IMG/VR virus record: IMGVR_UViG_3300036828_001009 | Span: 1-32,041 of that record | Reading direction: 5' to 3' (one strand) | Source of the DNA: a virus | Length of the DNA: 32,041 bases | Shown: positions 1 through 32,041 of the stretch, piece after piece | Layout: every line of letters starts with the position of its first letter | Position numbering within the stretch: the stretch's first letter is position 1 | Notes under the pieces: generated by a model | The model's input: the letters and a program-made list of their open reading frames with translations, nothing else | The model's database searches: none | What the model was told of the DNA's origin: nothing | Translations under genes and position numbers: made by a program

Positions 1-14
1 GGTGGGAGGAGGGG

Positions 15-410
15 TTAGGGCTGCGGGTCCGCGTAGTCCCGGCCGTCCAGCCACTCCATGTAGCGGTCCCGAGCTTCCTCTTCCGACCCGGCGTAATTGC
101 CCTCCTCCGCGGCGCGCAGCCAGGCGTTTTCCGCCCACTGCTCGGCGCGGGCTTCCGCGTTGCGATCCTCGCACAGGGTGTCCCAGGCCTTGCGGATGAG
201 CGCCAAGCGCTCCGGCAGCGATTGCTTGCCAGCGAAGCGGGCGTAGGCAACGACGAGCTCCGTGAGTTCCCGGTCGGTGCTCTGGAAGAACCCGCTGAGG
301 GTGACGCGACCGAGCGGCGCGGGATCCGGGCACTGGCGCAGGCTCTCCTGGCTCAGCGGGAAGATTTCGTAGAGGTTGCCTTTACGGCGAGCGATGAGGG
401 GGTTGGTCAT
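15..410 (-). CDS. Hypothetical protein, 131 aa
   Basis: Product not recognised. It is a soluble, charged 131-residue protein with no signal peptide or membrane segment. The C-terminal half is rich in Glu, Ala and Trp and looks helical (for example AEQWAENAWLRAAEEG). The ATG at 408-410 has a GGGAG about ten bases upstream. The preceding gene ends only five bases before it, so the two are probably co-transcribed from the repeated promoter at 586-614. I infer an accessory early phage protein and can assign no function. Confidence 0.7.
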   Translation of the reverse strand: MTNPLIARRKGNLYEIFPLSQESLRQCPDPAPLGRVTLSGFFQSTDRELTELVVAYARFAGKQSLPERLALIRKAWDTLCEDRNAEARAEQWAENAWLRAAEEGNYAGSEEEARDRYMEWLDGRDYADPQP

Positions 411-415
411 GTGGC

Positions 416-553
416 TTAGACTCCCAGTTTGGATGCGGCTTCGTCGGCGCGACGGGTGTACCAGATGCGGCAGGCGAGGGAAGGTTCCCGCGCGGCCTTG
501 GACCGGAGGGTTTTGATGCTCTGCTCCAGGGCGCGGCGTTCCTTGTTCGTCAT
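416..553 (-). CDS. Small hypothetical basic protein, 45 aa
   Basis: A 45-codon frame begins MTNKERRALEQSIK and ends ADEAASKLGV. The ATG at 551-553 has a GGAG about ten bases upstream. The frame lies directly downstream of the repeated promoter at 586-614 and ends five bases before the next gene, which fits a real first gene of a short operon. The N-terminal half is a basic predicted helix. The function is unknown and the gene is short enough to be missed by automated callers. Confidence 0.6.
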   Translation of the reverse strand: MTNKERRALEQSIKTLRSKAAREPSLACRIWYTRRADEAASKLGV

Positions 554-585
554 CTGCTGCTTACTCCGTTGCTTGTCTCAACACG

Positions 586-614
586 TTTATGGGCGATTAT
601 CGAAAACGATAAAA
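586..614 (-). promoter_or_regulatory. Repeated leftward promoter, copy P1
   Basis: Read on the minus strand, TTTTAT (609-614) and CATAAA (586-591) are separated by exactly 17 bp. TTTTTCGC lies just upstream, as in the five sister copies. The spacer holds a short inverted repeat (TTATCG, AAAA, CGATAA). Downstream is GTTGAGACAAGCAAC, a degenerate form of the operator-like repeat seen in the other copies. The promoter would drive the genes at 416-553 and 15-410. Promoter activity is inferred from the six-fold repetition. Confidence 0.6.
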
Positions 615-642
615 GCGAAAAATGTTGATTGTCGAAAAAAAG

Positions 643-2106
643 TTAGACCAGCCAGGCGCGGTAGGCCTCACCATCGACTAGCGACGCCAGATTGATCTTG
701 TTGCGCAGGGCGTAGATGATCTTCTCGTCAACGGTGCCTGGCACCACCAAGTCGACATAGGTGACGTGCTCCAGCTTGTCGACAGCCTGTGGCCGGTCCT
801 CGCTCTGCGCGCGGAACTCGAGATTGTGGGTGTTCGAGTAGTACACCACCAGGTTGGCGATTGACCACTCCCGCCCACGCCCACCCGCTTGGGCAGTGGC
901 CACCATGAAGCGGCAGTAAGGATCGGTCTTGAAGCGGTGCTCCTCGCTTTCCCTGACGTTAACGTTACCGCCCCAGAACTGAGCGACTGAGCTGACACCG
1001 AACTCCTCACGCAGCGCATCAGTGATGCGATGGATATCGGCATCGTAGCTGGCCCAGATGATGACCTTCTCTTCGCTCTCGCGCAGCAGGTCGATCAGCG
1101 ATTCGGTGCGGTTCTCGGCGATTTCGTGGTAGTTGCCGTTCTCGTCGACTACGTGACCACAGAGGATCTGATGCAGGCGCAGGATCTGGGTGATGACCAG
1201 CGTCGCAGTGACGTGCGAGGTGGCATTAAGTTGCGCGGTAGCGAATGACACGAGTTCGTTGTAGAGGCGTCTCTGTTCCTGTGTCATCTCCACATGACGC
1301 ATCATGTAGATCTTCTCGGGCGCGTCGTAGCAGTCGCTCAGATCGCAGTAGAAGCTGTGCGGTGCGATTTTGCGCTGAAGCTCCTCGAGGTTCTTGAAGC
1401 CGACAACAATCTTCACTTTGCGACCGCCATACCACTCATCAGCCAGCACCGCGTAGTGGTTGCGAAAGGAGAAATAGTTGCGGAAGCCAAGGATCCGCCA
1501 GTCGAGGAAGAAGTACGGCGCGAACAGGTCGAGTGGTGACTTGGGCGTCAGCAGCCCACTCAGGATGCGTCGGTAATCCGCCAGCATGCGCAGGCGCTGA
1601 AGCACGAACTTGGTACGCTTGGCACCAGGTGTCTTGATGCACGTTGCCTCATCGACTGCCAACATCGATCGACGGTCTTCGAGGAACTCTTCCATCACCT
1701 CGCGGGCAGTCTTGACGGTGCTGAGCGCCTCGATGTTCATCAGCAGGATGCGCGGACCGTCAGAGACATCGAGGAAGGCGCGAAGTTCCTTCTTGTAGGT
1801 GACGCCGCCGCCAGAACGCCAGTAGTGGACGGTGACGCGGCTTCGCAGGTCAGCGCTCAGATGCTCATCGATCGCTTCGATCCATGGCGTCAGCGCACCA
1901 GCTGGCGCAATGACCGCCAAGTCCTGGCAGTCGCCGTCGAGCTCAAGCTGACCGAAGTCGTCCAAGGTACACTTGGTCTTGCCCACCCGCGGCTTCATGC
2001 GGTAGGCGAAGGCAGCGCGGTGCCCGCACTTGGTAAGCGCCTCCGCCTGCTTGATGCGCGGCGCCCAAGGTGGGTGGTAGCGCTCAGCTGCTCTTGTGGG
2101 CAGCAT
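643..2106 (-). CDS. Superfamily 2 DEAD/SNF2-like helicase
   Basis: A 487-residue protein with the order of an SF2 DNA helicase or translocase. Walker A (RVGKTK) is near residue 40, motif II (VDEATCIK) near 153, and motif III-like SGLLTPKSP near 185. The C-terminal RecA-like lobe has VIIWASYD near 350, and AQAGGRGREW followed by a Gln/Arg-rich stretch (AQSEDRPQAV) as motifs V-VI. It probably remodels or unwinds DNA during phage replication or recombination. The start overlaps the preceding gene by 23 bases, implying translational coupling. Motif II is DEAT rather than DEAH or DEAD, which is common in phage SNF2-like proteins. Helicase polarity cannot be told from the sequence. Confidence 0.9.
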   Translation of the reverse strand: MLPTRAAERYHPPWAPRIKQAEALTKCGHRAAFAYRMKPRVGKTKCTLDDFGQLELDGDCQDLAVIAPAGALTPWIEAIDEHLSADLRSRVTVHYWRSGGGVTYKKELRAFLDVSDGPRILLMNIEALSTVKTAREVMEEFLEDRRSMLAVDEATCIKTPGAKRTKFVLQRLRMLADYRRILSGLLTPKSPLDLFAPYFFLDWRILGFRNYFSFRNHYAVLADEWYGGRKVKIVVGFKNLEELQRKIAPHSFYCDLSDCYDAPEKIYMMRHVEMTQEQRRLYNELVSFATAQLNATSHVTATLVITQILRLHQILCGHVVDENGNYHEIAENRTESLIDLLRESEEKVIIWASYDADIHRITDALREEFGVSSVAQFWGGNVNVRESEEHRFKTDPYCRFMVATAQAGGRGREWSIANLVVYYSNTHNLEFRAQSEDRPQAVDKLEHVTYVDLVVPGTVDEKIIYALRNKINLASLVDGEAYRAWLV

Positions 2107-2308
2107 ACCAGGCTTCCATGGCGTCCGCGCAGCGCAGAGCTTCGAGGACCTGCTCAGGCGGCGTGCCGGGATCGAGCTCCCGGTGGGCTGCCCAACGCCG
2201 CACGATGGCGGGAGCCATCGGATCGCGCGCTAGCAGCACGAACATCGGCTCGTCTAGCGCAGCCTCATGATAGCAATCGAACGCACCAGGTTCTAGTTTG
2301 GTACCCAT
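2084..2308 (-). CDS. Hypothetical phage protein, 74 aa
   Basis: The frame starts MGTKLEPGAFDCY and contains DEPMFVLLARDP, resembling a widespread small phage protein of unknown role. The start at 2308 is preferred over longer frames because AAGGAG lies seven bases upstream and the ATG overlaps the previous stop codon as TGATG. It overlaps the helicase start by 23 bases. It is soluble and shows no catalytic motif. Family recognition rests on the DEPMFVLLARDP core only. Confidence 0.8.
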   Translation of the reverse strand: MGTKLEPGAFDCYHEAALDEPMFVLLARDPMAPAIVRRWAAHRELDPGTPPEQVLEALRCADAMEAWYAAHKSS

Positions 2309-2472
2309 CAGAAACTCCTTCGTCGTACCCAGCCACGGCCTCTGCACCGCTTGCAGTTCGCAGACAGATATCTGCGCTCGAAATAACTCCACAATCCAAA
2401 CGTTAGCACATTGAGCAGCCATAAGGGAGGCTCTTCCCCGTTACCGCCGCAACGAGGGCAAATTCGATCCAT
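2308..2472 (-). CDS. Small zinc-ribbon protein with DnaJ-like CxxC repeats, 54 aa
   Basis: The 54-residue frame begins MDRICPRCGGNGEE and ends with CKRCRGRGW and a basic tail. Two CxxC pairs (residues 5-8 and 40-43), each followed by a Gly-rich GxG turn, match the DnaJ-type or ribbon zinc-binding pattern. They probably bind one zinc ion. The ATG at 2472 has GGAG ten bases upstream, and the stop overlaps the next ATG as TGATG, strong evidence for a translated gene. It may bind nucleic acid or protein; the exact role is unknown. It is too short for many gene callers. Confidence 0.75.
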   Translation of the reverse strand: MDRICPRCGGNGEEPPLWLLNVLTFGLWSYFERRYLSANCKRCRGRGWVRRRSF

Positions 2473-2502
2473 TGATACTGAGCTCCGAGATTCTCCCGAA
2501 GC

Positions 2503-2961
2503 TTAAGCATTTCCGATTGTGATTTCAAGGTCAGGAACGACCACCGCGACCCAATTTTTTCGGCCGCCAGGATCACCACCGACACCGTCGGCGCCAGGCA
2601 GCGGTACCGCCTCTTCAGCTGCCTCGTAGCCTTCAGGCCAGGCCAGCAGCCAGAAGCGGGTGTTAGCGATGAGGAACGGTGCTCGCCACATGACCGGTGG
2701 GTCGTTCCACGGCTCCAGCGTCAGGAACTGCTGGTCGATTCTGATCATCGGACCGCCGCGCACGCCCAGCAGCTTCCGAGCCTGTTCGAGAGTGAGCCGA
2801 GTCTCCATCTTGGGCCAGAGAAGCAGCTCGCCGCTTGGCGTGGCCAGTATGCCCTCGGACTTCTTGCGTCCGGTAAGGATCAGACGACCGAGCTTCTTGT
2901 GCTTCTTGGAGTCATAGCCAGCGCTGGCAGCTAAGGCGATGAAGCTCTCGGCATCATTCAT
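2503..2961 (-). CDS. Hypothetical protein, 152 aa
   Basis: Starts MNDAESFIALAASAGY. A basic stretch (DSKKHKKLGRLILTGRKKSEG, from about residue 17) precedes a Trp/Pro-rich globular part. No family is recognised. The start at 2961 is chosen over an upstream alternative because it has GAGGGGAA about nine bases upstream and overlaps the preceding gene by only eight bases. It belongs to the chain of overlapping small genes between polymerase and helicase, so a role in replication is possible but not shown. Confidence 0.7.
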   Translation of the reverse strand: MNDAESFIALAASAGYDSKKHKKLGRLILTGRKKSEGILATPSGELLLWPKMETRLTLEQARKLLGVRGGPMIRIDQQFLTLEPWNDPPVMWRAPFLIANTRFWLLAWPEGYEAAEEAVPLPGADGVGGDPGGRKNWVAVVVPDLEITIGNA

Positions 2962-3136
2962 GCTTGATCTTCCCCTCGACAGTCTTGATTGGATGGTCGA
3001 TACGATACTGACGCCGATGGGCTTCATAGGCCGCACGGCGCCGGGTGCCCTCTTCAGCTGACAGCGGCGTTGGGCGTGACTCTGACATCCAGCGCTGGCA
3101 GTTGGCGCAGTTGCAGCCGCGGAGGGGCTCATCCAT
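2954..3136 (-). CDS. Small Cys-containing hypothetical protein, 60 aa
   Basis: Begins MDEPLRGCNCANCQRWMSES. A CxCxxC cluster sits at the N-terminus, followed by a basic Arg/His-rich helix (RRRAAYEAHRRQYR). The ATG at 3136 lies inside the end of the previous gene (ATGGATGA overlap), so translation is probably coupled. A TTG four codons upstream is an alternative start with a closer GAGG. Metal binding by the cysteines is plausible; the function is unknown. Confidence 0.65.
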   Translation of the reverse strand: MDEPLRGCNCANCQRWMSESRPTPLSAEEGTRRRAAYEAHRRQYRIDHPIKTVEGKIKHE

Positions 3137-3308
3137 TGAGGAACTCAACCTCAGCCCAGAAATCGCGCCACTCCTCAGGCGTTACGTGCGGTGGGCGATA
3201 GACGCTCATGTCGTCGAGCAGCACGTAATCGCCCTGAATATCGATTCTGCTGAAGATGTAGATTGATCCGCTAAAGCGCCGGCGTGGGACTTCACCCGGA
3301 TGTGGCAT
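3129..3308 (-). CDS. Small hypothetical protein, 59 aa
   Basis: Begins MPHPGEVPRRRFSG and ends EEWRDFWAEVEFLNG. It starts 17 bases inside the 3' end of the DNA polymerase gene in another frame and ends overlapping the next ATG. Both neighbours overlap it in the style of this operon, which is the main reason to call it. The protein is soluble with an aromatic acidic C-terminus. No family is recognised. Confidence 0.65.
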   Translation of the reverse strand: MPHPGEVPRRRFSGSIYIFSRIDIQGDYVLLDDMSVYRPPHVTPEEWRDFWAEVEFLNG

Positions 3309-5250
3309 CTGTTACCCCGATGTCTTTAAGAATACGCTCAGCCTCCCTCACATACCAATCGATGTCTACGTCATCGGGAAAGCTCGCAGGCAGCTCCATC
3401 AACGGCTTAGCGCCAAGCGATTTAGGTACTTTCCGTCCTGAGTTGGCATAGACGAGTGAGTCGGGCGCAGTGGTTGAGTAGTACCAACGCGCAACCTTGC
3501 CGATGTACTGGACGTCAGGATGCAGTTGTACAGCACCACCTTTGACGTTACGGACTACGACGAACTGGCGGATGTCCTTGCATTCATAGATAGTCTCGAA
3601 CACGTCCTTGCCAGTCAGCAGATACTCTTTTACTGCTTCGATGCAGATTAGCGTGACTGGATTCTTATGCAAGGCTTCTGGACTGCCCAGCGGCGGGCTG
3701 GCATAGGCACCCTTAGTCTTGAACGTCTTGTCCTGCTTCAAGGCGATATAGTTGTTGACGTCCCTTGAAAATAATGCCCGATACGGCGTCTCTTCAGTTT
3801 CGAAGCCAGTCAATTGCTCCCAGGCCTCGACTATGGCATCGAATCTCGGTTTGTCTGTACGACGCAAGTAGGCAGTCATGCCATCTGTATTGGCGCTGAT
3901 AATCTTGATGCCACGTAGTTCCAAGGCTTCAATCAGCATCAGCAAGGACAGTTGACCGGTGATAGTGACCTGGATGAGCAGCTCTGGCGCGTAGAGGATT
4001 GAGTGTGGGCTGCCATACTTACCAAAGGCGCCGTTCACCACAATTTTGAACGAGTCTGCCATCGTCTTATTACCGGAACGCTTGGCATCTACCCGTTGGT
4101 TGACTATCTTCCGCAGGACGTTCAGGTACTTTGGACCCATCTGCTTTGGATATAGCCCGGTGTTCAGAGTAATGAACGGGTAATATGAGGTGACATCTAT
4201 ATCGACAATGATGTACTCGTCGTTAAACGAGTGCATGATTGATTGTTCTGAACTATGCAGCCCACCCACGCCGAGGCTGTAGCTGTTATCGCCAATCTGT
4301 ACTGTGGGCGAACCTAACTCGCTCTTGATGTCGCCCAAGAAGTCGACATTAAAGCGGGTGCGGGCTACATGCGTGAAGATCTCTTGCAGTGCAGGCGTCT
4401 CGAACTGAATATAGGACGGTGGATGGAAGTAGAAGCTCTTGCCAGCTTCTATCGGTGGAATCATAACTTGCGCATTCAACGCCCTCTTCATCTCTAGCGA
4501 GATGATAGTTTCGGCGATTTGAGCGTCAGACTTCGACCTGACATCCACTCGATACTGATTGGAGATGGTATAGCGGAGCTCGATCTGCTCACGCAGGCAA
4601 CCGGCCAACAGTATCGTGTTACGCAAGTCGTTCACGCAGTAGTGGCGGGTGACTTCGATCTGCTCGGGCGTTAGGTAGGTGTCCGGGTGGAACGGCAGGT
4701 CCTGCATCTTCGATGTGTGCAACCGCCCAGCATAGGTCTTCAAGCTAGCCCGTAGTGGAGCGATCTCGATCAGATCAATGTGGTTGTACACGCGCCGGCA
4801 GTACATGCGCTGGTTGCGCAGAATGATGTCGTCACTGGCGTCTTTGATGCGGTATGTTGAATGCTGCTTGATAGCCAGCTCGCACAATGGCAAGTCATAC
4901 TTCAGGCTGTTGAAACCGATAGTAGTGGCATTCAACAAGACGAACAGCAGGATGCCCGCTTTCTCCTTAGTGAACGGGTCGTCCTCAGTAGCTTCCAGGT
5001 AGTACACCTTGCCGTCATCTACGCCCATCATGCAACAGAGGAAGTAATTCTGATAGACTTCGATGTCCAGCGCGACTTCGGACTGATTGACTAGCACCGG
5101 AATGCTGGTCAGCTGATAGTTGTTGGGATCAACCTCGGGAATGACATCAAGCCATGTGGGCTCGGGCGGGATGCAGCGGACCGGCTCTTTGGGAACCCTT
5201 GGCTCCAAAGGCAGGTCTTCCCAGAAGAAGCCGATGGCGTCCTTGCGCAT
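3292..5250 (-). CDS. Family B DNA polymerase with 3'-5' exonuclease domain
   Basis: The replicative DNA polymerase. The N-terminal exonuclease has ALDIEVY (Exo I), GFNSLKYDLPL (Exo II) and HYCVNDLRNT (Exo III). The polymerase domain has motif A DIDVTSYYPFI, motif B KIVVNGAFGKYGS and motif C SANTDGM. About 650 residues is short for family B but usual for phages. Motif C reads NTDG where most family B enzymes have DTDS, so only one of the two usual aspartates is present at that spot. The start is uncertain. The ATG at 5250 and a TTG at 5304 both lack a visible Shine-Dalgarno, and the region before them is disturbed by an inserted endonuclease gene. It acts with the clamp-like protein and primase-helicase encoded nearby. 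Confidence 0.9.
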   Translation of the reverse strand: MRKDAIGFFWEDLPLEPRVPKEPVRCIPPEPTWLDVIPEVDPNNYQLTSIPVLVNQSEVALDIEVYQNYFLCCMMGVDDGKVYYLEATEDDPFTKEKAGILLFVLLNATTIGFNSLKYDLPLCELAIKQHSTYRIKDASDDIILRNQRMYCRRVYNHIDLIEIAPLRASLKTYAGRLHTSKMQDLPFHPDTYLTPEQIEVTRHYCVNDLRNTILLAGCLREQIELRYTISNQYRVDVRSKSDAQIAETIISLEMKRALNAQVMIPPIEAGKSFYFHPPSYIQFETPALQEIFTHVARTRFNVDFLGDIKSELGSPTVQIGDNSYSLGVGGLHSSEQSIMHSFNDEYIIVDIDVTSYYPFITLNTGLYPKQMGPKYLNVLRKIVNQRVDAKRSGNKTMADSFKIVVNGAFGKYGSPHSILYAPELLIQVTITGQLSLLMLIEALELRGIKIISANTDGMTAYLRRTDKPRFDAIVEAWEQLTGFETEETPYRALFSRDVNNYIALKQDKTFKTKGAYASPPLGSPEALHKNPVTLICIEAVKEYLLTGKDVFETIYECKDIRQFVVVRNVKGGAVQLHPDVQYIGKVARWYYSTTAPDSLVYANSGRKVPKSLGAKPLMELPASFPDDVDIDWYVREAERILKDIGVTDATSG

Positions 5251-5355
5251 GCTACGTGCAGCGTACAGCGGCGCGCGTGTGCTGCGCGAGCGCAGTGGCG
5301 GCAAATTGTGAACGCCGCTGTAGCCCGAGCGCTAGGGCGATAAACGCATGGTTTC

Positions 5356-5802
5356 TCACTGATCTTCTCTGAGTCGTTGTAATGCGCGTTCGTAGATACG
5401 TTGTCGGCTCTTGCGAGTCGAGCCGACTCCACGGTAACGATGTGCTTTTTCGATAACTTTCGGAAATTGTGCTTCGCTTATGGGCCATTTGAAATTCTTA
5501 TTGTTCCATCGCCCACCTGTTGCGATATTAGTCAGCTCGATACCAATTTTTCGGTAATATGCGATACGTTCTCCTTCGATACAAAAAGCTTCTGATTCAA
5601 TTAAATTACGGGCATGAAAATGGATAATAACGTCTAGGCCCAAACGCTCGAGATGTTCCACTACTTTATTGTAGTAAGGATTTCGAAGATCCGGTGTTAT
5701 TTCATAGGCTCGATGTTTTTTACCTTTACCAACATAGAAGCAAACGTCCAAATCTGACCGCCAATGTTCATAGACATAGAAAGTATCATCTAGATCACTC
5801 AT
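5356..5802 (-). CDS. GIY-YIG family homing-type endonuclease
   Basis: A 148-residue protein with the GIY-YIG core: FYVYEHW then CFYVGKGK near residues 8-27, a conserved Arg just after, ESEAFCIEGE carrying the likely catalytic Glu, and LTNIATGGRW as the usual late motif. The C-terminal basic helix could bind DNA. Family members cut DNA to spread their own gene. It lies between clamp and polymerase, starts in an ATGA overlap with the clamp stop, and is visibly more AT-rich than its neighbours, all signs of recent insertion. No intron is evident, so it would be free-standing. Confidence 0.88.
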   Translation of the reverse strand: MSDLDDTFYVYEHWRSDLDVCFYVGKGKKHRAYEITPDLRNPYYNKVVEHLERLGLDVIIHFHARNLIESEAFCIEGERIAYYRKIGIELTNIATGGRWNNKNFKWPISEAQFPKVIEKAHRYRGVGSTRKSRQRIYERALQRLREDQ

Positions 5803-6824
5803 GCGGGTTCATGCCGCTCAGCTCGCTGCGCGTAAGTGCCCGGCATGACCATCGTGGACATCGCCCCTCGAATGCGCTCTCCGAAGAACATACAGGGTGA
5901 AGGGTAGGCAGCAAAGTCGGCCCGACTGGCGACAAGCTCCATCAGCTTCAGCAGCTTGACTTGATAGCAACCACCGAGCTCGATATCCTGTATCTCATAC
6001 GAGGCGCCCTGCCCATCCTCAGCGTGGGTGCGCATGACGCCCTTGTCGAAGAACACTCGCCCAGCCTCGTCGGCGAACGGTAGCACCGCATCGAGCCCCT
6101 CGAAGATGCGCTCATCGATCTCGCGCGGGCTGCTGGGTCGATCGAGAATCTTCTCCAGCGGTGGCCACTCGGTGGTGAGGAGCTGGGTGCGCAGCCACTT
6201 GCCTTTGGCGTAGTGGAAGCTGACCGAGCCCTCGTCATACTGAAGGTAGGTGATGGGCTCACCGATCCGCAGAAGCTCCTTGATAGCCATCTGCGGGACG
6301 TTGATCGAAATCGGCACGTTCTCGCCCAACCAGTATTCGATGACGATGACGTTGTTGGTGGCGTAGGCGCTCGCGTTGCGCAGCAAGATGCCGTTAGTGA
6401 AGGGGCGGCTTGCATCATCGCCGATGAACGGGAACAGCGTCTCGAACGCAGTCAGCCAGCGTTCGCCATCGACCTTGATGAAGTTGCCTGCTGGCTTCAT
6501 GTGCGGTACGTTCTCGCCTGGAATGCAGTCGATGTAGGCGGTGAACTTGGCGCTCTTCACGCGCAGGCGCTGGGCCGGCGTCATGCTGAGCTCGAGCAGC
6601 TCGTTTGTCTTGCAGCCCTCGATGGCCTTCAGCAATGGCACCGCTTTTGGCACGCAGGTTAGGTTGGTGGGGACTGGACTGCTGAGCGCCATGATGCCGT
6701 TGTAAGACCGAACGGTACCGTCCTCGATGCAGAAGTGGCTCATCGCGGGTACGAAGTCTTTTCGTGATATAGCACCGCTAACGAATTTGAGGCCGTCGAG
6801 CATTGAGGGGATATCGTCGGTCAT
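5799..6824 (-). CDS. DNA polymerase III beta-like sliding clamp
   Basis: A 341-residue protein resembling phage beta-clamp-like processivity factors. The N-terminal KFVSGAISRKDFVPAMSHF and YNGIMALSSPVP match the first clamp domain, and the length fits a three-domain clamp of about 340-370 residues. It would encircle DNA and tether the family B polymerase encoded two genes on. The ATG at 6824 has GGAAGG about nine bases upstream. It overlaps the DUF4031 gene upstream by 47 bases and the GIY-YIG gene downstream by 4. The assignment rests on motif resemblance rather than an alignment. Confidence 0.75.
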   Translation of the reverse strand: MTDDIPSMLDGLKFVSGAISRKDFVPAMSHFCIEDGTVRSYNGIMALSSPVPTNLTCVPKAVPLLKAIEGCKTNELLELSMTPAQRLRVKSAKFTAYIDCIPGENVPHMKPAGNFIKVDGERWLTAFETLFPFIGDDASRPFTNGILLRNASAYATNNVIVIEYWLGENVPISINVPQMAIKELLRIGEPITYLQYDEGSVSFHYAKGKWLRTQLLTTEWPPLEKILDRPSSPREIDERIFEGLDAVLPFADEAGRVFFDKGVMRTHAEDGQGASYEIQDIELGGCYQVKLLKLMELVASRADFAAYPSPCMFFGERIRGAMSTMVMPGTYAQRAERHEPA

Positions 6825-7107
6825 CAAGTTCAGCCTTCCATGCCACCAAGAACTCGGGATCGCCACGAAGACGCCGCATCATCTCCGCAACCTCACGTCT
6901 ATCGATTTCGATAGCTCCCTTCTGAATTGCTAGTGTACGCTTGCCAAGCGCGACGTCATAGTGCGGAAAGCTAAACGGCTGGAACCACTTACGCAGGAGA
7001 CCGATCCTTGCTGCCATAGTGTGCAGCTCGACCAAGTCATCTGCCAGCATGTGGCACATAACCATTCGGCCATATGAGTAACGGCCTCGGTCGACATAGA
7101 CGGGCGT
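6778..7107 (-). CDS. DUF4031 family protein with apparent ACG start
   Basis: The 109-residue frame reads PVYVDRGRYSYGRMVMCHM from residue 2, then LADDLVELHTMAARIGL and PHYDVALGKRTLAI. This is the full conserved core of DUF4031, a family of unknown function common in phages and actinobacteria. The family N-terminus lies upstream of the first ATG (7065). No in-frame ATG, GTG or TTG precedes it. A perfect GGAGG sits eight bases before an ACG at 7105-7107, which overlaps the dpdA stop as TAACG, one base from the common TAATG coupling. I therefore start the gene at ACG. A start at 7065 would lose 14 conserved residues. Confidence 0.8.
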   Translation of the reverse strand, partial: TPVYVDRGRYSYGRMVMCHMLADDLVELHTMAARIGLLRKWFQPFSFPHYDVALGKRTLAIQKGAIEIDRREVAEMMRRLRGDPEFLVAWKAELDDRRYPLNARRPQIR

Positions 7108-8021
7108 TAGATGATCCTCCGTATTTCGAGCTCGAAACGTTCGGTATGGAGATCGTAGAGCTCATCCATCTCGTTGAAGGCTTTGATATTGAAGGCAGCA
7201 CGCGCCTCGTAACGCTCGGCTAGTCGCTGAACGTCAAAGCCCTGCTTTTCGATTTCTTTGACAATGACCGCTTGCTCGATCGGTGTCACGTTGATCAGGT
7301 GCTGCCCACGGATGTGACGGAACGGTGACTTAGTCGAGATCTGTACAGCACCGTAACTGGTAACGATACCTCCGAAGCTGGCCGTCTGGATCCATGACGA
7401 TGAATCGCAGCTTGCCCAGGGGTAGCGCTTCATCAGCATGACGCTGGTGATGCCGAAGCCATGCACCTTGACCTTTGGGCGTCCGGCACCATCTATCAGA
7501 TGCTCGTCCCACATCCTGTCAAGCCACTTGCGGAGCTCTTCAGGACGGGCACCGACCATACCACCTAGCGTGATGTATTCGTAATTGGCGACGTAATGGT
7601 CGAGGTACTTCTCATCCTCTTCGGCGTGGAAGCACGGCAGCGGGCGCACGCCTAGGCGCTCCATGGCGCACTGGTTCTGGTAGGTTAGCAGCGCGTCACC
7701 AATACCGTCCAGCACGCTGACCATCTTGATACCGTCCTCGACGCGCAGGATATCGTCGTTCTCGTGGATATACCGGCAATAGTCAGTAACGCTGAGGTCG
7801 ATACCCAAGGTGTGGGCGCTGTAGGCGCCTGAGTCAAGAAACACCTTGATGCCGGTTTCGCGCAGATGCCTGACTAGACGCGGTCCCTGGACGTAATGGT
7901 ATGATTCCAGGTCGCAGTTAAGCTCACGAACGGCAGACTGCTCACGCCCGTTCAGCTTGATATAAACGCTGCCGCCCGGCGCGTAACCGTTAGAATGGAT
8001 GGCGGCAGCGTAGATCTTCAT
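7107..8021 (-). CDS. dpdA: DpdA: DNA guanine transglycosylase (7-deazaguanine insertion)
   Basis: A 304-residue TGT-related enzyme. In phages, DpdA exchanges guanine in DNA for a 7-deazaguanine base such as preQ0. FLDSGAYSA (Asp63) matches the substrate-binding DSGxF/Y motif of TGT enzymes, TLGGMVG (151-157) the conserved GG loop, and KVHGFGITS followed by CDSSSW (Asp206) the region of the catalytic aspartate. It lacks the long C-terminal domains of archaeal tRNA enzymes and sits with preQ0 synthesis genes, so DNA rather than tRNA is the expected substrate. It starts two bases after a 49-codon gene and its stop overlaps the DUF4031 start. Confidence 0.88.
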   Translation of the reverse strand: MKIYAAAIHSNGYAPGGSVYIKLNGREQSAVRELNCDLESYHYVQGPRLVRHLRETGIKVFLDSGAYSAHTLGIDLSVTDYCRYIHENDDILRVEDGIKMVSVLDGIGDALLTYQNQCAMERLGVRPLPCFHAEEDEKYLDHYVANYEYITLGGMVGARPEELRKWLDRMWDEHLIDGAGRPKVKVHGFGITSVMLMKRYPWASCDSSSWIQTASFGGIVTSYGAVQISTKSPFRHIRGQHLINVTPIEQAVIVKEIEKQGFDVQRLAERYEARAAFNIKAFNEMDELYDLHTERFELEIRRII

Positions 8022-8023
8022 GC

Positions 8024-8173
8024 TTACCAGCTAGGACCTAGGTGACCGTGAACGTGTACCGAATAATTCCAGTACATCTGGAGATAATGATCAAGGCGCG
8101 GATTGCGTGACTTGAAGGCCATCAGTTTCTTGCGTCGGTACTTCCGCAAACGATGATAGTGCGACCACTTCAT
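8024..8173 (-). CDS. Small basic protein between folE and dpdA, 49 aa
   Basis: The 49-codon frame begins MKWSHYHRLRKYRRKK and ends HVHGHLGPSW. It starts in an ATGA overlap with the folE stop and ends two bases before the dpdA ATG, exactly filling the gap. It is strongly basic, with a Lys/Arg helix at the N-terminus and a His-rich C-terminus. Nucleic-acid or DpdA binding is possible; no family is recognised. Coupling to both neighbours is the main evidence that it is translated. Confidence 0.65.
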   Translation of the reverse strand: MKWSHYHRLRKYRRKKLMAFKSRNPRLDHYLQMYWNYSVHVHGHLGPSW

Positions 8174-8751
8174 GTCGCTGCCAGGTTAAAGAACTCGGCA
8201 CGGGCTGAGGGGTCGTTGAGCAGCGCCCCGCGCAGCGCGCTGGTCACTGTGTGGTGCCCTTGCTGCTTGGCACCGCGTGCCTCCATGCACAGGTGGCGCG
8301 CCTTGACGACTACGCCGACGCCCACAGGCTTTAGGTGCTCGGTCAGGGCGTCAGCAATCTGTCCAGTCATGCGCTCCTGAACTTGCAGGCGTCGAGCGAA
8401 GATGTCAACGAGTCGGTTTATCTTCGATAGACCAACAACTCGGCCGTTCGGAATGTAGGCTACCGTGGCAGTGCCGAAGAACGGTGCCAGGTGATGCTCG
8501 CAGGTGCTGTAGAATGGAATCTCCTTGACCATCACCATCTGGTCGTACTTCTCGGCCCCGTCCTCGAAGCACTTGAGAACGTCAGATGGCTCGACATCAT
8601 AACCCGACGTATATTCGAGCCACGCCTGCGCAGCGCGCTTGGGTGTCTCAAGCAGCCCACCACGCCTGGGATCCTCGCCCAGCTCCATGAGCAGCAAGTG
8701 GATGGCACCCTGAAGCTTAGATGGGGACACAAGTGACGGCATTGGCTTCAT
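8170..8751 (-). CDS. folE: GTP cyclohydrolase I (FolE)
   Basis: Converts GTP to 7,8-dihydroneopterin triphosphate, the first step toward preQ0. The 193-residue protein has STCEHHLAPFFG near residues 82-93 with zinc ligands Cys84 and His87, QVQERMTGQIADAL near 121-134, and a late Cys in HLCMEARG as the third zinc ligand. These are the signatures of type I enzymes. The ATG at 8751 has AAGGA close upstream, and an ATG at 8742 is an alternative. The start overlaps the queD end by 35 bases. The length is normal for the family. Confidence 0.93.
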   Translation of the reverse strand: MKPMPSLVSPSKLQGAIHLLLMELGEDPRRGGLLETPKRAAQAWLEYTSGYDVEPSDVLKCFEDGAEKYDQMVMVKEIPFYSTCEHHLAPFFGTATVAYIPNGRVVGLSKINRLVDIFARRLQVQERMTGQIADALTEHLKPVGVGVVVKARHLCMEARGAKQQGHHTVTSALRGALLNDPSARAEFFNLAAT

Positions 8752-9166
8752 GTTCCTTGACTGTGACCTTGACGAGACGGACGCGGTGACTGGTGGCCTC
8801 ATCAAGCCACAAGGTCACATGGTCGAAGATGTAGAGAGCGAAGGCTTCGCAGCCCACCTTGGGCAAGACTATGGTGCTGGCGATGCCGAGCTCTCCAAGA
8901 TGAAGCAGCGCTTCCTTCTCGGGATCGTCATCTGCGATTAGCAGACGATGATCGAACATGGCTTCCAGCCAGTTCTTGATCGGCTTTAGACCGCCAAAAT
9001 CTATCACCCAGCCTTCCGGGGTCAGCGAGTCAGCTTCGAATGTAAGCTCTACTTGCAGGGCATAGCCGTGCAAGTGATGGCAGTGGCTTTCAGCCTGCCA
9101 CTGACGGAAGCAGCAGCTAAGACCCAGGCTGTGCGGGTAAACCTTGGTGACTGAGAAGGCGGGCAT
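8717..9166 (-). CDS. queD: 6-carboxytetrahydropterin synthase (QueD)
   Basis: Turns dihydroneopterin triphosphate into 6-carboxy-5,6,7,8-tetrahydropterin, the substrate of QueE. The 149-residue protein carries SHCHHLHGYALQVEL with the catalytic Cys29 and zinc-binding His33, then WVIDFGGLKPIKNWLE and FDHRLL, all typical of QueD. The usual HGH reads HGY here, and SCCFRQWQAESHC replaces the classical AAH motif, placing it in a divergent phage-type group. The ATG at 9166 has GAGG five bases upstream. A GTG at 9253 is a possible longer start. Confidence 0.88.
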   Translation of the reverse strand: MPAFSVTKVYPHSLGLSCCFRQWQAESHCHHLHGYALQVELTFEADSLTPEGWVIDFGGLKPIKNWLEAMFDHRLLIADDDPEKEALLHLGELGIASTIVLPKVGCEAFALYIFDHVTLWLDEATSHRVRLVKVTVKEHEANAVTCVPI

Positions 9167-9479
9167 CACTGCCTCGTTTTTTAGGGGTGATCGCTTTTTC
9201 TTCTGATTGATGATAGATACCGTTTTCTTTGGTATCGTCGTAATACCAGACACCTCGAACTCGAGGATACTTTAGATATTCGTACCTCTTGACAGGGCGC
9301 CAGTGCAGATAAGGGGTGAAACGTTGTTGAAGCTCTTTAAGTGATAGAGCTATATCTCCGCCCTTTACAACTCGGCCTAGCTCCCTGGCTATCATCGAGT
9401 TACTGAGAGGATCTCGATGCCTTAGAACACAGACAAAGCATCGATAGTGCAGACCCTCTGGGTTCATCCGCAGTTTCAA
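9117..9479 (-). CDS. Hypothetical protein inside the deazaguanine operon, 120 aa
   Basis: The frame starts at a TTG (9477-9479) that overlaps the gat-queC stop as TTGA. A perfect AGGAGGT lies six bases before the TTG; the first ATG (9467) is too far from it. The protein has CFVC near the N-terminus and a Tyr/Arg/Lys-rich middle (RPVKRYEYLKYPRVRG). It is less GC-rich than gat-queC and overlaps queD by 50 bases. No family is recognised. The strong ribosome site argues that it is translated. The part after residue 100 may be only read-through into queD sequence. Confidence 0.55.
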   Translation of the reverse strand: MKLRMNPEGLHYRCFVCVLRHRDPLSNSMIARELGRVVKGGDIALSLKELQQRFTPYLHWRPVKRYEYLKYPRVRGVWYYDDTKENGIYHQSEEKAITPKKRGSDARLLSHQGLPAQPGS

Positions 9480-10750
9480 GACGTTACCTCCTCTGACGTC
9501 ATCACTGGATCCGTCAGGCCGTTGATCTGGTGTGCGATGCGGCGCATGTAGCACGGGCCACAGGTGCCGCAGTGATGCACGCCAGCACGATAACAGCTCC
9601 AAGTCAAGTGGATGGGCGCCTTCAGCTCATTGCCCAGCTTGACGATCTCCCGTTTGGTGAGGTTGCCTACGGGTTCGATGATGCGCACCCGCTTGCCATC
9701 GGCCACTGCAAATGGCAGCATGTCGTTCACGCGCGCGATGAACTCCTGGACGTTGTCGGGGTAGGCACCAGCCTCTTCGATGTTATTGCCTAGCGCGATG
9801 GTCTCGATACCGCGCGCTTCGGCCATGGCTGTGGCGATCGCGATCATCACTAGGTTGCGGGCTGGTACCCATTCGTAGGCGAACTCGGCTCCAGCCTCAC
9901 CGCCAGCGATCTGCGAGTCAGCACGCAGCAGAGGGCTGTCTGCCGGGCGGTAGATCGGCAGTTCCATGAGATGGTAGGGTACACTCAGATGATTGGCGAT
10001 CGCCTTTACAGCCCGAAGCTCCGGGCCCTGTGCCCGTGAACCGTAGAGGAAGTGCAGAAGCTCGACCTCATAGCCTTCGTCAAGCAGCTTCGTGGCTACC
10101 ACGGTCGAGTCCAGCCCACCGCTAGCGACCACAAGTGCGCACCGCGGCTCCGCTAGGCCTGGAGCAGGTGATAAACGGACCGCAGGCTTGCCGATTCTGA
10201 ACATCCAAGTCGAATACGGCTCGATCATCCGCGGCGTCAAGTCGCGCGGGAAGAACTGTCGAGCGCTGGCAAAGAGGATAGCTTGCGGCGTCACCGCGTA
10301 CCAGAGCGCCTGGTAGTTGACGGCGACGTAGAGGGCATGGAACCTCTCGTGGAAGCCGATGATCGCGTAGCTGCCTTTCAGCTTCTCGATGACGCCTTGG
10401 AACTTGGCACCCACCATGTGCTCGTCGCAGCCCAGCATGTCTTCCTCGGCCAGCAGCTCAACGATGGCAGCGCTGTCGATGCTGGTGGGATGACGATGGG
10501 TGCGGAGCTCCTTGTCGTTGGCAATCGTGCCGTTGTGTATGATCGCCCAAGAACCGGTCCTGTAGGGCTGCTGGTCATAGCGATGCTTGGTCTTCACATA
10601 CTCGGTGGTAGGCTCGGCGCGGAAGTTGGCGATGTAGCGATCGTCATTCTGGTGGCTGCCAAAGCCGTCGCGCCCACGCTCGGCGCTCAGCGCCAGAATC
10701 TTGTCGAGCGCGAGGCGCGAGTAGCCAATCATTCCAACCAGTGCGCACAT
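9476..10750 (-). CDS. gat-queC: Gat-QueC fusion: class II glutamine amidotransferase + 7-cyano-7-deazaguanine synthase
   Basis: A 424-residue two-domain enzyme. The N-terminal domain is a class II glutamine amidotransferase: Cys2 is the nucleophile after Met removal, with RGRDGFG at 25-31 and HNGTIAND at 72-79. From about residue 205 it is QueC: SGGLDST at 210-216 is the ATP pyrophosphatase loop, and a four-Cys zinc cluster (SCYR then CGTCGPC) lies near the end. QueC makes preQ0 from CDG. In Escherichia phage 9g the same fusion goes with deoxyarchaeosine (dG+) in DNA, so the amidotransferase probably supplies ammonia to turn the preQ0 nitrile into the amidine. GGAG lies about ten bases before the ATG. 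Confidence 0.94.
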   Translation of the reverse strand: MCALVGMIGYSRLALDKILALSAERGRDGFGSHQNDDRYIANFRAEPTTEYVKTKHRYDQQPYRTGSWAIIHNGTIANDKELRTHRHPTSIDSAAIVELLAEEDMLGCDEHMVGAKFQGVIEKLKGSYAIIGFHERFHALYVAVNYQALWYAVTPQAILFASARQFFPRDLTPRMIEPYSTWMFRIGKPAVRLSPAPGLAEPRCALVVASGGLDSTVVATKLLDEGYEVELLHFLYGSRAQGPELRAVKAIANHLSVPYHLMELPIYRPADSPLLRADSQIAGGEAGAEFAYEWVPARNLVMIAIATAMAEARGIETIALGNNIEEAGAYPDNVQEFIARVNDMLPFAVADGKRVRIIEPVGNLTKREIVKLGNELKAPIHLTWSCYRAGVHHCGTCGPCYMRRIAHQINGLTDPVMTSEEVTS

Positions 10751-10753
10751 GAG

Positions 10754-10948
10754 TCAAGTTCTCCAGATGAGAAGGAAGCGGCCGTCTCCGATGCGGAGGC
10801 CGTGCGGGAGACCGAAGCGCCCGCGTAGGTAGGCTGGGCAGGAGAAGCGCCAGTTGGCGGCGGCGATGACGCGCAACGCACGACGCAGCGTGCAGCGCGA
10901 GCGGACGGGCGGGTTGATGGTAGAACGACCGAATGAGCTGAGTTGCAT
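10754..10948 (-). CDS. Small Arg-rich protein between queE and gat-queC, 64 aa
   Basis: The 64-codon frame begins MQLSSFGRSTINPP and has about a dozen arginines (for example SRCTLRRALRV). The ATG has GGAG eight bases upstream and the stop lies three bases before the gat-queC ATG. That fit in the operon is the case for a real gene. Composition suggests a nucleic-acid- or membrane-associated peptide; no family is recognised. It could also be a spacer frame that merely happens to be open. Confidence 0.5.
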   Translation of the reverse strand: MQLSSFGRSTINPPVRSRCTLRRALRVIAAANWRFSCPAYLRGRFGLPHGLRIGDGRFLLIWRT

Positions 10949-10977
10949 AAGCGGGTCTCCGTTGCTGATGACCCTGT

Positions 10978-11670
10978 TTATGGCAATCCGATGATCTTAT
11001 GCAACTGCAAACTTAGACGATATCCAAAGCGCCCAACGCTGGCGATCGCAGCCGTCAGGTTGGCTGTGTAGTTCTCCTCGTCTGCGGGCTGCACATAGAC
11101 CTGTCCCGGCCACTTAGCGGGAGGCCGTGCTACACGCGGATGAGCGGTGTGCCCGAGCACAAGGCGCGGTAAGCCGTCTAGCGGGTCGATGCTGTCCGCA
11201 CTGAGCACGTACTTGGCAGTCTGAGCGCGCTGCCAGATGCTGTCATCAACCTTGCCAGTCTTCGGGCTGACGACGACATGGACGTTCTGGTGGGAAGGCA
11301 GATGGAGCGGCAGCGTGCCGTTGGTCTCGATCTGCACTGTGAAGCCTGACGACAGCAGCTCGCTGACGAAGAACGAGATGTTCTGTCGGAACGGCTCACC
11401 GCCGGTAATGACGACCAGCTTGATCGTCGCGCCCGCAAGCGCCTCGACTTCTGCCAGCAGCGGGTTGATGGACTTACGCTCGCGCGTGCTGGTGTAGTCG
11501 GTGTCGCAGGCTGGGCAGCACAGGTTGCAGCCCGCTAGGCGCACGAAGATGGCAGGAGTGCCGACGAACGGCCCCTCGCCTTGGATGGTAGCGAAGACTG
11601 AATGAACATCGAGTGCGTGACCAGAGTTGGTAACGAGCTTCTCGATGGCCTGAGCGTTGAGGAGTTTCAT
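10978..11670 (-). CDS. queE: 7-carboxy-7-deazaguanine synthase (QueE), radical SAM enzyme
   Basis: Converts 6-carboxytetrahydropterin to 7-carboxy-7-deazaguanine. At 230 residues it is normal for QueE. SVFATIQGEGPFVGTPAIF (24-42) is the family N-terminus, LAGCNLCCPACDTDY holds the CxxxCxxC iron-sulphur cluster motif, and ITGGEP is the SAM-binding GGE motif. It heads the deazaguanine operon and is separated from the upstream gene by a terminator hairpin. GAGG lies seven bases before the ATG at 11670. All steps from GTP to preQ0 are therefore encoded here, with no QueF, so preQ1 is not expected. Confidence 0.93.
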   Translation of the reverse strand: MKLLNAQAIEKLVTNSGHALDVHSVFATIQGEGPFVGTPAIFVRLAGCNLCCPACDTDYTSTRERKSINPLLAEVEALAGATIKLVVITGGEPFRQNISFFVSELLSSGFTVQIETNGTLPLHLPSHQNVHVVVSPKTGKVDDSIWQRAQTAKYVLSADSIDPLDGLPRLVLGHTAHPRVARPPAKWPGQVYVQPADEENYTANLTAAIASVGRFGYRLSLQLHKIIGLP

Positions 11671-11694
11671 AGGGTTGCCTCAATCAGAGCTCAA

Positions 11695-11743
11695 AAGAAG
11701 AGGCGCCGGTCAGCCCGGGGATTGGAGGCTGCCGGCGCTTCTT
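11695..11743 (-). terminator. Rho-independent terminator between the small-gene array and queE
   Basis: On the minus strand, CGCCGGCAGCC pairs with GGCTGACCGGCG (one bulge), flanked by a further AAGAAG/CTTCTT pairing, and is followed by CTCTTCTTTTG. It lies just after the stop of the 225-codon gene and before queE, separating two transcription units. The symmetric flanks mean it might also work in the other direction. Confidence 0.6.
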
Positions 11744-11757
11744 ACAGTGTGTGACGT

Positions 11758-12435
11758 TCAGGCGGCCGCTTCTGCGTCGGCCTTCTTACGCCGGGGGCGG
11801 GGCGCCGCCGGAGTACGGGGATCCGCCTTGATGCCGTTGAAGCGGCGCCAGGCGTAGAACTCGGAAGTGATGTTGCCCGGCTTCCAACCCAGCGGCTCTC
11901 CGACATCGCGGAGATTCTTCAGGTTGGCTTCGGTGCCTTCCGCGAGGAATCGATCGAGCGTCGCCCAGATGACGCCGCAGGCGCCTTCCGGATCGGACGG
12001 GCGACGGACGCCGTTTTGCACGACGGAGCCAGCGCGATGCTTGGTGTTACCGGCGGTCGTTTCTTGAGTTTCGCTCATTTGCGCGCTCCTTGAGGGGGAG
12101 GGCACATTTAGCGATGGCTGCTCGACATTGCAACCCGCTTGCGCGGATTCCTGCGTGGTAGCCGGAGCGGGCGGCTGCACAGTGGCGGGGCCTTCCGCTG
12201 CCTTGATGGCGTCCGCAGCGGCCTGCGCAAGGCGCTGCTTGATGGGCGCCGGGCCGCCGTCGTCGATCGGCGTCCACGTCCAGCGGTCGTCCTGCTGGAT
12301 GACGCTGAAGTGAACCATCGACAGCGGATCCTTGATGCCGAGCTTGGCCAGCGCGCGGCGGGCGCCGCGGATGGCGCTCATCTTGGACGAGTAGCTGTTG
12401 TCGGTGTCGTTCGTTTCGATAGTCGTGTCGGACAT
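11758..12435 (-). CDS. Hypothetical two-part protein, 225 aa, with internal start
   Basis: The N-terminal half (IRGARRALAKLGIKDPLSM, then DDRWTWTPIDDG) and the C-terminal half (GVIWATLDRFLAEG, then RRFNGIKADP) are separated by a low-complexity Ala/Pro/Gln linker. No family is recognised. The first ATG has AAGGAGG six bases upstream. A second in-frame ATG at 12078 (residue 120) also has a full AAGGAG seven bases upstream, so a 106-residue C-terminal product may be made separately. This looks like two adjacent genes joined in frame, or a nested gene. The C-terminus is Arg/Lys/Ala-rich. Confidence 0.7.
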   Translation of the reverse strand: MSDTTIETNDTDNSYSSKMSAIRGARRALAKLGIKDPLSMVHFSVIQQDDRWTWTPIDDGGPAPIKQRLAQAAADAIKAAEGPATVQPPAPATTQESAQAGCNVEQPSLNVPSPSRSAQMSETQETTAGNTKHRAGSVVQNGVRRPSDPEGACGVIWATLDRFLAEGTEANLKNLRDVGEPLGWKPGNITSEFYAWRRFNGIKADPRTPAAPRPRRKKADAEAAA

Positions 12436-12455
12436 GCTGTCCTCCTTTGCTGTTG

Positions 12456-12515
12456 ACTGACGCCTTCAGCCCGGCCACCGTTTCCGGACCGGGCTTGGGC
12501 GGGTTGTCCGCGTTG
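12456..12515 (-). repeat. Intercistronic stem-loop repeat, copy A
   Basis: Contains the 13-base core GACGCCTTCAGCC (plus strand, 12459-12471) shared exactly with copies B and C. Arms AGCCCGG (12468-12474) and CCGGGCT (12489-12495) form a hairpin. It fills the gap between two genes presumed to be on one transcript. A GCGTTGAG-type sequence follows on the plus strand, as in the other copies. Confidence 0.7.
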
Positions 12516-12525
12516 AGTGGGTGCG

Positions 12526-12744
12526 CTACGCCCGCGGCTTGCGCGGGTGAACGACGACGCCCTTGAGCGTCTCGTTGGGCATTGCGCGCGAAGCGGGGAA
12601 TGCCTGGACGGCGTCCGCGGCGCGCTGGGCGTCCCACACGGACTTGCCCTGAGCGATGGCCTTCCGGTACGCAGCGTACTGGCGCTGGTGGAGCCGGCGG
12701 GCGGCGGCGATCTTTTCCATCTTCTCGTTGCTGTAAACTGCCAT
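12526..12744 (-). CDS. Small basic hypothetical protein, 72 aa
   Basis: Begins MAVYSNEKMEKIAAARRLHQ and is rich in Ala, Arg and Gln, with a predicted long helix and a basic C-terminus (VVVHPRKPRA). The ATG at 12744 has GGAG eight bases upstream and is the first gene after promoter P2. Longer frames would run through the promoter. No family is recognised; it may be an early host-directed protein. Confidence 0.65.
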   Translation of the reverse strand: MAVYSNEKMEKIAAARRLHQRQYAAYRKAIAQGKSVWDAQRAADAVQAFPASRAMPNETLKGVVVHPRKPRA

Positions 12745-12762
12745 ATTCCGTCTCCGTGTCTC

Positions 12763-12806
12763 GTTGTTGACAACAGCAATATGTGATAGAGTCGAAACCG
12801 GGTAAA
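12763..12806 (-). promoter_or_regulatory. Repeated leftward promoter and operator, copy P2
   Basis: On the minus strand, TTTACC (12801-12806) and CATATT (12778-12783) are 17 bp apart. The inverted repeat GTTGTTGACAAC (12763-12774) lies just downstream, over the expected start site. It shares TTTTTCGCTTTACC and CTATCACATA with sister copies. It would drive 12526-12744 and the 225-codon gene. Confidence 0.7.
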
Positions 12807-12814
12807 GCGAAAAA

Positions 12815-12843
12815 TGCATCCAACTCGAAAAAAGTTGGATGCA
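12815..12843 (-). terminator. Terminator hairpin joined to promoter P2
   Basis: Perfect 11-bp arms (TGCATCCAACT and AGTTGGATGCA) enclose a seven-base loop. On the minus strand they are followed by TTTTTCGC, a U-tract that is also the upstream end of promoter P2. It would end transcripts from the P3 unit. Confidence 0.8.
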
Positions 12844-12856
12844 CTTCGCTAGCATG

Positions 12857-13075
12857 TTAGTCGGCTGGCGTCTCGCTGGCGATCAGGTACTCGATGTCGT
12901 CTGCGTCGTGCGCTGACGGCCAGGCCTTGCCATGCCACTTGATCAGCATGCTGTTATCCTGCTTGCGCTCGGCAAGCAGGTTGCCGGTGCGCCCAGCGGG
13001 GATGAAGTCGTCGCTGAAGCCCTGCCGCGTGCGGCGCTTGGCTCTGACCTTCGGTCCTAGCTTGAGCGGCATCAT
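12857..13075 (-). CDS. Small hypothetical protein, 72 aa
   Basis: Begins MMPLKLGPKVRAKRRTRQGF; a basic N-terminus is followed by an acidic C-terminus (AHDADDIEYLIASE). The start overlaps the previous stop (ATGATG), so it is translationally coupled and is the last gene of the P3 unit, 14 bases before a terminator. No family is recognised. Its opposite-charge halves resemble many phage early proteins, which is weak evidence. Confidence 0.65.
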   Translation of the reverse strand: MMPLKLGPKVRAKRRTRQGFSDDFIPAGRTGNLLAERKQDNSMLIKWHGKAWPSAHDADDIEYLIASETPAD

Positions 13076-13269
13076 GGGTACAGGTCGAGCATAGCCCGAG
13101 CCACCTTCATCTGGCTGGTATGCCCCTTGAGAGGGCGCAGCCCGGCAGCAACGAGCGCTTCGTTGACGTTCTCCGGCGTGTGCTGGAAGTCGCGCAGCGC
13201 TACGACGAGAAGCTCGTCGTAGGCTGCCTGGGCGATTTCGCGCGCCCGCGCTTGATTGATCATTCCCAT
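13072..13269 (-). CDS. Small helical hypothetical protein, 65 aa
   Basis: Begins MGMINQARAREIAQAAYDEL and continues with predicted helices ending VARAMLDLYP. Three in-frame ATGs occur (13275, 13269, 13263). The one at 13269 is chosen because AAGGAG lies exactly six bases upstream, while the first ATG touches the AAGGAG. It follows stem-loop copy B and overlaps the next gene. The function is unknown. Confidence 0.65.
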   Translation of the reverse strand: MGMINQARAREIAQAAYDELLVVALRDFQHTPENVNEALVAAGLRPLKGHTSQMKVARAMLDLYP

Positions 13270-13290
13270 AGGCATCTCCTTCTGGTTGCC

Positions 13291-13340
13291 GACGCCTTCA
13301 GCCGGGCCACCCTTGCGGGCTCCCGGCATGGGCGCGTTGG
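13291..13340 (-). repeat. Intercistronic stem-loop repeat, copy B
   Basis: Shares the core GACGCCTTCAGCC (13291-13303) with copies A and C. Arms GCCGGG (13301-13306) and CCCGGC (13322-13327) form a hairpin, followed by GGGCGCGTTGGGCGCG. It lies between two co-oriented small genes of the P3 unit. Confidence 0.7.
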
Positions 13341-13348
13341 GCGCGCGG

Positions 13349-13558
13349 CTAGCTGAAGACGTGCTCCACCCAGGCGTCGTGGACCAGGTACGGGCTGGTC
13401 ATGCCCACCGGACGCGCTACGGCGGCGCCACGCATCTGATCGGCGTAGGCCTCAGCCTGCGCGTGGGTGGGGAAGCGGCAGTGCTGCCGGGTGAAGAGGC
13501 CCTGCAAGGTGCCTCCGATGAACTCGATGTCCAGAACGGCGAAGAATTCTTTGGTCAT
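13349..13558 (-). CDS. Small hypothetical protein, 69 aa
   Basis: Begins MTKEFFAVLDIEFIGGTLQG and has a HAQAEAYADQMRG helix. AAGGAG lies eight bases before the ATG, within a CTCTAAGGAGACGC junction that recurs at the 14027-14272 gene. It is the second gene of the P3 unit. It resembles small phage proteins of mixed alpha/beta fold; no specific family is recognised. Confidence 0.7.
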   Translation of the reverse strand: MTKEFFAVLDIEFIGGTLQGLFTRQHCRFPTHAQAEAYADQMRGAAVARPVGMTSPYLVHDAWVEHVFS

Positions 13559-13570
13559 AGGTGCGTCTCC

Positions 13571-13771
13571 TTAGAGGCTGTGCTTGGCAGCGAGCCAGGG
13601 CTGGACGAGGAGCTGCGGCCCGAAGCAGGGCTGCACGATGTGCCAGTCGATCTGCGACTTGGGCAGCCAGACTTCCCTGTCGGCGTACTGCGCGTTGCGA
13701 TCGACGCGCACCAGGATGGCCTTTTCCGTCTCGCGAATGACGTCCGTTTGGTAGATGCCGGTATCGAACAT
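13571..13771 (-). CDS. Small hypothetical protein, 66 aa
   Basis: Begins MFDTGIYQTDVIRETEKAIL and contains VRVDRNAQYADREVWLPKSQ, a beta-rich pattern seen in small phage proteins of unknown function. GGAG lies eight bases before the ATG, in the conserved leader GGAGACGCAC after promoter P3. It is the first gene of the P3 unit, and its stop is the TAA of the CTCTAAGGAG junction. Confidence 0.7.
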   Translation of the reverse strand: MFDTGIYQTDVIRETEKAILVRVDRNAQYADREVWLPKSQIDWHIVQPCFGPQLLVQPWLAAKHSL

Positions 13772-13790
13772 ATGTGCGTCTCCGTCGTGT

Positions 13791-13835
13791 CGTTGTTGAC
13801 AACGCAGTTATGTGATAAGACCGGTACTGGGTAAA
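13791..13835 (-). promoter_or_regulatory. Repeated leftward promoter and operator, copy P3
   Basis: On the minus strand, TTTACC (13830-13835) and CATAAC (13807-13812) are 17 bp apart. The inverted repeat CGTTGT-TG-ACAACG (13791-13804) overlaps the expected start site. TTTTTTCGC precedes it, but no clear hairpin, unlike most sister copies. It drives the four genes from 13771 to 12857. Confidence 0.72.
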
Positions 13836-13847
13836 GCGAAAAAATGC

Positions 13848-14030
13848 CTAATATCCGTTTTCGTGCGCGTAGGCGTTTCGGAAGGCGCAGGCCCAGATCT
13901 CGGCTGCATCCGAATCGAACGGATGCGGGTTGCGTCTGCTGTGCAGGCCAGCGGGTCCCCAGGCGTCGCGGGCGGCCTCGGTAGCGTCTTCCCAGATCGC
14001 GTCGATCTGCTCGTCTGACAGCTCGCTCAT
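13848..14030 (-). CDS. Small acidic hypothetical protein, 60 aa
   Basis: Begins MSELSDEQIDAIWEDATEAA and contains NPHPFDSDAAEIWACAFRNAY. The start sits in an ATGA overlap with the previous gene and it is the last gene of the P4 unit. It is acidic and helical, so protein binding is likelier than DNA binding. The function is unknown. Confidence 0.65.
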   Translation of the reverse strand: MSELSDEQIDAIWEDATEAARDAWGPAGLHSRRNPHPFDSDAAEIWACAFRNAYAHENGY

Positions 14031-14272
14031 CGGCGTGCCAGCACCTGGCGGACGGCCATGTTGGTGCCCGACGGGTGACTTGAAGAAGCGAGCAGTTCGC
14101 CCGTGGCGACGTCCACTGCCTCGCAGGCGACGTAGCGCTCGGAGTCGACGCTCGCGCGGTACTGAATGTGGATGCCGTGCTCGGTCCAGGGCTGGTTGTC
14201 GGAGGCCCACTGGCGCGAGCCGTCTGCGACGCTCTCAGGGTGGGTGCTGCGGGTGATGGTGCGGGTCTTCAT
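14027..14272 (-). CDS. Small hypothetical protein, 81 aa
   Basis: Begins MKTRTITRSTHPESVADGSR. The middle (IHIQYRASVDSERYVACEAV) looks beta-rich. AAGGAG lies seven bases before the ATG, in the same CTCTAAGGAGACGC junction as the gene at 13349-13558. It is coupled to the next gene by ATGA. No family is recognised. Confidence 0.65.
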   Translation of the reverse strand: MKTRTITRSTHPESVADGSRQWASDNQPWTEHGIHIQYRASVDSERYVACEAVDVATGELLASSSHPSGTNMAVRQVLARR

Positions 14273-14284
14273 GTGCGCGTCTCC

Positions 14285-14545
14285 TTAGAGGCTGTTGATA
14301 GCGGCTGCGAGCGCGTCCCAGTCCGTGCCGATGCGGGCGACGGGCAGGTCCTTGCAGAAGTATCCGGCGCGGATCATGTAGCCGTCGATCTCCGCACCAT
14401 CTGCGCGGTGGTCGATAACGAGCACGCGCACGATGCCCGGGTGGGCGGTGTCTTCCCGAGCGATTTCGTTCAGGCTGCAATAGACGCAGGTGAACTTCAT
14501 GTAGGTTCCCTCGAAGAAGATCTTGGTGCGATCGAAGTCTGCCAT
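14285..14545 (-). CDS. Small Cys-containing hypothetical protein, 86 aa
   Basis: Begins MADFDRTKIFFEGTYMKFTC. CVYC follows near residue 20 and one more Cys near residue 60, so a metal site is possible. A second in-frame ATG (14500) has GAGG seven bases upstream and may be used. The first ATG has GGAG eight bases upstream and follows promoter P4. The core IVRVLVIDHRADGAEIDGY is probably a beta-strand hydrophobic core. Confidence 0.65.
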   Translation of the reverse strand: MADFDRTKIFFEGTYMKFTCVYCSLNEIAREDTAHPGIVRVLVIDHRADGAEIDGYMIRAGYFCKDLPVARIGTDWDALAAAINSL

Positions 14546-14563
14546 GTGCCGCGCTCCAGTTCC

Positions 14564-14605
14564 GTTTGACAACGCAGTTATGTGATAAGGCCGGAAGCGG
14601 GTAAA
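14564..14605 (-). promoter_or_regulatory. Repeated leftward promoter and operator, copy P4
   Basis: On the minus strand, TTTACC (14600-14605) and CATAAC (14577-14582) are 17 bp apart. The downstream operator-like sequence (14564-14574) has lost one T and reads GTT-TG-ACAAC. The stretch CTTATCACATAAC is identical to P3. It drives the three genes from 14545 to 13848. Confidence 0.72.
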
Positions 14606-14615
14606 GACGAAAAGT

Positions 14616-14642
14616 GCCCCCAACCTGAAAAAGGTTGGGGGC
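14616..14642 (-). terminator. Terminator hairpin joined to promoter P4
   Basis: Perfect 11-bp arms (GCCCCCAACCT and AGGTTGGGGGC) around a five-base loop are followed on the minus strand by ACTTTTCG, which runs into promoter P4. It lies 14 bases after the stop of the upstream gene and would end the P5 unit. Confidence 0.82.
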
Positions 14643-14656
14643 GAGGTTTCGTTCCG

Positions 14657-15091
14657 CTACGCTGCCCGCTTGGCCTGCACGGCGGCGGCGTAGGTGCGGG
14701 CGATGTCGAGCGCCTCGTCCCACGAGCCGCAGCAGCGGCAGCCTTCGAACGGGTCATCGGCACCGTCTTCGGCGTAGATGCCCTCCGGCGGCATCACCCA
14801 CCAGTGCCAGTTGGGCTCGCGCACGTCGCCGAAGTTCTCCGGGTCGATGACGAACCCGTACTTGTCGGCGAGCGACTTGGCCTCGCGCCTGGCGCGCTCG
14901 GTGGCGTTGCGCTGATTACGCTCCGCCTGCTCGCGATGGGCGCGTTCAGCGCTGCGGACCGCTGCGTGTGCGGCGCTAGCCGCGACACACGCTTCGTCGT
15001 ACACAGCTCGCGCTTTGTCGCGAACGGCCTGTGCCTCGGCCTGTAAGGCCCGCAAGGAGGTGAGGTACTCGTAGGTCATTTTGGCTTTCAT
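14657..15091 (-). CDS. Coiled-coil hypothetical protein, 144 aa
   Basis: Begins MKAKMTYEYLTSLRALQAEA. Residues about 10-75 are a long Ala/Arg/Glu helix with coiled-coil character (RSAERAHREQAERNQRNATE). The rest is globular with NWHWWVMPPEG and a CRCC cluster. The ATG at 15091 is chosen from three nearby because GGAG lies six bases upstream. It follows stem-loop copy C and ends just before a strong terminator. The function is unknown. Confidence 0.68.
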   Translation of the reverse strand: MKAKMTYEYLTSLRALQAEAQAVRDKARAVYDEACVAASAAHAAVRSAERAHREQAERNQRNATERARREAKSLADKYGFVIDPENFGDVREPNWHWWVMPPEGIYAEDGADDPFEGCRCCGSWDEALDIARTYAAAVQAKRAA

Positions 15092-15116
15092 TCTGATCTC
15101 CATTTTGGTGATTGCC

Positions 15117-15170
15117 GACGCCTTCAGCCCGCCACCGATTGCTCGGCTCGGGCTGTGGGCGCGTTGAGCG
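15117..15170 (-). repeat. Intercistronic stem-loop repeat, copy C
   Basis: Shares the core GACGCCTTCAGCC (15117-15129) with copies A and B. Arms AGCCCG (15126-15131) and CGGGCT (15149-15154) form a hairpin, followed by GGGCGCGTTGAGCGCG. It lies between the two genes of the P5 unit. Confidence 0.7.
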
Positions 15171-15183
15171 CGATGGGCGCGTG

Positions 15184-15417
15184 CTAGAACTGCACGCGCG
15201 AGAGGTGGACTTGCGTGGCGGCTTCGTTGAAGCGGATGGCGTTGAGATTGTACTGCTCGACGTGCGACAGTCCGCGGACGCCGTAGCGCGCAGTGGCGCC
15301 CGAGCGGCGCCAAGCGAGGCCGTAGTCGACGACGGCCATTGCGACGGAGTTGTTTTCGATCAGCGCGTACTGGGCGTTGATGGCGTCGATCTTCATTTGA
15401 GCGGTCCAAGTGGTCAT
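15184..15417 (-). CDS. Small hypothetical protein, 77 aa
   Basis: Begins MTTWTAQMKIDAINAQYALI; a helical N-terminus precedes LSHVEQYNLNAIRFNEAATQ. AAGGAG lies about nine bases before the ATG and overlaps the operator-like repeat of promoter P5, so binding there could also affect translation. It is the first gene of the P5 unit. No family is recognised. Confidence 0.68.
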   Translation of the reverse strand: MTTWTAQMKIDAINAQYALIENNSVAMAVVDYGLAWRRSGATARYGVRGLSHVEQYNLNAIRFNEAATQVHLSRVQF

Positions 15418-15430
15418 GTGTCTCGTCTCC

Positions 15431-15473
15431 TTGTTGACAACACACTTATGTGATAAGACCGAAGCCCATGCAA
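15431..15473 (-). promoter_or_regulatory. Repeated leftward promoter and operator, copy P5
   Basis: On the minus strand, TTGCAT (15468-15473) and CATAAG (15445-15450) are 17 bp apart. TTGTTGACAA (15431-15440) is the operator-like repeat. The -35 box is nearer the sigma-70 consensus than in the other copies, while CTTATCACATAA is conserved. It drives 15184-15417 and 14657-15091. Confidence 0.72.
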
Positions 15474-15484
15474 CCGGAAAATGT

Positions 15485-15509
15485 CGAGATGGCTTAAAAA
15501 GTTATCTCG
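15485..15509 (-). terminator. Terminator-like hairpin joined to promoter P5
   Basis: Arms CGAGAT (15485-15490) and ATCTCG (15504-15509) enclose a 13-base loop that contains the TAA stop of the upstream gene. ACATTTTCC follows on the minus strand. It is weaker than the hairpins at P2 and P4, so termination may be partial. Confidence 0.5.
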
Positions 15510-15742
15510 TTGAGAATCCTGATCAGCAGATTGAACTTCTCGTACACACCCCTCTTTAGATCCGCCTGATCGCTGAAGAAGTCAGAGCTCGCGTCAAACC
15601 CATCTGGCCATTTTCTGAGACTCTCTTTGGCGAGATATTGAGCGACACGCAGAGCATCAAGACGTTCATCGAGACTCGTTACTTCAGTCAGGTCTTTGAC
15701 TGCTATTGTGAAGCTGTTGAAGAATTCGATTTCGTCAGTCAT
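15494..15742 (-). CDS. Small hypothetical protein, 82 aa
   Basis: Begins MTDEIEFFNSFTIAVKDLTE and is a helical acidic protein with DALRVAQYLAKESLRKWPDG. AGGA lies six to seven bases before the ATG at 15742. It lies downstream of the tRNA gene and is less GC-rich than its neighbours. No family is recognised. Longer frames upstream would run through the tRNA and are rejected. Confidence 0.65.
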   Translation of the reverse strand: MTDEIEFFNSFTIAVKDLTEVTSLDERLDALRVAQYLAKESLRKWPDGFDASSDFFSDQADLKRGVYEKFNLLIRILNEITF

Positions 15743-15820
15743 ACGCTTTCCTGAAAAAAGATGGCGGCGCTGGAGCACCAGGCCGAGGCGCTCACCCAGA
15801 TAGTGCGGCGAAGCTGAAAT

Positions 15821-15895
15821 TGGCCCCTCCCCGAGGGTTCGAACCTCAATTTCTCGGACCAAAGCCGAGCGTCCTACCGATTGGACGAGGGAGGG
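15821..15895 (-). tRNA. tRNA-Gln (anticodon TTG), CCA encoded
   Basis: A 75-base cloverleaf folds fully. The acceptor stem is CCCTCCC/GGGAGGG. The D arm is GTCC/GGAC with the loop AATCGGTA. The anticodon stem is CTCGG/CCGAG with loop CTTTGGT, giving TTG. The T arm TGAGG/CCTCG has loop TTCGAAC and one G-T pair. The discriminator base is G, usual for tRNA-Gln, and CCA is encoded. It would read CAA codons during phage growth. It lies between a terminator and a small gene, within the P6 unit. Confidence 0.9.
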
Positions 15896-15900
15896 CCGAA

Positions 15901-15926
15901 AGCCCCCGGCCTTGCGACCGGGGGCT
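15901..15926 (-). terminator. Stem-loop terminator before the tRNA
   Basis: Nine-bp arms AGCCCCCGG and CCGGGGGCT enclose eight bases and are followed on the minus strand by TTTCGG. It lies seven bases after the stop of the 194-codon gene and five bases before the tRNA 5' end. With a short U-run it may be a partial terminator or a processing signal that frees the tRNA. Confidence 0.6.
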
Positions 15927-15932
15927 CCTTGG

Positions 15933-16517
15933 CTAGTACATGCCGGGGAAGCTGACGTTCTCCAGCTCGCCCATGGCGTCGTCCATCTCGTTGATGAACT
16001 GCTCGGCCGCTTCGCGCTGCTCGTAGCGCTCGTCAACCATCTCCTGGGTGACGACGTCCTCTTCGGCGACGGGGTCCTCCGCATCGCCGTCTTCGTCTTC
16101 GGCGGGCGGATCGTCTTCGTCGATCGGCTGCGCCTCGGTCAGCTCCAGCTCGTCGTTTTCGTCGAGCCAGTTCTGCGCGCAGGCCTTGGCGGCGTCCAGC
16201 GCGTTAAGCGCGTTCTGCAGCCGGACGCCGCGCGTGCGCGACTCCCGCGTGCGGGTGTCGTTGGTGTAGCTGGCGTCCTCGCCCTCCAAGAACTCGGGCA
16301 CCTCGATGCCCTCGAGGGTGTTGAGCGCGTTCTCCAGCGCGTCCTTCGCCTCGGTCACTTCCTCGAACTTCGGGAGGTGCTCCATGTTGGCGCCCTCCAT
16401 GTTGCCGGACCATTCTTCCATCTCGTCCTTCAGGGACTCGACTTCCGAGCGGCCGTTATCGAAAGCGCCCGAGATGTCGGCGGGCATGGGGTGGAAGCGA
16501 GAAGTCTTGCGTGCCAT
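15933..16517 (-). CDS. Acidic hypothetical protein, 194 aa
   Basis: Begins MARKTSRFHPMPADISGAFD. The body has EMEEWSGNMEGANMEHLPK and a helical repeat-like region, followed by a very acidic linker (DEDDPPAEDEDGDAEDP, about 135-151) and a Glu/Met-rich helix. It resembles the group of small acidic phage proteins with an LxxWxxNM segment, of unknown role. It is the first gene after promoter P6, with AGGAG nine bases before the ATG. Acidity suggests protein binding or DNA mimicry, which is only speculation. Confidence 0.7.
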   Translation of the reverse strand: MARKTSRFHPMPADISGAFDNGRSEVESLKDEMEEWSGNMEGANMEHLPKFEEVTEAKDALENALNTLEGIEVPEFLEGEDASYTNDTRTRESRTRGVRLQNALNALDAAKACAQNWLDENDELELTEAQPIDEDDPPAEDEDGDAEDPVAEEDVVTQEMVDERYEQREAAEQFINEMDDAMGELENVSFPGMY

Positions 16518-16531
16518 GTTGATGTCTCCTG

Positions 16532-16581
16532 TTGTTGCTGTATCAACAAGGCACTATGCGATAGGCCGGAACCTCATAAAA
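16532..16581 (-). promoter_or_regulatory. Repeated leftward promoter and operator, copy P6
   Basis: On the minus strand, TTTTAT (16576-16581) and CATAGT (16553-16558) are 17 bp apart. Downstream is an expanded inverted repeat, TTGTTG (16532-16537) and CAACAA (16544-16549), with six bases between. It is the most divergent operator of the set. It would drive the 194-codon gene and the tRNA. Confidence 0.65.
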
Positions 16582-16593
16582 GCGAAAAGTCAC

Positions 16594-17013
16594 CTAAGTT
16601 GTCAAATATTTTTCGACAACGGTCCATTGCCAGGCTGCGGGGCCGCCCACCCACTGCCCAAGCGGGGTGGCGCCAGCTAAGCCGTGCTCCTTGACCAGCC
16701 GCGTCGCACTTCCGCGGAACAGCCACAGCACGTCGCGTGCAGGGCCCTTACGCGGGCCCGCTGTGCTTTGCTGCCGTACAGCGAGGAACACGCGGCCGCC
16801 GGCACGCAGGCGGCGCTCCGCCCAGCCTACCTGCTCTGGAGTGATGTCGACTGCGTTGGCTTCAGCACGCTTGAGCTCGATCCAACCCTCGATGCCCATA
16901 GCGCAGTAGTTGACGTCAGGCACCCCTTGACCGGTCGACCAAGTCTCTACCGACTGCCAGTGCCAGGTGTTGAAGTGGCGCTGAAACAGCTGGCGGAGAC
17001 CACCGTCACTCAA
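16594..17013 (-). CDS. PD-(D/E)XK nuclease (VRR-NUC/resolvase-like)
   Basis: A 139-residue protein with the PD-(D/E)XK fold core: GVPDVN (Asp33), EGWIELKRA (Glu46 and Lys48), then TPEQVGW with Gln61. This matches VRR-NUC and phage Holliday-junction-type nucleases that cut branched or recombination DNA. The start is a TTG at 17011-17013 overlapping the previous stop as TTGA, with no nearer ATG before the core. It sits with a Cas4-like nuclease, a putative SSB and a Sak4-like ATPase, forming a recombination set. Substrate preference is not readable. Confidence 0.8.
   Translation of the reverse strand: MSDGGLRQLFQRHFNTWHWQSVETWSTGQGVPDVNYCAMGIEGWIELKRAEANAVDITPEQVGWAERRLRAGGRVFLAVRQQSTAGPRKGPARDVLWLFRGSATRLVKEHGLAGATPLGQWVGGPAAWQWTVVEKYLTT
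16598..16620 (-). terminator. Terminator-like hairpin joined to promoter P6
   Basis: Arms GTTGTC (16598-16603) and GACAAC (16615-16620) enclose an AT-rich 11-base loop, then TTAGGTGACTTTTCGC follows on the minus strand. The hairpin overlaps the last codons of the nuclease gene. The gap between stem and T-tract weakens the call. Confidence 0.45.
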
Positions 17014-18059
17014 AAGGGTATCGAGCCCCAGTAAGTTGGCGGGCTATGATCGCTACACGCCTCAAACTGCATCAGCGGTGACAGGCGCTTACGATGCTTG
17101 CCGCATATCCAGACGCCTTGATCTTCCGGGCTGGTAGCTGCGCCTGGGCGCGAGTGCTGACAGGTTCTACAGTTGGTGTCAGGCCTTCGATCCTCATGAC
17201 AGACGGTCTTGTGGTTGCACATCTTGCACTTGTAGAAGCCCGGTGACTCGTTGATTTTCGGCGGTGGCGTAGATGAGTCAACAATCATCTGTGCGCGGTC
17301 GATGTACTGCTCGGCGATCTCCCGATTGTAGGGAACCTCCTCCATGTAGAGATCGTCGGTGTTTTTGTTCACCGCGCAGTACAAGGCAGAGCGTGGTCCG
17401 AGGCCGTGCATGTAGAGTTGCATCTGCACATAATGCGTGGGATGCGCGTCTCTGACGCCTTGCCCAGGAAACACGCCGTCATCGAGCTGGAGGTAACGCC
17501 GCCAGTCCTGCGGTGACCCAGCTAGGTCGGTGAATGACGACTCGCCGTGCGTCTTGAACTCGAGCAGCTGAAAGCCCTTGTGCTGCAAGTACGGCAGGTC
17601 TTTACCGATACCGTCACAACTACCGGAGCCGTGACCCGCAGCGAACTTGAACGAGAACCACTTGCGCGGCGTTACGCCGTCAAACGCATAACGGATGTCG
17701 CCGTCCAGCATCTTGAAGTAGGCGATGAAGCGCGCCTCCTCCATGTGACCGCGATTGAACAGCCGCAAGATGCGCCCTGGAAATGCTGGCTCCGTTGCCC
17801 AGCGGAAGTCGTACCAGACGGCTCGTGGGCAGTCGTTGCCCAAGATGCTGGCGCCAAGGTAGCTGCGGAACAGCGGTTCCTCGCCGCGGAAGGCATCTTC
17901 CAGTTGAAAGGTGGCAGCGCGTAGATGCTTGCGGAAGGTGAAGCCCCTGTCTGCCAGAATGGCAGTGTCGATGGCGTTAATCAGCTGCTTCGGAATGATC
18001 GGCGGCGGGCGAAAGAAGGCGGAGGGGGCTTGCGCCCCCTCAGTGGTGAGAGTGACCAT
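17010..18059 (-). CDS. Cas4/RecB-like PD-(D/E)XK exonuclease
   Basis: A 349-residue protein with CPRAVWYDFRW near residue 77, GHMEEARFIAYFK near 104, GSGSCDGIG with the first catalytic Asp near 150, LLEFKT (Glu and Lys) near 167, and HYVQMQLYMHGLG near 210. This is the RecB/Cas4 nuclease order. The C-terminus has clustered cysteines (CKMCNHKTVC, CRTC, WICGKHRKR) that could hold an iron-sulphur cluster or zinc. It probably resects DNA ends for recombination with the neighbouring Sak4-like and DUF669 proteins. It starts five bases after the upstream stop and overlaps the next gene as TTGA. Confidence 0.85.
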   Translation of the reverse strand: MVTLTTEGAQAPSAFFRPPPIIPKQLINAIDTAILADRGFTFRKHLRAATFQLEDAFRGEEPLFRSYLGASILGNDCPRAVWYDFRWATEPAFPGRILRLFNRGHMEEARFIAYFKMLDGDIRYAFDGVTPRKWFSFKFAAGHGSGSCDGIGKDLPYLQHKGFQLLEFKTHGESSFTDLAGSPQDWRRYLQLDDGVFPGQGVRDAHPTHYVQMQLYMHGLGPRSALYCAVNKNTDDLYMEEVPYNREIAEQYIDRAQMIVDSSTPPPKINESPGFYKCKMCNHKTVCHEDRRPDTNCRTCQHSRPGAATSPEDQGVWICGKHRKRLSPLMQFEACSDHSPPTYWGSIPF

Positions 18060-18063
18060 GGCG

Positions 18064-18636
18064 CTACTGCATCCACGGCGGCTTGTCGCCTTGCTGTGTC
18101 TGCTGCGCTGCGGCGGCTGCCGTGTGCTGTGCGGGCGCTTGCTCCTGCCGCGACTGCTGCGGCGCTTGCCGCTGCTGACCGGCCCAGGGCGGCGCTGCGC
18201 CGCCTGGACCGCCCTGTCCGGGGCTCGCCGGGGTCGACTCGTTCATGCTCTTGTAGTCACGCACGTCGTTCTGGTCGTCGTAGAAACCGTCCGGGTCCTT
18301 GCGGATGCGCACCTTGATCTTCAGCGGGATGCCGTGGAGCTGCTGGCTGTCCTCGACATGCAGGACGCCGACCGCATGGGCGATGGCGCTGAGCTGCTTG
18401 TAGGCGATCTCGCGTGCCACCGGATTGGCATTCTTGATGTGCAGGCGTTCGAACAGCTTGCGGTTGACGTACTGTCCGTCGAGCACGGTATAGCGGAGCT
18501 GGAGATAATCGCTGGTACCGTCGCGCGTCGCACGCATCTCTGACTCGTCTATTGCGGCGTTGTACCAGCCGGCGGGGATGGGATCGAAACCGACTTGTGG
18601 GTCGACTTGGGTTGCATCGAATTCCAAACGTGCCAT
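18064..18636 (-). CDS. DUF669 protein, putative single-stranded DNA-binding protein
   Basis: A 190-residue protein. The N-terminal domain matches DUF669: FDPIPAGWYNAAIDESE, then YLQLRYTVLDGQYVNRKLFE and AYKQLSAIAHAVGV. DUF669 proteins commonly sit beside phage recombinases and are thought to bind ssDNA. The last 60 residues are a disordered Gln/Pro/Ala tail, the layout of an SSB, but the end is PPWMQ rather than the acidic DDDIPF-type tip. GAGG lies nine bases before the ATG. The adjacent Sak4-like ATPase supports a recombination role. Confidence 0.8.
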   Translation of the reverse strand: MARLEFDATQVDPQVGFDPIPAGWYNAAIDESEMRATRDGTSDYLQLRYTVLDGQYVNRKLFERLHIKNANPVAREIAYKQLSAIAHAVGVLHVEDSQQLHGIPLKIKVRIRKDPDGFYDDQNDVRDYKSMNESTPASPGQGGPGGAAPPWAGQQRQAPQQSRQEQAPAQHTAAAAAQQTQQGDKPPWMQ

Positions 18637-18808
18637 TTCAAGTATCCTCGGTGTGCGGTGTGCGGTGTGTGGGTGCCCGGGTGTCCAGTCCCTACCGGGC
18701 TCCGCCTATGCTGCGGAGGGGAAGTGGAATCAGCAGCCTTACCCACTTCAATGTTCCTTCTATCCAGGTTAGACTGGGGGGTCGGTCCCTGGAAGTGCTG
18801 CGGAAGGG
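18637..18808. other. Intergenic region between DUF669 and Sak4-like genes
   Basis: No convincing gene is seen. On the minus strand it holds an inverted repeat GAAGTGG...CCACTTC with a 15-base loop and three CACACCG direct repeats just before the DUF669 ribosome site. A 65-codon frame crosses it but overlaps the DUF669 gene and has low-complexity His/Pro/Thr composition. The region may carry a promoter or processing site; I see no clear -10/-35 pair. Confidence 0.4.
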
Positions 18809-19546
18809 TTATGCGGCTGCCTCCATTGATTCGGCATTGATCTTGTAGAAGATCTTGCCCAGGTGCGGTTCCTCGATAGCGTCCAAGGTACCTGAACGGT
18901 CCTTGGCTTCGTATTGTAGGTCTGGCTGCGTCTGCAAGAAGCGGTATTGCGTGCCGTCCGATGCCTTGTTGATGCCTAGGCGGAACACCTCGTCAAAGAA
19001 ATACGGCAGCTTGTTCGACAGCTTGGCGCCTGGCATGCTGGGCACGTACTTGACGACTCCAGTGAACTCGTCCTTCTGTGGCTCCATCTTGCTGATGAGA
19101 ATCACATTCTTGCCCGACAGATCACGGAAGGCGCGGACCAGCATTTCCATCTTGTCGATCAGCTCTCCGTAAGCTTGGCGCGGGTCCTTGACCTGGCGCT
19201 TGGCGTTGCTAAGCACAACTTCAGCGATTTCGGAGATCGAGTCAAGCGCGATGGACTGGAAGCTGCGGGCTTCTGCTGAGTCAGACGCCCACTGGTAGGC
19301 ATCGCCCAAGTCCTCGACTGAGGTGATGGGTATCACCGGCATGTCGTAGGTGATGGACGGATTAGAGATGCCGAAGATGCGCTCGAGGTTAGCCTTGCGC
19401 AGGCTCAACACGCCAGCTTCGGCGCTGATCATGATCGGTGCTGGCAGCGTTGCAGTGAGCACGCTCTTGCCGACGCCCGAGCCGCCGTAGACGAGGCCCT
19501 TGATGCCGTGCATTATCGAGAGCTGCGAGACGGTAGTGAACTTCAT
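18809..19546 (-). CDS. Sak4-like RecA-family ATPase (phage recombinase)
   Basis: A 245-residue P-loop ATPase with GGSGVGKS (Walker A) at 21-28 and SFQSIALDSISEI (Walker B) near 94-106. GKNVILISKM is near 144. The short RecA core and size fit the Sak4/AAA_24 group of phage single-strand annealing or recombinase helpers. It would act on ssDNA coated by the neighbouring DUF669 protein. The start overlaps the previous stop (ATGA). The N-terminal residue numbers assume the ATG at 19546, the only suitable one. Confidence 0.85.
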   Translation of the reverse strand: MKFTTVSQLSIMHGIKGLVYGGSGVGKSVLTATLPAPIMISAEAGVLSLRKANLERIFGISNPSITYDMPVIPITSVEDLGDAYQWASDSAEARSFQSIALDSISEIAEVVLSNAKRQVKDPRQAYGELIDKMEMLVRAFRDLSGKNVILISKMEPQKDEFTGVVKYVPSMPGAKLSNKLPYFFDEVFRLGINKASDGTQYRFLQTQPDLQYEAKDRSGTLDAIEEPHLGKIFYKINAESMEAAA

Positions 19547-19734
19547 AACTTGTCCATCTCCACTAGCCGCTCGGCGACAAGTTCCGCGAACTCGGCCGTA
19601 GCATCGGCAAGCATGTCGCGGATTGTAATGCCGCTGTCGCTGCCACCGCCGCTGCTTATCGTCAACGCGCGCGATCTGAATTCAGCGTGCTCGCGGAACT
19701 GTTGCGCTAGCTCCTGGATGCGCTGGGTGGTCAT
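19543..19734 (-). CDS. Small hypothetical protein, 63 aa
   Basis: Begins MTTQRIQELAQQFREHAEF and is entirely helical with a Gly/Ser turn (ISSGGGSDSG). The ATG at 19734 follows GGTGAGG directly, just after the upstream stop, and its own stop overlaps the Sak4-like ATG. The function is unknown; it may be an adaptor of the recombination set. Confidence 0.68.
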   Translation of the reverse strand: MTTQRIQELAQQFREHAEFRSRALTISSGGGSDSGITIRDMLADATAEFAELVAERLVEMDKL

Positions 19735-19736
19735 CC

Positions 19737-19976
19737 TCACCGCGCGCGCCCTCCGCGAGTGATGCGCTGGGCTGCCTTGCGTCCGACGTCTCTGAAGATT
19801 TTGTCGCAGTCGGCGCACTGGTGGCTCCAGGTACCAGTCTCATCGTCTTTTGATGAGTGCCAGCGCTCAGTGCGGAATTGGGTGATGGCATCATCCCAAT
19901 CGTCTGTCTCGGTCTCCAGGTGATCGTTGCAGTCGTCGCAGATGAAAACGATCAGCCCGTGGATGCGCGTAAGCAT
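19737..19976 (-). CDS. Small zinc-finger-like protein, 79 aa
   Basis: Begins MLTRIHGLIVFICDDCNDHL. Two CxxC pairs (CDDC near 13-16 and CADC near 54-57) suggest one zinc site, with an acidic middle and a basic C-terminus. The start overlaps the previous stop as TGATG. It may bind nucleic acid; no named family is recognised. Confidence 0.72.
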   Translation of the reverse strand: MLTRIHGLIVFICDDCNDHLETETDDWDDAITQFRTERWHSSKDDETGTWSHQCADCDKIFRDVGRKAAQRITRGGRAR

Positions 19977-20176
19977 CAGCTTGTCCTGTAGCGGAAGGGG
20001 CTGCCAGAACCGCCCTGCCCTTGGCGCTTGATACGTCCGAGATAGGTGAGGTGTCGGCAGGCCTGGTTGACGCGCTGCTGATAGGGGTGCTCTGGGAACA
20101 ACATCTCAGACAGCTGACGCTCGGTGAGGTTCGGACGTGCGCGCACTAGCGCCTCGATGCGTTCAGCTGTCGTCAT
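19976..20176 (-). CDS. Small winged-helix-like protein, 66 aa
   Basis: Begins MTTAERIEALVRARPNLTER. The segment LTERQLSEMLFPEHPYQQRVNQACRH followed by LTYLGRIKRQG and SPFRY has the helix-turn-helix plus wing pattern of small DNA-binding proteins. The start overlaps the previous gene by 14 bases. It is likely a DNA-binding or regulatory protein of the early operon; the target is unknown. Confidence 0.72.
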   Translation of the reverse strand: MTTAERIEALVRARPNLTERQLSEMLFPEHPYQQRVNQACRHLTYLGRIKRQGQGGSGSPFRYRTS

Positions 20177-20636
20177 CGGCTTCCTCTTCGAGTTTAGCCT
20201 TGCCCTTGGGTGGCTTGGGCGCAGTGATCTTCAACGCTGGGGCACCAGGTTTGATGGTTAGAACCGTGTCGAAGAGCTTCTGCTGCTCGGCTGTCAGTTG
20301 GCGGTAGATGGAGGTTACCACCTCGGGCTTGTATTTGACAAGAAGCTCGGTGTCGATAGCCGCCGCCTTCAGCTCGTTGTCACGTGCGTGCAGCGCTTCG
20401 GTATCAACCGTGCGGTTCAGCGGATAGGTGGCGTTGAGGGTATAGCCCTTGCCGAGAGGCGCCTTGTTAGTGCCTTCGGTTGGGGCGGGGAAGAAGTGCT
20501 CGAAGACACGGGTGCGGAGCAGGAACTCCTGGCTCTTTAGACGTCCTAGCTCATGGGCTAGGCGCTGCCATTCTACTAGCAGACGATTGGCTTCGTCCGC
20601 GGTTAGAGTTTCCTGTACGCTAACCATGATGCCCAT
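20163..20636 (-). CDS. Hypothetical phage protein, 157 aa
   Basis: Begins MGIMVSVQETLTADEANRLL. LKSQEFLLRTRVFEHFFPAP, then GTNKAPLGKGYTLNATYPLN, match a widespread phage protein that often sits near recombination genes; its function is unknown. The C-terminus is a Lys/Pro-rich then acidic tail (EEEADDDS). The ATG at 20636 has TGGAA nearby, and an ATG three codons later is an alternative. Confidence 0.72.
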   Translation of the reverse strand: MGIMVSVQETLTADEANRLLVEWQRLAHELGRLKSQEFLLRTRVFEHFFPAPTEGTNKAPLGKGYTLNATYPLNRTVDTEALHARDNELKAAAIDTELLVKYKPEVVTSIYRQLTAEQQKLFDTVLTIKPGAPALKITAPKPPKGKAKLEEEADDDS

Positions 20637-20679
20637 TTTGCTTTTTCCACGTCCAGCGTAGGCTTATCAGGGTGGTAAG

Positions 20680-22962
20680 TCAATGGATCTTCTTTGGGTC
20701 GACAGGCTTCCCATCGACGCTGAAGTTCTCGTCGACCACCCGCAGGTAATTCGGACGGCCGACTCTATCCTCCCCCAGAGGATCACCAGGAATTAAGGTG
20801 TGCGGTACTGTGCCGTCGTTAGGAGCTTCATAGCCGTTTACTGAAACTCCATTGATTCGTATGGTAGTCTTGTGAACCCATTTCAAACTGCGCATGGCGT
20901 CTCTGATGCGATTGAAGACGCCTAAGTTCTGCTGGGAGGGTGATGCTAAGTCTAGATGGGCGAGGACGTCTTGGGTGCTGACACGCAGCGTGTCGTTCTG
21001 CAGGTAGCAACCGAGTGTTTGCAGGGCAATGGCCCAAGAATCCATAACGAGGCGGCTGTGTTGAATTGCTGCGGCTGCTGCCCAGAGACGCTCTTCCAGG
21101 ACTATAGAACGGCCTTGGGCTTCCAGATGGACAGCTTCGGCCCACAGTTGCAGTCTATCGCGGATTAGATCGTCCAGACGAATCAACGTAGTCTTGACCG
21201 GCCAGAAGCGCCTGTTGCCGGTAGTATCACGCAAGTAGGTGTCTTCATTGGTGGTGCCAATAAAGATTGTCTGTCGACCACGATCTATTCTGTAGTGTCC
21301 GAAAGCAGGGCGCACGCGGTCAGTATCGCGGCTGGCAAATGCCTTTACCTTGTCGACGTCTGCTTTGTGCAGTCCGCCCAGCTCGCTGAGCTCGTAGATT
21401 AGGATGCCGCAGATTGACTCGGCCTGTGTTTTGGTGTCCATAGTCAGCAGATCTTGGTCGCTGAAGTTCTGCTTACCCGCGAGGATAGCTAGGGCAGTTG
21501 ACTTGTTGCTGCCCTGCGGACCTTCCAAAACTAGTATAGTGTCAAACTTAGTGCCCGGAAAGCGCACTCGGCGTACTAACGCCGTCATAATGATTTCGCT
21601 GATGTGCTCGTTGAGCTCAGTCTTGTCAGCTCCAAAGTACCACCAGAGCAGGTGCTTTAGTCGAGGCTTGCCATCCCATTTCAGACGCGGAAAGGCATCG
21701 CGAATAGAGTGTATTACGTTATCTCCACAGATAGCTTCAAGCGCTTCGCGTGTAGGTAACTTGCCTGGATCAAAACGGAAAGTCCGTCTGATCTTTTCTC
21801 TAAGCTGTCCTGCGCGTAAGTCGCTAAGCTCTTCTATAGGCCCGTTGTCCTCTTGGATGAAATATTTCTCTCGAAAAGCATCTACGAAGCCTTCAACACC
21901 CAGACGGCGCAACGCCACTATGGCGTTGGCATAGCTGCGCGGGATGGGACCCTTTTTGGTAGCTTCAGGCCAACCTTTGGTGACAACATCTTGCCCACGC
22001 CTTACTTGCCGCCAGGCTTCCTTCAGCGGGTCTGCGCGCTCCAGTATGGATTCTGAGATGGCGTTGTCTTTGTGCAGCAGCAGAGCGACTTGAATGTGCT
22101 CTGCAAGGTCCACACGGTGGAGGCCCAGCACTACGCGCCAGACGGCTTCGCTGCGGCTGGGAAACTGTGCCTGCGCGTCGCCGAACTCTATGAGCTCCTG
22201 AATCTCTTGTGGAATAGGATCCCTCAGGTTTTCTGCCAGATTCGAAAGCTTGAGCGGAACGACTGCTTGATCGTTGTTGGTGGTTGAGGAAGATGAAGTG
22301 CTTTGGGTGGCGACGGGTGGCAGTTCTGTGAAGGCCCGCGGATCATGGAAGCGGGTGGGATCGGTTAAGGCGGGGTCACGGACAATGTAGGCGAGGGCTG
22401 TGACGCGCCCTGCTTTGAGCTTGGCTTGGGTAGGTACGTTGAGAGTGCCCGGCAGGCGCATGACACGGTCGATGTTCCAGCAATGGTCTGCCTTGAGATA
22501 TTGAGCAATGCGCTGGTTGAGGTCCTCAAAAGCTTGGATGTCCGATGGACGGGTGATGGCGTAGGCGTCTTTGAAGAACCAAAATGCTTGATAGCCGCCG
22601 CCACTGAATATTGTGACAGAAGGCACGATGGGGAACGTGCGGAGGAGTTCTAGGCCATCTGGGTTGTCCAAGTCGACATGCAGCATGCGGACATGGGTGA
22701 TCTCAGTTTTGTCGGCTTTCTGGTTTTTTGGTCCAGCATTGACTTGAAAGTAACAGTTGTGGGTGCCCTGGATGGTGTGGAGGGCTTCTTGTATTGCAGG
22801 GATAGCTAAGGAGCGCGCTTGCAGCGCTGCTGATTTGATATCTGACAGTACACAAATGACTTCGGTGTCGACGTTGGGCGCTGGGCTGGGCAGCCAGGAC
22901 AGGAACTCTAGGGTTTCTGCTAGATTTGGGACGGGTGGAGCCGGAGGATTTAGGGCGACCAT
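20680..22962 (-). CDS. Primase-helicase: AEP-like primase domain plus VapE/VirE-type P-loop helicase
   Basis: A 760-residue replication protein. The N-terminal third has MLHVDLDNPDG near 92-102, SGGGYQAFWFF near 120 and RVMRLPGTLN near 165, the pattern of archaeo-eukaryotic-type primase or RepB-like domains. The C-terminal half has LVLEGPQGSNKST (Walker A, about 475-487), IYELSELGG, and GTTNEDTYLRDTTGNRRFWP, the signature of VapE/DUF5906 helicases. It would open the origin, prime and unwind for the family B polymerase. It is the first leftward gene after the divergence region. GAGGG lies eight bases before the ATG. Confidence 0.88.
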   Translation of the reverse strand: MVALNPPAPPVPNLAETLEFLSWLPSPAPNVDTEVICVLSDIKSAALQARSLAIPAIQEALHTIQGTHNCYFQVNAGPKNQKADKTEITHVRMLHVDLDNPDGLELLRTFPIVPSVTIFSGGGYQAFWFFKDAYAITRPSDIQAFEDLNQRIAQYLKADHCWNIDRVMRLPGTLNVPTQAKLKAGRVTALAYIVRDPALTDPTRFHDPRAFTELPPVATQSTSSSSTTNNDQAVVPLKLSNLAENLRDPIPQEIQELIEFGDAQAQFPSRSEAVWRVVLGLHRVDLAEHIQVALLLHKDNAISESILERADPLKEAWRQVRRGQDVVTKGWPEATKKGPIPRSYANAIVALRRLGVEGFVDAFREKYFIQEDNGPIEELSDLRAGQLREKIRRTFRFDPGKLPTREALEAICGDNVIHSIRDAFPRLKWDGKPRLKHLLWWYFGADKTELNEHISEIIMTALVRRVRFPGTKFDTILVLEGPQGSNKSTALAILAGKQNFSDQDLLTMDTKTQAESICGILIYELSELGGLHKADVDKVKAFASRDTDRVRPAFGHYRIDRGRQTIFIGTTNEDTYLRDTTGNRRFWPVKTTLIRLDDLIRDRLQLWAEAVHLEAQGRSIVLEERLWAAAAAIQHSRLVMDSWAIALQTLGCYLQNDTLRVSTQDVLAHLDLASPSQQNLGVFNRIRDAMRSLKWVHKTTIRINGVSVNGYEAPNDGTVPHTLIPGDPLGEDRVGRPNYLRVVDENFSVDGKPVDPKKIH

Positions 22963-23077
22963 TGCATCTACCCTCTTGCGCTGCTATATGTGTTGGCGCA
23001 GCGCCTTCGGGTGGTGTTTGGCATGATGATGGTCCTTCCCATCTCTCGGAATCTGCCAGGCGCTTGAGACACCCGGA

Positions 23078-23100
23078 GGCTGCTGCATCCAGCAGCAGCC
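23078..23100. repeat. Nine-bp inverted repeat (GGCTGCTGC / GCAGCAGCC)
   Basis: Perfect nine-base arms around a five-base loop, followed at 23105-23119 by a second hairpin (CGAAG, TTACG, CTTCG). Neither has a U-tract on either strand. They would form in the leader RNA of the primase-helicase gene on the minus strand and may control stability or translation. Confidence 0.5.
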
Positions 23101-23193
23101 ATAACGAAGTTACGCTTCGCAGTGACGTCATACAAGTCGCTAGATCTAGTGGTTTGACTGGTTGAACCCTACTAAAATTGTAGTCTTATTCAA

Positions 23194-23280
23194 TGTAACT
23201 CGATTGTAACTGGAAAGTAATTCAGGAATCATCGAAAAAGTGTAAGTAAAACAATACTGTAATTCTGTAATCTATGTAAT
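23194..23280. repeat. AT-rich cluster of TGTAA(N) direct repeats
   Basis: Six copies of TGTAA (starting 23194, 23205, 23241, 23258, 23266, 23275) and one AGTAAT (23216) lie in 87 bases. The first three are exactly 11 bp apart, one helical turn, so a protein could bind them on one face. An ATATATATAT run follows. The layout suggests an iteron-type replication origin or a regulator array. Confidence 0.5.
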
Positions 23281-23315
23281 CCGTATATATATATTAGTAG
23301 GTGTATAACCTAATG

Positions 23316-23344
23316 TTACGTGTATTCTAATAATATACACGTAA
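23316..23344. promoter_or_regulatory. Operator-like inverted repeat with a degenerate leftward promoter block
   Basis: Ten-base perfect arms TTACGTGTAT (23316-23325) and ATACACGTAA (23335-23344) flank nine bases. On the minus strand TTCGCTTTAC (23341-23350), the upstream block of the repeated promoters, overlaps the right arm. A CATAAC-type -10 is not clear at 17 bp, so this is at best a degenerate seventh copy. It is a candidate switch for the leftward early operon. Confidence 0.4.
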
Positions 23345-23352
23345 AGCGAACA

Positions 23353-23361
23353 GGTAGTATG
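23353..23361 (+). promoter_or_regulatory. ops-like core in the leader of the NusG/RfaH-like gene
   Basis: GGTAGTATG matches the conserved core GGTAGnnTG of the ops element that recruits RfaH to a paused RNA polymerase. The three bases upstream of the core do not match the ops consensus. A nine-base pattern with two free positions can occur by chance; the interest comes from its place in the leader of a NusG-family gene. Confidence 0.3.
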
Positions 23362-23422
23362 TAACGTAGTTTACGCAGTGGCGATTATTACCCCGATAGC
23401 GACTACAAATGCTTGTTTTTCA

Positions 23423-23468
23423 AGTATATGTGCGCTAAAGGGCCCAGGCCCTTTTGCGCACATATACT
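23423..23468 (+). terminator. Very strong leader hairpin before the NusG/RfaH-like gene
   Basis: Thirteen-bp perfect outer arms (AGTATATGTGCGC and GCGCACATATACT), a T-T mismatch, then seven-bp inner arms (AAAGGGC and GCCCTTT) with loop CCAG. On the plus strand CTTTTC follows. It ends 11 bases before the AGGAG of the gene. It could be a terminator, an attenuator, or an insulator separating the late unit. Confidence 0.6.
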
Positions 23469-23496
23469 CTTTTCAGGCAGGAGCAGCCGTAATTGC

Positions 23497-24090
23497 ATGG
23501 CGTGGCATGTCGCGAGTTGCGAGTCTGGACGGGTGGGTATGGCCGCTGAGTTGCTGAAGGCTGATGGGCAGGATGTCTTCTTGCCTCTCATACGTGAGCA
23601 TAGACAGGTGAAGGAGCGCGGCCATGTGTGGGTCAACAGTGTGGAGCGACCACTATTTGGACCTTATCTGTTTGTGGATGGGGAGGTGGATACTAGAGCG
23701 CGCTATGTGATTAGCGTGCTGAAGGGTGCGGGTTCTATTGGGGTGGTGCCCCCAAAGGTAATGAATGCTCTCATTGAAAGCGCTGATGACCAAGGCGTCG
23801 TTGTTGGGCGGGAACTGCCTAGGCTGGTGCGCAGCAGGTGCATAGACTTTGTTGCGTCGCCGGGCGATCTGTGCAACGTAACTATTTCGCTCCAAAAGCT
23901 TATTGGAGTAATCCAGGACGTATCTAGAGTAGAACGCACTGGGTTTGTTGATGTACTAGTTGAGATGTTAGGTATGCAGTGCAAGGTCAACTTGCACTAT
24001 ACTGATGTCCAACTGGTATCCCGGTTGCCGCCCTCTGGGCAGAACAGGCGGGAGAGACGAGCCGGGATAGTTGCAGGCTCGCCTGCATAA
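23497..24090 (+). CDS. NusG/RfaH-like transcription factor
   Basis: A 197-residue protein with NusG N-terminal domain features: MAWHVASCESG, ELLKADGQDVFLPLIRE, and PLFGPYLFVDG near 52-62. The segment SPGDLCNVTISLQKLIGVIQ, then FVDVLVEMLGMQCKVNLH, is a KOW-type SH3 domain near 118-165. NusG-family proteins bind RNA polymerase and keep it processive; RfaH members act at specific operons. As the first rightward gene before terminase and portal, it may drive late transcription by antitermination. The ATG at 23497 has AGGAG 13 bases upstream, rather far. Upstream codons would cross the leader hairpin and are rejected. The C-terminus is Arg-rich. Confidence 0.8.
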   Translation: MAWHVASCESGRVGMAAELLKADGQDVFLPLIREHRQVKERGHVWVNSVERPLFGPYLFVDGEVDTRARYVISVLKGAGSIGVVPPKVMNALIESADDQGVVVGRELPRLVRSRCIDFVASPGDLCNVTISLQKLIGVIQDVSRVERTGFVDVLVEMLGMQCKVNLHYTDVQLVSRLPPSGQNRRERRAGIVAGSPA

Positions 24091-24151
24091 GGCCTAGCCT
24101 GCGATCGCTTGGCAACAGGGCCGGGCGCAGCGCAGCCTTGAGGTGATTGTG

Positions 24152-24775
24152 ATGGCTGGCAAGGACTTGGTGCCTGTGCCAAGTCCGCCCAGGCATTATG
24201 GTTGGACGCCTGGCACCGGTAGACCGTCAATCTATACTGAGGAGATTGCGCAGGAGATTTATCGTAGAACGGCAGAGGGCGAGCCGATGGCTTGGATCTG
24301 CCGCGACGCGCATATGCCGTCAACGCGAACGGTGTATGATTGGCAGCACCGGATGCCAACCTTTGCTGCTGAGCTTGAAATAAATCAGCGACTCGGACAT
24401 GACGCTCGAGCGGCTTGGATCCTTGAGGAAGCCTACAACCCACGGGTTCAAGAAGAGCGGACGATCACCTACGGTGCCAACGGGCAGACTGAGCTGCGCA
24501 TCCGTAAGTTCGACAACGTGTACCGCTCAAGGCTCATTGTTGACACCACGATGAAACTGCTTGGGCAATGGGATGCCCGCTATCGTCAACAAGCCATCAA
24601 CGAACTAGCTGCCCGCGATGCTAGTGCCGAGGCTGAGCGCATCACCATTGAGGGTGGGCTGCCGCCTGACGCCACTAAGACGAATGGCAGTACACCGCCG
24701 AACGCCAACGGACATGATACCGATGCCGGAAGCGCTGGTGGGCTCGAAGATCCCACCAATGGCGAGACACCTTAG
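24152..24775 (+). CDS. Terminase small subunit
   Basis: A 207-residue protein. YTEEIAQEIYRRTAEGEPMA, then WICRDAHMPSTRTVYDWQHR, is the helix-turn-helix pattern of phage small terminases (MPSxxTVxxW), which recognise packaging sites on DNA. A long helical middle (oligomerisation) and a disordered C-terminal tail rich in Asn, Gly and Pro follow. The ATG at 24152 has GAGG eight bases upstream. The large subunit follows two bases after the stop. DNA recognition by the HTH is inferred. Confidence 0.85.
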   Translation: MAGKDLVPVPSPPRHYGWTPGTGRPSIYTEEIAQEIYRRTAEGEPMAWICRDAHMPSTRTVYDWQHRMPTFAAELEINQRLGHDARAAWILEEAYNPRVQEERTITYGANGQTELRIRKFDNVYRSRLIVDTTMKLLGQWDARYRQQAINELAARDASAEAERITIEGGLPPDATKTNGSTPPNANGHDTDAGSAGGLEDPTNGETP

Positions 24776-24777
24776 GC

Positions 24778-26184
24778 ATGCTGGACACCACTGTCACGCT
24801 GCCGACCTTTCACATCGATCAGGTGCGCCTGCTTAATAGGTACACGGACAATCGATGGATAGGTGATGCCAAGTGGGCTGCTAATGGCCCGCAGTTCAAG
24901 GCTGTCCGCTGTGGGCGGCGCTACGGTAAGACTACTTTTTTGGAAGCTTGGGAGGGCGACGGAGCTATCAAAGGTTGGCCGTGCGGGTACTTCGCACCGA
25001 CCTACAAGTATGTCTCGGAAGTCTACGAAGAGATGCACGAGATGCTTGACCCTGTGCTGAAGCGCAAGGGCGGCCACAACAAGACAGACATGATTCTCCG
25101 TCTGCGGACAGGCGGTTCAATTGAATTCTGGACACTGGAGGATTCCAGGGCAGGTCGTTCGCGCAAGTATAAGCGGGTGGCAGTAGATGAGGGCGCCTTC
25201 TGCAAGAACGCTACAGCAGAGTTTCCGAAGGGCCAAGCTATTGAAACTTGGCGTCGCAGCATCAAGCCTTCTTTAGGTGACTTGCGTGGTTCGGCTATTG
25301 TCGCCAGTAACACCAATGGCGTCGATCCTACCAACCTGCTGTACGCGGCGTGCAACGACCCAGACATGGGCTTTATAGAGCATCACGCGCCCGCGTGGGT
25401 CAACCCGCACGTACCCGAGCGCTTGCCCGGGCAGTCTGTTGAAGACTGGCGGATGGATTGGCGAGCCTACTACGCCAACCTTCGCACTACTGAGCATCCG
25501 CTGGTCTTCGCGCAGGAGTATGCAGCCGACTTCGTTGATTGGTCCGGAGTCAGCCTATTCGACTTGCAGAAGATGTTGGTGGACGGACAACCGGTGCCTG
25601 AGCCAGCGCGCTGCGGCGCTGTGTATGTCCTCATTGATACATCAACCAAAGTGGAGAAGATGCACGACGGGACGGCAGCCACTTACTTCGCGCTGATGCA
25701 GCACGGTGGGCTGGGTTACAGGTTGATCGTCCTGGATTGGGAGTTGCATCAGATAGAAGGCGCCTTGTTAGAGACTTGGCTGCCTACCGTCAAGCAGAAT
25801 GCTGAAGCGTGGGCCGAGCGTTGTGGTGCGGTGAATGGCTTCGTCGGCGGGTTTATTGAAGACAAGGACTCTGGACAGGTCTTGATTCAACAAGCCCGTC
25901 GACGTCGCCTGCCGTTTGGCGCTATTGCCAGCGAGCTGACAGCACTGGGCAAGGATGCCCGCGCGCTGAGTATTTCGGGTTATGTGTACAGAGGATTGGT
26001 CAAGCTGGCGCGTACTGCTTATGAGAAGACGTCCATCTACAAGGGCGTCACGCGCAACCACTTTGTCAGTCAAGTGACTGGCTTCAAGATGGCCGATAAG
26101 GACGCTGAAAAGCGGGCGGATGACCTGCTTGATACGTTCACCTACGGTGTGTCGCTTGGGCTTGGTGATGGTCGAGGCTGGTGA
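24778..26184 (+). CDS. Terminase large subunit
   Basis: The packaging motor and nuclease, 468 residues. Walker A is RCGRRYGKTT (44-53), Walker B with the catalytic Glu is RVAVDEGAF (about 133-141), and the coupling-type motif ASNTNG is near 180. The RNase H-like nuclease has YVLIDTSTK (about 281-289), EDKDSG near 361 and RADDLLDTFTYG near 447. It translocates DNA into the procapsid through the portal encoded downstream. The next gene starts in a TGATG overlap with its stop. Only a weak AGG precedes the ATG, so coupling to the small subunit is likely. Confidence 0.95.
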   Translation: MLDTTVTLPTFHIDQVRLLNRYTDNRWIGDAKWAANGPQFKAVRCGRRYGKTTFLEAWEGDGAIKGWPCGYFAPTYKYVSEVYEEMHEMLDPVLKRKGGHNKTDMILRLRTGGSIEFWTLEDSRAGRSRKYKRVAVDEGAFCKNATAEFPKGQAIETWRRSIKPSLGDLRGSAIVASNTNGVDPTNLLYAACNDPDMGFIEHHAPAWVNPHVPERLPGQSVEDWRMDWRAYYANLRTTEHPLVFAQEYAADFVDWSGVSLFDLQKMLVDGQPVPEPARCGAVYVLIDTSTKVEKMHDGTAATYFALMQHGGLGYRLIVLDWELHQIEGALLETWLPTVKQNAEAWAERCGAVNGFVGGFIEDKDSGQVLIQQARRRRLPFGAIASELTALGKDARALSISGYVYRGLVKLARTAYEKTSIYKGVTRNHFVSQVTGFKMADKDAEKRADDLLDTFTYGVSLGLGDGRGW

Positions 26185-26585
26185 TGGCAGTCAAGGTGGA
26201 TTGGGCTGCGCTCGAGCCTGCAATACGTGCTGCGCACGCGCGCGGGTGCAACGGTGCCGAAGTGGTGCAGGTGGCTTATGCCCTGGGTGTCCGCGTCAGC
26301 GCCAACACCATCTACAACCATATGACACGTTATTGGGGTCTCTACTTTCGCGACCCGCGGGTGCGGCAGCCCTGGACAGCTGAGCAGTTTGAGAAGCTGC
26401 ATAAGACCAAGCTCGAGAGTGAGCGTCGTGTTTCGATGAACCTTCGCAAGGTGCTGGGGCATGACCTGGGCGCTGAGAAGAAGGACGGCAGGGAGTGCTA
26501 CCGCCCGCCGGTGCTGCCGCACCGTACGTTGACGGCGCATATCCTAGGCGATCCACAGCCTGGGCGGACGCCTTGGGCAGCGTGA
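26184..26585 (+). CDS. Hypothetical protein between terL and portal, 133 aa
   Basis: Begins MAVKVDWAALEPAIRAAHAR. A helix-turn-helix-like segment (EVVQVAYALGVRVSANTIYN) is followed by a basic helix. The start overlaps the terL stop and its own stop overlaps the next ATG, both as TGATG. The position suggests a packaging or head accessory role; no family is recognised. Confidence 0.72.
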   Translation: MAVKVDWAALEPAIRAAHARGCNGAEVVQVAYALGVRVSANTIYNHMTRYWGLYFRDPRVRQPWTAEQFEKLHKTKLESERRVSMNLRKVLGHDLGAEKKDGRECYRPPVLPHRTLTAHILGDPQPGRTPWAA

Positions 26586-26806
26586 TGCGCGCCTGGTTTG
26601 CGCGCCTGCTGTTCATCGGCCTGCTGTCTATAGCTGGTGCCACTGCAACGTCGATTGCAGTTGCCATCATCCAGGCAACTGTAATGACCGGCTGGATACT
26701 GCCGATCATTGCCTTCGTAGCGTTCCTGGTACTGTCGACCTACGCGGTGGTGCTATGGATCCTTTATCTCGTCCTCGTTGACGTCTTGAACTTTGAAGGT
26801 CCTTAA
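26585..26806 (+). CDS. Small membrane protein, 73 aa
   Basis: Begins MRAWFARLLFIGLLSIAG. Hydrophobic stretches at about 7-30 and 38-67 predict two membrane segments (the second may be two), with a basic N-terminus and an acidic C-terminal end (VDVLNFEGP). Coupled on both sides (TGATG and TAATG). Its size and topology would fit a holin or another inner-membrane protein; no lysin gene is next to it, so I leave the function open. Confidence 0.75.
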   Translation: MRAWFARLLFIGLLSIAGATATSIAVAIIQATVMTGWILPIIAFVAFLVLSTYAVVLWILYLVLVDVLNFEGP

Positions 26807-28443
26807 TGGCCTGGAATGGCAGTGGAAATGGAAGTGTCAACGGCGGCTGGGGGTCGATGGACCCTTCGAGCCCGCTGTTTCAAATCCTCATGGCGCCAGA
26901 CATCGTGCCTGGTGACGAGCCATCATACGAGACCTGCAAGATCCTCTTGGCTTACCACCCGCTGGGGGACAAGCTGACGCTGACGCCGATTGAGCTTGCG
27001 CAGAGCCAGGATAGAATCATTACGGTGCAGGACGGACCTGAGGACGAGCTCAAGGAAGCCTTCCTCAAGGAGTGGGCGTCGCTGAAGGCCACTGAGCACC
27101 TCGCCACGCTGGGCCAGCTCAGCAGGGGCTATGGAATCAGCAGCATTGCATTGATGAGCGAAGGGACTCCTCTGGATCGACCGCTCAACAAGAAGGACTT
27201 ATGGAAGTCCAACATTGGTTTCAACCTGCTCGACCCGCTGAACACGGCGGGTTCCTTAGTGCTGGACCAGAATCCACAGAGCATCACTTTCCAGAAAGTC
27301 ATTGGGGTGCGGGTAGGCGGTCAGGCGTTGCATCGCAGTCGCAGTGTCACTCTGCAGAATGGCAGTCCACTGTATATCATGTGGACGTCCAGCGCTTACG
27401 GGTTCACTGGACGCTCCGTGTTCCAGCGTATCTTGTATCCGCTGAAGACCTACATTGAAGCCATGGTCACCAATCGCCTAGTGGTGCTGAAGACCGGCGT
27501 GCTGGTGGCGAAGATTCAATCACCTGGGTCGATCATCACTGAGCTGATGGAGCGGGTGGCAGGCATCAAGCGTGATATGGTGCGGGAGGCTTCAACTGGC
27601 AACGTGCTGTCGATCGGCACGGAAGATGATATCAAGTCGCTGGACTTCACCAATATGGAAGGGCCATTCAGCATGGCCCGCAAGTTTAACCTGGATGACA
27701 TAGCAACTGGCGCCGGAATGCCAGCAATCATTATCAATCAGGAGACGTTTGCTGAGGGCTTTGGCGAAGGCACTGAAGACGCCAAGAAAGTTGGCAAGTA
27801 TGTGTCAGGTATCCGTGTCTGGATGCAGCCTGCCTATACTTGGATGGATGAGATAGTAATGGCCCGGGCGTGGAACCCGGACTTCTACGAAACCATTCAG
27901 GCCAAGTACAAGGAACAGTATGGCAGCATGGCGTTCAATGCAGCGTTCTTCAAGTGGAAGAACAGCTTCCAGGCGCTGTGGCCCAACTTCCTCGAGGAGC
28001 CCGAAAGCGAAGAGATCCGCGTTGATGAAGTCAAGTTCAAGGCAGTTATTGCAGCGTTTGAGGTGCTTTACCCAACGTTGCCAACGCCTCTGCTGAAAGC
28101 CAACTTGATCCGTTGGTTGGAAGAGTGCTTCAATGAGCGCAAGGAGCTGTTCCCCAGTCCGTTGGAACTCGACTTCGAGGACCTGATCGCCGGCTTCGAA
28201 GAAGCCGATGCCCGTCAACAAGCGCAGTTCGAGCAAGGCGGCGAGGACGGCGAGGACGGCGAGAGTGGCAGTCAAGGCAAAGGGCTCAAGGAGCCGCCAC
28301 CGCCGAAGCCGTTTGCCTCTAGTGACTCAATCGAGGCGCATAAGGCGCGTGTGGCGCGAGCTGTGAGCGAATTGTCGCATGCCGTCGAAGCGCTGCCTGG
28401 TCTGCCGCGCCTGCCTGCTAAGGTGCGCGAGCTCGCTGCATAG
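26806..28443 (+). CDS. Portal protein (DUF1073-like)
   Basis: A 545-residue protein directly after the terminase block. LLAYHPLGDKLTLTPIELAQ, SRGYGISSIALMS and DLDDIATGAGMPAIIINQ-like features (here FNLDDIATGAGMPAIIIN) match DUF1073 portals, which form the dodecameric ring through which DNA enters the head. The C-terminal 80 residues are acidic then Pro/Lys-rich (GGEDGEDGESG). The ATG overlaps the upstream stop as TAATG. Some phages carry nuclease or anti-defence domains in this region; none is seen here. Confidence 0.88.
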   Translation: MAWNGSGNGSVNGGWGSMDPSSPLFQILMAPDIVPGDEPSYETCKILLAYHPLGDKLTLTPIELAQSQDRIITVQDGPEDELKEAFLKEWASLKATEHLATLGQLSRGYGISSIALMSEGTPLDRPLNKKDLWKSNIGFNLLDPLNTAGSLVLDQNPQSITFQKVIGVRVGGQALHRSRSVTLQNGSPLYIMWTSSAYGFTGRSVFQRILYPLKTYIEAMVTNRLVVLKTGVLVAKIQSPGSIITELMERVAGIKRDMVREASTGNVLSIGTEDDIKSLDFTNMEGPFSMARKFNLDDIATGAGMPAIIINQETFAEGFGEGTEDAKKVGKYVSGIRVWMQPAYTWMDEIVMARAWNPDFYETIQAKYKEQYGSMAFNAAFFKWKNSFQALWPNFLEEPESEEIRVDEVKFKAVIAAFEVLYPTLPTPLLKANLIRWLEECFNERKELFPSPLELDFEDLIAGFEEADARQQAQFEQGGEDGEDGESGSQGKGLKEPPPPKPFASSDSIEAHKARVARAVSELSHAVEALPGLPRLPAKVRELAA

Positions 28444-28452
28444 GAACTCAGC

Positions 28453-28743
28453 ATGCCTGATGATTCCCCAAACCAATATCTGACACAACGTCAGAGCCCT
28501 CCGCTGCCGCGTCGGCCGTCGTTCTCAGGCTCGACCAGCAAGCTGGTGACGCCAAGTGATACGCTGGTGCAGCCGTTCAGCGCGCTGCACAATGCGACCA
28601 GCACGCCTGGCAACATCAGCATCACTGACACCGCCGGTAACGTGTCGACGTTCTATGTGGCGGCCGGCGGCTATGTGACCTGCGCTGGCACCAAGGTGAT
28701 GGCGACGAACACTGCCGTCACTGCCATCAACGCGATCAACTAA
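28453..28743 (+). CDS. Small structural protein, spike-base-like, 96 aa
   Basis: Begins MPDDSPNQYLTQRQSPPLPR. The C-terminal half (NISITDTAGNVSTFYVAAGG, then GTKVMATNTAVTAI) resembles the small beta-rich phage proteins annotated as spike base proteins. AGGAACTCAGC precedes the ATG. The location between portal and fibre supports a virion role. The family match is tentative. Confidence 0.65.
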   Translation: MPDDSPNQYLTQRQSPPLPRRPSFSGSTSKLVTPSDTLVQPFSALHNATSTPGNISITDTAGNVSTFYVAAGGYVTCAGTKVMATNTAVTAINAIN

Positions 28744-28745
28744 CC

Positions 28746-28898
28746 ATGGACTCGGTCGGCATCGGCATCGGCATCGGCATTGCCATCAGTCCTGAAACGC
28801 TGATTGGCGGCAGTGGGCTTTCTGATACTCGCATAACGACTACGGACGATATCCGTGTGACACCTGAGTTAGAGAATAGGGTCACAGAGAATGGCTGA
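28746..28898 (+). CDS. Small protein with Gly-Ile tandem repeat, 50 aa
   Basis: Begins [20 protein letters not shown]. The GI dipeptides come from a near-perfect 6-base tandem repeat (GGCATC) at about 28757-28780. The start is two bases after the previous stop and the end overlaps the fibre gene by eight bases. No Shine-Dalgarno is obvious, so translation by coupling is assumed. The function is unknown. Confidence 0.55.
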
Positions 28899-31800
28899 CG
28901 TCACAATTGAAGAAATTGTCCGTGAGCTGACTGCGCTGACGGGCAGCGAGTACCTTGAAGGTCAGGACCCAGGCGGGTCGTTCAAGGTCAAGACGCAATA
29001 CTTCAAGGGCGCGACTGGCAACACAGGGCCAGCTGGTCCCACGGGCGCCACCGGTCCGCAAGGCGCAACTGGCCTAACAGGGCCGCAAGGTCCAATTGGG
29101 TTGACAGGCGCCACGGGTGCTACTGGTCCTGCGGGTGCTAACTCAATAGTGCCAGGCCCACAAGGTCCACAGGGCACTCCTGGTACCCCAGGCGCAACCG
29201 GCGCAACCGGCGCAACCGGCGCAGCGGGTGCCGATTCAACAGTGCCTGGACCAACGGGTCCGACAGGTCCGATCGGGTTAACGGGTGCTACCGGCGCGCA
29301 AGGTACGCCAGGCACGCCGGGTGCTGCGGGCGCGACTGGCGCTACCGGGCCGCAAGGCCCGACAGGCTTGACTGGGCCACAAGGTGCGACTGGCGCCAAG
29401 GGTGCAGATTCAACAGTGCCGGGTCCGACAGGTCCGGCGGGTGCTACGGGCGCGCAAGGTGCGACTGGCGCACAGGGCGTCCAAGGCGTGCAAGGACCAG
29501 CGGGTGCCGATTCAACGGTTCCTGGCCCGCCAGGTCCCAAGGGCGATACCGGCGCTGACTCTACAGTGCCAGGTCCAGTTGGACCAACCGGTCCGGCTGG
29601 ACTGACTGGTCCGCAGGGGCCAGCAGGTGCTGCTTCGACAGTACCTGGGCCGCAAGGGCCGCAGGGTATCAAGGGCGACACGGGCGCCACCGGTGCGGCT
29701 GGTGCAGGTGGTGCAACGGGTCCGCAAGGGCCGCAAGGCGCTGCTGGTTCAGATGGCGCCACAGGTCCTGCTGGCCCTACAGGTGCCACAGGCCCCACAG
29801 GTCCCACAGGCACCACGGGCGCTACAGGGCCAACCGGCCCTGCTGGACCTATCGTGCCGCCTACCGCGACGACGCTGGGTGCTGTCTTTTCCAAGACAGT
29901 GACAGCGCATCTGTTCGTCACTGGTGTCGACCTTACCGGTGCATTGACGACTGCCCAACCTGCGGCGGCTGACATCACTGGACTAGCGCCCAGCGCGACA
30001 ACTGACACCACCAACGCGTCGAATATTACCTCAGGCACATTACCAGCAGCACGTCTGCCGCCACCCACAGCCACCACGTTGGGCGGCGTCAAGACCGTCG
30101 GTCCGAACGCCCACAACTTCCTGATCAGCATCGATACCGCCGGTACCGTCCAGAACGCGCAGCCGATATTCTCCGACATCGGTGGTGTCGCAACAGGCGC
30201 GCAGCTTCCCAATCCAACAACGTCATCCAAGGGCGGCGTGTTGGCATTGGCGCCTGTCGCAAGTCAGTTTGTAACTGGTATCAGCGGCACCAATGGTGCC
30301 CCTGTTACGGCGCAGCCTGCATTCACCGACATCAGTGGCACACTAAGTGTCGGCCAAATCCCAGCGCTCAATTACCTGCCGCTGGCTGGCGGAACGTTGA
30401 GCGGGGACCTCACTGTTGCCACTGCCAATGCCGGTCTCATATTAGCCTCTCCCGCCACCGGCCAAGTCAACAATCTCGACGGATATATTGCCGGCTCGCA
30501 ACGGTGGGAACTTGATCTAGGCAATGGAACTGCAGAAAGTGGCAGTAACGCCGGATCGGACTTTCAAGTAACTCGGTTCAGTGACACTGGGGTGTTTCTT
30601 GGTGCTGCTCTTACTATTAAACGCTCAACTGGTGTCGCCACACTTTCGGCCGTTCCAGCACTTCCCAGTCAAGCCGCCAGTCAGGTCCTAGCTGCGCCAT
30701 CTGGCGCGGCAGGCGTCCCAGGCTTCCGGGCGTTGACCTTTGGTGACATCAGTGGCACGCTGCCGCCCGCCCAACTGCCAAATGGTGCCTACCTGCCGTT
30801 GTCCGGCGGCATAGTGACGGGGAACTTGACACTTCAAGGGCCTGGGCCAAACGTCCTGAATATCGACAGCCCCACACCGGGTGTTCGCCCCGTCAACTTC
30901 ACCACTGCTAACGTGCTTCGCTGGCGTATTCTCGCGAACGCAATAGCTGAGGGCGGCAGCAACGCGGGCTCAAACTTCCTCATTAATGCCTTCGACGACA
31001 CGGGCGTTAGTCTAGGAACCGCACTGTCGTTCACCCGCTCTACCCTCGACGCTGTCTTCGGTGGCAACGTCAGCATCCCTACCGGCAAGACTTACCAGAT
31101 CAACGGTACGCCGCTGGCGTTCACCAATATTGCGGGGACGGTCGCACCCGCTCAATTGCCGAATACTACGGTCGCGCCAGGGTCGTACACCAACACCAAC
31201 CTCACCGTGGATGCCACAGGCCGTATCACAGCGGCTGCGAATGGGCCCAGCGGTGGTCTCGTACCGCCCACGCAGCTCACGCTGGGCGGGGTGTTTTCCT
31301 ACACTTCGCCAGCGCATCAGTTCCTGACTACTATCGACCTAACCGGTCAGCCGATCTCGGCACAGCCCTCTGCAGCAGACCTCTCCAACGGTGTCACCGG
31401 CACAGGCGCGGTGGCGCTGGCGACCTCGCCGACCTTGCCGAGCGGCGTCATCATCAACCCGCCTGGGGTGACGCAGTTCGACCTGGTGCAGCGGCCTATC
31501 GCCATAACTAACCCCAACGCCACCTTCTATCCGGCGACGCCAGCGACGCAGATGGTGGTGTCGCTGTTCCCGAACGGCGCACCGACTCTCAGCCCGACTG
31601 CGTTGGGGTCGGCGATCAACCTCTACGACGCCGATCTGTTCGCTAGTTCCACGTCCGGCCCGGCCAACTTCCTTCAGCTTGGCATGTATGGCGACGCGAC
31701 CCGGCTGACCGCCGGTTCTGCCAACGGCGCGACCCAGAAGCCGCTCGCGCTGCGGGTCGGGGCTGTCGATGCGCTCACCATCGACCTGAACCAGATCGTC

Positions 31801-32041
31801 ACGTTGGCGCACGCGCCTGTGTGGCCCGCGGTCAACCAGAACCGTGTCTGGGCTAGCCCTAACGGCGGTGGCTCAGGCGTACCCACGTTCCGCAAGATAG
31901 CTGGGTTAGACTTGCCGACTGCGACGGCTGGGAGCGGCCTAAGCGGGCAAGGCGCCATCCAGTCCTTGGCGGCGCAAACGCCTCACCAGTTCTTGACTGG
32001 GGTTGTTGACGTAAATGGCTTACCAGCCACGGCGCAACCAG
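28891..32041 (+). CDS. Collagen-like tail fibre/appendage protein (partial, runs off the end)
   Basis: An open frame of 1050 codons without a stop, cut by the window end. The N-terminal 43 residues ([17 protein letters not shown]) are followed by about 280 residues of Gly-X-Y collagen repeats, interrupted six times by ADSTVPGP-like punctuation. The rest consists of beta-type repeats: HQFLTGVDLTG-like then AQPxxxDIxG segments recur at about 29899, 30112, 30262, 31312 and 31984, alternating with YLPLxGGxxxGxLT modules typical of phage fibres. Such proteins form trimeric fibres that bind host surfaces. No glycine-rich tip or chaperone domain is reached. AGGGT lies about nine bases before the ATG. 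Confidence 0.88.

Follow-up and report, generated by a model that had tools for sequence, protein, structure and literature searches.

To our knowledge, NusG is the only universally conserved family of transcription factors. Most of what is known of its specialised paralogues (NusG-SP) comes from operons of bacteria and plasmids. RfaH of E. coli is a NusG-SP recruited at the ops sequence, which it reads through residues K10, H20, R23 and R73 (PMC5995543). UpxY genes begin the capsule operons of Bacteroides, and their products act on the leader of their own operon, where they keep transcription from ending too early within the untranslated region (PMC7315117). LoaP of Bacillus requires a leader RNA hairpin (PMC12691694). 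NusG and its paralogues contest a single site on the polymerase (PMC7819879). As to phages, a paper on the origins of RfaH mentions in passing rfaH-like genes on prophages, and one passage of a paper on a Helicobacter pylori prophage proposes a NusG-like elongation regulator, compared there with lambda N (PMC11321410); this regulator resembles the protein described here in being phage-encoded, NusG-like and a proposed regulator of elongation, and differs in that no argument from leader or gene position was made for it. A full-text search, with most subscription papers and preprints outside its scope, returned no paper on phage NusG paralogues as late antiterminators, and the main text of the paper on phage phi2LM21, which carries such a gene, does not mention NusG.

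The window, i.e. the whole stretch of DNA analysed, is a 32,041-base virus record (IMGVR_UViG_3300036828_001009, positions 1 to 32,041; G+C 58.5%). By the ORF map the early genes lie on the minus strand and the late genes on the plus strand, on either side of a divergent AT-rich intergenic region (22963..23496) in which both promoters are expected and in which no consensus sigma-70 promoter was found. The first plus-strand gene past this region (23497..24090, +) encodes a NusG-family protein of 197 amino acids composed of an NGN domain (residues ~1-97), a diverged KOW barrel (~115-174) and a basic C-terminal tail. It is followed by the genes for the terminase small subunit terS (24152..24775, +; Pfam Sf6_terminase 5e-15, phrog_1482), the terminase large subunit terL (24778..26184, +; phrog_2 8e-17, 43.6% identity to Shewanella phage QDWS) and the portal protein (26806..28443, +; Pfam Phage_portal_3, phrog_146 6e-45, 47% identity to QDWS). 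ORF map, Pfam and PHROG thereby bear out the preliminary description, which had placed the gene before terminase and portal at the head of the late operon; the interval it gave, 23353-24090, begins at an ops-like motif, but the gene proper runs from an ATG at 23497 to a stop at 24090. The gene is thus found between the early region and the terminase, as is that of lambda Q, which is alike also in its presumed role; lambda N is alike in presumed role, and both N and Q differ in belonging to protein families unrelated to NusG.

Among the early minus-strand genes, a Sak4-type annealing protein is ~70% identical to its counterpart in Pseudomonas phages of the Nipunavirus group. The same strand carries, at 7107-11670 (-), a gene set looking like a 7-deazaguanine DNA modification pathway, made up of a gene in the DpdA-like position (7107-8021, no Pfam match), FolE- and QueD-like ORFs, a GATase-QueC fusion (Pfam) and a QueE-like ORF; the set of Pseudomonas phage NP1 is identical in content and order. 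A tRNA-Gln with anticodon TTG is found within the early region at 15821-15895 (-). At the other end, 28891-32040 (+), an ORF of at least 1050 amino acids with collagen-like G-x-y repeats runs off the contig end and probably encodes a tail fibre or other virion appendage. PADLOC gave no result.

The window protein truly belongs to the NusG family, with an NGN domain at the N-terminus and, towards the C-terminus, a KOW domain that has diverged. It matches the Pfam NusG model (PF02357) with 26.6 bits (8.7e-6), above the curated cut-off of 22.2, and PHROG 6386, annotated as transcription antiterminator, with 7.5e-7. Pfam KOW gave no match to the protein; its KOW is diverged yet visible in alignments. 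A profile built from 29 phage NusG-family proteins, the window's included, matches full-length bacterial NusG at 1.6e-30 and RfaH at ~1e-25. Structure prediction against NusG and RfaH, the check proposed with the preliminary description, agrees with this assignment: AlphaFold gave a model with a pLDDT of 83.6 and a KOW beta-barrel at residues 115-174 when run on an alignment of phage NusG-family proteins, by which the model is partly steered towards general NusG-like proteins, and a useless model (pLDDT 29) when run on the single sequence. The best structural match of the predicted NGN is polymerase-bound RfaH (Z 12.7, 2.2 A over 92 residues), and the predicted barrel superimposes on the C-terminal domain of NusG, 2jvv (Z 8.1, 2.7 A over 58 residues). 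The Pfam match rests on the sequence alone and is independent of that alignment. The NGN and KOW features read earlier from the sequence therefore stand, the former by Pfam and the latter by alignments and predicted barrel. Used alone as query, the protein had no relatives in viral or genome contigs and none convincing in phages and plasmids; a joint query with the protein of its nearest relative (L093, see below) found none in genome contigs.

The preliminary description also called the factor RfaH-like; an identity as RfaH is not supported. Against the RfaH model TIGR01955 the protein scores 23 bits vs a cut-off of 144.5, and K10, H20 and R23 are replaced by E, L and A; the R73 position is R but lies beside a gap where the alignment is uncertain, so that at least three of the four ops-reading residues are replaced. 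The clamp-contacting Y54 and F56 of RfaH are retained as Y57 and F59. With these kept and the ops-reading residues lost, binding of the window protein to polymerase is plausible, and RfaH-style reading of ops is not. The likeness to RfaH extends to the NGN fold, the clamp-contacting Tyr/Phe and the proposed leader-proximal action on a long operon. Unlike RfaH, the protein is encoded inside its putative target operon, and whereas RfaH has an autoinhibited alpha-helical KOW that refolds, the window KOW is modelled, from a general NusG-like alignment, as a beta-barrel. The best NCBIfam match is the UpxY model NF033644, at 27.1 bits far under its cut-off of 100; the window gene is, like those of UpxY, first in its operon, but its putative targets are phage virion genes and no UpxZ partner is seen in the window. 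LoaP has in common with the window a NusG paralogue and a structured leader hairpin; it differs in that the window protein scores 14.4 bits vs a cut-off of 125 with the LoaP model NF033641 and in that the window leader is without an identified terminator.

An alignment of terL proteins yielded 80 related loci. A NusG-family ORF is present 0.57-1.4 kb 5' of terL in ten of them and farther off in two more, all twelve ORFs scoring above the cut-off of the Pfam NusG model; counting only the 61 loci with at least 1.7 kb of sequence 5' of terL, eight have it at that place. In most of the 80 loci no NusG could be detected near terL, which indicates that this late module can do without the factor. The Pfam model likewise found no NusG-family gene in QDWS, RothD, Yersinia 29.18, NP1 and MMDA13, phages with related terL or early genes. 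The nearest relative, L093, is 38% identical in NusG and 53% in terL and has the same gene order as the window: an opposite-strand helicase, then nusG, terS, terL and portal. Near-identical copies of its NusG protein are present in two further records.

The arrangement recurs outside this group, among phages of Rhizobiales and of cyanobacteria that are unrelated to it. A NusG gene is found just 5' of the terminase region in Sinorhizobium phages phi2LM21 and phi3LM21, Rhizobium phage PPF1, Mesorhizobium phage MseS-P1 and Nostoc phage Nsp-JY10, and, reckoned across the record ends, in Microcystis phage yong2; in Labrenzia phage LagS-V1 it lies near the record end. Two scans added 72 viral loci with NusG-family genes. 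In all 62 viral contigs with at least 3.5 kb downstream of nusG, terL follows on the same strand, 1.1-2.9 kb 3', and the best matches of these terL genes span six terL references, some only ~22% identical. PHROG 6386 is common to the window protein and the 16 rhizobial-type members scanned; the NusG of MseS-P1 is only ~25% identical to that of phi2LM21. The earlier idea of a late antiterminator at the Q position gains support, as far as position is concerned, from these NusG genes immediately 5' of terminase in unrelated phages. Relatives at the same spot in so many unrelated phages suggest a way, so far undescribed, by which phages may prevent host RNA polymerase from stopping within their late genes.

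The rhizobial phages (phi2LM21, phi3LM21, PPF1, MseS-P1) share PHROG 6386 and gene position with the window and are unlike it in that nusG is the last gene of a collinear early operon, with a conserved RNA element and, in most cases, a terminator after it. Directly 3' of the nusG stop in the rhizobial-type loci is a conserved non-coding stretch of ~160 nt which ends GTGC-N4-GCTATG (examples among L011-L088 are L055:5658-5814, L007:6490-6653 and L042:5634-5775). A model search found the full element, in one copy, in 74 of 75 rhizobial loci, the 75th having a fragment at the contig end. In its 3' 62 nt, 20 alignment cells are changed on both sides of a kept pair, vs 4.8 in shuffles, and the signal is destroyed when the partners are slid as a control. 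The model of this 3' part also matches Nsp-JY10 and MseS-P1, MseS-P1 being itself in the training set; it found no such element in the window or in the terL relatives, and no Rfam family matches the element. An intrinsic terminator follows in 66 of 73 rhizobial-type loci, mostly ~10 nt on and ahead of terL, and this is what an antiterminator would need to overcome. A processive antitermination system would be expected to show just this order of nusG, RNA element, terminator and late operon. As the window is without the element, the rhizobial mechanism is not directly transferable to it.

For the window protein, family, fold and operon position are established, as are the conserved order nusG-terS-terL-portal in L093 and the recurrence of this position in unrelated phages; polymerase binding, a recruitment signal and antitermination are inferred. 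The protein is probably a phage-encoded NusG-SP acting as processive antiterminator of its own late operon. With host RNA polymerase still in the ~150-nt leader, the NGN would attach to its clamp helices, outcompete host NusG there and remain bound through nusG, terS, terL, portal and the genes beyond, so that pausing and termination, whether Rho-dependent or intrinsic, would be suppressed. As nusG is first in the operon, the layout is that of the Bacteroides UpxY operons and would give a self-reinforcing switch. The main gap of this reading is the terminator that would have to be overcome: in the window no clear one was found, either in the leader or from nusG to terS. If nusG is made only together with the late genes, the source of the first molecules would also count against it.

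Two versions of this reading differ in how the antiterminator would be recruited. In one version, possible but in our view doubtful, recruitment would be RfaH-like, the NGN reading GGTAGTATG as an ops-type mini-hairpin on the non-template strand while the polymerase is paused. This ops-like core, a statistically weak candidate recruitment site at 23353..23361 (+), lies 144 nt before the ATG. The match to GGTAGnnTG noted in the preliminary description is real, but the motif occurs three times in the window vs 2.5 expected, i.e. at chance level, so that its significance was rejected as far as the window by itself goes; for the 200-nt leader taken separately the approximate shuffle probability is 0.017. 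L093 has GGTAGATATG 126 nt before its start, and this near-equal distance makes it possible that GGTAGTATG has an ops-like role. The relaxed pattern GGTAG-N0-2-TATG has an approximate shuffle probability of ~1.5e-4 in the L093 leader, but was picked after being seen there; the strict pattern is absent from that leader, and MAFFT gave no meaningful alignment of the two leaders. GTGC-N4-GCTAT, which matches the motif conserved in rhizobial phages and is reminiscent of ops GGCGGTAGCGTG, is present in the leaders of L103, L101 and L111 (approximate p 0.007, 0.037 and 0.033) and would favour RfaH-like reading, but in the window the rhizobial motif does not reach significance (approximate p 0.073) and its best score is at a different place; the loss of K10, H20 and R23 also weighs against RfaH-like reading. 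All these leader motif values, like those for the hairpins of relatives, come from an approximate shuffling routine applied to several regions and are indicative only. Just 5' of the ops-like site is a perfect 10-nt inverted repeat, TTACGTGTAT-N9-ATACACGTAA (23316..23344), single copy in the window and possibly an operator or promoter element. Long inverted and direct repeats of GTGCAGATGA-like units are found in another leader 5' of a phage nusG (L116:1336-1434).

The other version, which we hold to be rather unlikely as well, is LoaP-like: the protein would recognise as RNA the 20-bp two-part leader hairpin, which had been noticed from the start and is real. It consists of 13+7 bp around one mismatch (23423..23468, +), ends ~29 nt before the nusG ATG and is followed by CTTTTC; its folding energy of -34.2 kcal/mol vs a shuffled mean of -13.4 (z -8.47) is extreme. 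The hairpin requirement of LoaP itself, the unusually structured leaders of L100 and L129 and the covarying RNA beside nusG in rhizobial phages agree with such a role; the absence of the hairpin from L093 (z +0.44 by approximate shuffling) and the low LoaP score do not. Across phage nusG genes strong leader hairpins as a general trait have weak support (Mann-Whitney p 0.034; strong in the window, L129 and L100, absent in L093 and L107). The hairpin may also have nothing to do with the protein and instead stabilise the mRNA, attenuate weakly or serve as an operator, an explanation to which we give somewhat less than an even chance. Terminator prediction did not call it, the tail after the stem holding four T only and no terminator-grade T-tract, and L093 has no counterpart of it; in favour of a connection are its strength and its location right in front of the gene. 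An effect in trans is improbable: the protein would then displace host NusG so that Rho is blocked or the transcription of the host is changed, and that its gene opens the late operon would be a coincidence. Such a takeover could build on the competition of NusG and its paralogues for one polymerase site, but early expression would fit it better than late, and proximity to terminase recurs in many terL lineages.

Taken over all loci, we lean slightly towards specialised NusG paralogues forming a widespread and essentially undescribed class of late antiterminators at the Q position in several unrelated late-module families; the rhizobial ones would use a dedicated structured RNA of ~160 nt whose end, GTGC-N4-GCTATG, closely precedes an intrinsic terminator, and the phage of the window would be a divergent member with leader signals of its own. 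If true, N and Q would be joined by a further type of phage antiterminator, and several phages with the gene would provide compact, testable systems for the recruitment of NusG paralogues, the rhizobial ones with a covarying RNA and a terminator alongside.
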